Assembly: GCF_000009765.2 (NCBI RefSeq) | Contig: NC_003155.5 | Span: 5,642,001-5,706,000, forward strand | Origin: Streptomyces avermitilis MA-4680 = NBRC 14893 | GTDB lineage: Bacteria > Actinomycetota > Actinomycetes > Streptomycetales > Streptomycetaceae | DNA: 64,000 nt | Direction: 5' to 3' | Part shown: in pieces, positions 1 through 64,000 of the stretch | How positions within the stretch are numbered: position 1 is the stretch's first letter | Layout of the letters: every line of letters begins with the position of its first letter | Position numbers and translations under genes: made by a program | Notes under the pieces: model-generated | The model's database searches: none | Told to the model about the DNA's origin: nothing | The model's input: the letters and a program-made list of their open reading frames with translations, nothing else

Positions 1-1
1 G

Positions 2-1615
2 CTCTACGAGCTGATCTGGAAGCGGACCGTCGCCTCCCAGATGAAGGACGCGACCGGAAACTCGGTCACGGTGAAGATCGCTGGCACGGCGGCCGACGGC
101 CGTGACGTCGAGTTCAGCGCGTCCGGCAAGACGATCACCTTCCATGGCTTCCTGAAGGCATACGTCGAGGGCGCGGACGACCCGAACGCCGAGCTCGACG
201 ACCGCGAGCGCCGGCTGCCGCAGGTCGGCGAAGGCGACCCGCTGTCTGCCGAGGAGATCTCGGTCGACGGGCACGCCACCAAGCCCCCGGCCCGCTACAC
301 CGAGGCGTCGTTGGTCAAGGAGCTGGAAGAGCGCGAGATCGGCCGCCCGTCGACGTACGCGTCGATCATCGGCACGATCCTCGACCGCGGTTACGTCTTC
401 AAGAAGGGCACGGCCCTGGTGCCGTCCTTCCTGTCGTTCGCCGTGGTCAACCTCCTGGAGAAGCACTTCGGGCGGCTCGTCGACTACGACTTCACCGCCA
501 GGATGGAGGACGACCTCGACCGCATCGCGCGCGGCGAGGCGCAGGCCGTGCCGTGGCTGAAGCGGTTCTACTTCGGCGAGGGCGCGGGCACGGGCGGTGC
601 CGCGGACGCCGGCAACGGCGACGGGGACCACCTCGGCGGCCTCAAGGAACTGGTGACCGACCTGGGCGCGATCGACGCCCGCGAGGTGTCGTCGTTCCCC
701 GTGGGCAACGACATCGTGCTGCGGGTCGGGCGCTACGGGCCCTACATCGAGCGCGGCGAGAAGGACTCCGAGAACCACCAGCGCGCGGATGTGCCCGAGG
801 ACCTCGCGCCCGACGAGCTGACCGTCGACCTCGCGGAGGAACTGCTCGCCAAGCCGAGCGGCGACTTCGAGCTGGGCACCGACCCGGCGACGGGCCACCA
901 GATCATCGCCAGGGACGGCCGCTACGGCCCGTACGTCACCGAGGTGCTCCCCGAGGGCACCCCGAAGACCGGCAAGAACGCGGTCAAGCCGCGTACCGCC
1001 TCGCTGTTCAAGTCGATGTCCCTGGACACGGTGACGCTGGACGACGCGCTCAAGCTGATGTCCCTGCCGCGCGTCGTCGGCAAGGACGCCGAGGGCGTGG
1101 AGATCACCGCGCAGAACGGGCGCTACGGGCCGTACCTGAAGAAGGGCACGGACTCGCGTTCGCTGCAGTCCGAGGACCAGCTCTTCACCATCACCCTCCA
1201 AGAGGCGCTGGAGATCTACTCCCAGCCCAAGCAGCGTGGCCGTGCGGCCGCCAAGCCGCCGCTGAAGGAGCTGGGCGAGGACCCGGTCAGCGGGAAGCCC
1301 GTCGTCGTCAAGGACGGCCGTTTCGGGCCGTACGTCACCGACGGCGAGACCAACGCGACACTGCGGTCCGGCGACAGCGTCGAGGAGATCACTCCGGAGC
1401 GCGGCTACGAGCTGCTCGCCGAGAAGCGGGCCAAGGCCCCCGCCAAGAAGACGGCGAAGAAGGCACCGGCCAAGAAGGCGCCGGCGAAGAAGGCACCGGC
1501 CAAGAAGACGGCCGCCAAGACGACCGCGGCGAAGAAGACGGCCGCCAAGAAGACGACGGCCAAGAAGACGGTCGCCAAGAAGACGACGGCTTCCAAGGCC
1601 GCGGCCGAGGACTGA
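2..1615 (+). CDS. topA: DNA topoisomerase I, C-terminal part (5' end outside window)
   Basis: The reading frame is open from base 2 (LYELIWKRTVASQM...), so the catalytic N-terminal half lies upstream of the window. TopA relaxes negative supercoils as a type IA topoisomerase. Seen here are the end of the core and four C-terminal repeats carrying GRYGPY or GRFGPY (near 730, 916, 1120 and 1318). There are no zinc-finger cysteines. The protein ends in a long lysine/alanine tail (about 1420-1610) of KKTAAKK type. This repeat-plus-basic-tail layout is the known actinobacterial TopA form and is thought to increase processivity. It is followed by a strong hairpin and then tmk. Confidence 0.96.
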   Translation, partial: LYELIWKRTVASQMKDATGNSVTVKIAGTAADGRDVEFSASGKTITFHGFLKAYVEGADDPNAELDDRERRLPQVGEGDPLSAEEISVDGHATKPPARYTEASLVKELEEREIGRPSTYASIIGTILDRGYVFKKGTALVPSFLSFAVVNLLEKHFGRLVDYDFTARMEDDLDRIARGEAQAVPWLKRFYFGEGAGTGGAADAGNGDGDHLGGLKELVTDLGAIDAREVSSFPVGNDIVLRVGRYGPYIERGEKDSENHQRADVPEDLAPDELTVDLAEELLAKPSGDFELGTDPATGHQIIARDGRYGPYVTEVLPEGTPKTGKNAVKPRTASLFKSMSLDTVTLDDALKLMSLPRVVGKDAEGVEITAQNGRYGPYLKKGTDSRSLQSEDQLFTITLQEALEIYSQPKQRGRAAAKPPLKELGEDPVSGKPVVVKDGRFGPYVTDGETNATLRSGDSVEEITPERGYELLAEKRAKAPAKKTAKKAPAKKAPAKKAPAKKTAAKTTAAKKTAAKKTTAKKTVAKKTTASKAAAED

Positions 1616-1744
1616 GTCCGACGGAGGGCTGAGCGCCGGTGAGGGCGCCCACAGGGGTGCGAGTGCCCCTGGGTGATCCCTCACGGCGAGCACTCACGGC
1701 GAGCCCTCATGGTGGGCCCGCACGGTGGGCACGCTTCTGTGAAT

Positions 1745-1784
1745 TGTGGACGCCTCCACACCTTCTGGTGTGGAGGCGTCCACA
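1745..1784. terminator. 18-bp perfect hairpin, likely topA terminator
   Basis: Arms 1745-1762 and 1767-1784 pair perfectly (core GGACGCCTCCACACC) around a TTCT loop. There is no U-tract, as is usual for Streptomyces terminators. It lies 130 bp after topA and 50 bp before tmk. Confidence 0.75.
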
Positions 1785-1821
1785 TGTTCGGCCGCCCCTC
1801 CGGGGAGGCCCCGCCGCCGGA

Positions 1822-1827
1822 TAGGCT
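1822..1827 (+). promoter_or_regulatory. Putative -10 (TAGGCT) for leaderless tmk mRNA
   Basis: TAGGCT is followed by 6 nt and then the tmk ATG. That spacing would put the transcript start at or next to the A of ATG. There is no convincing Shine-Dalgarno sequence, so a leaderless transcript is inferred. Confidence 0.45.
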
Positions 1828-1833
1828 GTCAGG

Positions 1834-4800
1834 ATGACGCGAGCCGAGCAGCCAACGGCCCACCATCCCGCCCCCGACGACGCCCTGGTCGCAGACTCCC
1901 GCGAGCGTGCCGTCCGCTCCCTGCTGCGCCGGCCGCAGCTGAAGCGGCTATGGAGCGCGCAACTCGTGGGAGGAGTCGGCGACGCACTGGCGTTGCTCAC
2001 CCTGGTCGTCCTCGCCCTTCAGGCGGCGATCGTCGAGGGCTCCTTCGGCGGCGACTACCGGGGAGTCGCCCTGGCCGTGTCCGCCGTCTTCGGGGCACGC
2101 GTGCTGGCCACCCTGCTCTTCGGGGCCGTACTGCTCGGCCCGCTCAGTTCGCTGACCTCGCAGGAGGGCCCGCTCGACCGCCGCTGGACGATGATCGGCG
2201 CGGACGGGGTGCGCGCCGCGCTCCTGATCGTCGCCCCCCTGTGGATCGACTGGACGCCGGACGACGCGCTCGCCGTCCTCCTGGTGACCGCCTTCGTGAC
2301 CGGAGTCGCCGAGCGCTTCTGGACGGTGTGCCGCGAGAGCGCGGCGCCCGCGCTGCTGCCCGCGCCCCCGCTCGAGGGCGCCACGGTGCGCCCGCTGCCG
2401 GACCACATGGACGCGCTGCGCCGCCTGTCGCTGCGCACGGGATTCGTCGCGGTGCCGCTCGCGGCCGCCACGCTCGTCGTCGTGTCGCTGCTCAACAATC
2501 TGCTGGGCGCCGGGATCGACTGGTTCGCCCAGCACCAGGCGGCGCTCGCTTCGTATGTCGCCGCCGGCCTGTTCGCGGCCTCGCTCTCGGTGATCACCTT
2601 CGTCGAGCTGCCGGACGTACGCACCCCGCGCGCGCGGTCGCCGCTCGAGGGCCTGCGCCGCCCCAAGACGGGCACCGGCATCGACAAGGGGCGCACCGGA
2701 GCGATCCCGCATCTGGTCCTGGCCTGCGCGGCCGTCGCCGCGGCGATCGCGGCCGCCGTCGCCGTCTCCGTGCTGCAGGCCAAGGACCTGGGCGGCGGGC
2801 CGGTGACCTACGGGCTGCTGGTGCTCGCGCTGACCGGCGGTGTCGTCATCGGTATCCGCACCGCGCCCTCGGTGCTCCCGTCGCTGTCCCGGCGCCGGCT
2901 GCTCGCCCTGGCGATCGCCTTCACCGGGATCGCGCTGCTCGCCGCCGGACTCGTCCCGGACGTCACCACCGTGCTGCTGATCGTGGGCCTCGCCGGTGTC
3001 GGCGCGGGTGTCGCCGCGAACACCGGGCACACCCTGCTCGACCAGGAGGCCGAGGAATACCGGCGCGCGCGGACCACCGAACACCTCCACGCGGTCGTAC
3101 GGGTCTTCGTGGCGGTCGCCGCCCTGGTCGCGCCCGTTGTGGCGGCGGCGATCGGGCCGCATCGGCTGGAGAACGGCAAGTTCGTGTTCGCGCACGGCGG
3201 CGCCGCCTTCACGCTGATGCTGGTCGGCGCGCTGCTGCTGCCGGTCGCCGCGCTCGTGCTGGCCAAGGTCGACGACCGCTCCGGGGTGCCGCTGCGGCAC
3301 GATCTGCGGGACGCGCTGCGCGGCGGTGACGACCCGGTGCAGACCTCGGCCGCTTCCGGTTTCTTCATCGCCCTGGAGGGCGGCGACGGGGCCGGGAAGT
3401 CGACGCAGGCCGAGGCCCTCGCCGAGTGGATCAGGGCCAAGGGGCACGAGGTCGTGGTGACCCGTGAGCCGGGCGCGACGCCGGTGGGCAAGCGGCTGCG
3501 GTCGATCCTGCTGGATGTGTCCTCCGCCGGGCTCTCGCACCGGGCCGAGGCGCTGCTGTACGCGGCCGACCGCGCCGAGCACGTGGACACGGTGGTGCGG
3601 CCGGCGCTGGAGCGGGGCGCGGTCGTGATCTCCGACCGGTACATCGACTCCTCGGTGGCGTACCAGGGTGCGGGCCGCGATCTCTCCCCGACCGAGGTCG
3701 CGCGGATCTCACGATGGGCGACGAACGGTCTCGTACCGCATCTGACGGTGCTGCTCGACGTCGCGCCGGAGACCGCGCGGGAGCGCTTCACGGAGGCGCC
3801 GGACCGGCTGGAGTCGGAGCCCGCCGAGTTCCACGCGCGCGTGCGGTCCGGGTTCCTCACGCTGGCCGCCGCCGACCTCGGGCGCTATCTGATCGTCGAC
3901 GCCGGGCAGGAGCCCGAGGCGGTCACCACGGTCATCCGGCACCGGCTCGACACGCTGCTGCCTCTCTCCGAGGCCGAGGTGCGGGCCCAGGAGGAGGCCC
4001 GGCGCAAGGCGGAGGAGGAAGCCCGGCGCAAGGCCGAGGAGGAGGCCGCGCGCAAGGCCGAGGAGGAGCGGCTGGAGCGCGAGCGCCTGGAGCAGCTCGC
4101 CAAGCTCAGGGCCGAGGAGGAGGAGCGCAAGCAGCGCGAGCTGGAGGAAGCGCAGCGGCGCGAGGCCGAACGGCAGGCGGAGGAGGCCCGGCAGCGGGCT
4201 GAGGAAGCGCGCCGGCGTGCCGAGGAGGAGCGGGTGCGGCTCCTCGCGGAGGAGCAGGCGCGGGCCGCCGAGGAGGAGCGCAGGCGCGTCGCGGAGGAAC
4301 GGCGGCGCAAGCAGGCCGCGGAGGAGGAGCGGCTGCGGGCCGAGGCCGAGGAACGCCGACTGGAGAAGCAGCGCAAGGCCGAGGAGGCGCTGCTGCGGGC
4401 GGAGGAGGCCCGGAGGGCCGCGGCGGAGGCGGCGGCTGCCGCCACGACGGCCGCGGCTTCCGCGTCCACCGGGGTCGCGCCTGGTAGGCCCGATGCGCCG
4501 AAGGTCGCCGGTGCCGGGGTTTCGCCGTCCAGGCCGTCCAGGCCGTCCGAGAACGAGACGACCGTTCCGACGCCGGTGGTGACGCCGTCGAACGCGACGG
4601 GTGGGCCGGTGGACGAGACCGCCGTGCTGCCGCCGGTGCGGCCGGGTGCGGCGGACTCGGAGACGACGGCCACGCTGCCGAAGCCTCCGGAGCCTCAGGG
4701 CGCGGCCGATGAGACCACGGTGCTGCCGCCGGTGCCGTCGGGCGCCGCCGATGAGACGGCCGTGCTTCCTCCCGTCCGGGACGCGGGGCCGGGCGGGCGT

Positions 4801-5055
4801 GCGGGTGACCCGTCGGACCGGGTGCCGCCGGGCTTCTTCCGCGACGAGCGTCCGGCCGGGCGGCCCGACGCGGGCGACGACCGTACGCGCGAGCTTCCGC
4901 AGGTCGACAGTGAGGGCGTGGCGCGGCGGCGGCCCCGCTCGGACTGGGCGGAGGAGACCCCGCTGGACGATCTGCCCACGCTGGCGGACGAGCTGCTGGG
5001 CCCGCGCGACGACGACACGGACGACGAGCGCGGGCCGGGCGGCCGTCGGGGCTGA
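1834..5055 (+). CDS. tmk: Thymidylate kinase fused to an MFS-like membrane domain
   Basis: A 1073-residue multidomain protein. Residues 1 to about 490 form a polytopic MFS-like membrane region. About 510-720 is a complete dTMP kinase, which phosphorylates dTMP to dTDP: P-loop GGDGAGKS at 516-523 and the family motif SDRY at 600-603. Residues about 717-870 are a charged coiled coil of EEARRKAEEE type. The C-terminus is disordered with several copies of a D/E-ET-x-LPPV motif. A stand-alone kinase is about 210 residues, so four fifths of this protein is extra. The fusion is known from Streptomyces, but the role of the transporter-like half is not. ATG is chosen because TAGGCT sits 6 nt upstream; the delta prime gene follows. 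Confidence 0.93.
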   Translation: MTRAEQPTAHHPAPDDALVADSRERAVRSLLRRPQLKRLWSAQLVGGVGDALALLTLVVLALQAAIVEGSFGGDYRGVALAVSAVFGARVLATLLFGAVLLGPLSSLTSQEGPLDRRWTMIGADGVRAALLIVAPLWIDWTPDDALAVLLVTAFVTGVAERFWTVCRESAAPALLPAPPLEGATVRPLPDHMDALRRLSLRTGFVAVPLAAATLVVVSLLNNLLGAGIDWFAQHQAALASYVAAGLFAASLSVITFVELPDVRTPRARSPLEGLRRPKTGTGIDKGRTGAIPHLVLACAAVAAAIAAAVAVSVLQAKDLGGGPVTYGLLVLALTGGVVIGIRTAPSVLPSLSRRRLLALAIAFTGIALLAAGLVPDVTTVLLIVGLAGVGAGVAANTGHTLLDQEAEEYRRARTTEHLHAVVRVFVAVAALVAPVVAAAIGPHRLENGKFVFAHGGAAFTLMLVGALLLPVAALVLAKVDDRSGVPLRHDLRDALRGGDDPVQTSAASGFFIALEGGDGAGKSTQAEALAEWIRAKGHEVVVTREPGATPVGKRLRSILLDVSSAGLSHRAEALLYAADRAEHVDTVVRPALERGAVVISDRYIDSSVAYQGAGRDLSPTEVARISRWATNGLVPHLTVLLDVAPETARERFTEAPDRLESEPAEFHARVRSGFLTLAAADLGRYLIVDAGQEPEAVTTVIRHRLDTLLPLSEAEVRAQEEARRKAEEEARRKAEEEAARKAEEERLERERLEQLAKLRAEEEERKQRELEEAQRREAERQAEEARQRAEEARRRAEEERVRLLAEEQARAAEEERRRVAEERRRKQAAEEERLRAEAEERRLEKQRKAEEALLRAEEARRAAAEAAAAATTAAASASTGVAPGRPDAPKVAGAGVSPSRPSRPSENETTVPTPVVTPSNATGGPVDETAVLPPVRPGAADSETTATLPKPPEPQGAADETTVLPPVPSGAADETAVLPPVRDAGPGGRAGDPSDRVPPGFFRDERPAGRPDAGDDRTRELPQVDSEGVARRRPRSDWAEETPLDDLPTLADELLGPRDDDTDDERGPGGRRG

Positions 5056-5088
5056 GGCGTACGGGGTGTGCCGGCTTGTATGCCGGTT

Positions 5089-5124
5089 TGTATGGGGTCG
5101 TACGGATATGTACGGCCCCATACG
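5089..5124. terminator. Hairpin after tmk
   Basis: Arms 5091-5103 (TATGGGGTCGTAC) and 5110-5122 (GTACGGCCCCATA) pair with a single G-T wobble around a 6-nt loop; flanking bases extend the stem slightly. It lies 35 bp after the tmk stop. Confidence 0.7.
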
Positions 5125-5149
5125 TATGACAGGCCCGTATGACAGGCCC
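5124..5149. repeat. Perfect 13-bp tandem duplication
   Basis: GTATGACAGGCCC occurs twice head to tail directly after the hairpin. It looks like a slippage product in the spacer. Confidence 0.7.
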
Positions 5150-5264
5150 GTGGCCGGGTCGGCCGGGGCTGAGCGCGGTCGGCGGACGCGTTGTCAGTGG
5201 CTACCCGCACAATGGGTGAGGTAGGGCGAAGTGCGACGGACGTGCGACGGAACGGTGGTGCCCC

Positions 5265-6470
5265 ATGCCCGTGTGGGACGACCTGGTGGGCCAGGAGAAG
5301 CTGAGCGAGCAGCTCGCCGCGGCTGCCCGTGACGCCGACGCCCTGGTCACCGCGGCCACCGCCGGCACTCCGCCGCCCGAGGCGTCGAAGATGACGCACG
5401 CCTGGCTGTTCACGGGCCCGCCCGGCGCGGGCCGCACCACGGCCGCGCGTGCCTTCGCCGCGGCGCTCCAGTGCGTGAGCCCCGACCGCGCGCTGGGCGG
5501 CATCCCCGGCTGCGGCTTCTGCGACGGCTGCCATACGGCCCTGCTCGGCACCCACGCCGACGTCAGCACGGTCGCCGCCGTGGGCACGCAGATCCTCGCC
5601 GACGACATGCGGGACACCGTGCGCAAGTCGTTCACGTCTCCGGCCAACGGACGCTGGCAGGTGATCCTCGTGGAGGACGCCGAGCGGCTGAACGAGAAGT
5701 CGGCCAACGCGGTCCTGAAGGCAGTGGAGGAGCCCGCCCCCCGCACGGTCTGGCTGCTGTGCGCCCCCTCCGTGGAGGACGTCCTGCCGACGATCCGCTC
5801 CCGCTGCCGCCACCTGAACCTGCTCACACCTTCCGTGGACGCCGTCGCGGACATGCTCGTACGCCGGGACGGCATCGAGCCGGAGGCCGCGTACGCCGCG
5901 GCCCGCGCCACGCAGGGCCATGTCGACCGTGCCCGCCGCCTGGCCACCGACCCGCGCGCGCGGGAGCGCAGGGCCGCCGTGCTGAAAATGCCGTTGCGGG
6001 TCGAGGACATCGGCGGCTGCCTCAAGGCGGCCCAGGAGCTGGTCGACGCCGCCACGGCCGACTCCAAGCAGCTCGCCGAGGAAGTCGACGTGAAGGAGAC
6101 CGAGGAGATGAGGGCGGCGCTCGGCGGGGCACAGGGCGGTCGGATGCCGCGCGGCACCGCGGGCGTGATGAAGGACCTGGAAGACAAGCAGAAGCGCCGG
6201 AGAACGCGTACGCAGCGCGACAGCCTGGACCTGGCCCTGACCGAGCTGACGGGCTTCTATCGCGACGTCCTCGCCCTCCAGCTCGGCTCCCGCCTGGCCC
6301 TCGCCAACACGGACGCCGAGGACGCCCTGGAGCGCCTCGCCCGCGGCAGCTCACCGGAGGCCACACTCCGCCGCATCGACGCGATCGCCGCGTGCCGGGA
6401 CGCCCTGGACCGCAATGTGGCCCCTCTGCTGGCGGTGGAGGCGATGACGATGGCACTGCGGGCGGGGTGA
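5265..6470 (+). CDS. holB: DNA polymerase III delta prime subunit (clamp loader)
   Basis: 401 residues. This is a subunit of the clamp-loader complex that opens and loads the beta sliding clamp. The RuvB-like AAA+ fold starts MPVWDDLVGQEKL. The Walker A region is GPPGAGRTT (51-59), with Arg57 where an ATP-binding subunit has Lys. A four-cysteine zinc module follows (Cys of LQCVSP, then CGFCDGCH). The position after topA and tmk matches the usual actinobacterial replication block. The Arg suggests the subunit does not hydrolyse ATP, as in classical delta prime. A dnaX-type gamma/tau identity is less likely given the length and the altered Walker A. Confidence 0.9.
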   Translation: MPVWDDLVGQEKLSEQLAAAARDADALVTAATAGTPPPEASKMTHAWLFTGPPGAGRTTAARAFAAALQCVSPDRALGGIPGCGFCDGCHTALLGTHADVSTVAAVGTQILADDMRDTVRKSFTSPANGRWQVILVEDAERLNEKSANAVLKAVEEPAPRTVWLLCAPSVEDVLPTIRSRCRHLNLLTPSVDAVADMLVRRDGIEPEAAYAAARATQGHVDRARRLATDPRARERRAAVLKMPLRVEDIGGCLKAAQELVDAATADSKQLAEEVDVKETEEMRAALGGAQGGRMPRGTAGVMKDLEDKQKRRRTRTQRDSLDLALTELTGFYRDVLALQLGSRLALANTDAEDALERLARGSSPEATLRRIDAIAACRDALDRNVAPLLAVEAMTMALRAG

Positions 6471-6593
6471 GGGCCGTGGCGTCCTCGGGACCTCAGGGGG
6501 GACGACAGCGGGTCGAGGGAGTTGGACGCGTTGACGCCATCACTCGTACGAAGTTCATCCGCCACCGATAGCGATCAATCCATCGCTCAGGGT

Positions 6594-6599
6594 TACGCT
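6594..6599 (+). promoter_or_regulatory. Putative -10 (TACGCT), leaderless start for the protease gene
   Basis: TACGCT is followed by 6 nt (cacgag) and the ATG at 6606. This supports 6606 over the longer in-frame start at 6522. Confidence 0.45.
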
Positions 6600-6605
6600 C
6601 ACGAG

Positions 6606-8207
6606 ATGGACACCAGGCGCACTTCCGGGCAGTCCCGCCTCCTCCGGTCCCGGTCCCTACGTTCGACGCGGACGGGGGGCGTGTTCCTCGCCGCCGCCGC
6701 GCTGCTCCTTTCCGCCTGCTCCTCCGGGAGTTCGACCGGGACGACGGCCGAGGCGGCGCTGGCCGCGTTGCCCCGGTCCACGCCGTCGACGCTGGCGCCG
6801 TACTACGGGCAGAAGCTGACCTGGCGCAGCTGCGGTGTCCCCGGTTTCGAGTGCGCCACGATGAAGGCGCCCCTCGACTACGCCAAGCCGGCCTCGGGCG
6901 ACGTCAGCCTGGCCGTCGCCCGCAAGAAGGCCACGGGACCGGGCGAGCGCCTCGGCTCGCTGCTGGTCAACCCGGGCGGCCCGGGCGGCTCGGCGGTCGG
7001 CTACCTCCAGCAGTACGCGGGCATCGGCTACCCCGCTGAGGTGCGCGCTCGTTACGACATGGTGGCCGTCGACCCGCGGGGCGTGGCCCGCAGCGAGCCG
7101 GTGGAATGCCTCACCGGCCGCCAGATGGACACGTTCACGCAGACGGACATGACCCCGGACGACCAGCGGGAGACGAACCAACTGGTCGACGCGTACCAGC
7201 ACTTCGCGGAGGGGTGCGGCCGGCGCTCGCCGGAGCTGCTGCGCCATGTGTCCACGGTCGAGGCGGCCCGCGACATGGACATCCTGCGCGCGGCGCTGGG
7301 CGACCAGAAGCTGACGTACGTAGGGGCGTCGTACGGGACGTTCCTCGGGGCGACGTACGCGGGACTGTTCCCGGAGCGCGTGGGTCGGATGGTCCTGGAC
7401 GGTGCGATGGACCCCTCCCTGTCCGCCCGCAAGCTGAACGAGGACCAGACGGCGGGCTTCGAAACGGCGTTCCAGTCCTTCGCGAAGGACTGCGTACGGC
7501 GCACGGACTGTCCGCTCGGTGGTGCGCACACCACTCCCGAGCAGGCCGGCGACAACCTCAAGGCGTTCTTCCGGCAGCTGGACGCGCATCCCATCGCGAC
7601 GGGCGACGCGGACGGCCGCAAGCTGGGCGAGTCCCTGGCGACGACGGGCGTGATCGCGGCGATGTACGACGAGGGGGCCTGGGAGCAGCTTCGCGAGGCG
7701 CTCACCTCGGCGATGAAGGACAAGGACGGGGCGGGTCTGCTCGCCCTCTCGGACAGCTACTACGAGCGGGACCCGGACGGTAAATACACCAACCTGATGT
7801 TCGCGAACGCGGCGGTGAACTGCCTGGACCTGCCGGCGGCGTTCTCGACGCCCGACCAGGTGGAGAAGGCGCTCCCGTCGTTCGGGAAGGCGTCGCCGGT
7901 CTTCGGCGACGGGCTGGCCTGGGCCTCGCTGAACTGCGCGTACTGGCCGGTGAAGCCGACGGGGGCACCGCATCGCATCGAGGCGAAGGGGGCGGCGCCG
8001 ATCGTGGTGGTCGGCACGACCCGGGACCCGGCGACCCCCTACCGCTGGGCGCAGTCGCTGGCCTCCCAGCTGTCCTCCGCGAGGCTGCTCACGTACGACG
8101 GCGACGGCCACACGGCGTACGGCCGCGGCAGCACGTGCATCGACTCCGCGATCGACGCGTACCTGCTCCGGGGCACCCCGCCGACAGAGGGAAAGCGCTG
8201 CTCATAG
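6606..8207 (+). CDS. Secreted alpha/beta hydrolase lipoprotein, tripeptidyl-aminopeptidase type
   Basis: 533 residues. A basic N-terminus, hydrophobic segment (VFLAAAALLLSAC) and lipobox LSAC point to an exported lipoprotein. The body is an alpha/beta hydrolase: the oxyanion region NPGGPGGS and the nucleophile elbow GASYG with Ser242. The C-terminus (RDPATPYRWAQSLA ... GDGHTAYG) matches the TAP-like domain that carries the catalytic His. The family removes tripeptides from protein N-termini outside the cell, as with Streptomyces SlpD/SlpE-type mycelial proteases. An upstream in-frame start at 6522 is rejected because the lipoprotein signal begins at 6606. A hairpin follows the stop. Confidence 0.88.
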   Translation: MDTRRTSGQSRLLRSRSLRSTRTGGVFLAAAALLLSACSSGSSTGTTAEAALAALPRSTPSTLAPYYGQKLTWRSCGVPGFECATMKAPLDYAKPASGDVSLAVARKKATGPGERLGSLLVNPGGPGGSAVGYLQQYAGIGYPAEVRARYDMVAVDPRGVARSEPVECLTGRQMDTFTQTDMTPDDQRETNQLVDAYQHFAEGCGRRSPELLRHVSTVEAARDMDILRAALGDQKLTYVGASYGTFLGATYAGLFPERVGRMVLDGAMDPSLSARKLNEDQTAGFETAFQSFAKDCVRRTDCPLGGAHTTPEQAGDNLKAFFRQLDAHPIATGDADGRKLGESLATTGVIAAMYDEGAWEQLREALTSAMKDKDGAGLLALSDSYYERDPDGKYTNLMFANAAVNCLDLPAAFSTPDQVEKALPSFGKASPVFGDGLAWASLNCAYWPVKPTGAPHRIEAKGAAPIVVVGTTRDPATPYRWAQSLASQLSSARLLTYDGDGHTAYGRGSTCIDSAIDAYLLRGTPPTEGKRCS

Positions 8208-8220
8208 GCCCTGCCGCAGC

Positions 8221-8243
8221 CCCCGGAGGGGCCGCCTCCGGGG
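8221..8243. terminator. Hairpin after the protease gene
   Basis: CCCCGGAGG (8221-8229) pairs perfectly with CCTCCGGGG (8235-8243) around a 5-nt loop, 14 bp after the stop and upstream of the tRNA gene. Confidence 0.65.
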
Positions 8244-8315
8244 GGTGTGCGGAGCACCCCACGAAACTGTGTAGACTTACCGACGTTGCTGATCGCACCA
8301 TAGTGCGGACAGCGC

Positions 8316-8389
8316 GCCGCCTTAGCTCAGATGGCCAGAGCAACGCACTCGTAATGCGTAGGTCTCGGGTTCGAATCCCGAAGGCGGCT
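8316..8389 (+). tRNA. tRNA-Thr (anticodon CGT)
   Basis: A full cloverleaf can be drawn. Acceptor GCCGCCT (8316-8322) pairs with AGGCGGC (8382-8388). The D stem is GCTC/GAGC. The anticodon stem ACGCA/TGCGT encloses loop CTCGTAA with anticodon CGT at 8350-8352. The T stem is TCGGG/CCCGA with loop TTCGAAT. The discriminator is T and CCA is not encoded. It reads ACG codons. Its 3' half is the insertion target of the integrase remnant that follows. Confidence 0.97.
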
Positions 8390-9071
8390 CTGTGGAAGCC
8401 CCAGAACTCACTCGCCGTGATCTGGGGCTTTTGCTTTTGGCGGACGCGGCGCCGACGTCGGGCGCGGGCTGCCTTGCTGTCTAGGGTCTCAGTTCTGGTC
8501 TCAGTAGTGGGTTCCGGCTCGGGCAGGAAGACGTCGCCGATGCGACGCATGGCGTCCTTCGAGAGGGTGGACCGACCCTTCACGTAGCGGCGTGTCTGGC
8601 TGATCTGCGTGTGCCGGAGGATCTCCATGATCGTAGGCATGTCCACCCCCAACTCGTTCAGGATCGTGCCCGCAGTGTGGCGACTCCCGTCGTACAGGCG
8701 CCGATCGCTGATGCCCGCCTCTTCGAGCAGTTCCTTGAATTCCTCCCAGTCGGCGCGGGGGTCGAGTGGTCGGCCGTCCGGGCGTGTGAATACCGCGTCG
8801 TTCTCTTGCCGCAACTCACCCGCAGCGCCCCTTGCTCCGCCCTGTTGAGCCTTGTGCTCAAGCAGGTAGGGGATGAACGGCGGCGGGATCGGCACCTCGT
8901 TCCGGCTCTTCTTGGTCTTGGGGCGGGTGAAGGCGAGGCCTCCGCCCTTGCGTTCCGGGCACGCGCTCGCGTGCCGCGTGCAGTCCTTTGTGCAGGGCTG
9001 CGGGCACCCTCGCGTGTAGTTCCGGTGCGTCGTGCACGTCGGCGGGCACGGCTCGAACCGGTGCAGGAAGG

Positions 9072-9473
9072 TGACCCTGCGCGGAGCAGACCGTGTCCTG
9101 CGTTCACGCACCGTGGACGGCGTCGAGCAGGAACTCTATGCACTTGCTGGTGCTCTACCAGGCCAGCCAGCAGGCCATCGCCGAAGCCGCCACCACCGCT
9201 CACCTCGACCCGGACCGGCTGTCGTTGACCACAGCCCTGCACACCGTCCGTCTGACTGTAATCACCGCCAGAACCCCGGACCCGGCCGACCTCGTCTCAG
9301 CCCTGGTCCACGTCCGCAACCTCGCACCCGTCAGGCGCCGTTCACGCACCAGCCCACGCTGCGTCAAACGAACCCTGTCGCCCTACGCCTACAACAAGAC
9401 CAAGGGCAGCGTCGGGCACAAAACAACCGTGACCACCGACGTCACCCTGCTGACCAGCACCGCCAGCCCCTAA
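9072..9473 (+). pseudogene. IS4-type transposase C-terminal fragment with frameshift
   Basis: Two frames join to give a transposase C-terminus. LRGADRVLRSRTVDGVEQEL runs to about 9138; an extra T near 9139-9141 then shifts the frame into LLVLYQASQQAIAEAA and on to KGSVGHKTT with stop TAA at 9471-9473. The block resembles the end of Streptomyces IS4-family transposases (RVLRS...GVEQELYALL, then KR in the tail). The N-terminal catalytic part is absent. The element abuts the integrase remnant directly, so it probably caused that truncation. Confidence 0.75.
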
Positions 9474-9777
9474 CTTCCCGGTCTTGGGCTTCAGGCAGCC
9501 ACCATGGGGCGAGCCTCGAAGATCGGGGCCCACACCGGGCTATTGCGGGCAGGTCCAGAGACTGCCCGATTCGCGACCAGCGTACGGGCCCCGATCTCTC
9601 GCCCCATGGCGGCTCCAGCCCAAAGCCGCTCCCGCCGACCTCATCGGGCCCGTGTGCGATCGTCACGCCTCCCAGGTACGTTGAGCCGTCAGCCGAGGGG
9701 GAACGCTCGCGAGGGAGCGCCCCGCAACGCGTGGCTGTGGGGCGCCGATCCACTTTCACAACGGGCCCTAGTGGGGT
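9474..9777. other. Non-coding scar region with large inverted repeat
   Basis: 304 bp between the transposase fragment and the small secreted peptide. The first half is the imperfect inverted repeat at 9483-9625. The rest shows no credible gene. It may be relic element DNA. Confidence 0.5.
9483..9625. repeat. Large imperfect inverted repeat (about 40-bp arms)
   Basis: Left arm 9483-9531 and right arm 9586-9625 are reverse complements. Shared blocks are CTT(T)GGGCT, AGCC-CCATGGGGCGAG and AGATCGGGGCCC; the left arm carries extra short insertions, including CCTCGA. The 54-bp centre has its own small hairpin GGGCAG...CTGCCC. It begins 10 bp after the transposase stop, so it may combine IS ends in opposite orientation or be a MITE-like remnant. 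Confidence 0.7.
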
Positions 9778-10002
9778 TTAGTCGACCGTCTGCCCGTTGT
9801 ACATACCGCCTCTGCAGGTCGGGAGCACGGGCGTCGACCGATCGATCGTTCCGCCGCCGTCCGTGCACTCACCCGGGGTGACGCTGGCCGGGGTGACGCT
9901 GGCCGGGGTGACGCTGGCGGTGGCGGTGGCGGCGCCTGTGAGGCCGAGTCCGGCGAGGGCTGCCGTGGCGAAGACTGCGGCGAGGATTCGTCGAATGCGC
10001 AT
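9778..10002 (-). CDS. Small secreted peptide with SVTPA repeats
   Basis: 74 residues. The start is supported by a GTGAAAGG Shine-Dalgarno sequence just upstream of ATG. The N-terminus MRIRRILAAVFATAALAGLG is a classical signal peptide with a likely AxA cleavage after ATA. The mature part has three copies of a 5-residue SVTPA unit encoded by a 15-bp perfect repeat (9875-9917). It then has a short tail with two cysteines (GEC...PTC) and ends NGQTVD. It is not recognised as a known family. It lies alone in the element scar. A small extracellular or cell-wall peptide is inferred; the two cysteines could form a disulphide. Confidence 0.65.
   Translation of the reverse strand: MRIRRILAAVFATAALAGLGLTGAATATASVTPASVTPASVTPGECTDGGGTIDRSTPVLPTCRGGMYNGQTVD
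9875..9917. repeat. 15-bp tandem repeat inside the small secreted peptide gene
   Basis: GGGGTGACGCTGGCC occurs at 9875, 9890 and (13 of 15 bases) 9905. The period is a multiple of three, so it adds peptide units without shifting frame. Confidence 0.85.
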
Positions 10003-10287
10003 TTGGTTCGCCTTTCACAGATTGCCTCGGTTGGGACGCTACTCAGCCAATTGTTCATCCATGTGGGCGACACGTCATGTTGGGCCGTTCGGTTGACATT
10101 GCTGTCGGGTGCGGGGTCGGTGACGCGACCCGTCAGAGCGGATGGAAGCCCGTGCCACATCCGTGCCAGAAAGAGCGGATCCCAGCGGTCGAGAGCAGTC
10201 AAGCGCGACGCCTCGCGATTAATCACCAGAGGCCGTTTGCGCTGGTCAGCGTCAACCCCCTCCGTGACGGCCCGGTGATTCCCAAGC
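10003..10287. other. Spacer without recognisable gene
   Basis: 285 bp with somewhat lower GC than its surroundings. A minus-strand frame here (MINREASRLTALDRW...) is open, but it runs into the small secreted peptide in another frame and has no supporting start signal. Promoter DNA of the secreted peptide gene is expected next to 10003. Confidence 0.4.
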
Positions 10288-10641
10288 TCAGGGCTCTTCG
10301 TTGCCGCGGCGGACAGATCCCGGGTACTGCTCCCCCTCGTCGCCGATCAGCTTCGCGGACAGTCCGGCTGCGAGGTCAGCCAAGCCGACCAGGTCCGCAC
10401 CAGGTGCGTGGGCCCCGGACAGAATCACTCGTCCCTCGCACCAATGGAGCCCGACCGCGACGCTGTCAAGGCTGCCCCATGTGAACACCGGCTGCCGGCC
10501 TACGCTGTGCAGGTCGAGGTGGCCTTCTTGCCGAAGTGCCGCGCTGTTGTGTGCAAACTCAAGCCAGTCGTGCAGCGAGATGGGGCGTTCCTCGCTGTCC
10601 AACCAGTCCGAGGCGCGCGTCATGTGCAGTTCGTATCCCAT
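10288..10641 (-). CDS. Conserved hypothetical protein (MGYELHMTRA type)
   Basis: 117 residues from ATG 10641; a start at 10653 would add four. The N-terminus MGYELHMTRASDWLDSEERP has the form of a small family often found in Streptomyces, which opens with a tyrosine/histidine-rich strand followed by ISLHDWLEFA. The C-terminal half is GLADLAAGLSAKLIGDEGE. No signal peptide, membrane segment or catalytic motif is visible. Its function is not known. It stands alone between the element scar and the ANTAR cluster. Confidence 0.65.
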   Translation of the reverse strand: MGYELHMTRASDWLDSEERPISLHDWLEFAHNSAALRQEGHLDLHSVGRQPVFTWGSLDSVAVGLHWCEGRVILSGAHAPGADLVGLADLAAGLSAKLIGDEGEQYPGSVRRGNEEP

Positions 10642-10809
10642 ACCCGGGATCATTCACCGCAGGCCTGACACGTCTCCTGCCCTGTCGACGAGGCCTCTGA
10701 CATCCACGGCTGACTGTGAGTCAAGCGGTTGCGTGTGTCCATGACGGACGGGTTCGTGTGTGGCCGTGGGGTGCCGGGGGGCGTTGGTTCGGCGGGCTTT
10801 GGGCGGCGG

Positions 10810-11526
10810 TCAGGAACCCAGGCCGGTGAGGGGCTCGGAGTTGTCGATGAAGGCGCGGGCCACGTCGGACAACCGGCGGTTGTGGGCGCGGGCGTAGGTG
10901 CGCAGTGCGGTGAAGGCCCGTTCCATGTCTACGCCCTGGCGTTCGGCCAGCTTTCCCTTGGCCTGTTCGATCAGCACGCGGCTGTTCAGCGCCGTCTGAA
11001 GCTGCTCGTTGAGGACGGTGCTGCGGTGTGCGGTGCGCTGTTGCAGCAGGCTGATGGTGGCGACGTCGGCCAGGGCCTGGGCGAGGGGTGTGGCGGCCGG
11101 GTCGAAGGGGCCCGGGGTGGCGCGGAAGAGGTTCAGGGCGCCGACGACCTCGTCCCGCAGGCGCATCGGCAGGGCCTGGACCGCCCCGAACCCGCTGCGG
11201 CGGGCCTGTACGGCGAAGCGCGGCCAGCGTGCGGTGACGGCGCTCAGGTCGGGGACTGTCACGGGCGCGCCGGTGCGGAAGCAGTCGAGACAGGGACCTT
11301 CGTCGTTCTGGAGCTGGAAGAGTTCCAGGAGGCGTACCTGTTCGTCGGAGGCGGCCATGACGCGGAGTTCGCCGTTCCGGTCCGCGAGCAGCACGCCGGC
11401 CGCACTCGCGTCGAGCATGCCGACACAGCGGTCGGTCAGCAGGCGAAGGAAGTCGATCAGGTCGAAGTCGGCGACCAGGTTGTCCGCCAACTCGACGAAG
11501 GTTTTGGCCAGGAGTTGCTGATTCAT
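10810..11526 (-). CDS. GAF and ANTAR domain RNA-binding antiterminator
   Basis: 238 residues. Residues about 10-150 form a GAF sensor domain (ELADNLVADFDLIDFLRLL, CVGMLDASAAGVLLAD, DEGPCLDCFRTG with its typical Gly-Pro-Cys). Residues about 165-225 form an ANTAR domain (LNSRVLIEQAKGKLAERQGV, AFTALRTYARAHNRRLSDVA). ANTAR proteins bind tandem RNA hairpins and prevent transcription termination. ATG 11526 (MNQQLLAK) is preferred over an upstream start because it begins the conserved helix. It lies 83 bp after a second GAF-ANTAR gene, probably in the same transcript. Its signal and target are unknown. Confidence 0.88.
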   Translation of the reverse strand: MNQQLLAKTFVELADNLVADFDLIDFLRLLTDRCVGMLDASAAGVLLADRNGELRVMAASDEQVRLLELFQLQNDEGPCLDCFRTGAPVTVPDLSAVTARWPRFAVQARRSGFGAVQALPMRLRDEVVGALNLFRATPGPFDPAATPLAQALADVATISLLQQRTAHRSTVLNEQLQTALNSRVLIEQAKGKLAERQGVDMERAFTALRTYARAHNRRLSDVARAFIDNSEPLTGLGS

Positions 11527-11609
11527 CGTGTGGCACCTCTGTTGAGACTGTTCCCGCCGGGATGGGGCGGGAAGGGCGGCGCATTGCGTCCGCGCAGCGT
11601 GTGAGGGCG

Positions 11610-12485
11610 TCAAGCACTGTCACGGGGATCGTCGTCGTCGCGGGGATCGTCGTCGTCATGCGGATCGGCATCATGCGGATCGGCGTCGCCATGGGGGTCG
11701 GGGGCGCGGGGATCGGGGTCGTCGAACGGTTCGTCGTCGCCATGGGGATCGGCGGGGTCCTGGACCGGCTCGGTGCCGGGGGAGAAGCGGAGGCGACGGG
11801 CGACCAGGTCGGCGGCCACCTCGGCGAGGCGGCGTTCGTGGGCGTAGGCGTGGGCGCGGAGGCGGACGAAGGCCTCTTCGATGCCGACGCCGAGCTGGAC
11901 GGTGAGCATGCCGGTGGCCTGGTCGATCTCCGCCCGGTAGGCACCGAGGTCCTCGATGGGTCCGCCGGGTGGCCCGCCCGTCTCGTCGATCCGCGCGTCG
12001 AGCAGCACCAGGGTCGCGAGATCGGCGAACGCCAGCGCGTCGGCCAGCTCTTCCGCGTCCAACCGCACTGGGACCTGGGCGTACAGGTCCAGAACTCCGG
12101 GGCTGATCGCCCCCACCTGAAGGGGGAGCGCGAAGACGGCGAGTGCTCCGGCGCTCAGGGCGGCGTCGACGAACAAGGGCCAGCGGTTCTGGAGTTCCCC
12201 GGTCCGCAGATCAGGTGTCAGGACGGCCGAGCCCTGCGTGAACGCATCCACGCAGGGCCCTTCGCCCAGCGTGAGCTGTAGCTCCTCCAGTTGTTCGCTG
12301 ATGTGGTCGGTGCTGCACAACGGGTGGCTCGCCCTGCCCCTGGACATCGCGGACAGTCCGGCCCCGCCGATCGGCAGCGCGACCACCGCCGCGGTGCACA
12401 CGTCCACCACGCCGACCCGCGCACCACGTACGGCCGCCTGCTCGGCGACCAGCAGCCGGATATGGGCTGAACGGCTGTCGGGCAT
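11610..12485 (-). CDS. GAF and ANTAR domain protein with acidic D/P/H tail
   Basis: 291 residues. It has a GAF-type sensor (VDVCTAAVVALPIGGAGLSA, GEGPCVDAFTQG) and an ANTAR domain (YRAEIDQATGMLTVQLGV, AFVRLRAHAYAHERRLAEVA). It ends in about 45 residues rich in Asp, Pro and His (repeats of DPHGD and DDDDPRD), which is unusual for the family. ATG overlaps the stop of the upstream GNAT-like gene (TGATG), so the two are translationally coupled. The expected role is RNA-binding antitermination in response to an unknown ligand. The acidic His-containing tail could bind metal or dampen RNA binding; this is speculation. Confidence 0.85.
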   Translation of the reverse strand: MPDSRSAHIRLLVAEQAAVRGARVGVVDVCTAAVVALPIGGAGLSAMSRGRASHPLCSTDHISEQLEELQLTLGEGPCVDAFTQGSAVLTPDLRTGELQNRWPLFVDAALSAGALAVFALPLQVGAISPGVLDLYAQVPVRLDAEELADALAFADLATLVLLDARIDETGGPPGGPIEDLGAYRAEIDQATGMLTVQLGVGIEEAFVRLRAHAYAHERRLAEVAADLVARRLRFSPGTEPVQDPADPHGDDEPFDDPDPRAPDPHGDADPHDADPHDDDDPRDDDDPRDSA

Positions 12486-13219
12486 CAGTCGGGCCACCTC
12501 GTCCAGGCATGGCGGGCGAGTCCGTCCGGCCGTGCGAGCGTCTGTTCCCCGAAGGGGAGGATCAGTACGCGGAACACCGTGGGGCCGGCCGGCCTCCAGA
12601 CGTCTCCGGCGTCCAGCCATCCCCACGAGCGGAGGACGGCGAGGGTCGTGACATCCGCTTGATCCACCGATGTCACGCCGAGCGACGCCCGGTGGTCGGT
12701 CAGCAGCCGTTTCTGTAATCGACGGGCCAGCTCCCGGCCTTGCGGCGGCGGCCGGACCAGAATGTCGGTGAACGCGAAAGCGCGGCCGGACCGGGTGAGT
12801 TGTTCCATGCCGAGCGGCAGCGCGTCGTCGGAATCGAGCCACCATGAGCCGTCGCCGCGTACCGGAAATCCGTAGGCGCATCCCACCAGTCCGTTCACCT
12901 CCGCGAGCACCATGGCGAACCCGGGCCGGCGCATGTCCGCGGTGAGACGGGTCAGGAAGCGTGAGCGATCGGGCCGGCGGTATGCGCCCCTGGGTGATTT
13001 CTCTCCGGGCGATTTCTCTCCCGGTGTTCTCTCTCCGGGTGTTCTCTCTCCGGGCGATTCCGCGGTGGCCGCCGTTGCGCAGCACTGCATATACAGATCC
13101 GCCAGCTCCTCGCGCAGCCCCTCCACCAGCCGGCGGTTCACCCGGCGCAAGCGCACCGCGCCCCCGCCGGACGGCTCGCTGTCACCGGGCTCCTGGGTAC
13201 GCCTCCGCCGGGCCGTCAC
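12485..13219 (-). CDS. GNAT-like protein with SPGE repeat insert
   Basis: 244 residues. The C-terminal 140 residues resemble a GNAT acetyltransferase fold: FLTRLTADMRRPGFAMVLAE, a WWLDSDD strand, then FAFTDILVRPPPQGRELARR at the place of the acetyl-CoA loop. The N-terminal 80 residues are basic and contain five tandem 5-residue units of SPGE/TPGE type, encoded by a 15-bp repeat near 12990-13060. Substrate unknown. Its ATG overlaps the stop of a possible 22-codon ORF upstream (ATGA), and its own stop overlaps the next gene, giving one coupled transcript toward the GAF-ANTAR genes. Confidence 0.65.
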   Translation of the reverse strand: MTARRRRTQEPGDSEPSGGGAVRLRRVNRRLVEGLREELADLYMQCCATAATAESPGERTPGERTPGEKSPGEKSPRGAYRRPDRSRFLTRLTADMRRPGFAMVLAEVNGLVGCAYGFPVRGDGSWWLDSDDALPLGMEQLTRSGRAFAFTDILVRPPPQGRELARRLQKRLLTDHRASLGVTSVDQADVTTLAVLRSWGWLDAGDVWRPAGPTVFRVLILPFGEQTLARPDGLARHAWTRWPD

Positions 13220-13284
13220 CGCGCACCTCCCGAGGCAGCGGTGAGGAGGACCATGAGGTCGACGTTCAACTGCGGTAGGGGCAT
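13216..13284 (-). CDS. Possible 22-residue leader peptide
   Basis: A short ORF, MPLPQLNVDLMVLLTAASGG plus AR. The ATG at 13284 is preceded by GAGG with a 4-nt spacer. Its stop overlaps the start of the GNAT-like gene in an ATGA arrangement. Either it is a leader that couples translation into the operon, or it is the end of an unrecognised gene. No homology is recognised; the call rests only on start signal and overlap. Confidence 0.35.
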   Translation of the reverse strand: MPLPQLNVDLMVLLTAASGGAR

Positions 13285-13893
13285 GACGCCTCGGTTCTGG
13301 AGACCGTCCCGGACAGCGAAGACAGGGGGCGCCGGGCTTCCGGCCCCTCTTGGCGCGCTTCCGCTACGGTCGGGCGTACGTTCGGCGGAGGCGGGCGGAG
13401 CGGCGGCCGGTCCGGCACCTTCCGCGCCGGACGTGGAAACGGTCCGGTTTCCTCCGGGGCGATGCGCCGGGTGACCGGACCAAGAGCCCGTTGCCCGCAG
13501 CCATCTGTGTGGAGCAACCACATGCCGCCGGGGTCTGGGACGTCGCCACCCAGCATAGCTCTCGGCCACGCCGGATCGCCGTCCGTGGACGGTCGGGATC
13601 TGGTCGTCCGATCGCGGTACGGCTCGACGGGATCGGGACAGCCGTCTGTTGCGGACCCTGCCGGGCCGCCGCTGTTCCGGACCGCTGCTGTTCCGCACCG
13701 TTGCTGTTCCGGGCCGCCGCTGTTTCGCACCGCTACTGTTCCCGGCCGCCGCTGTTTCGCACCGTCCTCGGCCGGACGGTTTGGGATGCGCGAGGCGGGC
13801 AACCCAGGAGAGGCGTCCGGCAGTCGGCCCGGGCGAAGGCACCGGAGAGTTGAGCTCACAGCTCCCGGTGCCGCCCGCAGGGCGCGCGCTTCG
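13285..13893. other. 609-bp non-coding region with minisatellite
   Basis: No ORF with a supported start was found. Long open frames on the minus strand cross a 16-bp repeat whose period would change frame at each unit, so they are not under coding constraint. The region probably carries the promoter of the ANTAR operon to its left. Confidence 0.55.
13665..13762. repeat. 16-bp tandem repeat, six units
   Basis: CTGTTCC or CTGTTTC recurs at 13672, 13688, 13704, 13720, 13736 and 13752, exactly 16 bp apart. The unit consensus is GC-rich, of the form GGCCGCCGCTGTTCCG. The period is not a multiple of three. Confidence 0.9.
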
Positions 13894-14253
13894 TCATCTC
13901 CGGTCTGCTGTATGAAGGCGCCGCAGTGCCCGGCCGAGCTCCCGCTGGACCTGGTCCGGGAGCACCTCGCCCTTCGTCGTGGCGACCAGGGCGGCAGCCA
14001 CGTACCGGAGCTTGAGGTTGCAGCGTTGCGAAACGTCCACCAGCAGGTCCCAGGCCCGCTCACTGGAACACGGCGCCAGGGCCATCACCATGCCCCGCGC
14101 CTGGTCGATGACCGGCCGACTCGCCAGCGCCCGGCCCAACTGCGTGTTTCTGGCGCGCAGTTCGGCGACCTCGGCCACCAAAGCCGTATCTCCCGCCGAG
14201 ACCGCGGCTGGTATCGCCTGCTGTTCTTCGCGGTACGTGGTCCCTTGGTGCAT
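13894..14253 (-). CDS. Short ANTAR domain protein
   Basis: 119 residues starting MHQGTTYREEQQ. It lacks a GAF domain. A coiled-coil-like stretch (VAEVAELRARNTQLGRALAS) leads into an ANTAR domain (PVIDQARGMVMALAPCSS, AWDLLVDVSQRCNLKLRYVA). It may work as a stand-alone RNA-binding antiterminator or partner the GAF-ANTAR proteins encoded further along the same strand. GGGG precedes the ATG. The DNA just upstream has a GTAGT(C/T) hexanucleotide repeat (about 14271-14292) and a run of about ten C near 14330. Confidence 0.78.
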   Translation of the reverse strand: MHQGTTYREEQQAIPAAVSAGDTALVAEVAELRARNTQLGRALASRPVIDQARGMVMALAPCSSERAWDLLVDVSQRCNLKLRYVAAALVATTKGEVLPDQVQRELGRALRRLHTADRR

Positions 14254-14368
14254 GTGCCTACCCCACAACGCAGTCGTAGTTGTAGTCGTAGTCGCTTGTC
14301 CGTGAGCGGTCGGCGGCGCGCCGACTGCTCCCCCCCCCGGCCACCCGGCTACCCGGCCACCGCATTGA

Positions 14369-14707
14369 TCACCTACGGTCTTCGCGCGCCCGCCGGTTCT
14401 CACGCGCCCGCTGGTTCTCACGCGCCCGCCGGTCCTCACTGTCCCGTCGATCCTCGCGGTTCCAGCGTGCCCGGTGCCGGCGGCTGTAGCGACGGTCCCA
14501 GCGGTCCTGACGCTCCCTGTGGTCCCGGTACTCCCGGTATTCCCCGTACTCCCGGTACTCCCCTGAACCGGAATTGCCGCCAGGACTCCGGTTGCTTCCT
14601 CGGCCGGACCGGCCGAAGCCGAAGACCAACACGGCCGCGACGACCCACCAGATGGGATTGAGGAAACCGAACAAGATCACGACGAGGATGAGAAGCAGGA
14701 CGAACAC
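14369..14707 (-). CDS. Small hydrophobic membrane protein with basic repetitive tail
   Basis: 112 residues. GTG 14707 is chosen because GGGGAGG lies 8 nt upstream. The first 40 residues contain two hydrophobic segments (FVLLLILVVILFGFLNP, WWVVAAVLVFGFG). The rest is hydrophilic: a YREYGEYREYRDHRE repeat, then RRARENQRARENRRARED. The hydrophobic part resembles the short 'hydrophobic protein' family common in Streptomyces; the 70-residue charged tail is extra. It is divergent from a second such protein at 15161. Function unknown. Confidence 0.68.
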   Translation of the reverse strand: MFVLLLILVVILFGFLNPIWWVVAAVLVFGFGRSGRGSNRSPGGNSGSGEYREYGEYREYRDHRERQDRWDRRYSRRHRARWNREDRRDSEDRRARENQRARENRRAREDRR

Positions 14708-15160
14708 GGTGGGCCTCCCCGGAACGGAACACGTCATCGGTACCGGGGACTGGGGCCTTGTCCGACAGCGTAGCCCTGCCCGAGGGGCACGGACAGCGGG
14801 CCACGTCACGCGAACTGTCCGGCGTGGACGGCCGCTTGAAACGGAACCTCGCACGGTGCGCTCCCTGGGGGGCGATGGAACTGGGCGCGGCCCGATGTGC
14901 CCCATGAGCCACATGTACCGTGTATGCCCCATGAGTCGCATGCTCCCTATGCGTCTTATGAGTCTTATGAGTCTTATACGGGCAACGGTCCGCCGTCGGC
15001 CGTGTCGCAGGCCGCGTTGACACGGGACGTTGTCGGGCGTTGACTGACGACACGGTGTAGGGCCATGCCACTCCGCATTATTCGGGCGACGTATTCCATC
15101 TTCCCGCTTCGCCCTGGCCTCGCGGAATCAAGAAGATCCCCGCGATCTGGCGGCCCGGAA
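14708..15160. other. 453-bp divergent promoter region
   Basis: Lies between two divergent small membrane protein genes. It contains repeated ATG-rich motifs and three copies of a GTCTTATGA-like 9-mer (about 14951-14979), an island of lower GC. No ORF with a good start was seen. Confidence 0.5.
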
Positions 15161-15322
15161 ATGTTATGGATCCTTCTTCTTTTGCTGATCCTGGTGGTGT
15201 TCGGATTCGGCTTCACGACGCAGACCCTGTGGTGGGCCGCGGCCGTACTGCCGGCTTTCCGGATCGATCGTCGGCTTCGCCACGTGGACCACACATCGCA
15301 CGACGAAAGCGGCACACGATGA
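15161..15322 (+). CDS. Small hydrophobic membrane protein with TTA codon
   Basis: 53 residues. The N-terminus MLWILLLLLILVVFGFGF then LWWAAAVLP is the signature of the Streptomyces 'hydrophobic protein' family. The tail (RIDRRLRHVDHTSHDESGTR) is polar, unlike the hydrophobic end usual in the family. The second codon is TTA, read by the bldA tRNA in Streptomyces, so translation may be developmentally controlled. The stop overlaps the ATG of the next gene (ATGA). The ribosome binding site is weak (CCCGGAA). Confidence 0.65.
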   Translation: MLWILLLLLILVVFGFGFTTQTLWWAAAVLPAFRIDRRLRHVDHTSHDESGTR

Positions 15323-15666
15323 TGTACGACCAGACACGCGCTCAGCAGCCCGCGGACAGCGTCACCGGCTCCGCCGGACGCCGTACCCCGGGTCCGGAGC
15401 CGCTGCTCCCGTCCGATGAACGGGCCAAGCTCGCCCTGCGCCTCCAGCAGGCCCTCAACAACTTCGCCGACAGCCCGCGGCAGTCGTTGGAAGAGGCCGA
15501 GGGCGCATTCGACGAAGCCGTCGCCCACCTCACGAACACCCTCGCGGAACGGCGGCGTGCCCTCCATGAGGGCTGGCAGGACCACGACCCCGAAACACAG
15601 TCGGACGCACTCCGGCTCGCACTGAGGGAGTACCGGGAGATCACGCAACGGCTGCTGCGCGTGTAA
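15319..15666 (+). CDS. Conserved helical hypothetical protein
   Basis: 115 residues, predicted mostly helical: LALRLQQALNNFADSPRQSL, then ALRLALREYREITQRLLRV at the end. It contains no cysteine and no membrane segment. This type of acidic helical protein with the LRLALREYR...RLL ending is widespread in Streptomyces without a known role. It is translationally coupled to the preceding membrane protein gene by an ATGA overlap, so TTA-dependent translation upstream could also limit its synthesis. Confidence 0.68.
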   Translation: MMYDQTRAQQPADSVTGSAGRRTPGPEPLLPSDERAKLALRLQQALNNFADSPRQSLEEAEGAFDEAVAHLTNTLAERRRALHEGWQDHDPETQSDALRLALREYREITQRLLRV

Positions 15667-15976
15667 GCGGCCACGGATCCAGCTCACCGGCGTATCTGCC
15701 AGGAGTGGAATCGGGTGCCGAATTCGTTCGATCAATTCGACCGGAACCGGATGCCAGTAGTTCGGTACTCCCCTGTTCTGGAATGCCGGAAATGGGGAAC
15801 GGCTCGCTGAATGCATATGGTCCGAGCCGCACCAGCCGCAGTATCATGGATTGTGGGTCGGCGCACTCTCACGTGCAGCCGCCCGGAAGGGCGACTCCGG
15901 CGCGTTTGCGCCGGAGTCGTTGTCAAGATCCCCACCCGCTGAGCGACGGCCCCACTCCCATGGAGGTGTTCGAGTC
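15667..15976. other. 310-bp spacer with hairpin
   Basis: Contains the strong hairpin at 15892-15919 and the ribosome binding site (TGGAGG) of the next small gene. No gene was recognised. Confidence 0.5.
15892..15919. terminator. 12-bp perfect hairpin
   Basis: CGACTCCGGCGC (15892-15903) pairs perfectly with GCGCCGGAGTCG (15908-15919) around GTTT. It lies 225 bp after one gene and 58 bp before the next, so it may be a terminator or an attenuator-like element. Confidence 0.55.
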
Positions 15977-16147
15977 GTGACGTTCTTCCTGCTGCTGGTC
16001 CTCGTGGCCGTCGTCCTGGGGATCATCGGCGTGGCAGCCAAGGGTCTGGGCTATCTGCTGATCATCGGCATCGCGGTTCTCGTGGTCGATGTGGCCGTCG
16101 CCGCCGTGCGGTTGTCCCGACGTGCCCGGCGGCGCCCCCTCCGCTGA
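15977..16147 (+). CDS. Small membrane protein (56 residues)
   Basis: GTG 15977 has GGAGG at a 10-nt spacing. The sequence VTFFLLLVLVAVVLGIIGVA is followed by GLGYLLIIGIAVLVVDVAVA and a basic end, RLSRRARRRPLR. Two transmembrane helices with a positively charged cytoplasmic end are expected. Longer in-frame starts upstream are rejected because they cross the hairpin and lack a ribosome binding site. It is similar in style to the two other small membrane proteins nearby. Function unknown. Confidence 0.68.
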   Translation: MTFFLLLVLVAVVLGIIGVAAKGLGYLLIIGIAVLVVDVAVAAVRLSRRARRRPLR

Positions 16148-16314
16148 CGGTGGTTGTGGCGGTGGCGGTGACAGCGCGGGATCACTGGCGCCGGGGCGCC
16201 GAATCGGAGCCGCTCCGAAATGCACTGAGTCGCTCAGAGCTGCTCAGCGCCGCTTCGAAATGCGTACGGCGCAGGCAGAACCGGAGTACGCGGGGCGCCC
16301 TCTTGGTGAACGGC

Positions 16315-16320
16315 TAGCAT
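16315..16320 (+). promoter_or_regulatory. Putative -10 (TAGCAT) for leaderless glycosyltransferase mRNA
   Basis: TAGCAT is followed by 7 nt and the ATG at 16328. The position fits a leaderless transcript. Confidence 0.4.
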
Positions 16321-16327
16321 CGCGGAA

Positions 16328-17263
16328 ATGATTGTCGGCCGGGATGGGGTGGGTGTGGTGGAGCACGCGGAGCAAGGCCCGCGGATCGCCGTCGCCGTGG
16401 TGACCATGGGGAATCGGCCCGCCGAGGTCGACGCGCTGCTCGCGTCCGTGGCCAAGCAGGACCTCCCGCCCGCGCGGATCGTCATCGTGGGCAACGGATG
16501 CCCGCTGCCCGAATTCGCCCGGCGCCTGGACCTGCCCGGCGAGGTCACCGGGATCGAGGTGGACGAGAACCTCGGCTGCCCGGGCGGGCGGAACGTGGCC
16601 CTGGCGAAGCTGCGGGAGTTCGGGGACGTCGACGTGGTCGTCGAACTCGACGACGACGGGCTGCTCGTCGACGCCGACGTACTGCGGCGCGTACGGGATC
16701 TGTACGCCGCAGACCCGCGGCTCGGCATCGTCGGATTCCGTATCGCCGACGAGAACGGCGAGACGCAGCGGCGCCACGTGCCCAGGGTCGGGAAGTCCGA
16801 CCCCCTGCGCGGTGGGCCCGTGACGGGATTCCTCGGCGGTGGACACGCCCTGTCCATGGCGATGCTCGCCCGGACCGGCGACTGGCCCGCCGAGTTCTTC
16901 TTCGCGCACGAGGAGACCGACCTCGCCTGGCGGGCCACCGACGCCGGATGGACCATCCTCTACGCGCCCGAACTGCTCCTTCAGCACCCCAAGACCTCAC
17001 CCGCCCGGCACGCCATCTACCACCGCGTGACCGCCCGCAACCGGGTCTGGCTCGCCCGCCGCCGGCTGCCGCTGCCGCTCATCCCCGTACACCTGGGCAT
17101 CTGGATCGCCGTCACGCTCGTACGAACCCGGTCGGCCGGCGGACTGCGCGCCTGGTTCGGCGGTTTCATGGAAGGCGTGCGGACGTCCGGTGGGGAGCGG
17201 CGGCCCATGCGGTGGCGCACGGTGTGGCGGCTCACGCGGCTGGGACGACCGCCCGTCATCTGA
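16328..17263 (+). CDS. Glycosyltransferase family 2
   Basis: 311 residues. GT-A fold: IAVAVVTMGNRPAEVDALLA at the N-terminus, NLGCPGGRN (nucleotide-sugar binding), VVELDDDG with the acidic DxD-like metal motif, GFLGGGHALSMAML for the acceptor region, and HEETDLAWR as the catalytic-base region. It transfers a sugar from a nucleotide donor to an unknown acceptor, probably a cell-surface glycan. The C-terminal IPVHLGIWIAVTLV segment may attach to the membrane. It is transcribed alone and followed by a terminator. Confidence 0.88.
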   Translation: MIVGRDGVGVVEHAEQGPRIAVAVVTMGNRPAEVDALLASVAKQDLPPARIVIVGNGCPLPEFARRLDLPGEVTGIEVDENLGCPGGRNVALAKLREFGDVDVVVELDDDGLLVDADVLRRVRDLYAADPRLGIVGFRIADENGETQRRHVPRVGKSDPLRGGPVTGFLGGGHALSMAMLARTGDWPAEFFFAHEETDLAWRATDAGWTILYAPELLLQHPKTSPARHAIYHRVTARNRVWLARRRLPLPLIPVHLGIWIAVTLVRTRSAGGLRAWFGGFMEGVRTSGGERRPMRWRTVWRLTRLGRPPVI

Positions 17264-17298
17264 CCGACGGCCCCGGACCCACCTCGGCGGCAACACGA

Positions 17299-17333
17299 AG
17301 GCCCCGGTCGTTCACCTCTGACGACCAGGGCCT
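17299..17333. terminator. Hairpin after the glycosyltransferase gene
   Basis: AGGCCCCGGTCGT (17299-17311) pairs with ACGACCAGGGCCT (17321-17333) with one mismatch and a 9-nt loop. Confidence 0.7.
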
Positions 17334-17448
17334 CTCGCATCTCCGGATCCGGCCACGGCGGCGACACTCCCCCGAGCTACGCGTGTACGCGCGTACCGTC
17401 GGGCCGGACCCGATGAGGTGATCACATCAGGCCACGCCAACGGATCGC

Positions 17449-17454
17449 TAACAT
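17449..17454 (+). promoter_or_regulatory. Putative -10 (TAACAT) of the SARP gene
   Basis: TAACAT overlaps the upstream ATG at 17453. If it is the -10, transcription starts near 17461 and that ATG cannot be the start codon. Confidence 0.35.
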
Positions 17455-17572
17455 GTGGCCAACGGTTTCAAAGGGGGCCGTGAGTCTCTCGGCGAGAAGT
17501 CGCCGAAACTCGGCGCAAAACCGAGGTGAGGCGGGGCAGTTCGCTGCCGCGCGGGAAGGCAGCGGGCGGCAT

Positions 17573-20500
17573 ATGCGGTACGGGCTGCGGTACGAACTGC
17601 GGTTCGGTCTCCTGGGCCCGCCGGTGCTGTACGACGCCGACGGCGAGGTCCGGCCGATCGGCAGCGGCAAGATGCGTGCCCTGCTGGCCGCGCTGCTGCT
17701 GGAGCCCGGACGGGTCGTCTCGGTCGACGCGCTCAAGGACGCCCTGTGGGGCGGTGCGCCGCCGGCGTCCGCGCAGGCGTCCCTGCAGAACCATGTGACC
17801 CGCCTGCGCCGCCTCCTCGGCGACGACCCCGAGCGGCTGCGTGCGGTACCGCCCGGCTATCTGCTGCGCGTCGGCGAGGGTGAGCTGGACGTCCGCGTCT
17901 TCGAGGACCATGTCGCCGCCGCGCGCGCCGCGCACGCCGGTGGTGACTGGGAGCGGACGGCGCGTGAGTGTGCGGCGGCGCTCGCGCTGTGGCGCGGCAC
18001 CCCGCTGAGCGGCCTGCCGCCGGAGACGGGCGGGCACGCGCTGGTGCAACGTCTGGAGGAGGCGCGGCTGCTCGCCCGGGAGTGGGGCTTCGACGCCGAG
18101 CTGCACCTCGGCGGGGCACGCCTGGCCGCCCTCGTACCGGAGTTGGCCGCACTCGTCGCCGAATACCCGCTGCGGGAGGCCTTCCACCGGCTGCTGATGC
18201 TCGTCCTGCACGGCACCGGCCGGCAGGCCGAGGCGCTGGCCGTCCACCGGGACCTGCGGGCACGGCTCATCGAGGAACTCGGGGTCGAGCCGGGCTCCGC
18301 GGTGCGCGAGGCGCATCTGAAGATCCTTCGGGAGGGTGCCTGCGGCGCCGGGGAGACCCAGGGGTGCTCGGGCGGGGGCGCGGCCCTGGGCGGGCCTGCC
18401 GTGGTCCCGGACCCGGGCGAGGCGGGCAAGGACGCGGGCGCCTACGAGGCGGGGGAGGGCTCGGGTGAGGGCTCGGACGAGGCGGGGAAGGGTGCGGGGG
18501 AGGACTCCGACGGGGGTACCGCCCGGGCGGCCGTCCCAGCCGTCCCAGCCGTCCCAGCCGTGGCGACCCCGCCCCGGCCCGCCCAACTTCCCCCCGCGCC
18601 CGCCCACTTCACCGGCCGTGGCGACGTACGCGCGGAACTGCTGCGGGCTCTCGACCCAGAGCGCGGCTCGTGCGCCGTCGCCGTGCTCAGCGGCATGGCC
18701 GGGGTCGGCAAGAGCGCGCTCGCGCTGCACGCGGCGCATGGTCTGCGGAAACGTTTCACTGATGGGCAGTTGTACGTCAACCTGCACGGCGCCACGCCCG
18801 GCATGGCCCCGCTCGCGCCGGGGCAGGCACTCGCCTCGCTCCTGCGGGACCTCGGCGTCGAGGCCCGGCGCATCCCCGAACATCCGGACGCGGCGGCCGC
18901 GCTGCTGCGCTCGCTGCTCGCACCGACCCGCACCCTGATGGTGCTGGACGACGCCGCGAACGCCGCACAGATACGGCAACTGCTGCCCGGCGGCCCGGAG
19001 TGCGCGGTGATCGTGACCAGCCGTTCGCCGCTCACCGCGCTCGACGGCGCCCGCCGCTTCCCGCTCGCGCCGCTGTCGGAGGAGGAGAGCGCACAGCTGC
19101 TGCGTGCGGTCTCCGGGCGGGGGGACGGGCTCGACGGCGCGCACCGTCTCGTCGAACTCGCGGGCCGGCTGCCGCTCGCCCTGCGTATCGTCGCCGCGCG
19201 GCTCGCGGCCCGGCGGGCCCTCACCCCCGACGACCTCGCCGGTCAACTCGCCGCCACCGACGGGCGCTTGCATCACCTCGAGTACGACGACCTGAGCGTG
19301 CGCAGATCACTGGCCGTCGCGCACGACGCGCTGAGCGCCTCCGACCGGGAGGCCGACCGGGACGCGGCGCTCGCGCTGTGCCGCATCGGCGCGCTCGACC
19401 TCCCCGAGTACGGGGCGCCCCTCCTCGCCCGCCTCACCGGCACGGACGAACGCCGCGCGGAAGCCGCCCTCGACCGCCTCGTCGACGTCGCGCTCCTGGA
19501 GGAGACGGCGTTCGGGCGCTACGCCCCCCACGACCTCGTGCGGGACTTCGCACGGGAGATCGCGGGGACGGCCGGGACAGCTGTGACGGCCGGGACGGCG
19601 GCATCCGTCACGGATTCATACGCCCGGGGTACCGGCCCCGCCGCTCCGGGCGCTCCGGGCTCTGCGGTTTCCGCGGATTCCGCGGATTCCGCGGCCTCTG
19701 CGGGTTCCACAGGCTCCACGGATGCCGGTCCCGGTGAGGGCGACGCCGTCCCTGACCTGGCCCTGCGCTGGTACGCCGCCACGGCTGCCCGCTCCTATCA
19801 GGCGATCGTCGAGCCGAGCGCCGTCCGGTCGGACCGGCTGCGGACGACGCCGTCGGAGCCGGACGCGCACGCGGCGGACGTGGCGGCCGCGGCCGACTTC
19901 GGCTCTGCCGACGAGGCCCACGCCTGGATCGGCCTGGAACTGGCGAACGCGGTCGCGCTGGTCGAGCGGTACGCGCAGGCGTCCGCCTATGTCCCCCTTC
20001 TCGCGCGCTATCTCGCCGTGTCCCTCCAACGCGGTGGCCGGCTGGGCGAGTTGGAGGTGCTCGGCGAGGCCGCCCTGGGCGCGGCGCGCCGGCTCGGGGA
20101 CGAGCCCGCCGAGGCGTTCGCCCTGCTGGACCTGGCGGGGCTGCACTTTCTGAAGGGGCGGGCGAACGACTCGCTCGCCCTGCTCGACCGCGCCCTGGAG
20201 ATCTGGCGCCGGCTCGACTTCCTCTCGTGCCTGTGCCGGGGGCTCGGCAACCGCGGGCTGCTGCTCGAAGGGCTCGGCCGCTACGAGGAGTCCGGCGAGA
20301 CCCTGCGGCAGTGCCTGGAGTACGCGCGTGTACTGAACGACCCGCACAGCGAGGCCATCACGTACAGCAATCTCGGCAACCTCTACGAGCACACGGACCC
20401 GCGCGCCGCCATCGAGCAGCACCGGCGCAGCCTGGAGATCGGCGAGGCCATCGGGGATGTGGTCGTCCGCCACTCCGCGCACTGCAACATCGGCTACGCC

Positions 20501-20893
20501 CACCTCACCCTCGGCGAACCGGACGCCGCCGTACCGCACTTCGAGGAGAGCCTGCGCATCCTCGGCGGCCATGACAACCGGCACTGGCAGGGGGAGCGGC
20601 AGACCCGGCTCGGTCTGGTGCGCGCGCTGCGGGGGCAGGGGGACGTGGCGCGGGCCGCGCGCGAGTGCGACAAGCTGCTGACCCTCGCGGGCCGCCGCAG
20701 CGACCGCTACTCCGAGGGGCTCGCCCGCCACCAGCGGGGGCTGCTGCGGCTCGCGGCGGGCGACACGGACGAGGCGCTCCGTCAGTGGAAGTCGGCACTG
20801 GACGCCCTGGACGGGACGGACACGCCGGTGGTGGCGGAGCTGCGGGAACTCCTCATTTGGCGTCGGCATAGCACTCCACCACCGCCGTCGTGA
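17573..20893 (+). CDS. SARP-family regulator with NB-ARC NTPase and TPR domains (AfsR-like)
   Basis: 1106 residues from ATG 17573. Domains: winged-helix DNA-binding domain (about 8-95, LRFGLLGPPVLYDADGEVR, SLQNHVTRLRRLL); BTAD (about 105-255); low-complexity Gly/Glu linker (270-345); NB-ARC NTPase with P-loop GMAGVGKS (near 374) and kinase-2 LMVLDDA; TPR repeats in the last 300 residues (SNLGNLYEHTDPRAAIEQH, NIGYAHLTLGEPDAAVPHF). Such proteins activate secondary-metabolism or developmental promoters. The start is uncertain: GTG 17480 with AAGGGGG, or ATG 17453, are alternatives. No antibiotic cluster adjoins it. The 3' end overlaps the convergent DNA polymerase gene by 41 bp. Confidence 0.9.
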   Translation: MRYGLRYELRFGLLGPPVLYDADGEVRPIGSGKMRALLAALLLEPGRVVSVDALKDALWGGAPPASAQASLQNHVTRLRRLLGDDPERLRAVPPGYLLRVGEGELDVRVFEDHVAAARAAHAGGDWERTARECAAALALWRGTPLSGLPPETGGHALVQRLEEARLLAREWGFDAELHLGGARLAALVPELAALVAEYPLREAFHRLLMLVLHGTGRQAEALAVHRDLRARLIEELGVEPGSAVREAHLKILREGACGAGETQGCSGGGAALGGPAVVPDPGEAGKDAGAYEAGEGSGEGSDEAGKGAGEDSDGGTARAAVPAVPAVPAVATPPRPAQLPPAPAHFTGRGDVRAELLRALDPERGSCAVAVLSGMAGVGKSALALHAAHGLRKRFTDGQLYVNLHGATPGMAPLAPGQALASLLRDLGVEARRIPEHPDAAAALLRSLLAPTRTLMVLDDAANAAQIRQLLPGGPECAVIVTSRSPLTALDGARRFPLAPLSEEESAQLLRAVSGRGDGLDGAHRLVELAGRLPLALRIVAARLAARRALTPDDLAGQLAATDGRLHHLEYDDLSVRRSLAVAHDALSASDREADRDAALALCRIGALDLPEYGAPLLARLTGTDERRAEAALDRLVDVALLEETAFGRYAPHDLVRDFAREIAGTAGTAVTAGTAASVTDSYARGTGPAAPGAPGSAVSADSADSAASAGSTGSTDAGPGEGDAVPDLALRWYAATAARSYQAIVEPSAVRSDRLRTTPSEPDAHAADVAAAADFGSADEAHAWIGLELANAVALVERYAQASAYVPLLARYLAVSLQRGGRLGELEVLGEAALGAARRLGDEPAEAFALLDLAGLHFLKGRANDSLALLDRALEIWRRLDFLSCLCRGLGNRGLLLEGLGRYEESGETLRQCLEYARVLNDPHSEAITYSNLGNLYEHTDPRAAIEQHRRSLEIGEAIGDVVVRHSAHCNIGYAHLTLGEPDAAVPHFEESLRILGGHDNRHWQGERQTRLGLVRALRGQGDVARAARECDKLLTLAGRRSDRYSEGLARHQRGLLRLAAGDTDEALRQWKSALDALDGTDTPVVAELRELLIWRRHSTPPPPS

Positions 20894-22547
20894 ACGAGAA
20901 CCGCACCGGCGTCTCGCCGAACGTCAGCCGGCCCGCCAGGTCCGCCGCCTCCCGGATCGCCGCGACCACCGTGTCCGCCTCCTCGGCCGGGCAGTGCACG
21001 ATCACCTCGTCGTGCTGGAAGAAGACCAGCTCGGCCGCCAGGCCGGCGCAGGCGCGCCGGAGCGCGGCGAGCAGCAGCAGGGCCCAGTCCGCCGCGCTGC
21101 CCTGCACCACGAAGTTGCGTGCGAAGCGGCCGCGGGCCCGCGAGTTCGTGGAGGCGTAGCCCGGCATCCACTCCTGCGCGGCGCCCGAGGACGGCGCCGG
21201 TTCGTCCTGCGGGATGCCCGCCTCCTCCGCGCTGTCCTCGGACGCTCCGGCCGCCGGTGGGCTCGTACGCCCCAGCCAGGTCCGTACGAGGCGGCCCTCC
21301 TCGCCCGCGCGGGCCGCGTCGTCGACGTACGCGACGGCCTTGGGGAAGCGGCGGCGCAGCGCGGCGAGGTTCTTGAGGCCGTCCCCGGACGTCTGTCCGT
21401 AGATCGCGCCGAGCACCGCCAGTTTCGCCTGGGCGCGGTCGCCGGAGAACGCGCGGTCCGACACCGACTGGTACAGGTCGCTCTCGCGGCCAGCGACCTC
21501 CATCAGGCCGGGGTCCCGGGAGATCGCGGCCAGCACGCGGGGCTCCATCTGGTCGGCGTCGGCCACGACCAGCCGCCAGCCCGGGTCGGCGACCACGGCG
21601 CGCCGGATGACCTTGGGGATCTGCAGCGCGCCGCCCCCGTTGGTCACCCACCGTCCGGTGACCGTGCCGCCCGGCAGGTACTCGGGCCTGAAGCGGCCGT
21701 CGCGCACCCAGTCCTGGAGCCACGACCAGCCGTGGGCGACCCAGATCCGGTACAGCTTCTTGTACTCGAGGAGTGGCTTCACGGCCGGGTGGTCGACGGA
21801 CTCGATCTCCCACCGGCGCGTGGACCTGACCTTGATCCCGGCCTGGGCGAACGCCTTGACGACGTCGGTGGGGAGATCGGGCCGGACGCGGCGGCCGAAG
21901 GCGGCCGACACCTCGTCGGTGAGCTCGGCCAGCCGCCGGGGCTCGCCCCCGCCCGCGTACCGCTCGCCGAGCAGTTCGTTCAGCAGGTCGCGGTGCACGT
22001 CCGCGCGCCAGGGCAGCCCCGCGGCGTTCATCTCGGCGGCCACGAGCATGCCCGCCGACTCGGTGGCGGTCAGAAGGCGCATGCGGTCCGGGTGCGCGGT
22101 CGCGTCGTGCCGGCGCTGCTGGTCCGCGTACACCTCGATGAGGTCGTCCACGGGTAGGTGGACCGGGCGCGGTTCGAAGAGGGAGGACTGCGATCCGGGC
22201 ACGGCGGCGCGCTGCGGCGGATCGGGCGGTACGGGGCCGCCGCGCAGTCTGGCCAGCGCGGCGGCGGCCGACCGGGGCTCGCCGAGCCGGCCCTCGTGGC
22301 CGAGGAGCAGGGTCTCGGCGGCCTCGATGTCGTAGCACCGCTCGACTCGCACCCCCGCGGCGAGCAGGCGCGGTGCCATGTCGGCCGTGGACCGCCAGAC
22401 CCACCGGGTCGCCTCGGGCCGCGACCGCACGGCCTCGACGAGATCCGGTTCCCTGCGCACGGGCCCGGAGGGCAGCCCGCCGTCGCCGAGGGCGACGACC
22501 TCCGCGCCACCGTCCTCGGCCGGTGCGAGAGCCCAGCGCCCGGTCAT
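20853..22547 (-). CDS. Stand-alone family A DNA polymerase (3'-5' exonuclease/polymerase type)
   Basis: 564 residues. It lacks the 5' nuclease of true PolA, and the N-terminal 170 residues look like a degenerate exonuclease-type domain. The polymerase motifs are present. Motif A is DADQMEPRVLA (about 325-335, canonical DYSQIELR). Motif B is RAQAKLAVLGAIYGQ with Arg, Lys and Tyr. Motif C is FFQHDEVIV with the catalytic Asp-Glu. GTVTGRW, the usual template-binding signature, is also there. This matches the second PolA-like enzyme found in actinobacteria, possibly for repair. The 3' end overlaps the SARP gene, so read-through would make antisense RNA. Confidence 0.88.
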   Translation of the reverse strand: MTGRWALAPAEDGGAEVVALGDGGLPSGPVRREPDLVEAVRSRPEATRWVWRSTADMAPRLLAAGVRVERCYDIEAAETLLLGHEGRLGEPRSAAAALARLRGGPVPPDPPQRAAVPGSQSSLFEPRPVHLPVDDLIEVYADQQRRHDATAHPDRMRLLTATESAGMLVAAEMNAAGLPWRADVHRDLLNELLGERYAGGGEPRRLAELTDEVSAAFGRRVRPDLPTDVVKAFAQAGIKVRSTRRWEIESVDHPAVKPLLEYKKLYRIWVAHGWSWLQDWVRDGRFRPEYLPGGTVTGRWVTNGGGALQIPKVIRRAVVADPGWRLVVADADQMEPRVLAAISRDPGLMEVAGRESDLYQSVSDRAFSGDRAQAKLAVLGAIYGQTSGDGLKNLAALRRRFPKAVAYVDDAARAGEEGRLVRTWLGRTSPPAAGASEDSAEEAGIPQDEPAPSSGAAQEWMPGYASTNSRARGRFARNFVVQGSAADWALLLLAALRRACAGLAAELVFFQHDEVIVHCPAEEADTVVAAIREAADLAGRLTFGETPVRFSFTTAVVECYADAK

Positions 22548-22625
22548 GCTGCGAGTGTGGCAGGAGGGTCTGACAACGCCCGCGGTTCACCGCGGGGCAG
22601 GCGGCGGGCCCGCGCTGCCGCCCGG

Positions 22626-22687
22626 TCATCCCTCTTGCCTTGCCCGAGCTGCCCGCTCATCCCTCTTGCCTTGCCCGAGTCGCCCGC
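22626..22687. repeat. 31-bp tandem duplication
   Basis: TCATCCCTCTTGCCTTGCCC begins at 22626 and again at 22657; the two 31-bp units differ by a CT/TC swap. It lies between the divergently ending polymerase start and the Clp-N pseudogene stop. Confidence 0.75.
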
Positions 22688-23416
22688 TCACTCCCCGCGC
22701 TCGTGCGCCTTCGCCAGTTCCTCCAGTGCCTTCGACACATGGGCCTCCGCCGCCTTGTCGACCCAGGCCGGTCAGGACGCCCTTGCCGTTCTCCAGCTCC
22801 AGCAAGGCCAGGAGGATGCGCTCGGTGCCGATGTAGTTGTGGCCGAGGCGCAGGGCCTCGCGGAAGGTGAGTTCGAGGGCCTTCTTCGCGGCCGGGCCGT
22901 ACGGGATCAGCTCGGGGACCGTGTCCGCCGACGGCGGCAGCGCCGCGGTCGCCGCCCGGCGTACGGAGTCCGGCGGGGCCCCCTGCGCGGTGACCGCCTT
23001 CGCCGCGAGCGCCTCCGGCTCCGCCAGCAGGCCCAGGACCAGGTGCTCGGGCAGGCTCTCGGCGTTGCCCGCGGCCTTGGCCTCGTTGTGCGCGGCCAAG
23101 ACCACGTTGCGGGCGCGTTCGGTGTAGCGGCTGAAGCCCTGGCTGGGGTCGAGGTCCACCTCCGCCTTGGGCACGAACCGCTTCTGCGCCGCCTGCCGGG
23201 TCACGCCCATGCTCTTGCCGATGTCCGTCCAGGACGCGCCCGAACGGCGGGCCTGGTCCACGAAGTGCCCGATCAGATGGTCGGCCACGTCGCCCAGGTG
23301 GTCCGCGGCGATCACCGCGTCTGGAGCTGGTCGAGTGCGTCGGTGTGCACCTTCTTGATGGCGTCGATGAGGTCGTCGAGACGTACGGATGCCGTGTCGA
23401 GTGGGTTCGTCGTCAT
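22688..23416 (-). pseudogene. Clp N-terminal domain protein broken by two frameshifts
   Basis: Joining three frames restores a normal protein. It starts MTTNPLDTASVRLDDLIDAI at 23416, shifts at about 23320 (one base missing), continues DAVIAADHLGDVADHLIG through the helix-turn-helix-like WTDIGKSMGVTRQAAQKRF and a Clp-N repeat (RYTERARNVVLAAHNEAKA), shifts again at about 22765 (two bases missing), and ends KAAEAHVSKALEELAKAHER with stop at 22688. Intact relatives pair a small DNA-binding segment with a Clp-N fold. It is either a real pseudogene or two sequencing errors. As read, a 265-residue hybrid with altered ends would be made. Confidence 0.75.
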
Positions 23417-23529
23417 GTGTCAACCGCAGGTCGACACTTGCCGTGCGTCAACTTGAAGTTGACGCTGAACGCTGTCCACGCGCGCGTACCCCCCGTTCCG
23501 CCTCCCGCCCGGCGTGTCACGATCGACGC

Positions 23530-24657
23530 GTGAGTACGACGACCACCGTGGACCGTGCCTTCGAGGCCGCCCTGTACGCCGACACCGACGCCACCCTCGA
23601 CGCCGGCGCCTCGCTGCTCGCCGCCGACCCCGCGGCCGACGCCGAACTGGCTCGGCGCGGCGAGGAGTTCGTCGCCACGGCGTGGCGGCGCGGCTGGCAG
23701 CCCGCCGACCTCGTACGCGTCGTGCGCCGCGAGCTGGACGACGTACACATACGTCTGGTGTCGGCGCTGATCCTCGCCCAGGCGCCACGGCACCCGAACC
23801 CGGGACCCCGCTGGGCCGCGCAGCTCGGCGAACTCGACGGCGCCGAGGCCCCGCGCACCGACCGCTTCTCGTACGCGACCGCCGTACTGGAGCTGTACCG
23901 GCTCCTCCTGCGCCTCCCCGCCATCGAGCCGGTCGAGCCGCTGGAGCCCCCGGCCGGACGGGCCGCGCCCCGGGACTCGGACTCCCGCATGCTCGCCAGG
24001 ATCCGCGCCCTGCTCGCGAAGGCGGAGGCGACCGGGTTCCCTCAGGAGGCTGAGGCGCTCAGCGCCAAGGCGCAGGAGCTGATGACGCGGCACAGCATCG
24101 ACGAGGCGCTGCTCGCGTCCCGCGCGCCCGGCAAGGGCGCGCCCGGCGCCTGCCGGATCGGGGTGGACCCGCCCTACGAGACGGCCAAGGCGGTGCTCCT
24201 GGACGCGGTGGCCGGCGCGAACCGCTGCCGGGCCGTGTGGAACGACTCCCTCGGCTTCTCCACCGTCGTCGGCTTCGAACCCGACCTCGAGGCGGTCGAA
24301 CTCCTCTACACCTCGCTGCTCGTCCAGGCCACGGCCGCGATGACGAAGGCGGAGGCGGCCCAGCGGGCGGGCGGCCGGAAGCGTACGAAGACGTTCCGGC
24401 AGTCGTTCCTGGCCGCGTACGCGCACCGGATCGGCGACCGCCTTGCGGACGTGGCCCAGGGGCAGGCCACGCAGGCCGAGGGGGAGCTGCTGCCGGTGCT
24501 CGCGGCCCGCGACGTGGCGGTCGCCGACCACCTGGAGCAGATGTTCCCCGAGACCGTGACCACCCGGCTGCGCGGGGTCAGCGACGCGGCCGGATGGGAG
24601 CAGGGGGCGGCCGCCGCCGACCGGGCCCAGGTCAGGGGCCGGCGGCCGATCCCCTGA
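23530..24657 (+). CDS. DUF2786 domain protein
   Basis: 375 residues from GTG 23530. The DUF2786 motif is at about 154-190 (MLARIRALLAKAEATGFPQE, then EAEALSAKAQELMTRHSID). It is followed by a C-terminal region with VVGFEPDLEAVELLYTSLLV and a basic stretch (GGRKRTKTFRQSF). It has no membrane segments or signal peptide. The biochemical role of the family is unknown; many members occur in phage and actinobacteria. The ribosome binding site is weak. It converges with the DUF4232 lipoprotein gene, 10 bp separating the stops. Confidence 0.85.
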   Translation: MSTTTTVDRAFEAALYADTDATLDAGASLLAADPAADAELARRGEEFVATAWRRGWQPADLVRVVRRELDDVHIRLVSALILAQAPRHPNPGPRWAAQLGELDGAEAPRTDRFSYATAVLELYRLLLRLPAIEPVEPLEPPAGRAAPRDSDSRMLARIRALLAKAEATGFPQEAEALSAKAQELMTRHSIDEALLASRAPGKGAPGACRIGVDPPYETAKAVLLDAVAGANRCRAVWNDSLGFSTVVGFEPDLEAVELLYTSLLVQATAAMTKAEAAQRAGGRKRTKTFRQSFLAAYAHRIGDRLADVAQGQATQAEGELLPVLAARDVAVADHLEQMFPETVTTRLRGVSDAAGWEQGAAAADRAQVRGRRPIP

Positions 24658-24667
24658 CCCCGCCGGC

Positions 24668-25186
24668 TCAGTCGCCCGCGACCTGGAAGGGGCTGACGGA
24701 GGCGTTCGGGTCGTCCCCGGTCTTCAGCGCGACAGCGCCGTACGACCACGGGAAACTCTTCGCGTCGCCGCCGCCGGGGATCGTGATCTTCACGGTCTTC
24801 ACGGCGGCGCTGTCCTTGGCGCCGGACTTCCCGCGGACGTAGGTGATCGTGAAGGTCGCCGCGGTGTCCGGCTGGAGCGTGACCTTCGCCGCCTTCGCGC
24901 CCGGCTGCCTCCCGGCGGTCCAGGAGGCGTCGCCGCTGTTCAGCTCGATGCCGGGGAAGCCCTTGAGCGTGCAGGGGGCCGAGTCGAGGTTGGTCACCGT
25001 GACAGGGACGTTGCCGGTGTCGCCGGCCGTGGTGGCGGCGTTGCCGGGCTCGACCTCGATGCCGAACCGGCAGGAGGCGGCCTTGCTGCTCTGGTCGCTG
25101 CTGCCGCTGCCGCTGCCGCCGCTGTCGCAGGCGGTCAGGGCGAGGGCCGCCGCGAGGGCGGTGACGGCGATGGGGATGGCGCGCAT
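24668..25186 (-). CDS. DUF4232 lipoprotein
   Basis: 172 residues. Signal MRAIPIAVTALAAALAL with lipobox LTAC gives a lipid-anchored extracellular protein, with a Gly/Ser linker after the cysteine. The body has the DUF4232 pattern: a first Cys (ASCRFGIEV), GDTGNVPVTVTNLDSAPCTL with the second Cys, GFPGIEL, and a final beta-rich part. Function is unknown; the fold is probably an immunoglobulin-like sandwich. It is downstream of a tandem repeat array and of another lipoprotein gene on the same strand. Confidence 0.85.
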   Translation of the reverse strand: MRAIPIAVTALAAALALTACDSGGSGSGSSDQSSKAASCRFGIEVEPGNAATTAGDTGNVPVTVTNLDSAPCTLKGFPGIELNSGDASWTAGRQPGAKAAKVTLQPDTAATFTITYVRGKSGAKDSAAVKTVKITIPGGGDAKSFPWSYGAVALKTGDDPNASVSPFQVAGD

Positions 25187-25648
25187 GAGGATCCTCTGGA
25201 GCTACGGGAGCCGAAGCCGTACGTCGTGACGGCGCCCATGGATCATCACGCAGGCGGACGGGCAGGCGTCGCGCGCCCCCCTCCTACCACCGCGCTCCCT
25301 GCACGGAGGACCGGAGCCGTTCGTCCACAAGGGCGCCGATCTCCTGCCGGAGTCGCCCGTCGCGCTCACCGAGACCCGCGCAGGCGAAGCAGGCGGCGAC
25401 GCGAACGCGAACGGACCGCGGCGACGCGAACGCGAACGGACCGCGGCGACGCGAACGCGAACGGACCACGACGGCGCGAACGCGAACGGACCACGACGGC
25501 GCGAACGCGAACGGACCGCGGCGACGCGGACCCGAGCGGGCCGCGACGACCCGAGCGGGCCGCGACGACCCGAGCGGGCCACGACGGCGCGAACGCGAAC
25601 GGACCGCGGAGCCCGAAGGACTCCGCGGCCCGTCGAAGCACGGCCGGC
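25187..25648. other. 462-bp intergenic region filled by a tandem array
   Basis: The half nearest 25648 is the repeat array at 25401-25610. The half nearest 25187 should hold the promoter of the DUF4232 gene. Frames open through the array (FAFASPRSVRV type) are repeat artefacts. Confidence 0.55.
25401..25610. repeat. 25-bp tandem repeat array with degenerate 18-19-bp units
   Basis: GCGAACGCGAACGGAC starts at 25401, 25426, 25451, 25476 and 25501, exactly 25 bp apart. Three degenerate shorter units with GACCCGAGCGGGCCGC follow, then a final copy of the original core near 25589. The array lies between two same-strand lipoprotein genes. Confidence 0.9.
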
Positions 25649-26158
25649 TCAGGAGCTCAGGCTCGCCGTGGGCAGCCCGCTCGGCAGGGCCCCGCCCTTG
25701 GACTTCATGTACGTCTCCGCGCCGAGCTTGCCCGTCCACGTCACCTTCATGGACTTGGCGTCGACGGAGTCGACCATGCCGGTCTTGCGGTCCGTGTTCC
25801 CGTCGCTGCACTTCAGGTGGATCATCTGCATGCCCGCCTCCTCGCCGGCGGTCCCGCTGCACACCGTGCCGCCGGTCGAGAAGAGCCCGGCCTGCTTGCC
25901 GGTGATCACCAACGCCACGGCCTTGCCGTCGGAGGTGGCCAGCCAGCTGCCCTCGAGCTTCCCGGCCGCGGCGCTCGGTGAGGCTTTGCCGGAGCCGCCG
26001 CTGTCCGTAGCGGACGAGGACGCGGACGCGCTCGGGGTCGAGGAGTCGCTGTCGCCGGATCCGCTGCTGCACCCGGTCAGCGCGAGCGCGGCCGCCAGAC
26101 CCGCGGACGCGACCGCGATACGCGCCGGACGGTGCGGGACGTAGGACGCCGAAGTCAC
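25649..26158 (-). CDS. Secreted lipoprotein of unknown function
   Basis: 169 residues. GTG 26158 is chosen because GGGAG lies 6 nt upstream; a start at 26275 would add a 39-residue extension before the signal. The signal ends ALALTGC, a lipobox, followed by a Ser/Gly/Ala linker. The folded part has GSWLATSDGKAVALVITGKQ, two cysteines (TVCSG, LKCSDG) and KVTWTGKLGAETYMKSKGG. It is not recognised as a named domain. It is upstream of the tandem array and downstream of rpsN. Confidence 0.8.
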   Translation of the reverse strand: MTSASYVPHRPARIAVASAGLAAALALTGCSSGSGDSDSSTPSASASSSATDSGGSGKASPSAAAGKLEGSWLATSDGKAVALVITGKQAGLFSTGGTVCSGTAGEEAGMQMIHLKCSDGNTDRKTGMVDSVDAKSMKVTWTGKLGAETYMKSKGGALPSGLPTASLSS

Positions 26159-26222
26159 TGAAGTCTCCCAACGATGTGCCGGTGATGTCGCCCGAACGGC
26201 AGCGGCGAACGACAGCGGCAAG

Positions 26223-26528
26223 CTACCAGGAGGACTTACGAACGCCCGGGAGAAATCCCGCGTGCGCTTGCTCACGCAGGTTCACCCGGGACAGGCCGAA
26301 GGCCCGGTGATAGCCGCGTGGCCGGCCGTCCACGCTGTCCCGGTTGCGTACGCGCGTGGCGCTGGCGTCGCGCGGCTGCCTGCGCAACTCCTGCTGGGCG
26401 GCGCGCCGCTCGGCCTCCGGTGTCGACGGCCGGCGGATGATCTCCGTCAGTTCGGCCCGCCGTGTGGCGTACCGCGCGACGGTCTCCTGGCGCCTGTCGT
26501 TCTTCGCGATTTTGCTCTTCTTCGCCAT
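26223..26528 (-). CDS. rpsN: 30S ribosomal protein S14, zinc-independent paralogue
   Basis: 101 residues: [20 protein letters not shown] at the N-terminus, ending [19 protein letters not shown] plus RKSSW. This is the long S14 form without any cysteine, so it cannot bind zinc, unlike the short CxxC form. It takes the S14 place in the 30S head when zinc is scarce. Its ATG overlaps the rpmB stop (TGATG), so the two are co-translated. Probably controlled by Zur from the divergent promoter. Confidence 0.95.
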
Positions 26529-26764
26529 CAGACCTTCACCCCGCGGGCCCGGATCCGGGCGACGGCCGCTTCGACGCCGAGGGTGTCGACGGTCTTGATG
26601 CCCTTCGCGCTCAGTCGCAGCCGCACATGGCGGCCCTCGCTCGCCAGCCAGTAGCGCTTGCTCTGGATGTTGGGGTCGAAGCGGCGCGAGGTGCGCCGGT
26701 GGGAGTGGGAGATCCGGTTGCCGAAGCCCGGCCGGGCGCCGGTCAGCATGCAGTGGGCGGACAG
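26528..26764 (-). CDS. rpmB: 50S ribosomal protein L28, zinc-independent paralogue
   Basis: 78 residues if the start is CTG 26764 (LSAHC before [14 protein letters not shown]). The family begins MSAHC..., and GAGAGAGG lies 8 nt before that CTG; the only in-frame ATG (26749) would remove the first five residues. The protein lacks the CxxC pairs of zinc-binding L28. The body is [20 protein letters not shown] and the end [12 protein letters not shown]-like ([13 protein letters not shown]). First gene of the leftward operon with rpsN. Confidence 0.9.
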
Positions 26765-26798
26765 GGTGACGCACCTCTCTCGGTTCGCTGGAGCGACT

Positions 26799-26828
26799 TG
26801 TGGAAATGGAAGTCGTTTTCAGTAAGAT
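26799..26828 (+). promoter_or_regulatory. Promoter of rpmG operon
   Basis: -35 TTGTGG (26799-26804) and -10 TAAGAT (26823-26828) have 18-bp spacing. The -10 ends 6 nt before the rpmG ATG, suggesting a leaderless transcript. The Zur-like site lies inside the spacer. Confidence 0.55.
26807..26821. promoter_or_regulatory. Zur-like operator
   Basis: TGGAAGTCGTTTTCA is a 15-bp imperfect palindrome resembling the actinobacterial Zur box (TGAAAA...TTTTCA type). It sits between the divergent rpmB-rpsN and rpmG operons and overlaps the rpmG promoter spacer. Zinc-bound Zur would repress both sides. Confidence 0.7.
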
Positions 26829-26834
26829 ACCAGC

Positions 26835-26999
26835 ATGGCACGCAACGAACTCCGTCCCGTCATCAAACTCAGGTCCACGGCCGGAACCGGTTTCACCTAC
26901 GTCACCCGCAAGAACCGCCGCAACGACCCGGACCGCATGACCCTGCGCAAGTACGACCCGATCGCCCGCCGGCACGTCGACTTCCGAGAGGAGCGCTGA
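26835..26999 (+). CDS. rpmG: 50S ribosomal protein L33, zinc-independent paralogue
   Basis: 54 residues, [20 protein letters not shown] ... [17 protein letters not shown]. It has no cysteine, so it is the form that replaces zinc-ribbon L33 under zinc limitation. It opens a four-gene operon with rpmE2, the CobW-like gene and rpsR. There is no Shine-Dalgarno sequence; the ATG lies 6 nt after the -10 element, so it is probably translated from a leaderless mRNA. Confidence 0.94.
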
Positions 27000-27004
27000 G
27001 CGTC

Positions 27005-27253
27005 ATGCGCGAAGGAATCCACCCGGCGTACGCGCCCGTCGTCTTCCGGGACCGCGCCGCGAACCACGCCTTCCTCACCCGCTCGACCATGACGAGCGAG
27101 AAGACGGTCGAGTGGACGGACGGCCACACGTACCCCGTGGTCGACGTCGAGATCTCGAACGTCAGCCACCCCTTCTACACGGGCACCGCACGCGTGCTGG
27201 ACACGGCCGGGCGCGTGGAGCGCTTCGAGCGCCGGTACGGAAAGGGGAGCTGA
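27005..27253 (+). CDS. rpmE2: 50S ribosomal protein L31 type B
   Basis: 82 residues, [20 protein letters not shown] ... [20 protein letters not shown]. The type B form has no CxxC pair, so it needs no zinc, and replaces type A L31 during zinc starvation. It starts 5 bp after the rpmG stop (GAGGAGCG upstream serves as ribosome binding site) and is followed after 4 bp by the CobW-like gene. Confidence 0.94.
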
Positions 27254-27257
27254 GCCG

Positions 27258-28601
27258 ATGAGTCACCTCTCAGTGGTGATCGTCGGCGGGCTGCACGCCG
27301 ACGCGCGGCGGGCCGCCGTCGCACGGTTGCTCGCCGACGTACCGGGCAGCGTCGCGCTCCACCACGACCTCGCGACCGCCGCGGCGGGCACGGTCGTACG
27401 CACCGTCCGCGACGCCACCGGCCTGCTGTCGGCCGGTGAGGCCCCCCTCGTCGACGACTGCGCGTGCTGCGCCCTGCGCGAGGACCTGGTGCCGGAACTG
27501 GAGCGCCTCGCGGACGCGGGCCGCACCAGGCTGGCCGTCGTCGAGCTGTGGGACTCGGTCGAGCCGAAGGCGATGGCCGAGGTGGTGGCGGGGAGCGGGC
27601 TGCGGCTCACCGGGGTGATCACCGCGGTCGACCCCGCGCTGCTGCTGCCCTGCCTCGGCAACGGGGACGATCTCGCGGACGCCGGACTCGCCGCCGCCGC
27701 CACGGACCGGCGGACGGTCGCCGACACGTTCGCCCGGCAACTGGAGTACGCGCCCGTCCTGGCCGTCGCCGAGTCCGAGCACGCCGACGACGAGGACCGG
27801 GCCCTGCTCGCGCAGCTGCACCCGACCGCCCGCCAAGTCCCCATCGCGGGCGACCGGCCAGAGGGCTCGGCGGGCTCGGGCCACCAGGGCGGGGAGCCCG
27901 CCGACGGGCACACGGTCAACGGGCATACGGACGACGGGCACACGGTCAACGGGCATACGGACGACGGGCATACGGACGACGGGCATACGGGCGTCGGGCG
28001 CACGGAGGGTATGCGTACGGAGAGCGTGCGCGCCTCGGGACGGACACCCGCGGGCGCGCCCCTCTCGGCGCTCGCGCACGCCGCCCTCGCCGGGTTCGAC
28101 GTGGAGGCGGCCGCCGCCGCCCAGCACCCGGCGTGCGCGAGGCTGCCCGCCGAGGCCGATGCCCACGGCGTCGCCACCCTCGTATGGCACCGCAGGCGCC
28201 CCTTCCACCCCGAGCGGCTGTACACGGCCTTGGAGGATCTGACCTGCGCGGCGGCCCGGAGCCGAGGACGGTTCTGGCTCGCCGACCGGCCCGACACACT
28301 GCTGCACTGGGACGCCGCCGGGGGTGCGCTGTGCGTGGAGAACGCGGGGCCCTGGCTGGCCTCGCTGCCGGACGCGGCCTGGGACCTGGTCCCACCGGTG
28401 CGCCGGGCCGCCGCCGCGCTGGACTGGCACCCGGAGCACGGGGACTGCTGCCAGCACCTGGTCTTCACCTCGCCGGGCCTGGACCGCGACGGCCTCGAAC
28501 TCCTTCTGGAGTCCTGCCTGTTGACCGACACCGAGTACGCCGCGGGCCGCGCCGCCTGGCAACAGCTGCCGCCCGCCTTCGACACCCTCCTGGAGGCCTG
28601 A
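27258..28601 (+). CDS. CobW/COG0523-like protein with degenerate GTPase and His-rich repeat
   Basis: 447 residues. The CxCC metal motif of COG0523 zinc chaperones is present (CACC, residues 68-71). The C-terminal CobW domain ([22 protein letters not shown]) is also there. The P-loop, GxxGxGKT in active members, reads [11 protein letters not shown], and the NKxD guanine motif place reads [11 protein letters not shown], so no GTPase motif is intact. A linker at about 215-247 holds six pentapeptides (D/N)GHT(V/D), adding many His. Zinc storage or delivery to partners during zinc limitation is inferred from operon and metal ligands. GTP-driven transfer seems unlikely. Its stop overlaps the rpsR start (TGATG). 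Confidence 0.82.
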
Positions 28602-28837
28602 TGCCCCGCAAGCCCGTCCGCAAGGTCGCGTCCACGCCGCGGCCGAACCCCCTGGACCAGAACGGCATCACCTACATCGACTACAAGGACACCGATCTGC
28701 TGCGGAAGTTCCTCTCCGACCGAGGCAAGATCCGCAGCCGCCGGGTCACCCGCGTGACGGCCCAGCAGCAGCGGCTGCTGGCGAGGGCCGTCAAGAACGC
28801 GCGGGAGATGGCGCTGCTGCCGTACTCCAGCCGCTGA
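28601..28837 (+). CDS. rpsR: 30S ribosomal protein S18, zinc-independent paralogue
   Basis: 78 residues, [20 protein letters not shown] then [20 protein letters not shown] and the end [13 protein letters not shown]. Lacks cysteine, so it is the zinc-free S18 form. Translationally coupled to the CobW-like gene by TGATG. It is the last gene of the zinc-response operon; a 14-bp hairpin follows at 29013, after a minisatellite. Confidence 0.94.
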
Positions 28838-28992
28838 TCCCGAAGCCGGGCACCGGTACACGACGCCTCCGCGCGGTACGACGCCCTCCGCGCGGTACAC
28901 GACGCCCTCCGCGCGGTACACGATGACGTTCGTGCGGTACACGATGACGTTCGTGCCGCGGCCCCGACTCCGGCTTCTCCGGCACGGTCTAC
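28838..28992. other. Spacer with minisatellite after the zinc operon
   Basis: 155 bp dominated by the repeat at 28855-28954; no gene is seen. Confidence 0.5.
28855..28954. repeat. 19-21-bp tandem repeat, five units
   Basis: GGTAC(AC)GACGCCCTCCGCGC type units recur at about 28855, 28875, 28893, 28914 and 28935. The last two are changed to GGTACACGATGACGTTCGTG. Confidence 0.8.
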
Positions 28993-29012
28993 GTGCGGGT
29001 TCTCGCGTTCTC

Positions 29013-29043
29013 GGCCCGGCGGACGCCGCGCGTCCGCCGGGCC
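29013..29043. terminator. 14-bp perfect hairpin, likely end of zinc operon transcript
   Basis: GGCCCGGCGGACGC (29013-29026) pairs with GCGTCCGCCGGGCC (29030-29043) around a 3-nt loop. It sits inside the 5' part of the open frame at 28993, which argues that this frame does not start there. Confidence 0.7.
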
Positions 29044-29253
29044 GACGCCGACCCCGCCCGTCCCGCGGACTGGACCATTACGTGGACACTGGAACAGGAA
29101 GGCCGCGGTACGCGTCTGTTCCTAGTACATGAGGGATTCGATCCGGACGACCCGGCACGGCTGATGGCGCGGAAAATCATGGACGGGGGCTGGAGATCGC
29201 ATGTGGTGCGAGCTCCGGGGAAAGCGCTTGAGCGACTGGTCAAGCAACCGTAA
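29044..29253 (+). pseudogene. C-terminal fragment of an SRPBCC (AHSA1-type) protein
   Basis: The frame encodes TITWTLEQEGRGTRLFLVHE, then GFDPDDPARLMARKIMDGGW and RSHVVRAPGKALERLVKQ. This is the end of an Aha1/START-like (SRPBCC) protein, normally about 150 residues. Only about 68 residues are homologous; upstream lie a terminator hairpin and a minisatellite, so the N-terminal half has been lost. A start at 28993 would give 86 residues but reads through the hairpin. Probably not functional. Confidence 0.65.
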
Positions 29254-29389
29254 AAGCTGTAATCGCGGGACCACCCCCCGTGCACGTGCATCTGCTCATG
29301 CATCTGCATGTGAACGGAGTTATGATCCGGGGCAGTTGACCACTGCATCAATGGCCACATCAGCCAATGCACCACCCGGGGAGCGACCT

Positions 29390-29653
29390 GTGGACCACGA
29401 CGTGTACGACGTGGATGACGTGTACAACGGCATGGCTGCGACGAGGCTGCACGGGGCGGCCTGGCAGAAGAGCAGGCACAGCAACTCGCAGGGGTCCTGC
29501 GTGGAGTTCGCCCGGCTGCCCGGGGGTGAGGTGGCGGTGCGGAATTCGCGGTTCCCCGACGGGCCGGCGCTCGTCTACACCCGTGCCGAGATAGAGGCCA
29601 TGCTCCTCGGCATCAAGGACGGCGAGTTCGATCACCTGATCGTCGGCGGCTGA
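29390..29653 (+). CDS. DUF397 domain protein
   Basis: 87 residues. GTG 29390 is chosen for the GGGGAGC ribosome binding site 6-7 nt upstream (an ATG at 29351 is possible). The DUF397 body is WQKSRHSNSQGSCVEFARLP, then GGEVAVRNSRFPDGPALVYT. These small proteins are encoded beside XRE/DUF5753 regulators in Streptomyces (as around whiJ) and probably modulate them. Here an ATPase gene lies between it and the XRE gene. Confidence 0.9.
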   Translation: MDHDVYDVDDVYNGMAATRLHGAAWQKSRHSNSQGSCVEFARLPGGEVAVRNSRFPDGPALVYTRAEIEAMLLGIKDGEFDHLIVGG

Positions 29654-29702
29654 ACCCACGACGCGCGGCAATCGCGCGACGACCCTGCGTGACGCGCGTA
29701 GA

Positions 29703-29728
29703 ACCGCGGCGCACAAAGGCGCCGCGGT
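29703..29728. terminator. Bidirectional hairpin between DUF397 and ATPase genes
   Basis: ACCGCGGCGC (29703-29712) pairs perfectly with GCGCCGCGGT (29719-29728) around ACAAAG, between two convergent stops. Confidence 0.75.
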
Positions 29729-29773
29729 GTGTAACACGCGTAGATACGGGGCGTCAGAAAACGCCGTGGTGCA

Positions 29774-30319
29774 TTACTCGGAAGCCGGATTGTGGGTCAG
29801 CCGGAACAGCGCCCAGACCACCTTGCCGTTGAACGCGGCGGTGACCGCGTGTCCGCGCCCCGACTCGTGGTGCGGGCTCGGTGACGGGTGCCAGCCCCAG
29901 CTGTCCGCGAACGAGTCGACCAGGAACAGGCCGCGGCCCGACTCCGCCGAGAAGTCCTCCGACTCCCGTGCGACGGGACTGTCGTGGCTGGGGTCGCGCA
30001 CGGCGCACACCAGTCGCGAGGTCCAGCGCATCAAGTGGAGCCGCACGGGCGGGTCCTGCTCGTTCGTGCGCGGGGTGTCCGAGGGCAGCGCGTGCCGCAG
30101 AGCGTTGGTGACGAGTTCGGAGACCACGAGACATATGTCGTCGAAGCGGTCGCCGGCGTCCCACTGGTCGAGCGTTCTGCGGGTGAACTGCCGCGCCTCG
30201 CGCACCGCTTCATAGCGGGCGGGCAGGGCACACGAAGCGGCGTTGGACACGGCCGCGGGATCGAGTGGCGGAAGCCCCTGCCGTAAGGGTTCGAGCATGG
30301 TCGATCCATTCGTCCCCAT
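29774..30319 (-). CDS. HATPase-type serine/threonine kinase-like ATP-binding regulator
   Basis: 181 residues from ATG 30319, with GGGAG 8 nt upstream. GHKL ATPase motifs: the N box ICLVVSELVTNALRHA, the G1 box AVRDPSHDSP and the G2 region SGRGLFLVDSFADSWGW. This is the RsbW-like anti-sigma/ATP-binding family that accompanies XRE-DUF397 pairs in Streptomyces. It could phosphorylate or sequester a regulator; no partner STAS or sigma gene is in the window. It is divergent from the XRE gene. Confidence 0.88.
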   Translation of the reverse strand: MGTNGSTMLEPLRQGLPPLDPAAVSNAASCALPARYEAVREARQFTRRTLDQWDAGDRFDDICLVVSELVTNALRHALPSDTPRTNEQDPPVRLHLMRWTSRLVCAVRDPSHDSPVARESEDFSAESGRGLFLVDSFADSWGWHPSPSPHHESGRGHAVTAAFNGKVVWALFRLTHNPASE

Positions 30320-30614
30320 GCGAGGCACTCCCGGGTGTTCGCGGTCGTTGCGATGCAGCGGTGGCGCGAGACCATGGTTTCGGATGCGTACAGCAGATGC
30401 AAGGGCAGATGCACGTGCACGCGCCTGAATTGACCTCCCCGTACCGCTTGTTACTCATTTCTTCTGTCACTTTCTTCCCGCCTGCTTGCCTTTTCCTGAT
30501 CATCCCCTGTGGCTCATCCGTAACTCCTTACTCTTTCTGTAACTGGATGAGTACAGCTCGGAGTGTTTTAGTGGCAGACTTCGCGGTCGGAAGACGGTTG
30601 GGGAGGCTGAGGAA
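30320..30614. other. Divergent promoter region, ATPase / XRE regulator
   Basis: 295 bp with visibly lower GC (for example TTACTCATTTCTTCTGTCAC near 30450). No ORF is supported. Expected to carry both promoters and the regulator's binding sites; no exact site could be identified. Confidence 0.45.
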
Positions 30615-31478
30615 GTGAGCGCTGGGGAGTCGAGCGGCTCGGTGGTGCGGCGCATGCTGCTGGGATCGCACCTCAGGCGTCTGCGGGAGTCGCGCGGCAT
30701 CACCCGGGAAGCGGCCGGCTACTCGATCCGCGCCTCCGAATCGAAGATCAGCCGCATGGAGTTGGGACGGGTGAGCTTCAAGACGCGCGATGTCGAGGAC
30801 CTGCTGACCTTGTACGGCATCACCGACGACTCCGAACGCACCTCCCTCCTCTCGCTCGCGAAGGAAGCCAACGTCGCGGGCTGGTGGCACAGTTACTCGG
30901 ACGTCCTGCCGAGCTGGTTCCCGACGTACGTCGGCCTGGAAGGCGCGGCGCACCTCATCCGGTCGTACGAAGTCCAGTTCGTGCACGGCCTGTTGCAGAC
31001 CGAGGCGTACGCGCACGCGGTCGTCGCGCGCGGCATGCAGGGCGCGTCCGCCGCCGACATCGACCGGCGGGTGGCGCTGCGTCTGGAGCGGCAGAAGTAC
31101 CTTGCCGCGAAGTCCGCCCCCGAGTTCCACGTCGTCCTCGACGAGGCCGCGCTGCGCCGCCCGTACGGCGACCGCACGGTGATGAGGGGCCAGCTCCAGC
31201 ACCTGATCGACATCTCGGAGCGCCCCAACGTACGGCTTCAGGTCACGCCGTTCAGCTTCGGCGGGCACTCGGGCGAGAGCGGCTCCTTCACGATCCTCAG
31301 CTTCCCCGAGTCCGATCTGTCCGACGTGGTGTACCTGGAGCAGCTGACCAGCGCGCTGTATCTGGACAAGCGCGAGGACGTCACCCAGTACGAGGGCGCG
31401 CTGAAGCAGTTGCAGCAGGACAGCCCCGGGCCGGCCGAGAGCCGCGATCTCCTCAGGGGACTGCTCCAGCTTTCCTGA
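30615..31478 (+). CDS. XRE-family regulator with DUF5753 (WhiJ-like)
   Basis: 287 residues from GTG 30615 (GAGG upstream). Residues about 12-70 are an XRE helix-turn-helix (LGSHLRRLRESRGITREAAG, SESKISRMELGRVSFKTRDV). Residues about 95-280 are the DUF5753 domain (FVHGLLQTEAYAHAVVARGM, VDRRVALRLERQ-like, DEAALRRPYGDR, MRGQLQHLIDISERPNVRLQ). Together with the DUF397 and ATPase genes it forms the standard Streptomyces regulatory trio. Target genes are unknown. Confidence 0.92.
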   Translation: MSAGESSGSVVRRMLLGSHLRRLRESRGITREAAGYSIRASESKISRMELGRVSFKTRDVEDLLTLYGITDDSERTSLLSLAKEANVAGWWHSYSDVLPSWFPTYVGLEGAAHLIRSYEVQFVHGLLQTEAYAHAVVARGMQGASAADIDRRVALRLERQKYLAAKSAPEFHVVLDEAALRRPYGDRTVMRGQLQHLIDISERPNVRLQVTPFSFGGHSGESGSFTILSFPESDLSDVVYLEQLTSALYLDKREDVTQYEGALKQLQQDSPGPAESRDLLRGLLQLS

Positions 31479-31522
31479 ACGCCTCCCCGGGCTCCCCGAG
31501 TTGCCCTCAACTCCCTTGAAAC

Positions 31523-31540
31523 ACACGTACGATGACGTGT
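31523..31540. promoter_or_regulatory. Palindrome ACACGT-N6-ACGTGT upstream of the aldehyde dehydrogenase
   Basis: Perfect 6+6 inverted repeat. It overlaps a possible -10 (TACGAT, 31528-31533), 71 bp before the start codon, which is a typical repressor position. Confidence 0.4.
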
Positions 31541-31610
31541 AATCAGACCGTGATGTCGACCGACGTCGATCGGGTGTCCGCCCCGGCTGCAAGGGATTGA
31601 GGGATCACAC

Positions 31611-33071
31611 ATGTCGTCCTACTTCACCGATCTGGCTCAGCAGTACATCGGTGGTGAGTGGCGCCCGGGCACAGGGTCCTGGGACATCATCGACTTCAAC
31701 CCGTACGACGGTGAGAAGCTCGCGTCGATCACCATAGCCACGGTCGACGAGGTGGACGAGGCCTACCGGGCGGCCGCCGCGGCCCAGAAGGAATGGGCGG
31801 CGACCAACGCGTATGCCCGCCGTGCCGTGTTCCAGCGGGCCCTGCGCCTCATCGAGGACCGCGAGGCCGAGATAACCGAGGCCATCATCGCCGAGCTCGG
31901 CGGCACGCATCTGAAGGCCGGCTTCGAGCTGCACCTCGCCAAGCAGTTCCTCCTGGAGTCGATCAACCTGGCGCTGCGCCCCGAGGGACGGATCATCCCC
32001 TCGCCGGTCGACGGCAAGGAGAACCGCCTCTACCGCGTGCCCGTCGGCGTCGTCGGCGTGATCAGCCCGTTCAACTTCCCCTTCCTCCTGTCGCTGAAGT
32101 CCGTCGCCCCGGCCCTGGCCCTCGGCAACGGCGTGGTCCTCAAGCCGCACCAGAACACACCGATCGTCGGCGGCTCGCTGATCGCGAAGATCTTCGAGGA
32201 CGCGGGTCTGCCGGGCGGCCTCCTGAACGTCGTGATCACCGACATCGCGGAGATCGGCGACGCCTTTCTCGAGCACCCGGTCCCGAAGGTCATCTCCTTC
32301 ACCGGCTCCGACAAGGTTGGCCGCCACGTGGCCACCGTCTGCGCCGCCCAGTTCAAGCGCTCGGTGCTCGAACTCGGCGGCAACAGCGCCCTGGTGGTCC
32401 TGGAGGACGCGGACATCGACTACGCCGTGGACGCCGCGGTCTTCAGCCGGTACGTGCACCAGGGGCAGGTCTGCATGGCCGCGAACCGCGTTCTCGTGGA
32501 CCGCTCGATCGAGGCGGAGTTCACCGAGAAGTTCGTCGCCAAGGTGAAGACGCTGAAGTCCGGTGACCCGCGCGACCCGCAGACGATCATCGGCCCGGTC
32601 ATCAACTCCTCGCAGGCGGACGCGATCTCGGGCGCCGTCGACCAGGCGATCGCGGACGGCGCCATCGCGCTGGTGCACGGCACCACCACGGACAACCTCG
32701 TGGAGCCGTCCGTCCTGACCGGCCTGGCCGCCGACGCGCCCATCCTCCAGGAGGAGATCTTCGGCCCGGTCGCGCTCCTCATCCCCTTCGAGGGCGAGGA
32801 GGAGGCGGTCCGTATCGTCAACGACACCCCGTACGGCCTGAGCGGCGCCGTCCACACGGCCGACGTCGAGCGCGGTGTCGCCTTCGCCAAGCAGATCGAC
32901 ACCGGCATGTTCCACGTCAACGACGGCACCGTCCACGACGAGCCGCTGGTCGCCTTCGGCGGCGAGAAGTCCTCGGGCATCGGCCGGCTGAACGGCGAGG
33001 CGACGGTCGAGTCGTTCACCACGCAGAAGTGGATCTCGGTGCAGCACGGGCGGAGCTTCTTCCCGTTCTGA
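31611..33071 (+). CDS. NAD(P)-dependent aldehyde dehydrogenase
   Basis: 486 residues, the normal length for the superfamily. Catalytic Cys288 is in HQGQVCMAANR and Glu254 in LELGGNSALVV. GSDKVGR and SPFNFPFLL mark the cofactor-binding core, and EEIFGPVALL the C-terminal signature. It oxidises an aldehyde to the acid. The sequence is of the benzaldehyde/vanillin dehydrogenase type, so an aromatic aldehyde is plausible but not shown. Transcribed alone, with a palindrome over its likely -10. Confidence 0.92.
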   Translation: MSSYFTDLAQQYIGGEWRPGTGSWDIIDFNPYDGEKLASITIATVDEVDEAYRAAAAAQKEWAATNAYARRAVFQRALRLIEDREAEITEAIIAELGGTHLKAGFELHLAKQFLLESINLALRPEGRIIPSPVDGKENRLYRVPVGVVGVISPFNFPFLLSLKSVAPALALGNGVVLKPHQNTPIVGGSLIAKIFEDAGLPGGLLNVVITDIAEIGDAFLEHPVPKVISFTGSDKVGRHVATVCAAQFKRSVLELGGNSALVVLEDADIDYAVDAAVFSRYVHQGQVCMAANRVLVDRSIEAEFTEKFVAKVKTLKSGDPRDPQTIIGPVINSSQADAISGAVDQAIADGAIALVHGTTTDNLVEPSVLTGLAADAPILQEEIFGPVALLIPFEGEEEAVRIVNDTPYGLSGAVHTADVERGVAFAKQIDTGMFHVNDGTVHDEPLVAFGGEKSSGIGRLNGEATVESFTTQKWISVQHGRSFFPF

Positions 33072-33087
33072 TCCCGGGCACATGCCC

Positions 33088-33150
33088 TTCGGATCCCTTT
33101 CGGATCCCCTCGGATCCCCTTTCTGGTCCCCTTCGGATCCCCTTCTCATC
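33088..33150. repeat. GGATCCC-rich short repeat after the aldehyde dehydrogenase
   Basis: GGATCCC recurs at 33091, 33102, 33112 and 33135 in a T- and C-rich context, followed by CCCGGG motifs. Confidence 0.6.
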
Positions 33151-33270
33151 CCGGGCCGACCCCGGGAGTGATTCTTTCGGTACGCCGGGTCCTTGCGGAC
33201 AGAACCTGACCGCAAGGGCCCGTAGCTTCGTCGGTGTCAGGCAAGAGGAACCGAAGAAAGGCGGCCGGTC

Positions 33271-33810
33271 ATGGTCACCCACGTATCCGCGGAAGCACCC
33301 GGCGACGAGCGCGGGGCGCTGCTCTCCTTCCTCGAGGGCGAGCGCGGAGGTATCCGGCGGGCGCTGCTCGGCCTGACCGACGAGCAGGCCGCGACCAGGC
33401 CGAGCGCCAGCGAACTGTCCCTGTCCGGGCTGGTCAAGCATGTCGCCGAGGTCGAGCAGAGCTGGATCGCCCGCGCCCGGCAGGAGGCACCCGCGGTCAA
33501 GCGGGACGAATCGAACTGGCACGAGTGCTTCGTGCTCGTCGGCGACGAGACCGTCGCGTCGCAGCTCGCGTACTGGGAGAAGGTCGCGGCACAGACGGAG
33601 GCGTTCATCCGCTCCGTACCCAGCCTCGACGACACCTTCCCGCTCCCGAACGATCCCTGGTTCCCCCCGGACGAGCGGGTCTCGATGCGCTGGGTGGCGC
33701 TCCACCTGATCCGCGAGACGGCCCGCCACGCCGGCCACGCCGACATCATCCGGGAGTCCCTCGACGGCGCGACCGCCTTCGAGCTGGTGGCCCGGGAGCA
33801 GGCCGGTTGA
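33271..33810 (+). CDS. DinB/DUF664 family protein
   Basis: 179 residues of four-helix-bundle type: LVKHVAEVEQSWIARARQ (first metal His of the family), the central PNDPWFPPDERVSMRWVA, and HLIRETARHAGHADIIRESL carrying the final His pair. The family comprises metal-binding, often thiol-dependent transferases (mycothiol or bacillithiol). Substrate unknown. It precedes the padR gene by 24 bp, but that gene has its own possible -10. Confidence 0.85.
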   Translation: MVTHVSAEAPGDERGALLSFLEGERGGIRRALLGLTDEQAATRPSASELSLSGLVKHVAEVEQSWIARARQEAPAVKRDESNWHECFVLVGDETVASQLAYWEKVAAQTEAFIRSVPSLDDTFPLPNDPWFPPDERVSMRWVALHLIRETARHAGHADIIRESLDGATAFELVAREQAG

Positions 33811-33821
33811 GCACCGCGCTC

Positions 33822-33827
33822 TAACCT
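33822..33827 (+). promoter_or_regulatory. Putative -10 (TAACCT) for leaderless padR mRNA
   Basis: TAACCT lies 7 nt before the ATG at 33835; no ribosome binding site is visible. Confidence 0.35.
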
Positions 33828-33834
33828 GGACCGC

Positions 33835-34476
33835 ATGTCAGCGATCCGTCTCCTGGTGCTCGGCGCGGTCCGCCAGCACGGGCGGGCCCACGGCTACCAG
33901 GTGCGCAACGACCTGGAGTACTGGGGCGCGCACGAGTGGTCCAACGCCAAGCCCGGCTCGATCTACCACGCCCTCAAGCAGATGGCGAAGCAGGGGCTGC
34001 TGCACGCCCACGAGATCGCGCCGTCCACGGTCGGCGGGCCGCCGCGCACGGAGTACGAGATCACGCCCGAGGGAACCGAGGAGTTCCGCTCGCTCCTGCG
34101 TGAGTCCCTGGTCGCCTACGACCAGAAGATGGACATCCAGTCGGCGGGCATCGGCTTCATCGTCGATCTGGCGCGGGACGAGGCGGTGGCGCTCCTGAAG
34201 GAGCGGATCCGGCGGATCGAGGAGTGGCGGGCCGCCGTCACCGAGCACTATGTGCCCGAGGACGGCCCCGAACAGCTCGGCCACATCGGCGAGATCATGA
34301 ACCTTTGGGTCCACCGGGCCGACTCCGACGCCGCGTGGACCCGTGGGCTCATCGAGCGGATCGAGGGCGGTGCCTACACCTTCACGGGCGAGGGCGAGCC
34401 GTTCGTCGGCGTGCTGACGGAGGGCGAGGAGAACCCGTACGCGACGGGGGAGCGGCATCCGGAGGACGCTCGCTAA
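33835..34476 (+). CDS. PadR-family transcriptional regulator
   Basis: 213 residues. The N-terminal winged helix begins MSAIRLLVLGAVRQHGRAHG and continues YQVRNDLEYWGAHEWSNAKP and the SIYHALKQMAKQGLL recognition region; EYEITPEGTEEF forms the wing. The C-terminal half is a helical dimerisation domain. Located 88 bp upstream of a DrrAB-type exporter, with inverted repeats in between, so it very probably represses that exporter and senses an exported drug. Confidence 0.92.
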   Translation: MSAIRLLVLGAVRQHGRAHGYQVRNDLEYWGAHEWSNAKPGSIYHALKQMAKQGLLHAHEIAPSTVGGPPRTEYEITPEGTEEFRSLLRESLVAYDQKMDIQSAGIGFIVDLARDEAVALLKERIRRIEEWRAAVTEHYVPEDGPEQLGHIGEIMNLWVHRADSDAAWTRGLIERIEGGAYTFTGEGEPFVGVLTEGEENPYATGERHPEDAR

Positions 34477-34486
34477 TCAAGTTTGA
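34477..34486. promoter_or_regulatory. Operator candidate 1 (TCAAGTTTGA)
   Basis: TCAA-GT-TTGA inverted repeat starting on the padR stop codon, sharing TCAAGTTTG with the second site 53 bp downstream. Confidence 0.5.
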
Positions 34487-34529
34487 CTAACGCCTCGAGC
34501 GGGCATAGCCTCCGTCGGCAGTGCACTAG

Positions 34530-34546
34530 TCAAGTTTGCATACTTG
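34530..34546. promoter_or_regulatory. Operator candidate 2 (CAAGT-N6-ACTTG)
   Basis: TAGTCAAGTTTGCATACTTG contains CAAGT and ACTTG arms, 19 bp before the ABC ATPase start. A likely PadR binding site over the drrA-like promoter. Confidence 0.55.
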
Positions 34547-34564
34547 GGAAGTGGGGGATGGCTG

Positions 34565-35497
34565 ATGACCGACGCGATCGTCGTCGAAGGCCTACGGAAG
34601 CGGTACGGGGACAAGGCGGCCCTGGACGGGCTCGATCTGACGGTGGCGCGCGGCACCGTCCACGGTCTGCTCGGCCCGAACGGCGCGGGCAAGACCACCG
34701 CGGTGCGCGTACTGACCACGCTGCTGCGGCCGGACGAGGGCCGCGTCGAGGTCGCCGGACGCGATGTCCTGCGCCGGGCCTACGACGTGCGTCTGCGCAT
34801 CGGCCTCCTCGGCCAGCACGCCGCGCTCGACGAGGAGCTGGGCGGCCGGCAGAACCTGGAGATGTTCGCGCGCCTGCACCATCTGCGCACCCGCCACGCG
34901 CGCGTGCGGGCCGGCGAGCTGCTGGACCGCTTCGGGCTCGCGGACACCGGACCCAAGGCGGTCAAGCACTACAGCGGCGGCATGCGGCGCCGCCTCGACC
35001 TCGCCGCGTCCCTCATCGCCGAGCCCGAGGTGCTGTTCCTCGACGAGCCGACCACCGGCCTCGACCCGCGCGGACGCGCCGAGGTGTGGGCCGCGGTGCG
35101 CTCCCTGGTCGGCGGCGGCACCACCGTGCTGCTCACCACCCAGTACCTGGAGGAGGCCGATCAGCTCGCCGACCGCATCTCGGTGGTCGACCACGGGCGG
35201 GTCGTCGCGGACGGTACGGCGGACCAGCTGAAGGCGCGCACCGGCGGCGACCGCATCGACGTCGTTCTGCGGGACGCCGGTCAACTGGGCGCCGCGGTCG
35301 CCCTGTTGCCGGTCGGTACGTCCGGGGTCCGCGTGGACCGCGACCGCCGTCTGCTCAGCGCCCCGGTCACCGACCGCATGGCGGCGCTCTCCGGGGTCGT
35401 ACGCGCCCTGGAGGCGGCCGGCATCGAGGCGGAGGACGTCGCGCTGCGCAGGCCGACGCTGGACGAGGTGTTCCTGCGCCTGACCGGACGTGCCTAA
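34565..35497 (+). CDS. ABC exporter ATPase, daunorubicin-resistance (DrrA) type
   Basis: 310 residues. Walker [10 protein letters not shown], signature [15 protein letters not shown], Walker [13 protein letters not shown] and the C-terminal DrrA-type domain ending [19 protein letters not shown] 34565 follows GTGGGGGATGGCTG. It powers export of a hydrophobic compound with the permease encoded 17 bp downstream. The upstream PadR gene and inverted repeats suggest drug-inducible expression. Confidence 0.93.
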
Positions 35498-35514
35498 GCT
35501 ACGAAGGAGGCCGT

Positions 35515-36276
35515 GTGAGCACGTATGCGCTGATCGATTCCTGGACCATGACCCGGCGCGAACTCGCCCACTGGGCGCGGCAGCCGGTCCAGGCGCTCAT
35601 CGGCCTGGTCTTCCCCGTGATGCTGCTGCTGATGTTCGGCTACCTGGTCGGCGGCGGCCGGGGCGTCGCGGGCGACTACGTCGACTTCCTGGTGCCCGGG
35701 ATGCTCGCGCTGACCATGGCCTTCGGGCTGGAGGGCACGATGCTGGCCGTCACCCAGGACCTCAACAAGGGCGTGATCGACCGGTTCCGCTCGCTGCCGA
35801 TGGCCAACGGCGCCGTCCTGGTGGGCCGCGCGGCCGCCGACATGCTCCAGTCGGCGCTGGGCCTGGCCGTGCTGACCGGCGTCGGGTACGCCATCGGCTG
35901 GCGGGCGCACGGCGGACCCGGGGCCTTCCTCGCGGCCGTGGCACTGCTCCTGCTCCTCCGTTTCGCGATGCTCTGGATCGGCATCCACCTGGCGATGGTC
36001 GCCGGGCGGCCGGAGATGGTGCAGGCCGTGCAGATCCTGGTCTGGCCGGTCGGCTTCCTGTCCAACGCCTTCGCGACCCCCGACGCGATGCCCGGCTGGC
36101 TGGGCACGGCGGTCGAGTGGAACCCCATGTCGCACACGGTCACAGCGGTACGGGACCTGTTCGGCGGCCCCGGCGGCGAACCGGGGCACATCTGGGCCGC
36201 CGTGGCCTGGCCCCTGGCACTGCTGGCGGTGTTCTTCCCGCTGGCGGTACGGAGGTTCGCGCGCCTGAGCCGCTAG
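35515..36276 (+). CDS. ABC-2 type exporter permease, DrrB type
   Basis: 253 residues from GTG 35515 with GAAGGAGG 5-6 nt upstream. Six membrane segments are expected ([67 protein letters not shown], and others). The ABC-2 signature [12 protein letters not shown] is present. It forms the membrane half of the exporter with the preceding ATPase. Its TAG stop lies inside an inverted repeat shared with the convergent gadB stop. Confidence 0.92.
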
Positions 36277-36304
36277 GGCCGGAAGTCCGCCGGGCAGGCC
36301 CTAG
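36273..36304. terminator. Inverted repeat containing both convergent stop codons
   Basis: CTAGGGCC (36273-36280) pairs with GGCCCTAG (36297-36304). The permease TAG (36274-36276) and the gadB TAG (complement of 36301-36303) lie in the two arms, so the same hairpin ends both genes. Confidence 0.65.
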
Positions 36305-37713
36305 TGATGGAAACCGGTCGCCGCGTCCTTGTCGTGGGTCTGTGGGCGCGCCTGGCGGCGCAGGTCGGGCAGGAGGCGGCTCAGGTCCTCGACGAACAGT
36401 TCGGCGAGGTCGGTGGAGAAGCCGTTGCGGCACACCACCCGCAGCACGGACAGGTCCTCCCGGTTCGGCGGGAACGTGTACGCGGGCACCAGCCAGCCGT
36501 GCTCACGCATCCGCCGGGACACGTCGAAGACGTCGTACGAGGCGACCTCCGGCGCGGTCGTGAAGGCGAAGACGGGCAACTCGTCGCCGCGGGTGAGCAG
36601 ATGGAAGTCGCCCAGCGCCGCCACACGCTCGGCGAGGCTGCGCGCCACGTTCCGCGTCGTCTGCTGCACGGCCCGGAAGCCCTCCCGGCCGAGCCGCAGG
36701 AAGGTGTAGTACTGCGCGACGACCTGGGCTCCCGGCCGGGAGAAGTTGAGCGCGAAGGTCGGCATGTTGCCGCCCAGGTAGTTGACGCGGAAGACGAGTT
36801 CCTCGGGCAGCGCCTCGCTGTCCCGCCACAGCGCCCAGCCGACGCCCGGGGAGACGAGGCCGTACTTGTGCCCGGACGTGTTGATCGACGCGACCCGCGG
36901 CAGCCGGAAGTCCCAGACCAGGTCCTCGTCGAGGAAGGGCGCGATCATGGCGCCGGACGCGCCGTCCACATGCACCGGTATGTCGAGCCCGGTCCGCTCC
37001 TGGAGGGCGTCGAGGGCCGCGCACAGTTCGGCGATCGGCTCGTACGACCCGTCGAAGGTGGAGCCGAGGATCCCGACGACCCCGATGGTGTTCTCGTCGC
37101 ACAGCTCGGCGGCGGCTCCCGGATCGAGGTGGTACCGCTCGCCCTCCAAGGGGACCTGGCGCATCTCGACCTCCCAGAAGTTGCAGAACTTCTCCCAGCA
37201 GACCTGGACGTTGATGCCCATGACGAGGTTCGGACGGACGTCCCTCGCGGGGTAGCGGTCCGCGTTGCGCCGCGCCCAGCGGCGCTTCAGCGCCAGCCCG
37301 GCGAGCATGCACGCCTCGCTCGAACCGGTCGTCGAACAGCCCACGGCCGCCCCCGCGTCGGGCGCGTTCCACAGATCGGCGAGCATCGCCACGCACCGCT
37401 TCTCCAGCTCGGCGGTGCGCGGGTACTCGTCCTTGTCGATCATGTTCTTGTCCTGGCACTCCGCCATCAGCACCCCGGCCTGCGGCTCCATCCAGGTGGT
37501 GACGAAGGTGGCGAGGTTGAGGCGCGCGTTGCCGTCCAGCATCAGTTCGTCGTGCACGAGCTGGTACGCCGTCGAGGGCGGCAGCGGCCCGTCCGCGAGC
37601 CGGTGCTTGGGCGGGGCCTCGGTCATCCCGCTGACCGGATTGGCCTCCCCGAAGAACGGGTTGAAGGACATCGGGCGTTCGTCGGACTTCACGGGGCCTT
37701 TGTGGAGCGGCAT
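36301..37713 (-). CDS. gadB: Glutamate decarboxylase (PLP-dependent)
   Basis: 470 residues from ATG 37713 with GAGGAGAG upstream. Converts glutamate to GABA and CO2, consuming a proton. The PLP lysine is Lys283 in INTSGHKYGLV; cofactor-binding motifs are HVDGASGAM and GCSTTGSSEA. The length and N-terminus (FFGEANPVSGM) fit group II bacterial GadB. The next gene on the same strand start side encodes a CLC transporter, as in acid-resistance systems. No glutamate/GABA antiporter is in the window. Confidence 0.95.
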   Translation of the reverse strand: MPLHKGPVKSDERPMSFNPFFGEANPVSGMTEAPPKHRLADGPLPPSTAYQLVHDELMLDGNARLNLATFVTTWMEPQAGVLMAECQDKNMIDKDEYPRTAELEKRCVAMLADLWNAPDAGAAVGCSTTGSSEACMLAGLALKRRWARRNADRYPARDVRPNLVMGINVQVCWEKFCNFWEVEMRQVPLEGERYHLDPGAAAELCDENTIGVVGILGSTFDGSYEPIAELCAALDALQERTGLDIPVHVDGASGAMIAPFLDEDLVWDFRLPRVASINTSGHKYGLVSPGVGWALWRDSEALPEELVFRVNYLGGNMPTFALNFSRPGAQVVAQYYTFLRLGREGFRAVQQTTRNVARSLAERVAALGDFHLLTRGDELPVFAFTTAPEVASYDVFDVSRRMREHGWLVPAYTFPPNREDLSVLRVVCRNGFSTDLAELFVEDLSRLLPDLRRQARPQTHDKDAATGFHH

Positions 37714-37746
37714 GGGGTCTCTCCTCAGCAATTCCGCCAGGGGTTC

Positions 37747-39030
37747 CTAACGGACCGGGGTTCCGTCTTCGTGAAGCTGCATCTGGGGTCTGCCGGTCAC
37801 CAGCAGCCAGGCCGGCAGGGACGCGATGCAGAGCAGGGCGATGATCGCGGGCGAGGCCACCAGCACGGCGGCCGTGAACAGGCTCACCCAGCCCTGCCGG
37901 GTGATGGCGAGAAGCATCCCCAGCACGCCCGCGGCGACACCGAGGGCCGGGGGAACGGCGGATACGAGGGCATGGGCGAACAGGCCGAACGCCGCACCGA
38001 TGAAGACGGACGGGAAGATCCGCCCGCCGCGGAACCCGCAGGACGCGGCGACCAGCAGCGCCGCCAGCTTCACCACCGCCATGGTCAGGAACTGCCCGGC
38101 CGACCAGCCGTCCGGGTCCTTCGCCAGGTCCCCCACCTCGTCCAGCCCCTTGAAGAGGGTCAGATGGCCGCCCAGGGCGGCCAGCAGGCCGAGGACGAGC
38201 CCGCCGGCCGGCAGCGCCACCATGGGGTGCCGCAGGCGTAAGAAGGCGCCGTGGACGTACGGGAAGGCATAGACCGCGACCATCCCGAGCGCCGCGGCCG
38301 CGGCGGCGACGACCATCGCGGCCAGGACGTCGGTCCAGCCGGGCCTGGCCAGCGGGGGCAGGCCGAGGTCGAGGGTCGGATGGGCCACCAGGGTGGTCGT
38401 GATGGCACCCGCGCCGGCCGCGACCAGCGGGGCGAAGACGCTGTCCCACAGCGGCCCCTTGGCCTGCTGCCCGGCGAGCGCCTCGGACAGGAGCAGTGCC
38501 GCGGCGACGGGCGTCCCGAACAGCGCGCCGATCGTCGCCGCCTCGGCCAGCGCGATCCACAGGCCGCCGGGCAGCCGGGGTACGAACCTGCGGCCCAGCC
38601 AGTAGGCCAGCGCGATGTTGGAGGCGATGATCGGGTTCTCGGGGCCGAGGCTCGGACCGCCCGCCAGCATCAGCCCGGTCGCCAGCAGCAGCCCCGGCAG
38701 GACGGCGGGCGCCAGCGGCGGGGCCCCGCCGAGTCCGAGGGTCGCCGGGTCGGGTCCCGCGTGACCCGGCACCTTCCAGACGATCAGCCCGACCAGCACA
38801 CCCGTGCAGGTGAGCATGATGATCATCCAGAGCACCGAGTACCGCCCGATGCCCAGCGCGTCGGGCAGGTCCTGCCACAGGACGTTCTGGAGCTTCCCGG
38901 CGAGCGCGCTCACCCCCACGAACAGGAGACTGGCCGCGACCCCGACGACCAGTGCCGGGAGGATCTGCGGCAGCAGGACACGCGCGGGGGTCGCCGGAGC
39001 GGGTGCCGGGTGCACGGTGTCGTGGGCCAC
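37747..39030 (-). CDS. CLC-family chloride/proton channel or antiporter
   Basis: 427 residues with about 11 membrane helices. The CLC signatures are GPSLGPENPI (the GxEGP selectivity loop with its gating Glu) and GFRGGRIFPSVFIGAAFGLF (GGxFxP). It is transcribed ahead of gadB, 33 bp separating them. In enteric bacteria CLC antiporters relieve the charge build-up caused by glutamate-dependent proton removal, so the pair probably supports acid or osmotic stress. Whether it works as channel or exchanger cannot be told. Confidence 0.88.
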   Translation of the reverse strand: MAHDTVHPAPAPATPARVLLPQILPALVVGVAASLLFVGVSALAGKLQNVLWQDLPDALGIGRYSVLWMIIMLTCTGVLVGLIVWKVPGHAGPDPATLGLGGAPPLAPAVLPGLLLATGLMLAGGPSLGPENPIIASNIALAYWLGRRFVPRLPGGLWIALAEAATIGALFGTPVAAALLLSEALAGQQAKGPLWDSVFAPLVAAGAGAITTTLVAHPTLDLGLPPLARPGWTDVLAAMVVAAAAAALGMVAVYAFPYVHGAFLRLRHPMVALPAGGLVLGLLAALGGHLTLFKGLDEVGDLAKDPDGWSAGQFLTMAVVKLAALLVAASCGFRGGRIFPSVFIGAAFGLFAHALVSAVPPALGVAAGVLGMLLAITRQGWVSLFTAAVLVASPAIIALLCIASLPAWLLVTGRPQMQLHEDGTPVR

Positions 39031-39071
39031 GGGGTCACCTTAAGCGGGCAAAACGGACATGACATTTCCGC

Positions 39072-39093
39072 TTGCACCTCACGCGGCGTGAGG
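39072..39093. promoter_or_regulatory. TipA-type MerR operator with -35 element
   Basis: TTGCAC (39072-39077) overlaps the perfect palindrome CCTCACGC-G-GCGTGAGG (39077-39093). The layout closely resembles the known tipA promoter of Streptomyces, where the palindrome lies in a 19-bp spacer. It supports autoactivation by the downstream MerR protein. Confidence 0.75.
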
Positions 39094-39129
39094 GCGCAGC
39101 CTGAAGCGCGTACCGAGAAGGGAGCGGAA

Positions 39130-39891
39130 GTGAGCTACTCCGTGGGACAGGTCGCCGGTTTCGCCGGGGTCACGGTGCGCACGTTGCACCACTACGACGA
39201 GATCGGACTGCTCGTACCCGGCGAGCGCAGCCACGCGGGGCACCGGCGCTACAACGACGCCGACCTCGACCGGTTGCAGCAGATCCTGTTCTACCGGGAA
39301 CTCGGCTTCCCGCTCGAGGAGGTCGCCGCCCTGCTCGACGACCCGCAAGCGGACCCGCGCGCGCATCTGCGCCGCCAGCACGAACTGCTGACCGCCCGGA
39401 TCGAGCAGCTACAGAAGATGGCCGCGGCCGTGGAGCACGCCATGGAGGCACGCACGATGGGCATCAACCTCACACCCGAGGAGAAGTTCGAGGTCTTCGG
39501 GGACAAGGATCCGGAGGAGCACGCCGAGGAGGCCGAGCGCCGCTGGGGCGGCACCGAGGCGTACGCCGAGTCGCAGCGCCGTGCGGCCCGCTACACCAAG
39601 GACGACTGGAAGCGCATGCAGGCCGAGGTCGCCGACTGGGGCGAGCGCTACGACGGCCTGATGGCCGCGGGCGAGCCACCGGCCGGCGCCCGCGCGATGG
39701 ACATGGCCGAGGAGCACCGGCTGCACATCGACAAGTGGTTCTACGACTGCTCCTACGACATCCACCGCGGACTCGGCGAGATGTACGTCTCCGACGAGCG
39801 GTTCAAGGAGTTCTACGACTCCATGCGCCCGGGCCTGGCCGAGCACCTGAGGGACGCGATCGCGGCGAACGCGGACCGGCACGGGGGATGA
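39130..39891 (+). CDS. tipA: MerR-family regulator of TipA type
   Basis: 253 residues from GTG 39130 with GGGAG upstream. N-terminal MerR domain: SYSVGQVAGFAGVTVRTLHH, YDEIGLLVPGERSHAGHRRY. A coiled-coil dimerisation helix follows (LLTARIEQLQKMAAAVEHAM). The C-terminal TipAS antibiotic-recognition domain is GINLTPEEKFEVFGD ... WFYDCSYDIHRGLGEMYVSD. TipA binds thiopeptides covalently through the Cys in this last region and activates its own promoter. Many Streptomyces have paralogues, so the ligand is not assured. Confidence 0.9.
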   Translation: MSYSVGQVAGFAGVTVRTLHHYDEIGLLVPGERSHAGHRRYNDADLDRLQQILFYRELGFPLEEVAALLDDPQADPRAHLRRQHELLTARIEQLQKMAAAVEHAMEARTMGINLTPEEKFEVFGDKDPEEHAEEAERRWGGTEAYAESQRRAARYTKDDWKRMQAEVADWGERYDGLMAAGEPPAGARAMDMAEEHRLHIDKWFYDCSYDIHRGLGEMYVSDERFKEFYDSMRPGLAEHLRDAIAANADRHGG

Positions 39892-39898
39892 CGGCAGC

Positions 39899-39934
39899 GG
39901 TAAGGGGCGTTCGCCGTTGCGGACGCCCCTTACC
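39899..39934. terminator. 16-bp hairpin between convergent tipA-like and ybjQ genes
   Basis: GGTAAGGGGCGTTCGC (39899-39914) pairs with GCGGACGCCCCTTACC (39919-39934) with one T-G wobble and a CGTT loop. Confidence 0.8.
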
Positions 39935-39954
39935 GGCCGGTGCCACTGCCGGCG

Positions 39955-40320
39955 CTATGCCTTGACCAGCACCACCGCCGTGCCGTAGGCACACACCTCC
40001 GTACCCACGTCCGCCGCCTCGGTGACGTCGAAGCGCATCATCAGGATGCCGTTGCCGCCCCGCACGCGTGCCTGCTCCACCAGCCGTTCCATGGCCTGGT
40101 TGCGGGTCTCCACGAGCGTCTTGGTGAGGCCCTTCAGCTCGCCGCCGATCATCGACTTCAGACCCGCGCCGATCTGGCTGCCCAGGTGACGTGAGCGGAC
40201 GGTGAGGCCGAAGACCTCGCCGATGACGTGCTGGACGCGGTAACCGGGTACGTCGTTCGTCGTCACGACCAGGACGTCCGAGTGGGGACCCTGGCCACCG
40301 CCGTACTCTTCGATGCCCAT
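39955..40320 (-). CDS. YbjQ family (UPF0145) protein
   Basis: 121 residues. The family pattern is VLVVTTNDVPGYRVQHVIGE, GLTVRSRHLGSQIGAGLKSM, then ARVRGGNGILMMRFDVTEAA and a final YGTAVVLVKA. The family forms pentameric beta-alpha-beta assemblies sometimes labelled heavy-metal-binding; the real role is unclear. Single gene, convergent with the TipA-like regulator and divergent from the DedA gene. Confidence 0.9.
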   Translation of the reverse strand: MGIEEYGGGQGPHSDVLVVTTNDVPGYRVQHVIGEVFGLTVRSRHLGSQIGAGLKSMIGGELKGLTKTLVETRNQAMERLVEQARVRGGNGILMMRFDVTEAADVGTEVCAYGTAVVLVKA

Positions 40321-40460
40321 GGCTCACAGCTTTGCCCCAGTGGGCGCACAGTGCATCCTGGAGGCGCCGATGGAACCTGGCGTGGACACGTGGCGTTGAT
40401 AGCTTTGTCCGGCCGTACCAGGACGCCGTACTTCCTTCCACCCCTCAGGAGCCCGGAACC

Positions 40461-41480
40461 GTGACGACGCTTGCCCTTGGACCAAGCTGGCTGGATCCGA
40501 ACACGCTCCTGGACAACTTCGGCATCTGGGGCCTGCTGCTCATCGTCTTCGCCGAGTCGGGCCTGCTCATCGGCTTCTTCCTGCCGGGTGACTCGCTGCT
40601 GTTCACCTGCGGCCTGCTGATCACCGCGGGCACGCTGGACTTCCCGTTGTGGGCCGCGATCGCCCTGATCTGCCTCGCCGCGATCCTCGGCGACCAGGCG
40701 GGCTACATGTTCGGCAAGAAGGTCGGCCCGTCGCTGTTCAACCGCCCCGACTCCCGGCTGTTCAAGCAGGAGAACGTGGTCAAGGCGCACGACTTCTTCG
40801 AGAAGTACGGCCCGAAGTCCCTGGTCCTGGCCCGCTTCGTGCCCATCGTGCGCACGTTCACGCCGATCATCGCCGGCGTCAGCGGCATGAAGTACCGCTC
40901 GTTCCTCGTCTTCAACGTCATCGGCGGCGTCCTGTGGGGCGCCGGCGTCACGCTGCTCGGCTCCTGGCTCGGCAACATCGAGGTCGTCCACAAGAACATC
41001 GAGGCGATCCTGATCCTGATCGTCCTCGTCTCGGTGGTCCCGATCGCCATCGAGTTCCTGAGGGCGCGCTCCAAGTCCAAGAAGAACCCGCCGCAGGACC
41101 CCACCCCGGCCCGGCACCCGGACCAGGACCGGCCCGCGGCACCCGTCATGGACGACGCGACGAGGCCGCTGCGAGTGCCCCCGATCCAGCAGGGCCAGGA
41201 CCAGGCGTACGGCAACCAGGGCCAGGACCAGGCGTACGGCAACCAGGGCCAGGACCAGGCGTACGGCAACGGCCAGTCGTATGGCGACCAGGCTCAGGGC
41301 TACCCGCAGGACTACGGCCAGGGTCAGCAGCAGTACTACCCCGAGGAGCAGTACCCCCAGCAGTACCCCCAGCAGGGCTACGGCCAGGGTCAGCAGTACC
41401 CGGGGCAGGGCTACGGCCAGGACCAGAACTACGGTCAGGACCAGAACCACCCCTACGGCCAGGGTTACCCGCAGAACTGA
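40461..41480 (+). CDS. DedA/SNARE-associated family membrane protein with Q/Y/G-rich tail
   Basis: 339 residues from GTG 40461 (AGGAGC upstream). The first 205 residues are a typical DedA protein: IVFAESGLLIGFFLPGDSLL, KYGPKSLVLARFVPIVRTFT, GVSGMKYRSFLVFNVIGG. This family moves or flips lipids and supports membrane homeostasis. The last 100 residues are disordered repeats of NQGQDQAYG and QQYPQQGYGQG type, not part of the family core. The 5' region is shared with the divergent YbjQ gene. Confidence 0.9.
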   Translation: MTTLALGPSWLDPNTLLDNFGIWGLLLIVFAESGLLIGFFLPGDSLLFTCGLLITAGTLDFPLWAAIALICLAAILGDQAGYMFGKKVGPSLFNRPDSRLFKQENVVKAHDFFEKYGPKSLVLARFVPIVRTFTPIIAGVSGMKYRSFLVFNVIGGVLWGAGVTLLGSWLGNIEVVHKNIEAILILIVLVSVVPIAIEFLRARSKSKKNPPQDPTPARHPDQDRPAAPVMDDATRPLRVPPIQQGQDQAYGNQGQDQAYGNQGQDQAYGNGQSYGDQAQGYPQDYGQGQQQYYPEEQYPQQYPQQGYGQGQQYPGQGYGQDQNYGQDQNHPYGQGYPQN

Positions 41481-41495
41481 GTACGCCGTCAGGAA

Positions 41496-41560
41496 CCGCG
41501 CCCCGCCAGGGGCGCGGGGAACTGCGCGACCAGCCCCCACCGCCCCGCGGCGAAACCCAG
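41496..41560. repeat. Streptomyces REP-like element / terminator
   Basis: CCGCGCCCC-GCCA-GGGGCGCGG hairpin (41496-41517), followed by GGAACTGCGCGACCAGCCCC. The sequence GGGGCGCGGGGAACTGCGCG after a CGCCCC hairpin is an abundant intergenic element in many Streptomyces genomes. It lies between convergent DedA and ThrE-type genes and may act as their terminator. Confidence 0.7.
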
Positions 41561-41582
41561 CCGCCCCCCGCGGGAACCCTCG

Positions 41583-43229
41583 CTAGAACCCTCGCGTCCG
41601 CTTGGCCGCGCGGCGCCCCGCCGCACTCGCGGCCCCCGGCACCCGCAGGAACAGCCGGGAGATCTCCGACCCCAGGTTCACGCCGATCGCGATGGCCATG
41701 GCGAGCGCGGCGGCCTTGGTGAGCGACACCAGGCCCTTGTCGACGTTGTTCTGGGCGATCGACAGCAGCCCGAAGTACGTCGCCGAACCGGGCAGCAGCG
41801 GCCCGATCGCCGCCGTCGTGTACGGCAGCGCGGACGCGAACCGGTAGCGGGACAGCAACTGCCCGAACAGGCCCACAAGGCCCGCCGCCACGGCCGTCGA
41901 GGCAACCGGGGAGATGTCGCCCGCGTAGTGCATCGCCCCGTAGACGGACCAGGCCACACCCCCGTTGAGGGTCACCGCCAGCACAGTGGATCGTTCCTGC
42001 TGGAGCAGGATCGCGAAGGTCAGCGACAGCAGCATGGACGCGACGATCTGGAGTACCGGCCGCTCGGAGATGCCCAGCGCCTGGTCCGGGTTGAGCTGGG
42101 CGCCCAGCTTCACGCCGAAGTAGAGCACCACCAGCACACCGGCGACGATGCCCACGAAGAAGTACATGACCTCCAGCAGGCGCGCGGACGCGGTGATGTA
42201 GAAGCCGGTGAGGCCGTCCTGCACGCCGGCCACCAGGGCCCGCCCGGGCAGCAGCGCGAACAGTCCACCGGTGACCACCGCGGACGCCTTCACATCGACG
42301 TGCGTCAGCGTGAGCGCGATGCCGATCGCGGCCGGGGGCATCGCGGCGACCGTGAACTGGTAGAACTCCGGCAGTCCGCGCCCCGCGCACAGCCACGCCA
42401 GCCGGTCGCCGAGCATCGCGCCCAGCGCGGCGGCGACGAACACGACCGCGTCACCGCCGACGAGCACGGAGGCCGCACCGGCGAGCAGCCCGCCGGCCGC
42501 CGTCAGGACCCAGCCGGGGTACGGGTGCCGGTTGCGGCGGATCTCGGCGAGCCTCCGGTAGGCCTCCTCCAGGGAGATCGCCGTCTCCGGGTCGCTGAGG
42601 TCGTCGACGAGCGCGTAGACGGCCGCGAGCCGGGTGTAGTCGGTGACCCGGCGGCGTACCGTCCGGGAGGCCGTCACGGGGTCGTCCACCAGAGACGGCT
42701 GGTGCGAGATGGACAGCAGGGTGAAGGTGACGTTCGGCTCGCAGCGGTCCAGGCCGTAGGAGCGGCAGACGGCGAACATGGCCGTCTCCACGTCCTCGGC
42801 GCCCTCACCGCCCGCGAGCAGCAGCTCCCCGATACGGAGGGTCAGGTCGAGCACGCGTGGCACCGCGGGCCCCGCCTCGTCCACCTTCTGCACCGGCTCG
42901 GGCGCGGGCCGCTCGGTCACCGGCATGCGCAGCATCGTGCGCATCCGGTCCTGCCAGGGCGCTTCCTTGGTCAGTTTGACGACGGGGATGCCGCTCGGCG
43001 GGGTGAAGGCGGGCGGCGCGTGCTTGGCGCTGTAGGTGTGCGGGGTGCTGAACGCGGACCCCTCGGCATCGCCGGTGGGCGGCTGCGGTACGTCGAGCCC
43101 CTTGGGGAGCGCGAACTCGGACGTCGTGGACGACTCGTCGTCGCTCGACGTGACGCCCACCGGAGCGGCGAACGCACTCCTCGCCTCGTCCGACTGCGGT
43201 TTGCGATCCTCCGCCTCCGGCTCCGTCAC
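41583..43229 (-). CDS. Threonine/serine exporter family (ThrE) membrane protein
   Basis: 548 residues from GTG 43229 (AGGAG upstream; GTG 43244 is an alternative). About 115 hydrophilic N-terminal residues are followed by the ThrE cytosolic domain (RVLDLTLRIGELLLAGGEGA, AVCRSYGLDRCEPNVTFTLL). About ten membrane segments follow, formed by both halves of the family (DUF1212 and DUF3815 fused). It is predicted to export small amino acids. It is downstream of ppa on the same strand but separated by a terminator and a pair of 15-bp direct repeats. Confidence 0.85.
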   Translation of the reverse strand: MTEPEAEDRKPQSDEARSAFAAPVGVTSSDDESSTTSEFALPKGLDVPQPPTGDAEGSAFSTPHTYSAKHAPPAFTPPSGIPVVKLTKEAPWQDRMRTMLRMPVTERPAPEPVQKVDEAGPAVPRVLDLTLRIGELLLAGGEGAEDVETAMFAVCRSYGLDRCEPNVTFTLLSISHQPSLVDDPVTASRTVRRRVTDYTRLAAVYALVDDLSDPETAISLEEAYRRLAEIRRNRHPYPGWVLTAAGGLLAGAASVLVGGDAVVFVAAALGAMLGDRLAWLCAGRGLPEFYQFTVAAMPPAAIGIALTLTHVDVKASAVVTGGLFALLPGRALVAGVQDGLTGFYITASARLLEVMYFFVGIVAGVLVVLYFGVKLGAQLNPDQALGISERPVLQIVASMLLSLTFAILLQQERSTVLAVTLNGGVAWSVYGAMHYAGDISPVASTAVAAGLVGLFGQLLSRYRFASALPYTTAAIGPLLPGSATYFGLLSIAQNNVDKGLVSLTKAAALAMAIAIGVNLGSEISRLFLRVPGAASAAGRRAAKRTRGF

Positions 43230-43243
43230 CCGCTCCTGCCTCA

Positions 43244-43286
43244 CCTTTCGTATGCCTGCTTCTCACACGTACCTTGCGTATGCCTC
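43244..43286. repeat. 15-bp direct repeats upstream of the ThrE-type gene
   Basis: CCTTTCGTATGCCTG (43244-43258) and CCTTGCGTATGCCTC (43272-43286) lie 28 bp apart, just before the start codon. They could be regulator sites. Confidence 0.45.
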
Positions 43287-43321
43287 AGTATGCGTACGAA
43301 AGTTTGCGTTCGGATACGCGA

Positions 43322-43360
43322 ACGGGCCGCGGCACTCCCGTGAGGGAGCACGCGGCCCGT
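43322..43360. terminator. Terminator of ppa
   Basis: ACGGGCCGCG (43322-43331) pairs perfectly with CGCGGCCCGT (43351-43360); an inner stem CTCCC/GGGAG (43335-43348) extends the hairpin. Confidence 0.75.
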
Positions 43361-43376
43361 CGGGGGGCGGAGACGG

Positions 43377-43868
43377 TCAGTGACCGCCCTGCTCCTTCAG
43401 GCGCTTGTAGGAACGCTCGATCTCGGCCTCGGCGTCCGTGCGGCCCACCCAGTTGGCGCCCTCGACGGACTTGCCGGGCTCCAGGTCCTTGTAGACCTCG
43501 AAGAAGTGCTGGATCTCCAGGCGGTCGAACTCCGACACGTGGTGGATGTCCCGCAGGTGCTCCACGCGCGGGTCGTGCGCCGGGACGCACAGCAGCTTGT
43601 CGTCGCCGCCGGCCTCGTCCGTCATCCGGAACATGCCGATGGCGCGGCACTTGATGAGGCAGCCGGGGAAGGTCGGCTCGTCCAGGATGACCAGCGCGTC
43701 CAGCGGGTCGCCGTCCTCGCCGAGAGTGTTCTCGACGAAGCCGTAGTCGGCCGGGTAGCTGGTCGAGGTGAAGAGTCGACGGTCCAAGCGGATCCGACCG
43801 GTCTCGTGGTCCACCTCGTACTTGTTCCGCGAACCCTTCGGAATCTCGATCGTGACGTCGAACTCCAC
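43377..43868 (-). CDS. ppa: Inorganic pyrophosphatase
   Basis: 163 residues from GTG 43868, chosen because GGAGGAG sits 8 nt upstream; longer in-frame ATGs lack this. Hydrolyses pyrophosphate and so drives biosynthesis. Family I signatures: [37 protein letters not shown] and DEPTFPGC (metal-binding Asp residues). Divergent from dacB; monocistronic with its own terminator. Confidence 0.96.
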
Positions 43869-43947
43869 CGGTGGCTCCTCCATGATCAACACATAGTTCT
43901 GGTGGTTAAGTGTCCCTCACGCAGGTGTGTGATCGCGAAAGGGGCTG

Positions 43948-45630
43948 GTGGTCGTGCCAGAGCTGAGGCCTTGGCGGGCCGCGAGACCGCATGTCGTGCG
44001 GATCGCGAGGGCCGTGAGACCGCGACTGGCGCGGACCGCCCAAGCCGTGAAACCGCGACCGGCGCGGCTCACCGGGGTCGTGAAACCAGGGCTCGCCCGG
44101 CTCACCGGGAGCGTGAAACCGCACGTCGCGCGGGTCGCGCACGTCGTGCGCCCGCGCTCCGGAAGGCTCACGGCCCCGAAGCTCACCACCCCCCAGCTCA
44201 CGGCCGTTGCCGCCACCGTGGGCCTTGCACTGACGGCCGGGGTGGTGACCGCGGCCGGTCCCTGGGACTCCTCCGGTCAGCGTACGGCCGAGCGCGAGTG
44301 GGCCGCCTCCCGGGGCGGAGAGGGTGGCGCAGATCACGGACGTGATTCCCGTACGCCGGCCACGGCGCCCAGGCCCGCGCCGAGCGCCGCGTCGGTGCTG
44401 ACCGGGCTCGGCGGCGCCACCGGCACGGACGTGACCACGAAGTCGGCGCCGACCGAGAAGGCCCTGGCGGGCGTTCTCGACCCGCTGCTGAAGGACGGTT
44501 CGCTCGGCACCCGGCGCTCCGCCGCCGTCGTCGACGTGGCCACCGGCAGGCGGCTGTACGGCAAGGGAGTGGACGAGGCGCTGACCCCGGCCTCCACCAC
44601 GAAGATCGCCACGGCGGTGGCCGTGCTCTCGGCGGCCGGCGCCGACCACCGCATCAGCACGCGCGCGGTGCTGGAGCCCGACACCAAGGAGCTCGTCCTC
44701 GTCGGTGGCGGCGACCCGACCCTCACCGCCCGCAAGGAGGGCGGGGGAGGCTGGGCAAGTCTGCGCACGCTCGCCGACCGGACGGCGGCCGCGCTGAAGA
44801 AGCGCGGCATGACCCGGGTGACGCTGTCGTACGACGTCTCCCTGTACGCGGGTCCCGTACTGCACCCCATCGGGGAGAACCCGAACCTCGCCCCGGTCAG
44901 CCCCCTGATGGTCGACGAAGGGCGCGTCGACGACACGGTCGGCGGCCCCGCGACCCGCAGCAAGGAGCCGGCGGCGGACGCGGCGCGCGCGTTCGGCGCG
45001 TTGCTCCGCGCCAAGGGCATCAGGACGACCGCGCCGGGTCCCTCGAAGGCGACGGGCCGGTCACAGGCGCTGGCCGAGGTCGAGTCGCCGCCGCTGTCCG
45101 CACTGGTCGAGCGGATGCTGACCAACAGCGACAACGACATCGCGGAGGCGCTGGCCCGTCAGACGGCCCTCGCCGGCGGCGAGCGGGCGAGCTTCGAGGG
45201 CGGGTCGCGGGCGATCGCCGCCCAGCTGAAGAAGCTCGGACTGCCGCTGGGCGGCGCGGAGTTCCGCGACGGCAGCGGACTGAACCGCGAGGACAGGCTG
45301 ACGGCGGGCCTGCTGACCGCCCTCCTGGCCAAGGCGGGCGACCCCGCCCACGCCGAACTCCGCCCGGTCCTGACGGGCCTCCCGGTGGCGGGCTTCACGG
45401 GCACCCTGAGCGACCGCTACGAGGACGGGGCGCAACGTTCCGGCACGGGCGTCGTACGCGCCAAGACCGGCTCCCTGACGGGCGTCAACACCCTCGCGGG
45501 CACGGTGGTGGACACGGACGGCCGTCTGCTGGCCTTCGCCTTCCTGACGTACGAGTCGATGGACCAGGAGACGGCGAGGGCGGCCCTGGACCGCACGGCG
45601 GCGGCACTGGCGGAGTGCGGCTGCCGATGA
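43948..45630 (+). CDS. dacB: D-alanyl-D-alanine carboxypeptidase/endopeptidase (PBP4 type)
   Basis: 560 residues from GTG 43948 with AAAGGGG upstream. An unusual basic N-terminal 85 residues carries four near-repeats of VVKPxLARLTG type, then a hydrophobic anchor (LTAVAATVGLALTAGVVTAA). Penicillin-binding active site: SxxK at Ser216-Lys219 (STTK), SxN at 394-396 (SDN) and KTG at 506-508. It trims or cleaves peptidoglycan cross-links outside the membrane. Divergent from ppa, as in related Streptomyces. Confidence 0.92.
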   Translation: MVVPELRPWRAARPHVVRIARAVRPRLARTAQAVKPRPARLTGVVKPGLARLTGSVKPHVARVAHVVRPRSGRLTAPKLTTPQLTAVAATVGLALTAGVVTAAGPWDSSGQRTAEREWAASRGGEGGADHGRDSRTPATAPRPAPSAASVLTGLGGATGTDVTTKSAPTEKALAGVLDPLLKDGSLGTRRSAAVVDVATGRRLYGKGVDEALTPASTTKIATAVAVLSAAGADHRISTRAVLEPDTKELVLVGGGDPTLTARKEGGGGWASLRTLADRTAAALKKRGMTRVTLSYDVSLYAGPVLHPIGENPNLAPVSPLMVDEGRVDDTVGGPATRSKEPAADAARAFGALLRAKGIRTTAPGPSKATGRSQALAEVESPPLSALVERMLTNSDNDIAEALARQTALAGGERASFEGGSRAIAAQLKKLGLPLGGAEFRDGSGLNREDRLTAGLLTALLAKAGDPAHAELRPVLTGLPVAGFTGTLSDRYEDGAQRSGTGVVRAKTGSLTGVNTLAGTVVDTDGRLLAFAFLTYESMDQETARAALDRTAAALAECGCR

Positions 45631-45713
45631 CCCCCGCGGCACCACCCCCCTGAACCCCACCCCGGTGGCCCGCCCGGCCGTCGTACCCCTAACCGCACTC
45701 GCACACGCTCACG

Positions 45714-45719
45714 TACGGT
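45714..45719 (+). promoter_or_regulatory. Putative -10 (TACGGT) for leaderless metalloprotease mRNA
   Basis: TACGGT is followed by 6 nt and ATG 45726; no ribosome binding site is visible. Confidence 0.4.
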
Positions 45720-45725
45720 TGACGC

Positions 45726-46859
45726 ATGACGAGCATCGGTGGTGCTGCTTCTTCTGGGATGGTCGACTGGAATCTCGCGGTGGCGACCGCGACCCGGCTC
45801 GTGCGGCCGGGCCCGGAGGTGAGCCGCGACGAGGCCCGGGCCGTCGTCGCCGAGCTGCGCCGGCATGCGAAGGCGTCGGAGGAACACGTCCGCGGTTTCA
45901 CCCGGATGGGCACCGAGGACACCCACGACACCCCCGTACTCGTCGTCGACCGCCCCGGCTGGGTCCGGGCGAACGTGGCCGGGTTCCGGGAGCTCCTCAA
46001 GCCCCTGCTGGACAAGATGCAGGAGCGCAGGGGGAACACCCCGGGCGGCGCCGTGCTCGGGGCCGTCGGCGGCAAGGTCACCGGCGTCGAGCTGGGCATG
46101 CTGCTGTCGTTCCTGTCCTCCCGGGTCCTCGGGCAGTACGAGACCTTCGCCCCGCCGACCCGGGACCTCCCGGCGGCCGAGAACGGCGGGGGCAGGCTTC
46201 TGCTGGTCGCGCCCAACATCGTGCACGTGGAGCGCGAACTCGACGTGCAGCCCCACGACTTCCGCCTCTGGGTCTGTCTGCACGAGGAGACGCACCGCAC
46301 GCAGTTCACCGCCGTGCCCTGGCTGCGCGACCACGTCGGGGGCGAAATCCAGTCTTTCTTGGGAGAGACCGAGGTGGATCCCATGACCGTGCTGGAGCGG
46401 ATCAGGGAAGCCGCCCAGTCGCTCGCCGGCGGTCGTCCCGAGGGCGAGGAGGGCGACGACGGCCGGTCCATCGTGGAACTCGTGCAGACGCCGGCCCAGC
46501 GGGAGATCCTCGGCCGGCTCACCGCCGTGATGTCCCTCCTCGAAGGGCACGCGGACTTCGTGATGGACGGAGTCGGCCCCGACGTCGTCCCGTCCGTCGG
46601 GGAGATCCGCGAGAAGTTCCAGCAGCGACGGGCGAAGGGCGCCTCCCGGCTGGACCTCGCCCTGCGCAAGCTGCTGGGCCTGGACGCCAAGCTCAGGCAG
46701 TACCGGGACGGCGAGCGGTTCGTGCGGGCGGTCGTCGAACAGGTCGGTATGGACGGATTCAACCGGGTGTGGACTTCCCCGAACACGCTCCCGACCAAGA
46801 CGGAGATCGCCAAACCGGCGGACTGGATCGCGCGGGTGCACCGCAAGGCGGAGTCGTGA
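45726..46859 (+). CDS. Zinc-dependent metalloprotease-like protein (DUF2342)
   Basis: 377 residues. The HEETH zinc motif is at 186-190 in LHEETHRTQFTAVPWLRDHV, with a further EGHADFVMDG that supplies a third ligand in this family. The conserved actinobacterial DUF2342 family is often labelled coenzyme F420 biosynthesis-associated, but protease function is only predicted. It is soluble with no signal peptide. It lies between dacB and tilS, as is usual in Streptomyces. Confidence 0.88.
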   Translation: MTSIGGAASSGMVDWNLAVATATRLVRPGPEVSRDEARAVVAELRRHAKASEEHVRGFTRMGTEDTHDTPVLVVDRPGWVRANVAGFRELLKPLLDKMQERRGNTPGGAVLGAVGGKVTGVELGMLLSFLSSRVLGQYETFAPPTRDLPAAENGGGRLLLVAPNIVHVERELDVQPHDFRLWVCLHEETHRTQFTAVPWLRDHVGGEIQSFLGETEVDPMTVLERIREAAQSLAGGRPEGEEGDDGRSIVELVQTPAQREILGRLTAVMSLLEGHADFVMDGVGPDVVPSVGEIREKFQQRRAKGASRLDLALRKLLGLDAKLRQYRDGERFVRAVVEQVGMDGFNRVWTSPNTLPTKTEIAKPADWIARVHRKAES

Positions 46860-47054
46860 CGCCCGGTGGAGGGTCGTGAAACGAATCCGGCCGACGGCAG
46901 GTGAACGCCCCTTCAATCACCCGTCCGAGGGACCGTGAGGCATGCGTAGGCGTGCAATGCTCGGGGAACGGCCCGTTTCTGTCACCATCTACACACTCTG
47001 AGTGACCGATCCTCGGGCTCACCCCCCCCGAAAACTTCATGAAGGGAACCGGAC

Positions 47055-48092
47055 ATGGGTCCCCATCCTGCGGTCGCGGCGATACGCCTGGCGGTCCGCC
47101 GCGTACTCCACGACATCCTCATCGAACACGCGCCCGGCTCTGCCGACCTGCCGCGCGACGTGCCGCACGATCTGCCGCCCCCGCCGCTCGTGCTCGTCGC
47201 CTGCTCCGGCGGTGCCGACTCCATGGCGCTCGCCTCCGCCCTCGCCTTCGAAGCCCCCAAACTCGGCATCCGCGCCGGCGGCATCACCGTGGACCACGGA
47301 CTCCAGTCCGGCTCCGACCTGCGCGCCGACGAGGTCGTCGGCCGCCTGGTCGATCTGGGTCTGACCCCGACCGAGTCCATCGCCGTCACCGTCGGCCGTG
47401 ACGGCGGCCCCGAGGCCGCCGCCCGCGATGCCCGGTACGCCGCCCTGGATGCCGCCGCGCGGCGCCACGGAGCCTGTGCGGTCCTGCTCGGCCACACCCG
47501 TGACGACCAGGCCGAGACCGTCCTGCTGGGCCTCGCCAGGGGCTCCGGCATCCGCTCCCTGTCCGGAATGGCCGCGGTCTCGGGGACCGGCGGCCGTTAC
47601 CGCCGCCCCTTCCTCCAGCTCGACCGGCAGACCGCCCGCAAGGCCTGCATGGCCCAGTCGCTGCCCGTGTGGGACGACCCGCACAACGCCGACCCGGCCT
47701 ATACGCGGTCCAGGCTGCGCCACGAGGGCCTGCCCGCCCTGGAGAAGGCGCTCGGCAAGGGTGTCGTGGAGGCCCTCGCCCGGACGGCCCAGCTCTCCCG
47801 TGACGACGCCGACGCCCTAGACGTGTGGGCCGGCCAGGCCGAGGCCTCCGTACGCGACGCCGCCGGCCTCCTGGAGTGCGCCAAGCTCTACGCGCTGCCG
47901 CCCGCCGTGCGCCGCCGCATTCTGCGCCGCGCCGCCATCGAGGCGGGCGCCCCGGCCGGTTCGCTGTTCGCCCGTCACATCGAAGAAGTCGACCGGCTGA
48001 TCACCGGCTGGCGCGGTCAGGGAGCCATCAATCTCCCGGGCAAAGTCGTCGCCCAGCGACAGGGTGGCAGACTGGTGATTCGGCAAGGCTGA
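47055..48092 (+). CDS. tilS: tRNA(Ile)-lysidine synthetase
   Basis: 345 residues. PP-loop SGGADS at 51-56 binds ATP. The enzyme adds lysine to C34 of tRNA-Ile2 so that it reads AUA. Other motifs: [35 protein letters not shown], and [20 protein letters not shown], the typical TilS tRNA-binding segment. GAAGGGAACC precedes the ATG. First gene of a block with hpt and ftsH. Confidence 0.95.
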
Positions 48093-48145
48093 ATCCGGAC
48101 CCCCTCGGGCGGAACCGGGCAGCCCCGGTGGGACGACCGAAAGTG

Positions 48146-48706
48146 ATGCGGGTGGACGCGAAAGACATGGGCACCGACCTCAAGTCGGTGCTCATCACCA
48201 AGGAAGAGATCGACGCGAAGCTGGCCGAGCTGGCCGCGAAGATCGACGCGGAGTACGCGGGCAAGGACCTGTTGATCGTCGGTGTCCTCAAGGGCGCCGT
48301 GATGGTCATGGCGGACCTGGCGCGTGCGCTGTCCACCCCCGTCACGATGGACTGGATGGCGGTGTCCTCGTACGGCGCGGGCACCCAGTCCTCCGGTGTC
48401 GTGCGGATCCTCAAGGACCTCGACACGGACATCAAGGGGAAGCATGTCCTGATCGTCGAGGACATCATCGACTCCGGGCTCACCCTGTCCTGGCTGATCT
48501 CCAACCTCGGCTCCCGCGAGCCCGCCTCCCTCAAGGTGTGCACGCTGCTGCGCAAGCCGGAGGCGGCCAAGGTCGCGATCGACGTGGAGTGGGTCGGCTT
48601 CGACATCCCCAACGAGTTCGTCATCGGCTACGGCCTCGACTACGCCGAGAAGTACCGAAACCTCCCGTTCGTCGGTACGCTCGCGCCCCACGTCTACGGC
48701 GGCTGA
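48146..48706 (+). CDS. hpt: Hypoxanthine phosphoribosyltransferase
   Basis: 186 residues from ATG 48146 (GTG 48143 immediately before is possible). Purine salvage enzyme making IMP or GMP from base and PRPP. The PRPP loop [14 protein letters not shown], the [17 protein letters not shown] loop and the base-binding [17 protein letters not shown] end are present. Starts 54 bp after tilS, the standard tilS-hpt-ftsH order. Confidence 0.96.
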
Positions 48707-48867
48707 ACCCCCTGGGCCCGGTTCTCGTAAGACGATCGGGAACCCCAGCGGGTTTCGCGCCGTTGTGCATGCGAGGACTGGATTGTCGGCAGTCCCCTGC
48801 GGCGTCGGGTGACAATGCTGGGGTACCGTCCGAAGAACAGTCTTTCTAAGTCTTTATCAAACTCACT

Positions 48868-50931
48868 ATGGCAGGAGGGACGGGGCGGCACCGCTCCGTA
48901 TGGATGGACGTGAAGCGATACTTCCGTGGGCCGGTCATGTGGATCGTGCTGGCCGTCCTTGCCGTGGTCGTGTTGATGCAGGTCGTCGGCTCGTCCGGCG
49001 GCTACAAGACAGTGGACACCGGCCAGGTCGTCCAGGCGATCAATGAGAACAAGGTCCAGCAGGCCAAAATCACCACCGGTGACGAGCAGGTCATCAAGGT
49101 CGAGCTGAAGGACGGCCAGAAGGTCGACGGCAGCTCGAAGATCCAGGCGAGTTACATCGGCGACCAGGGCGTGACCCTCGCGGGCACGCTCCAGGACAAG
49201 TACCAGAACAAGCAGATCCCGGACGGCTATACGGTCTCGCCGTCCAAGCAGAACCCGTTCGTGGGCATCCTGCTCTCTCTGCTCCCCTTCGTCCTGATCG
49301 TCGTCGTCTTCCTGTTCCTGATGAACCAGATGCAGGGCGGCGGCTCCCGGGTCATGAACTTCGGGAAGTCCAAGGCGAAGCTCATCACCAAGGACACCCC
49401 CAAGACGACGTTCTCGGACGTCGCGGGTTCGGACGAGGCGGTCGAGGAGCTCCACGAGATCAAGGAGTTCCTCCAGGAGCCGGCGAAGTTCCAGGCCGTC
49501 GGGGCGAAGATCCCCAAGGGCGTGCTCCTGTACGGGCCTCCCGGTACCGGCAAGACGCTGCTGGCGCGTGCCGTCGCGGGCGAGGCCGGGGTCCCCTTCT
49601 ACTCGATCTCCGGTTCCGACTTCGTCGAGATGTTCGTCGGTGTCGGTGCCTCCCGAGTCCGTGACCTCTTCGAGCAGGCCAAGGCGAACGCCCCGGCGAT
49701 CGTCTTCGTCGACGAGATCGACGCGGTCGGCCGCCACCGCGGCGCCGGCCTCGGCGGCGGTCACGACGAGCGCGAGCAGACGCTGAACCAGCTGCTCGTC
49801 GAGATGGACGGCTTCGACGTGAAGGGCGGCGTCATCCTGATCGCCGCCACGAACCGGCCCGACATCCTCGACCCGGCTCTCCTGCGCCCCGGCCGCTTCG
49901 ACCGCCAGATCGCGGTCGACCGCCCGGACATGCAGGGCCGTCTGGAGATCCTCAAGGTTCACCAGAAGGGCAAGCCGGTCGCCCCGGACGTCGACCTGTC
50001 GGCCGTCGCCCGCCGCACCCCCGGCTTCACGGGTGCCGACCTCGCCAACGTGCTGAACGAGGCCGCGCTCCTCACGGCCCGCAGCGACAAGAAGCTGGTC
50101 GACAACTCCATGCTGGACGAGGCGATCGACCGCGTGGTCGCGGGCCCGCAGAAGCGGACCCGGATCATGTCGGACAAGGAGAAGAAGATCACCGCGTACC
50201 ACGAGGGCGGCCACGCCCTGGTCGCGGCGGCGTCTCCGAACTCCGACCCGGTCCACAAGATCACGATCCTGTCGCGCGGCCGTGCCCTCGGCTACACGAT
50301 GGTCCTGCCGGACGAGGACAAGTACTCCACGACCCGCAACGAGATGCTCGACCAGCTGGCGTACATGCTGGGCGGGCGCGCGGCCGAGGAGCTCGTCTTC
50401 CACGACCCGACGACGGGCGCTGCGAACGACATCGAGAAGGCCACCGCCACGGCCCGCGCGATGGTCACGCAGTACGGCATGACCGAGCGTCTCGGCGCGA
50501 TCAAGTTCGGCGGCGACAACACCGAGCCCTTCCTGGGCCGGGAGATGTCGCATCCGCGCGACTACTCGGAAGAGGTCGCCGCGCTCGTCGACGAAGAGGT
50601 CAAGAAGCTCATCGAGAACGCGCACAACGAGGCCTGGGAAATCCTGGTCGAGAACCGCGACGTCCTCGACGCCCTGGTGCTCCAGCTGCTGGAGAAGGAG
50701 ACGCTGAGCAAGGAGCAGATCGCCGAGGTCTTCGCTCCCATCGTCAAGCGCCCGGCCCGCCCCGCGTGGACCGGCTCCTCCCGGCGCACCCCGTCCACCC
50801 GCCCGCCGGTGCTCTCCCCCAAGGAGCTGTCACTGACGAACGGGGCGAACGGCGCGTCGCCGGCGATCGCCAACGCGACGGAGTCGGTGCCGGCCGCGGA
50901 GTCGGCTCCGGAGGACCGCACCGAGGGCTGA
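48868..50931 (+). CDS. ftsH: ATP-dependent zinc metalloprotease FtsH
   Basis: 687 residues from ATG 48868; ATG 48904 (MDVKRYFRG) is an equally plausible start. Two membrane segments ([31 protein letters not shown]) flank a periplasm-side domain. The AAA+ module has Walker A GPPGTGKT near 224 and Walker [12 protein letters not shown]. The protease motif HEGGH is at 445-449. It degrades damaged membrane and regulatory proteins as a hexamer. The last 45 residues are a disordered tail. A 17-bp hairpin follows. Confidence 0.96.
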
Positions 50932-50968
50932 CACCCCTCGGCGGCCGCCCTCATCAGGCCCGGAATGA

Positions 50969-51008
50969 ATGCCGCGCCCCCCAGGTTCTAGCCTGGGGGG
51001 CGCGGCAT
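50969..51008. terminator. 17-bp perfect hairpin after ftsH
   Basis: ATGCCGCGCCCCCCAGG (50969-50985) pairs perfectly with CCTGGGGGGCGCGGCAT (50992-51008) around TTCTAG. Confidence 0.85.
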
Positions 51009-51073
51009 GTTCGTATGCTCGTACATCAGGCGCGTGATCCGTGCGCGTCGCAGGTTCAGGAACGAGGCACCAG

Positions 51074-51679
51074 ATGACCGACCCGGTGACGCTGGACGGT
51101 GAGGGCACCATCGGCGAATTCGACGAGAAGCGTGCCGAGAACGCCGTGCGGGAGCTGCTGATCGCGGTCGGTGAGGACCCGGACCGTGAGGGTCTCAGGG
51201 AGACTCCGGGGCGGGTGGCCCGGGCATACCGGGAGATATTCGCGGGGCTGTGGCAGAAGCCCGAGGACGTGCTGACGACCACGTTCGACATCGGACACGA
51301 CGAGATGGTCCTGGTGAAGGACATCGAAGTCCTGAGCAGCTGTGAACATCACCTGGTGCCGTTCGTCGGTGTGGCCCATGTCGGGTACATCCCGTCCACC
51401 GACGGAAAGATCACGGGTCTCTCGAAGCTGGCGCGGCTCGTGGACGTCTATGCCCGCCGGCCCCAGGTGCAGGAGCGGCTCACCACGCAGGTCGCCGATT
51501 CCCTCATGGAGATCCTGGAGCCGCGCGGTGTGATCGTCGTCGTCGAGTGCGAGCACATGTGCATGTCGATGCGCGGGGTGCGCAAACCCGGGGCGAAGAC
51601 CATCACGTCGGCGGTGCGCGGTCAGCTGAGGGACCCGGCCACGCGCAACGAGGCCATGAGCCTGATCATGGCGCGCTGA
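51074..51679 (+). CDS. folE: GTP cyclohydrolase I
   Basis: 201 residues from ATG 51074 (GAGG upstream). First step of folate synthesis: GTP to dihydroneopterin triphosphate. Zinc ligands lie in [17 protein letters not shown] and [15 protein letters not shown], and the [19 protein letters not shown] signature is intact. It lies apart from the other fol genes, on the opposite strand and convergent with DUF3180. Confidence 0.97.
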
Positions 51680-51727
51680 CGCCGCACGTCGTACGCCGCC
51701 CGCTGGAGGGCGTACGCCTGGCGCCCG

Positions 51728-52216
51728 TTACGCCGCCGGAGCCGTCCCGCCGCCGTTGGTGTCGTCGTCCTCCGGGAGTTTGCACACGCGCTCCAGGAAG
51801 AACGCCGCCGCTATGACGCCGACGCCGGCGAGGACCGAGAAGCCGGCGTAGATGGCCTGGTCGCGGCGGGCGGGGATGTCGAGGGATTCCAGGAGGAAGG
51901 CGCCGGTGCCGCCGTACATACCGGCGACCAGGGCCGCCACCAGCGCGCTCGCCTGGCCGAAGACCACCGCGCGGGCCGCCATCAGGGGGTCGACGCCCTT
52001 GGCGCCGGGGCGGCGCTCCCGCTGGGCCTTGAGGCGGGCGCGCAGCGAGAGTGCCGTGGCCAAAAGGACGACCGCGATCAGAGCCAGGACGATGGGGGCG
52101 GCCAGCGGGACGCGGGGCAGTGTGCCCACCGAGTTCCACAAGCGGGCTCCGGCCCAGGACAGTACTCCTGCCACGACGAACACCGCGGCCAGCGTCCTGA
52201 TGCGCAGCTCTTTCAC
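51728..52216 (-). CDS. DUF3180 membrane protein
   Basis: 162 residues from GTG 52216 (AAGGGG upstream). Four membrane helices are expected (TLAAVFVVAGVLSWAGARLW, APIVLALIAVVLLATAL, SALVAALVAGMYGGTGAFLL, SVLAGVGVIAAAFFLERVC). A conserved actinobacterial family that follows folK in the folate gene cluster; function unknown, possibly transport or membrane anchoring. Confidence 0.88.
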   Translation of the reverse strand: MKELRIRTLAAVFVVAGVLSWAGARLWNSVGTLPRVPLAAPIVLALIAVVLLATALSLRARLKAQRERRPGAKGVDPLMAARAVVFGQASALVAALVAGMYGGTGAFLLESLDIPARRDQAIYAGFSVLAGVGVIAAAFFLERVCKLPEDDDTNGGGTAPAA

Positions 52217-52269
52217 TTTGCCCCTTCGGTAAGCCGGCCTCTCGGCGTCTCGCGTCTAGACCTTAACGA

Positions 52270-52881
52270 CTACTCGGGCAGCCGGAGTTCCAGGTCGGCG
52301 CGCGGCACGATGCCGTCGCGCGTGACGGCCGCCAGCAGCTGCTCCACGGGGCCGCGGCCGGGGAGCTGGGCCTCCGGGTCCACGTCGTACCAGGGGGCCA
52401 GGACGAACGCCCGCTGGTGGGCGCGGGGGTGGGGAAGCGTGAGCACCGGATCGTCGGAGACCACGTCGGCGTACGCGACGATGTCCACGTCGATCGTGCG
52501 CGGGCCCCAGTGCTCGTCCCGGACGCGGTGGAACGCCTCCTCGACGGCGTGGGCCCGCTCCAGGAGGGACGACGGGGGCAGGGTCGTCTTCAGGAGCACC
52601 ACCGCGTTGAAGTACGCGGGCTGGCTGCCGGGCTCCACGCCCCACGGCTCCGTCTCGTAGACAGGAGAGACCGCCTTGACGCGGACGCCGGGCGTGTCCT
52701 CCAGGGCGTCGATCGCGCCCTGGAGCGTCTCCAGGCGGTTGCCCAGGTTCGAGCCCAGGGAGATCACCGCGCGCTTGGGGTTGGAGAGGGTCGTGTCGGC
52801 GGCGTCCACCCGCTCCACCACGGAGGCGGGCACCGGCTGAACGGTCGGGTCGCTCTGACCCTCGGTGTAGAACGCGGTCAT
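52270..52881 (-). CDS. folK: HPPK: 6-hydroxymethyl-dihydropterin pyrophosphokinase
   Basis: 203 residues. Activates hydroxymethyl-dihydropterin with ATP for the DHPS step. Motifs: AVISLGSNLGNRLETLQGAI, SPVYETEPWG, GPRTIDVDIVAY and LPHPRAHQRAFVL. It carries about 38 extra residues before the core (MTAFYTEGQSDPTVQPVPAS). Its ATG overlaps the folB stop (ATGA). Confidence 0.95.
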   Translation of the reverse strand: MTAFYTEGQSDPTVQPVPASVVERVDAADTTLSNPKRAVISLGSNLGNRLETLQGAIDALEDTPGVRVKAVSPVYETEPWGVEPGSQPAYFNAVVLLKTTLPPSSLLERAHAVEEAFHRVRDEHWGPRTIDVDIVAYADVVSDDPVLTLPHPRAHQRAFVLAPWYDVDPEAQLPGRGPVEQLLAAVTRDGIVPRADLELRLPE

Positions 52882-53237
52882 ACTCGGCTCCTGGTGATGG
52901 TGACGGTCACGTCGTCGAAGGGGACCGTGATCGGTGCGTCCGGTTTGTGGACGCACACCTCGACCTCCAGGACCGGTGCGTGTTTGAGGCAGGAGAACGC
53001 GATGCGCTCGGCGAGCGTCTCGATGAGGTCGACGGGATCGCCCTCGACGACGGCCACGACCTCCTCCGCCACGATGCCGTAGTGCACGGTCTTCGACAGG
53101 TCGTCGTCGGCCGCGGCGGGCCGGGTGTCCAGCCCGAGGACGAGGTCCACGATGAAGGTCTGGCCCTCTTCGCGCTCCTTGGGGAACACCCCGTGGTGCC
53201 CGCGGGCCTTCAGGCCGCGCAGCGCGACACGATCCAC
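52878..53237 (-). CDS. folB: Dihydroneopterin aldolase
   Basis: 119 residues from GTG 53237, where GGAG lies 8 nt upstream; a start at 53273 is less likely. Cleaves dihydroneopterin to hydroxymethyl-dihydropterin and glycolaldehyde. Motifs: LRGLKARGHHGVFPKEREEG (substrate-binding region), VHYGIVAEEV and LIETLAERIAF with the catalytic residues. Overlaps folK by 4 bp. Confidence 0.95.
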   Translation of the reverse strand: MDRVALRGLKARGHHGVFPKEREEGQTFIVDLVLGLDTRPAAADDDLSKTVHYGIVAEEVVAVVEGDPVDLIETLAERIAFSCLKHAPVLEVEVCVHKPDAPITVPFDDVTVTITRSRV

Positions 53238-53464
53238 GCGAATCACTCCTGCAATCGTCGGGACGGCCGGCATCCACCGAGTGCGGTCGGCGCACCAGCC
53301 TCAAACGAATCTACCTGCGGGCACTGACAGCACTCGCTCTTGGGGGCGCGCGCCCGTGTGAAGGCCAGGAGGGTTCATCGGGCGTTTCCCCTGGGGCGCA
53401 CGGCGGCTCACGGGTTGGTAGCCGTCCCTACCCAGGGGTAGGTGATTCCAACCACTACGCCGCG

Positions 53465-53482
53465 CCCGCCCGCTCGGGCGGG
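53465..53482. terminator. Hairpin downstream of the NTF2-like gene
   Basis: CCCGCCCG-CT-CGGGCGGG, an 8-bp perfect stem. A second palindrome, CCTACCC-AG-GGGTAGG (53427-53442), lies between it and folB and might be an operator for the folB operon. Confidence 0.55.
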
Positions 53483-53507
53483 GGATCGCCTCGGGCGAAG
53501 ATCGTCC

Positions 53508-54017
53508 TCAGTCGGGAGACTCGTCGCCCTCTTCCGCACCGGTTTCGGCCAGCACGGGGGACGCGTGGTGCGACCAGAGCTTCCAGCCGTCGGGGGTGCG
53601 GCGGAACACGTTCGTGGCGACGACCAGCTGGCCGACGAGCGGCCCGAGCTCGTCGCTGTCGTCGGGGGGCGGGCCGCCGCTGAGGATGTTCTCGGTGCAG
53701 GTCACCAGGGCGGTGTCACCGGTGACGGAGACATGCACGTCGGTGAGGAAGAACTGGATGTACTCGGTGTTCGCCATGATCAGCGCGTACGACCTGAGGA
53801 CCTCGCCGCGGCCGCTCAGCACCGGCCAGCCGGGGTGCACGCAGGAGACCACGCCGGCGTCCGCCGGGTCGTGGTACTCCTCGTCGACGCCGAGGTCGGC
53901 GGGGGTCAGCCAGAGTGAGGACAGTGTCTCGAAGTCGCCGCGTTCCATCGCCTCGTAGAAGGCGGTGTTGGCGAGTCCTACCTGTTCGACATCGGTGTCG
54001 GGGGTGGGGGTGCTCAC
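53508..54017 (-). CDS. NTF2/SnoaL-like family protein
   Basis: 169 residues from GTG 54017, whose GTGA overlaps the folP stop. NTF2-like fold: FYEAMERGDFETLSSLWLTP at the N-terminus, VSCVHPGWPVLSGRGEVLRS, then ALVTCTENILSGG and NVFRRTPDGWKLWSHHASPV. Many members are cone-shaped hydrolases or isomerases; a link to folate is suggested only by tight coupling to folP. Conserved at this place in Streptomyces. Confidence 0.85.
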   Translation of the reverse strand: MSTPTPDTDVEQVGLANTAFYEAMERGDFETLSSLWLTPADLGVDEEYHDPADAGVVSCVHPGWPVLSGRGEVLRSYALIMANTEYIQFFLTDVHVSVTGDTALVTCTENILSGGPPPDDSDELGPLVGQLVVATNVFRRTPDGWKLWSHHASPVLAETGAEEGDESPD

Positions 54018-54946
54018 CGGGCTCCCTCTGCGGCCTGGGCGGTGTCCGGGGCGGCCGCCGCGGGGGCTGCCTGCGCGCTGCGCTCGGAGCGGGCGCCTTC
54101 CACGGCGCGGGCGACGCGTACGGCGTCCGCCGTGGCCCGTACCTCGTGCACGCGGACCGCCCACGCGCCCTGGTGGGCGGCGAGCGCGGAGACCGCGGCG
54201 GTGGCCGCGTCGCGCTCCCGGGCGGGCGGCGGGGCGCCCTCGGGGCCTGCCAGTACGCGGCCCAGGAACCGCTTCCGGGACGCGGCGACCAGCAGCGGGT
54301 GGCCCAGGTCGCGCAGCCGGTCGAGGTGGGCCAGCAGCGTCAGGTCGTGGTCGGCCTCCTTGGAGAAGCCGAGGCCCGGGTCGACGACGATCCGGTCGGG
54401 CGCGATGCCGCCTTCCAGAACGGCCTCCACGCGTGCGTGCAGTTCGTCGACCACTTCGGAGACGATGTCGTCGTACGTCCCTCGTATGGTGCCGCCGGCC
54501 AGGAAGCCGCGCCAGTGCATCACCACGAAGGGGGCGCCCGCGGCCGCGACGACCGGGATCATCTCCGGGTCGGCGAGGCCGCCGCTGACGTCGTTGACGA
54601 GGGCCGCGCCGGCCGCGAGGGCCTGCTCGGCGACGGAGGCGCGCATGGTGTCCACGGAGATCGTGACGCCTTCGGAGGCGAGACCGCGGACGACCGGGAT
54701 GACGCGCTTGAGTTCCTCGGCCTCGTCGACGCGGGTGGCGCCGGGGCGGGTGGACTCGCCGCCGACGTCGACGAGGTCCGCGCCCTCGGTGACCAGGTCG
54801 AGTCCGTGCTTGACGGCGGTCGTGGTGTCGAACCAGCGGCCGCCGTCGGAGAAGGAATCAGGCGTCACGTTGACGACCCCCATGACCGCGCAGCGGTCCC
54901 ATGTAGGCAGTCCCGCCACTCGGCCGCGCCCGCTCTTCTTGCTCAT
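54014..54946 (-). CDS. folP: Dihydropteroate synthase
   Basis: 310 residues. Joins p-aminobenzoate to the pterin pyrophosphate; the sulfonamide target. Signatures: MGVVNVTPDSFSDGGRWFD, DVGGESTRPGA, VDPGLGFSKEADHD and ASRKRFLGR (pterin phosphate binding). The C-terminal 25 residues are an Ala/Pro-rich extension. It is the first gene of the folP, NTF2-like unit, ahead of folB-folK. Confidence 0.96.
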   Translation of the reverse strand: MSKKSGRGRVAGLPTWDRCAVMGVVNVTPDSFSDGGRWFDTTTAVKHGLDLVTEGADLVDVGGESTRPGATRVDEAEELKRVIPVVRGLASEGVTISVDTMRASVAEQALAAGAALVNDVSGGLADPEMIPVVAAAGAPFVVMHWRGFLAGGTIRGTYDDIVSEVVDELHARVEAVLEGGIAPDRIVVDPGLGFSKEADHDLTLLAHLDRLRDLGHPLLVAASRKRFLGRVLAGPEGAPPPARERDAATAAVSALAAHQGAWAVRVHEVRATADAVRVARAVEGARSERSAQAAPAAAAPDTAQAAEGAR

Positions 54947-55153
54947 GCGTCCAGCCTAGGCCTCCCGGTGGTCGGCCGAATCGCCTCGGGAGGGGGGAGG
55001 CGTTGCCGCCGGGCGGGTGGGGGCTGCCCGTGGCGGGGGCTCGCCGGCCGCCTCGCGGCCTGTTTCCCACCGCCCTGCCGGTTTCCCACCGCCCTGCCCG
55101 TCCCGTGCCTCTGTCTCGCGCCTGCCCGTCCGGCGGGCGGCGTTCCAGGTCGC

Positions 55154-56983
55154 CTACGCGGCCCGAACGCCCCTCTCCGCCACCCTGTGGGCGCACGGGG
55201 TGGGGATCGCCTTCCGGCGGCGCAGCAGGCGCGGCAGGGCCAGGTTCACGAAGCCCTCCGCCTGCATCGCCGCGAGGCCGATGCGCGGAAGGTCGCGCGA
55301 CGACGCGTAGACCACGAAGCGCGGCTCCCAACGCGGACGGAACTTCGCGTTGAACTTGTAGAGGGACTCGATCTGGAACCAGCGCGAGAGGAACACCAGC
55401 AGTCCCCGCCACGCCCTCAGCACGGGGCCCGCGCCGATCTTCTCGCCGCGTGCCAGTGCCGCCCGGAACATCGCGAAGTTCAGCGAGACGCGCACGATGC
55501 CGAGCTTCGGAGCGGCCTGGAGCGCCGCCACGATCAGCAGTTCGTTCATGCCGGGGTCCGCCGAGCGGTCCCGGCGCATGAGGTCGAGCGACACGCCGTC
55601 GGTGCCCCACGGGACGAAGTGGAGTACGGCCTTCAGATCGCCGTACGGACCGGGATCCGCGTCCGCCTTGTGGGCGGTCGCGATCAGACAGTCGCCGTCG
55701 GCCGGGTCGCCGATGCGGCCGAGCGCCATGGAGAAGCCGCGTTCGGTGTCGGTGCCGCGCCAGTCCTCGGCAGCGCGCCGAATGCGCTCCAGCTCGCCCT
55801 CGCTGAGGTCACGAATACGCCGTACCCGGGTCTCGTAACCGGCCCGCTCGATGCGCTTCACCATCTGGCGCACATTCCGCATCGCGCGCCCGGCCAGGGA
55901 GAAATCCGCGACGTCCACCACCGCCTCGTCACCCAGTTCGAGGGCGTCGAGGCCGGTCTCGCGGGTCCACACCTCGCCGCCCGTCTCGGAGCAGCCCATC
56001 ACGGCGGGCGTCCAGGAGTGGGCCTGGGCCTCGTCCATGAAGCGCTCGATCGCGCCGGGCCAGGCCTCGACGTCACCGATCGGGTCGCCGCTCGCGAGCA
56101 TCACCCCCGACACGACGCGGTACGTGACGGCCGCCTTGCCGCTGGGGGAGAAGACGACCGCCTTGTCGCGGCGCAGCGCGAAGTGGCCGAGTGAATCGCG
56201 GCCGCCGTGCTTCTCCAGGAGCGCCCGCAGCCCCTCCTCGTCCTGCGCCGTGAGGCGGGCGGCCGGGTGTTCGGGGCGGAAGGCGAGATAGATCGTCGTG
56301 ACGGCGGTCAGCAGGCCGAGCGCGCCGAGCGAGAAGGCCACCGTCCAGGACGTGTTGCCCGAGTAGTCGACCGGGCCCTCGAAGCCGCACAGCCCGTACA
56401 GGACGTGCTCGATGCGGTCGGACAGGCTCGGGTCGCCGACCAGCCGGTTGGGGTGGGCGCTGACGATGACCAGGCCGAGCAGCAGGGAACCGGCGCCCAC
56501 GAGGACGAAGTTGGCCAGCGCACGCCAGCGGCTGCGGGGGTCGGGAAGGGCCTCGAATTCGCTTCGGTGGCGCAGCAGCGGCGCGAGCAGCGCCAGCGAG
56601 ATGACCACGCCGATGAGCGAGTGACGGTACGCGAACTGCGCCACGGCGCCGGCCGGCAGCAGCACCACGGCGGCGCGCCACGCCCGGCGTTTGCGCCGGC
56701 GCAGGCCGTGCGCGAGGAGCAGCAGAAGCATGCCCGTGCTGATGGCCAGGGCGGCCGCGAACGGGCCCAGCGCGCCGGGCAGTACCTCGGCGATGGCGTG
56801 CATACGGCTGTGCCGGAAGCGCGGGAAGACACCCGCGGCGACGTCCAGGACTCCGACGAGTGTGCAGGCACTGGCGACCACGGCGGGGACGGCCTCGGGG
56901 CGCGGACCGCGGACTATGCGCCGCAGCACGCCCGATCGATCCGGAACCTCGTCCGACATTTCCCCATCTATCCTGACAGACAT
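55154..56983 (-). CDS. LysX/MprF-like phosphatidylglycerol lysyltransferase (DUF2156)
   Basis: 609 residues from ATG 56983 (MSVRID); MSDEVPD at 56959 is an alternative. About the first 220 residues hold six to seven membrane helices. The C-terminal DUF2156 domain has the paired GNAT-like folds of MprF synthases (EVWTRETGLDALELGDEAVV, RGTDTERGFSMALGRIG, GVSLDLMRRDRSADPGMNEL, YKFNAKFRPRWEPRFVVY). It probably transfers an amino acid, likely lysine, from aminoacyl-tRNA to phosphatidylglycerol, lowering envelope charge. No tRNA synthetase domain is attached, unlike mycobacterial LysX. Confidence 0.85.
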   Translation of the reverse strand: MSVRIDGEMSDEVPDRSGVLRRIVRGPRPEAVPAVVASACTLVGVLDVAAGVFPRFRHSRMHAIAEVLPGALGPFAAALAISTGMLLLLLAHGLRRRKRRAWRAAVVLLPAGAVAQFAYRHSLIGVVISLALLAPLLRHRSEFEALPDPRSRWRALANFVLVGAGSLLLGLVIVSAHPNRLVGDPSLSDRIEHVLYGLCGFEGPVDYSGNTSWTVAFSLGALGLLTAVTTIYLAFRPEHPAARLTAQDEEGLRALLEKHGGRDSLGHFALRRDKAVVFSPSGKAAVTYRVVSGVMLASGDPIGDVEAWPGAIERFMDEAQAHSWTPAVMGCSETGGEVWTRETGLDALELGDEAVVDVADFSLAGRAMRNVRQMVKRIERAGYETRVRRIRDLSEGELERIRRAAEDWRGTDTERGFSMALGRIGDPADGDCLIATAHKADADPGPYGDLKAVLHFVPWGTDGVSLDLMRRDRSADPGMNELLIVAALQAAPKLGIVRVSLNFAMFRAALARGEKIGAGPVLRAWRGLLVFLSRWFQIESLYKFNAKFRPRWEPRFVVYASSRDLPRIGLAAMQAEGFVNLALPRLLRRRKAIPTPCAHRVAERGVRAA

Positions 56984-57188
56984 CGCATCCCGTAGTTCCG
57001 CGAGAGACCTTGAACCCGGTGCCAATTCCGGCATCCGGCGACATTGCGCCCTCTAGGACGGTGTCTCAGGGAGAGAGGTTCACTCCCCAACGGAAAGCTG
57101 GTTCAAAGGCGAAGGAAAGTCCGGGGCAAGCCCGCGCGAAGGTATGGAGGCCGGCCTCGGGACGGAATGCGCAGGCGGGAAAGGGACC

Positions 57189-58319
57189 ATGGGTCTGACG
57201 AGCAACAAGGTGCTGGTGCTGGCCGCCTTCTTCGCCGTGCTGCTGTTCATCGGCACGGTGTGGCTCTGGCCACGGCTGGCGCGGCGCAACTGGCGGGCCG
57301 TCGGCGGACGGGTCGCTCTGCTGCTCGCCACCCAGGTGGCGATCTTCGCGTCGATCGGGGTCGCCGCCAACCAGGCCTTCGGCTTCTACGCCAGCTGGGC
57401 GGACCTGTTCGGCCGGGAGAGCGGTCAGGGCGTGGTCGTCGACCACAACGCCGGCGGCGGTTCGGGCGGCGGCCCCCTCCAGATGCTCGGCACCCAGCCG
57501 GTGAACGTCACGGGCGGCGGGCGGCCGCAGCTCGGCGGCCAGATCCAGAAGGTCGGCATCGTGGGTCGTACGACGCACATCGCCACGCGCGCGTACGTGT
57601 ATCTGCCGCCCGAGTACTTCCAGCCGCAGTACCGCACGCGCACCTTCCCCGCGGCCGTCGTCCTCACCGGCTACCCGGGCACCGCCGAGGCGCTCATCAA
57701 AGGGCTGCACTATCCGCAGACGGCCCATGAGCTGGCCAAGAACGGCCAGGTGCAGCCGATGATCCTGGTGATGCTGCGGCCGACGGTGGCGCCGCCGCGC
57801 GACACGGAGTGCGTGGACGTCCCGGGCGGCCCGCAGACGGAGTCGTTCTTCGCCAAAGACCTTCCCGATGCCGTACTGGCCCACTACAGGGTGGGCAGAA
57901 AGCCGGGCAGCTGGGGCATCGTCGGCGACTCGACGGGCGGCTACTGCGCCCTGAAGCTCGCCATGCACCATCCGAAGGTGTACGCCGCCGGGGCGGGCCT
58001 TTCGCCGTACTACAAGGCGCCGCTCGACCCCACGACCGGAGATCTCTTCCGCGGCGACAAGGGGCTGCGGAACCGGGCCGATCTGTTCTGGTATCTCAAG
58101 AACATGCCGGCCCCGGACACTTCACTGCTCGTCAGCAGCAGCAGGATCGGCGAGGCCAACTACCAGAACACGCTCAAGTTCATGGAGCAGGTGAAGGCCA
58201 AGCGTCTGACGAGGGTCTCGTCGATCATCCTCGACAGCGGCGGCCACAACTTCAACACCTGGCGGCGGGAGATCCCGGGGACGCTCCAGTGGATCAGCGG
58301 GCGGCTCAGCGACCGCTGA
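57189..58319 (+). CDS. Membrane-anchored esterase (alpha/beta hydrolase, esterase D/Ag85 type)
   Basis: 376 residues from ATG 57189 (GGGAAAGGGACC upstream). Two N-terminal helices (VLVLAAFFAVLLFIGTVWLW, VALLLATQVAIFASIGV) anchor the enzyme. The extracellular domain has the nucleophile elbow GDSTGGYCALKLAM and the late His in SGGHNFNTWRREIP, the usual triad order. It resembles antigen 85/esterase D proteins, so a mycolyl-like acyl transfer or esterase activity is possible. Divergent from the lysyltransferase gene, suggesting a joint envelope role. Confidence 0.85.
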   Translation: MGLTSNKVLVLAAFFAVLLFIGTVWLWPRLARRNWRAVGGRVALLLATQVAIFASIGVAANQAFGFYASWADLFGRESGQGVVVDHNAGGGSGGGPLQMLGTQPVNVTGGGRPQLGGQIQKVGIVGRTTHIATRAYVYLPPEYFQPQYRTRTFPAAVVLTGYPGTAEALIKGLHYPQTAHELAKNGQVQPMILVMLRPTVAPPRDTECVDVPGGPQTESFFAKDLPDAVLAHYRVGRKPGSWGIVGDSTGGYCALKLAMHHPKVYAAGAGLSPYYKAPLDPTTGDLFRGDKGLRNRADLFWYLKNMPAPDTSLLVSSSRIGEANYQNTLKFMEQVKAKRLTRVSSIILDSGGHNFNTWRREIPGTLQWISGRLSDR

Positions 58320-58576
58320 ACGCCGTCCGGCGGGCTCTGTGAATGCGCGGCGGAATTCGCCGAGAAGTACGAGTTCGGTTCCCGGAGTAAGAGAACGCCG
58401 AACCACTGCCGGATCACTGACGAACCACTGCCGAAGCACTGTCGAAGTGCCACCGAACCGCCGCCGGAAGGAAATGATCAAGAAGGTGGGGCCTTTGTGC
58501 GCTCCCGTGGCGGGGTGAAGGTTTCGGGGTGGCTGGGTTTTTACCGCGCGGGGCACCAAGATTCGCCTACGCGCGG

Positions 58577-58582
58577 TAAGTT
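58577..58582 (+). promoter_or_regulatory. Putative -10 (TAAGTT) for leaderless transcript
   Basis: TAAGTT is followed by 7 nt and ATG 58590. Confidence 0.35.
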
Positions 58583-58589
58583 TCTGGCC

Positions 58590-60176
58590 ATGCCACGTGG
58601 ACGTCACCGCCATTCCCCGCCCCTGCACAGGATGTTGCCTCCTTCGGTCATCGCGGGCGTGTCGCTCGTCTGCGCTCTGGGGCCCTGGCTGTTCACGGAG
58701 CCGATGGTGCTCCGCGGGCTGGCCGGGGGCGCCGCGGTGACCGCGATCGTCGGCGCCGTCGTCCTGCGCCGCTGGGACACGGCGGCGGGCAAACGCGTCG
58801 CGGACCTCACGCGCGCGCGTGCGAGCGACGAGTGGCGTCACGAGGAGCGGGTCGCCAAACTGGAGACCGACCTCGAGGAGTCGCGCGAGCTGCGCGTCAA
58901 GCTGGAGCACAAGCTGCGCGCGAAGCGGGCGGAACTGGCGGGCCTACGCAACGAACACGCGGCGCTGCTGCGGCGGTACGCCACGGCGGAGACGGAGCGG
59001 GCCACAGCGCTGGAGGGCCGCCGCCTGCTCGAGATAGAGGCCACGACCCCGGCCCGGGCGCTGCCCGCGGCCCCGGTCCGCCCGCAGACGCCGGGCGGCT
59101 CGGAGACGCCGGGCGGCTCGGAGACGCAGGGTCGTACGGAGACGCCGGGTGGCTCGGCGGATTCGGGTTCAGCGGACGCGGGAGTGGCGGACGCGGGAGC
59201 GGCGGGGACGCCCGAGACGGCGACGGTGGCCGAGCCGGAATCGACCGAGCCGGTCGAGTCGGCGGAGGTCGAGGCGGCCGAGTCGGCCGAGGCGGAGACC
59301 GACGAGTCCGTGTCGCCCGCTTCCGCGGTCTTCTCCCCGTCCGGCTCCCCGCTCTTCCTGCGGGCCAACTCGGCGCTGGACGCGCTCACGAAGGCCGAGG
59401 CGGCCAAGAAGGCCGCGGCCGACGACACGGCACCGGCGAGCGCCGGGCCCGCGCCGGAGGCTTCCGCGCCGGAGGCCACCTCCGTACGGGACGACGACTC
59501 CGTAGGGGCCGATTCGGTACAGGACGACTCCGTACAGGGTGACTCCGTACAGGACGCCCCCGTACAGGAGAGCGCGCCCAAGGACGAGTCCCCCAAGGGC
59601 GGCACCCCGAAGAGCGAGGCCCCGGACGCCGGCTCCGTCGAGGAGGCCGTGCGGGAGGACGAGGCGGAGGGGAAGCCCGAGGCGGTCGACGGGAATGAGC
59701 GCGCGGCCGCCGTGCCCGCACCCGCCGTTCCCGTATCCGCCGTGCCCGCGCCCGAGGAGCCCGAGCACTCCGCCGTGGCCGCCGCATCCACCGAGGCCCA
59801 CCCGGCGAAGCCCGCCGAGCCGGCCTCGTCGGCCCGGCGCTCCGGGCACTTCACCGTGCCGACCGCGGTGGCCGTCGTACCGGCGTCGCCCCGGCGGCGG
59901 CCCACGGTCGAGGGCGGTTTCGACTTCTTCGGTACGCAGAAGGGGACGTCCGCGCAGGCCCTGGAGGCCGTGCAGAACGAGGACCTCGCGGACGTGGTCG
60001 GCCAGGAGGCGCTCGCCCTCCACAAGGCCGAGGCCGAGTCCGGCTTCAAGCCGGCGGGCGAGGGCTCCCGGGGTGTCGGCCAGGTCATCGACCTGACCGC
60101 CCACGACGAGACGGAACATATCGACGTACAGGAACTGCGCATCGACGTGAAGGAACTGCGCAGCGCGGTTTCCTGA
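58590..60176 (+). CDS. Membrane-anchored coiled-coil protein with acidic disordered region
   Basis: 528 residues. Two short hydrophobic helices (VIAGVSLVCALGPWLF, GLAGGAAVTAIVGAVVL) are followed by a coiled coil (about 70-150, EERVAKLETDLEESRELRVK). A long Ala/Glu/Ser/Pro-rich disordered part includes DSVQDDSVQGDSVQ repeats and several PGGSET units. A conserved basic patch (RRSGHFTVPTAVAVVPASPR) and TVEGGFDFFGTQKG come near the end. Known only as a Streptomyces hypothetical; a membrane-to-cytoskeleton or scaffold role is a guess. A start at 58497 is rejected for lack of signals. Confidence 0.75.
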   Translation: MPRGRHRHSPPLHRMLPPSVIAGVSLVCALGPWLFTEPMVLRGLAGGAAVTAIVGAVVLRRWDTAAGKRVADLTRARASDEWRHEERVAKLETDLEESRELRVKLEHKLRAKRAELAGLRNEHAALLRRYATAETERATALEGRRLLEIEATTPARALPAAPVRPQTPGGSETPGGSETQGRTETPGGSADSGSADAGVADAGAAGTPETATVAEPESTEPVESAEVEAAESAEAETDESVSPASAVFSPSGSPLFLRANSALDALTKAEAAKKAAADDTAPASAGPAPEASAPEATSVRDDDSVGADSVQDDSVQGDSVQDAPVQESAPKDESPKGGTPKSEAPDAGSVEEAVREDEAEGKPEAVDGNERAAAVPAPAVPVSAVPAPEEPEHSAVAAASTEAHPAKPAEPASSARRSGHFTVPTAVAVVPASPRRRPTVEGGFDFFGTQKGTSAQALEAVQNEDLADVVGQEALALHKAEAESGFKPAGEGSRGVGQVIDLTAHDETEHIDVQELRIDVKELRSAVS

Positions 60177-60198
60177 GCCCGCAGGGCAAGGGGCTGAC

Positions 60199-60225
60199 GG
60201 GCGGGCGGCACACAGCCGCCCGCCC
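60199..60225. terminator. 11-bp perfect hairpin
   Basis: GGGCGGGCGGC (60199-60209) pairs with GCCGCCCGCCC (60215-60225) around ACACA, after the coiled-coil gene and before the convergent PH-domain gene. Confidence 0.75.
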
Positions 60226-60289
60226 GAGTCATTCGGATTCGGCCCGCCCGAGTCACCCGGATCGGCCCGCCCGAGTCACTCGGATTCGG
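60217..60289. repeat. 23-24-bp direct repeat, three copies
   Basis: GCCCGCCCGAGTCA(C/T)(C/T)CGGAT recurs with GCCCGAGTCA at 60222, 60246 and 60269. The last copy runs into the 3' end of the PH-domain gene (its stop codon at 60276). Confidence 0.75.
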
Positions 60290-61667
60290 CGCCCTTGGCC
60301 ATCCACCGGTCCGGTCGGGCCTCCCGTCGCCCCGTCCGGGACCGGTCCGCCTGCGCGTGCAGCAGCGCCGCCGCCTCGCCGGCGTCCCGCAGGCGCGCCG
60401 TCACCGTCTTGTTCGCCCCCGTGTCCACATGCACGTCGGCGACCTTCTTGAAGCGCGCCCACGGCCCCTGTTCCAGCCGTACGCTCTGCACCTTCGCGTG
60501 CGGGACGAGCGCCAGTCTGCGGCGCAGCAGGCCGTGCCGGGCCGCGAAGACCGTGTCCGTGACGGCGAGCCCGTATCCCCGCCACCACAGCGGCACGCAC
60601 CACCCCGCCCGCCGCGGCGGGCGCGGCAGCGAGCGCGGCACGGTCACCCCCGGCAGCACCCGGGCGATCACGGCCTCGGCCGCCTCGCGCGGAGCGACGG
60701 GCACGAGGACGGAGTTCGACGACCCCGCCACGTCCAGCTCCACCCGCACCCACCCACGCCGCCGCCACAGCAGCGGCTCCACGATCCGCACGGTCTGTAC
60801 GCGTCCCGGCGGCACCGTCTCGTGCGTACGGTCGAGGAGGCCGTGGTCGATGCGCAGCCCGTCCGGCGATTCGCCCACCGTCCAGTCGTACTCCCCGAGG
60901 AAGCGCCCCACGCTGCTCGCGCCCGCCGCGCCGAGCAGCGGCAGCCCGGTCGCCAGGACCGTCCACACGCTGTGGGTGCCGAACCACAGCAGCGGCGGTA
61001 CGACGACGGCGGCGAGCAGCGAACCCCAGGTGGCGCCGGTGAGCAGCACGGACACGGCGAGCTTGCCCGGCGGCACGTGCAGCAGCTGTCGTACCGGGGC
61101 CTCGCCCACCTCGTGCGCGGTCTCCGGTGCGAAACCGGCCGCGCGGGCGAGCAGTTCGGCGCGCAGGGCACGTGCCTCGCCCTCGCCCAGGTAGGCCAGT
61201 TCGTCCTTCTTGTCCGTCCCGACGACGTCGAGTTTCAGCTTGGCGACGCCGGCGACCCGGGCCAGCAGCGGCTGGGTGACGTCGACGGCCTGGAGCCGGT
61301 CCAGCCGGATGTGCGCGGTGCGGCGGAACAACAGGCCGGTGCGGATGCGCAGTTCGGAGTCGGTGACCGCGAAGTGGGTGAACCACCAGGTGAGGAAGCC
61401 GTAGAGGGAGGCGGCGGGTATGAGTACGGCAAGCCCGATGAGCAGCATGGTCGTGGTGAGTCTGGTCAGCTGCTCCTGGGCCGCGTTGGGGTCGTGCACC
61501 GCCCAGCCGACGAGCACGGCGACCGGCGCCCACGCCCGCCGGAACGGGGTCACGGGATGCAGCCGCCGTTCGTCCAGCGGCCTCTCCCCGCCCGCCGCCG
61601 GCTTCTCCCCGCCCGCCGCCGCCGGCGGCCCGTCCGCACTCACGGCCATCGGCTTCTCCGCGCTCAC
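60276..61667 (-). CDS. Bacterial PH domain (bPH2/YdbT-like) membrane protein
   Basis: 463 residues from GTG 61667, whose GTGA overlaps the stop of the next gene upstream. Three bPH2 units are separated by membrane helices ([56 protein letters not shown]). Repeat signatures: [40 protein letters not shown] and [20 protein letters not shown]. The family is called YdbT or DUF304; a role in envelope stress is suggested for Bacillus relatives. Works with the PH protein encoded just upstream. Confidence 0.88.
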
Positions 61668-62185
61668 AGCCCCGCCGATCGGGCCTGGCCCAGCTCCGTG
61701 AGCCGGTCCCGCAGCCGCTCCGCCTCGGCCGGGTCGAGCCCCGGGATGCGCGCGTCCGTCGCCGCGGCGGCCGTGTGCAGCTGCACGCTCGCCAGCCCGA
61801 AGTGCCGTTCGACGGGCCCGGAGGTCACCTCGACGAGCTGCATGCGCCCGTACGGCACCACGGTCTCCTCGCGGAACAGCACCCCCCGGCTGATCAGCAG
61901 GTCGTCCGCGCGTTCGGCGTACCGCCAGGAGCGCCAGTTACGGCCGAGCATGACCCAGCCCCACGCCATCAGGACCGGCGGCAGCAGCGCGAAGGCCGCC
62001 CAGCCGGGTCCGGCGAGCAGTCCCAGCAGCAGGCCGACGCCGATGGTCAGCAGCCCCAGCCACACCACCAGCAACAGCCGTCGCATCCGCAGCAGGCCCG
62101 GCGGCAGTCCGGTCCAGACCGGCTCGGGCCCCGATCCGCCGGTGGTCGCGGTGTTCCCCGCGTTTTGGGCGCTCCCCGTTTCCAT
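61664..62185 (-). CDS. PH domain-containing membrane protein (YdbS-like)
   Basis: 173 residues. Two adjacent membrane helices ([39 protein letters not shown]) are followed by one bPH2 domain ([40 protein letters not shown]). It pairs with the larger YdbT-like protein through a GTGA overlap, as YdbS-YdbT pairs do in Bacillus. Divergent from nuoD2 with only 31 bp between start codons. Confidence 0.88.
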
Positions 62186-62191
62186 GCCGCA

Positions 62192-62197
62192 AGCGTA
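62192..62197 (-). promoter_or_regulatory. Putative -10 (TACGCT) for leaderless PH-protein mRNA
   Basis: On the minus strand TACGCT is followed by 6 nt and the ATG at 62185. The same 31-bp gap must also serve nuoD2 in the other direction. Confidence 0.35.
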
Positions 62198-62216
62198 CGT
62201 ACGAGAGACTGTTCCC

Positions 62217-63368
62217 ATGACTCCCACGACGGAGACCATGGTCGGTATCGGCGGCGCCGCGGAGAGCACCGACATGGTGCTCAACATCGGGCCCCAGCAC
62301 CCGTCCACGCACGGCGTGCTGCGGCTGCGGCTCGTGCTCGACGGCGAGCGCATCCAGCACGCGGAGCCGGTCATCGGCTATATGCACCGCGGCGCGGAGA
62401 AGCTCTTCGAAGCGCGCGACTACCGCCAGATCATCATGCTCGCCAACCGCCACGACTGGCTGTCCGCCTTCTCGAACGAGCTGGGCGTGGTCCTCGCCGT
62501 GGAGCGGATGCTCGGCATGGAGGTGCCCGAGCGCGCGGTGTGGACGCGTACGCTCCTCGCCGAGCTGAACCGGGTCCTGAACCACCTGATGTTCCTGGGG
62601 TCGTACCCCCTGGAGCTGGGCGGGATCACCCCGATCTTCTACGCCTTCACGGAGCGCGAGGAGCTCCAGCACGTGATGGAGGAGATCTCCGGCGGCCGCA
62701 TGCACTACATGTTCAACCGGGTCGGTGGCCTCAAGGAGGACCTTCCGGCCGGATGGGCCACGCGTGCGCGTGCCTGCGTCGCCGCCCTGCGCTCGCGCCT
62801 GGACGTGTACGACGACCTGGTGCTCGGCAACGAGATCTTCCGCGGTCGCACGCGGGGCGTGGGCGTCCTCACGCCGGAGGCCGTCCACGCGTACGGGGTG
62901 AGCGGACCGATCGCGCGCGGCTCCGGGGTGGACTTCGACCTGCGCCGCGACGAGCCGTATCTCGCTTACGGGGAACTCCAGGACACCCTGAAGGTCGTCA
63001 CCCGGCAGGAGGGCGACTGTCTCGCCCGCTTCGAGTGCCTGCTGGAGCAGACGCACAACGCGCTCGACCTGGCCGACGCCTGCCTCGACCGGCTGGCCGA
63101 GCTGCCGCCCGGACCGATCAACCAGCGCCTGCCGAAGGTCCTCAAGGCACCCGAGGGCCACACGTACGCCTGGACCGAGAACCCGCTGGGCATCAACGGC
63201 TACTACCTGGTCAGCAAGGGCGAGAAGACGCCGTACCGGCTGAAGCTGCGCTCCGCCTCGTTCAACAACATCCAGGCGCTGACCGAACTGCTGCCCGGCA
63301 CGCTGGTCGCGGACATGGTGGCGATCCTGGGCTCACTGTTCTTCGTGGTCGGCGACATCGACAAGTAG
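62217..63368 (+). CDS. nuoD: NADH-quinone oxidoreductase subunit D paralogue
   Basis: 383 residues. Complex I 49-kDa family: [59 protein letters not shown] and the quinone-site ending [20 protein letters not shown] ... GDIDK. It is encoded alone; no other nuo gene lies in the window, as with the second nuoD of other Streptomyces (nuoD2). It is about 50 residues shorter than typical NuoD. It may assemble into an alternative complex or be a relict. The 3' end overlaps the convergent methyltransferase gene by 36 bp. Confidence 0.92.
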
Positions 63369-64000
63369 GCCCCTCAGCCGCCTCATCTGCCCGTTCGACA
63401 TGCCAACGGGCTGAAGCAGCCAGCCGAAGTCGCCCAGGCCGCCGGGCGCGGTCAGCTCGGCGGCCGCCCCGGCGCCCGCGAGGGCACGTACGTACGCCGC
63501 AGGGTCCGTGCTCGCCAGGGACAGCGGCGGGCGCTCCCCGCTCACGCCCAGCGCGCGCAGGGCGTCCCGCTGGCTCAGCAGCCGGGCCCCCGGCAGCGCG
63601 CACGCGTCCAGGGCGACGTGCGCGGTGAGGTCGCACGAGCCGTCCGGTACGGGGAGGGTCTCCCGGCCCTCCCGGAAGCCGGTCAGCGTCCCGAAGGGCG
63701 GGCGCGTGTCCACGAAGTGGGCGTAGTCGACGGCGACCGCCAGACCGCGGTGGACGGTGCCGACGGCCGAGGCCCAGGCGATGTCCCTGGGGAGACCGAT
63801 CTCGGCCCGCAGGCCCTCCTCGGGGGCAGGGGGCCACCAGCGCGTCAGCCACTGCGACTCCGCCCCCGCGACGGGCTCCCCGTGGCGCTCGGTCCCGTCG
63901 TCCCGTACGAGAACCAGCCGGGCTACGCCCGCGGAGTCCACCTCCGCCACCTCCACCGGCACGTTGTCCAGCCACTCGTTGGCGAACAGGAGGCCGGTGA
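63333..64000 (-). CDS. MidA-type SAM-dependent methyltransferase, C-terminal part (5' end outside window)
   Basis: The frame is open to the window edge ([20 protein letters not shown] at the edge), so only the C-terminal 222 residues are seen. [10 protein letters not shown] is the signature of the MidA/NDUFAF7 family, which methylates an arginine in a complex I subunit in mitochondria. [20 protein letters not shown] and [13 protein letters not shown] are the usual following blocks. A location next to nuoD2, the bacterial relative of the known NDUFS2 substrate, is striking. The end overlaps nuoD2 by 36 bp, tail to tail. Confidence 0.85.

Follow-up and report, generated by a model that had tools for sequence, protein, structure and literature searches.

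A conserved MRF-like protein without GTP-binding motifs is encoded in the zinc-starvation operon of Streptomyces avermitilis

Introduction

The closest described system is MRF of mycobacteria (MSMEG_6069/Rv0106), which is encoded among or beside genes for zinc-free ribosomal proteins, according to PMC7174638 and PMC13418864. As described in PMC13418864, MRF has a CXXC motif, is turned over in a zinc-dependent manner by ClpS/ClpC1/ClpP1P2, and loads Mpy on zinc-free ribosomes. A 2009 paper (PMC2770081) gives Rv0106 as a protein with CxSC in which both GTPase motifs are missing, so the central oddity of the protein described below, its lack of GTP motifs, was already known for a mycobacterial relative. 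Among the matches listed in our literature searches, some of them judged by title, only PMC13418864 and PMC7174638 name MRF together with Mpy, and none of those listed is a publication on a Streptomyces MRF. A second relevant group is that of the ZigA-type COG0523 zinc metallochaperone GTPases. Tobiasson (2019) reportedly disputed zinc depletion as the inducer of hibernation in mycobacteria.

Here we describe a protein encoded in the window, by which we mean the whole 64,000-nucleotide stretch of S. avermitilis DNA that was analysed. The genome that carries the gene is 9.12 Mb in size.

Results

A CobW-like protein without GTPase motifs

The gene at 27258..28601 on the + strand encodes an MRF-like, P-loop-less protein of the CobW/COG0523 fold (447 aa), as judged from its open reading frame, domain and model matches, tree position and structure model. 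By Pfam, the CobW_C domain occupies residues 306-421 (28173..28520, +) with 62.2 bits against a cut-off of 22, and the cobW domain scores 28.3 bits against a cut-off of 20.7. The cobW match begins at profile position 61; the P-loop part is absent. At the degenerate Walker A place (residues 10-20; 27285..27317, +), the protein reads GGLHADARR instead of the GxxGxGK[ST] of COG0523 GTPases, and it has AESEHADD instead of NKxD. The CxCC metal motif of COG0523/CobW G3E GTPases is present as CACC at residues 68-71 (27459..27470, +), and C68 and C71 are invariant in all 41 rows of alignment A2. The initial annotation had described a CobW-like protein that lost its GTPase motifs and retained CACC and the C-terminal domain, and this description is correct in both respects. 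Plain membership in the COG0523 GTPases was rejected, as Walker A and NKxD are both absent. Elsewhere the same genome encodes a canonical COG0523 protein (L001) with the motifs GFLGSGKT, NKID and CLCC, which also has a His-rich stretch.

The missing P-loop is shared by the relatives

We found the same replacement throughout the genus. All 28 orthologues with a readable N-terminus, among 30 aligned, lack GxxGxGKT and have (G/A)LHxxxR, and CACC is kept in all 30. The motif GLHxxAR occurs in 78 of 78 parsed nearer-relative rows (81 in total, of which three yielded no frame by the pattern used). One set of relatives consisted of 80 of 553 confirmed loci; CACC was not counted on those 80 because the search patterns themselves included it. 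For the P-loop place, dN/dS was 0.05-0.32 in seven pairs chosen from 29 relatives; for the two domains it was 0.08-0.23.

These counts bear on the idea that the gene is a pseudogene, or that a sequencing error fell in the GTPase motifs. Apart from the missing motifs themselves nothing speaks for this idea, and the low dN/dS and the identical replacement in the orthologues and nearer relatives leave it with a negligible probability; a local error or pseudogene was rejected on the orthologue counts.

For a comparison across and beyond the genus, we assembled 47 P-loop-less rows (9 of them from Streptomyces) and 24 rows with the pattern GxxxxGK[ST]; 40 regions had been picked by hand from longer lists with the aim of a spread over families. 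The P-loop, NKxD and CxCC columns were excluded from the resulting 71-row tree, as were frames below 250 aa, the fragment L051, and eight rows that were damaged or duplicated regions fetched later (L047, L049, L054, L056, L059, L061, L062 and L063). All 47 P-loop-less rows fell on one side of a single branch with support 99/88. The P-loop state changed once on this tree, against a mean of 20 changes for shuffled labels, and the one-change split was recovered in 100% of 200 bootstrap trees. The loss of the P-loop, raised earlier as a possibly clade-wide trait, is thus found across the clade. The tree is unrooted, so that to speak of loss presupposes that the intact side is ancestral. The pattern suggests that the GTP motifs were lost in one old event, which puts the annotation name "GTPase MRF" in question.

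The row nearest to the P-loop-less side, although on the intact side, is L050 (1435-2718), which has a long branch, keeps GFLRAGKS and has lost NKxD. It is possibly a half-way form between the intact and the P-loop-less proteins.

Relation to MRF and ZigA

Among the NCBIfam models, NF047431 ("ribosome hibernation factor-recruiting GTPase MRF") fits the window protein best (E 3.2e-54, 184.4 bits), followed by ZigA (NF038288; 154.7 bits). Because 184.4 bits is far below the equivalog cut-off of 375 bits for NF047431, we call the protein MRF-like and not MRF, and full membership in NF047431 was rejected. Each of the two models matches all 41 members of A2 at E ≤1e-10, intact ones included. A model match alone therefore cannot tell the two groups apart, whereas the tree and the missing motifs can. 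On the unrooted tree, a Mycobacteriaceae-like row (L205) that passes NF047431 with 555.6 bits groups with the window protein, and the 99/88 branch separates both from the intact COG0523 proteins.

The window protein thus resembles MRF in being CobW-like without either GTPase motif, in keeping CxxC, in its predicted Zur-type regulation, in adjoining zinc-free ribosomal protein genes, and in its side of the tree. It differs in several ways. It has CACC where CXSC is reported for Rv0106, its score is about half the cut-off, its gene lies inside rpmG-rpmE2-x-rpsR and overlaps rpsR, its linker carries a private repeat, and recruitment of HPF by it would be by analogy. The ZigA-type GTPases have the same Pfam domains, CxxC and sometimes the same neighbourhoods; rows on their side of the tree differ in having kept GxxGxGKT and [NTSG]KxD (except L050).

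The gene lies among genes for cysteine-free ribosomal proteins

The MRF-like gene is the third in the order rpmG (L33; 26835..26999), rpmE2 (type B L31; 27005..27253), MRF-like gene, rpsR (S18; 28601..28837), all on the + strand. The genes rpmB (L28; 26528..26749) and rpsN (S14; 26223..26528) diverge from them on the - strand. All five ribosomal proteins, identified by domain or model matches, are without cysteine, and the start of rpsR overlaps the stop codon of the MRF-like gene by one base.

Between the divergent rpmB and rpmG lies a Zur-like box (26807..26821, -), recognized by its match to the 15-base Zur consensus. It is the sole match with ≤3 mismatches in the 64-kb window, where 0.03 were expected. 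In 70 of the 78 parsed nearer-relative rows, the best such box in the 900 bases preceding the gene also has ≤3 mismatches, a count made without a shuffled control. Motifs similar to this consensus are printed in PMC7174638. As in the description of MRF, the gene is therefore among zinc-free ribosomal protein genes with a Zur-like box, the box being identified by sequence only. The proposal that it belongs to a zinc-starvation operon coupled to rpsR was borne out by the neighbours, the box and the overlap.

Tandem arrays occur close to the operon: one of 25 bp at 25393-25554 (6.5 copies, 90% matches), and arrays of 21 bp immediately 3' of rpsR (28854-28956).

Linkage with the zinc-free set in other genomes

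A match to a cysteine-free ribosomal protein gene was found within 2.5 kb in 34 of 40 P-loop-less rows, the window and fragment L051 included; the other six are L203, L215, L216, L218, L219 and L220. Seven loci were left out of this neighbour count. Among 25 intact P-loop rows, in which two P-loop genes were counted twice, at least nine, from other Actinomycetota, had such a gene within 2.5 kb, a lower bound because most intact rows had only ~1-1.5 kb of flank. Intact homologues in the same operon, together with signs of a local error, had been named as grounds for doubting a genuine loss. Such neighbours do exist, but they fall on the opposite side of the tree, and six of the nine have a P-loop-less copy in the same locus, so they are no argument for a local error. 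The six loci in which an intact COG0523 gene, a P-loop-less gene and cysteine-free ribosomal protein genes stand together are L197, L199, L202, L207, L222 and L229.

We then compared the gene with cysteine-free rpsN in 61 Streptomyces genomes, of which two (G001 and G050) are only ~80% complete. Sequence matches to the MRF-like gene occurred in 47, and 45 were counted as holding it; in G024 and G044 the match was weak or in another gene. Cysteine-free rpsN was scored as present when the best match had E <1e-10, which includes partial matches in G017 (at a contig end) and G024. The two genes agreed in 56 of the 61 genomes, with both in 42 and neither in 14 (Fisher p 3.2e-9, relatedness not corrected). 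The gene without rpsN was found in three genomes, each with a damaged or partial copy: that of G038 is split across two frames, that of G039 has an internal TAA, and the match in G047 is limited to residues 252-445. Two genomes have rpsN without the gene, G020 (rpsN full-length) and G024 (rpsN partial). Damage also occurs alongside rpsN: in G027, rpsN is present and the N-terminus of the MRF-like gene is shifted (L032). The overall pattern suggests that the MRF-like gene may decay once the zinc-free set is lost.

The link to the ribosome proposed in the initial annotation is supported by both the neighbourhoods and the agreement with rpsN. The same co-occurrence, with the operon overlap, would also fit an assembly factor or chaperone for the cysteine-free ribosomal proteins, such as S18, acting without GTP and without HPF. 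We think this quite improbable, given that PMC13418864 describes a function in Mpy recruitment for MRF, which shares the P-loop-less side of the tree.

The His-rich repeat is private to one strain

A 15-bp tandem repeat of 6.5 copies (27902..27999, +) encodes six GHT units within a linker that is disordered in the structure model. The units are in frame and start at residues 217, 222, 227, 232, 237 and 242, so the six-unit repeat noted earlier is real. The 15-bp tandem unit, with 6.5 copies and 85% matches between units, argues against a chance likeness. Tandem arrays are, however, frequent across the window, with 75 overlapping TRF rows.

The linker between the two domains varies greatly. Among 30 genus orthologues it has four residues in 16, five in one and 8-79 in 13, and the long linkers carry different sequence, for example GVPGAP repeats in L007. 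With wider limits, the linkers of nearer relatives span 22-136 residues (64 usable rows; 86 in the window protein) and are all longer than the shortest genus form; 12 of 78 parsed rows gave no linker, and the values for L104 (662) and L136 (0) are parsing artefacts. By the limits of the genus alignment, the window linker has seven His and the other 29 orthologues have at most two. By the wider limits it has eight, and the next true count is four (L096). The GHT repeat was in no other Streptomyces orthologue examined. Repeat-like DNA was found in 86 of 392 Streptomyces genomes, and when the best ten such loci were checked for an MRF-like gene, only the window's own locus held one. In the structure model (mean pLDDT 87.2, pTM 0.83), residues 204-259 have pLDDT <50.

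The repeat had been taken as a gain of many potential metal ligands; correspondingly, this strain's copy could be a variant with the novel ability to store zinc. This reading could draw on the seven His in residues 205-260 and on the His-stretches that PMC2770081 gives for about 40% of 887 COG0523 proteins. We regard it as very improbable, since the repeat is confined to this strain's copy, the linkers of other orthologues either have four residues or are longer with a different make-up and few His, and the region is disordered in the model. A functional His-rich gain was rejected on the orthologue linkers, the survey of repeat DNA and the modelled disorder, which lend no support to the repeat as a metal buffer. 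Most simply, the repeat is a minisatellite that is neutral and sits in a linker tolerant of change, and in all likelihood it is incidental. A His repeat confined to one strain should thus not be taken by itself as a sign of function.

Fold and residues 36 and 336

The best structural match of the model is Zn(II)-bound YjiA (Foldseek E 3.9e-10; by VIA, Z 12.5 and rmsd 8.2 over 272 aligned residues), followed by UreG (Z 10.9, rmsd 3.5 over 173). From these matches, the N-terminal domain is predicted to keep the G3E GTPase fold. YjiA carries GTPase motifs. The modelled likeness to E. coli YjiA (PDB 4ixm, 4ixn, 1nij) is one of fold, and the high rmsd suggests another placement of the two domains in the window model. 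A sequence-profile search of the PDB with eight sequences gave nothing believable (best E 0.37, stromelysin).

Two residues separate the sides of the tree. At place 36 (codon 27363..27365, +, in the window gene, where it encodes His), P-loop-less rows have His (38/47) or Tyr (7/47), and 23 of 24 P-loop-pattern rows have Asn. At place 336, 46 of 47 P-loop-less rows have Arg, and 23 of 24 P-loop-pattern rows have Lys. Residue 36 of the window protein presumably corresponds to YjiA E37 or to a residue adjacent to it. According to its title, PDB 4ixn is YjiA with E37, C66 and C67 all mutated. We infer from this that residue 36 may be a zinc ligand.

The CxxC cysteines are retained in 45 of 47 P-loop-less rows and in all 24 others. 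Their retention, and the structural match to zinc-bound YjiA, would suit a nucleotide-independent zinc chaperone or buffer that hands zinc from CxxC, perhaps with His36, to a client and has no role in hibernation. Such a protein would, however, lack the GTP motifs to which metal transfer by COG0523 proteins is attributed; its gene accompanies cysteine-free ribosomal protein genes, and the MRF model is its best NCBIfam match. We consider this reading unlikely.

Discussion

The window protein is real and conserved: it is MRF-like, lacks the GTP motifs and is encoded in a zinc-starvation operon. We think it probable, with some reserve, that in the response to zinc starvation it senses zinc through CxxC and recruits the hibernation factor independently of GTP. 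We infer HPF recruitment, zinc sensing, Clp turnover and the absence of GTP binding by the window protein, and the mechanism is best taken, by analogy, from MRF. As zinc falls, Zur would release the divergent rpmB/rpmG promoter at the predicted box, and zinc-free ribosomal proteins would then be made together with the MRF-like protein. With CxxC intact but no nucleotide site, the CobW fold may serve as a zinc-sensing protein-protein adaptor, which would bring HPF to zinc-free ribosomes. The zinc-bound protein would probably be degraded by ClpS-ClpC-ClpP, the fate reported for MRF in mycobacteria. The genome has one HPF-family match and one ClpS match. The His-rich repeat would have no part in such an adaptor.

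More tentatively, the whole P-loop-less side could be a group of actinomycetotal zinc switches that work without a nucleotide and have a single origin among ZigA-type GTPases, with the changes Asn36 to His/Tyr and Lys336 to Arg. Zinc on CxxC and residue 36, and not GTP, would then drive a shape change by which the loading of the hibernation factor is controlled in both mycobacteria and Streptomyces. We hold this possible but rather doubtful.

MRF-like proteins, studied so far in mycobacteria, are thereby extended to Streptomyces and other actinomycetes, and zinc-linked ribosome hibernation becomes testable in Streptomyces strains that are harmless.

Two minor observations concern the metal motif. 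In two P-loop-less rows of family f85, L215 (3563-4795) and L216 (3344-4639), CxxC is lost too and no cysteine-free ribosomal protein match lies within 2.5 kb; their function may have changed again. The motif reads CACC, CTCC or CPCC in the Streptomyces rows, L190 and L191, and the third residue is not Cys in the other P-loop-less rows that keep the motif; the former may have regained the middle Cys.
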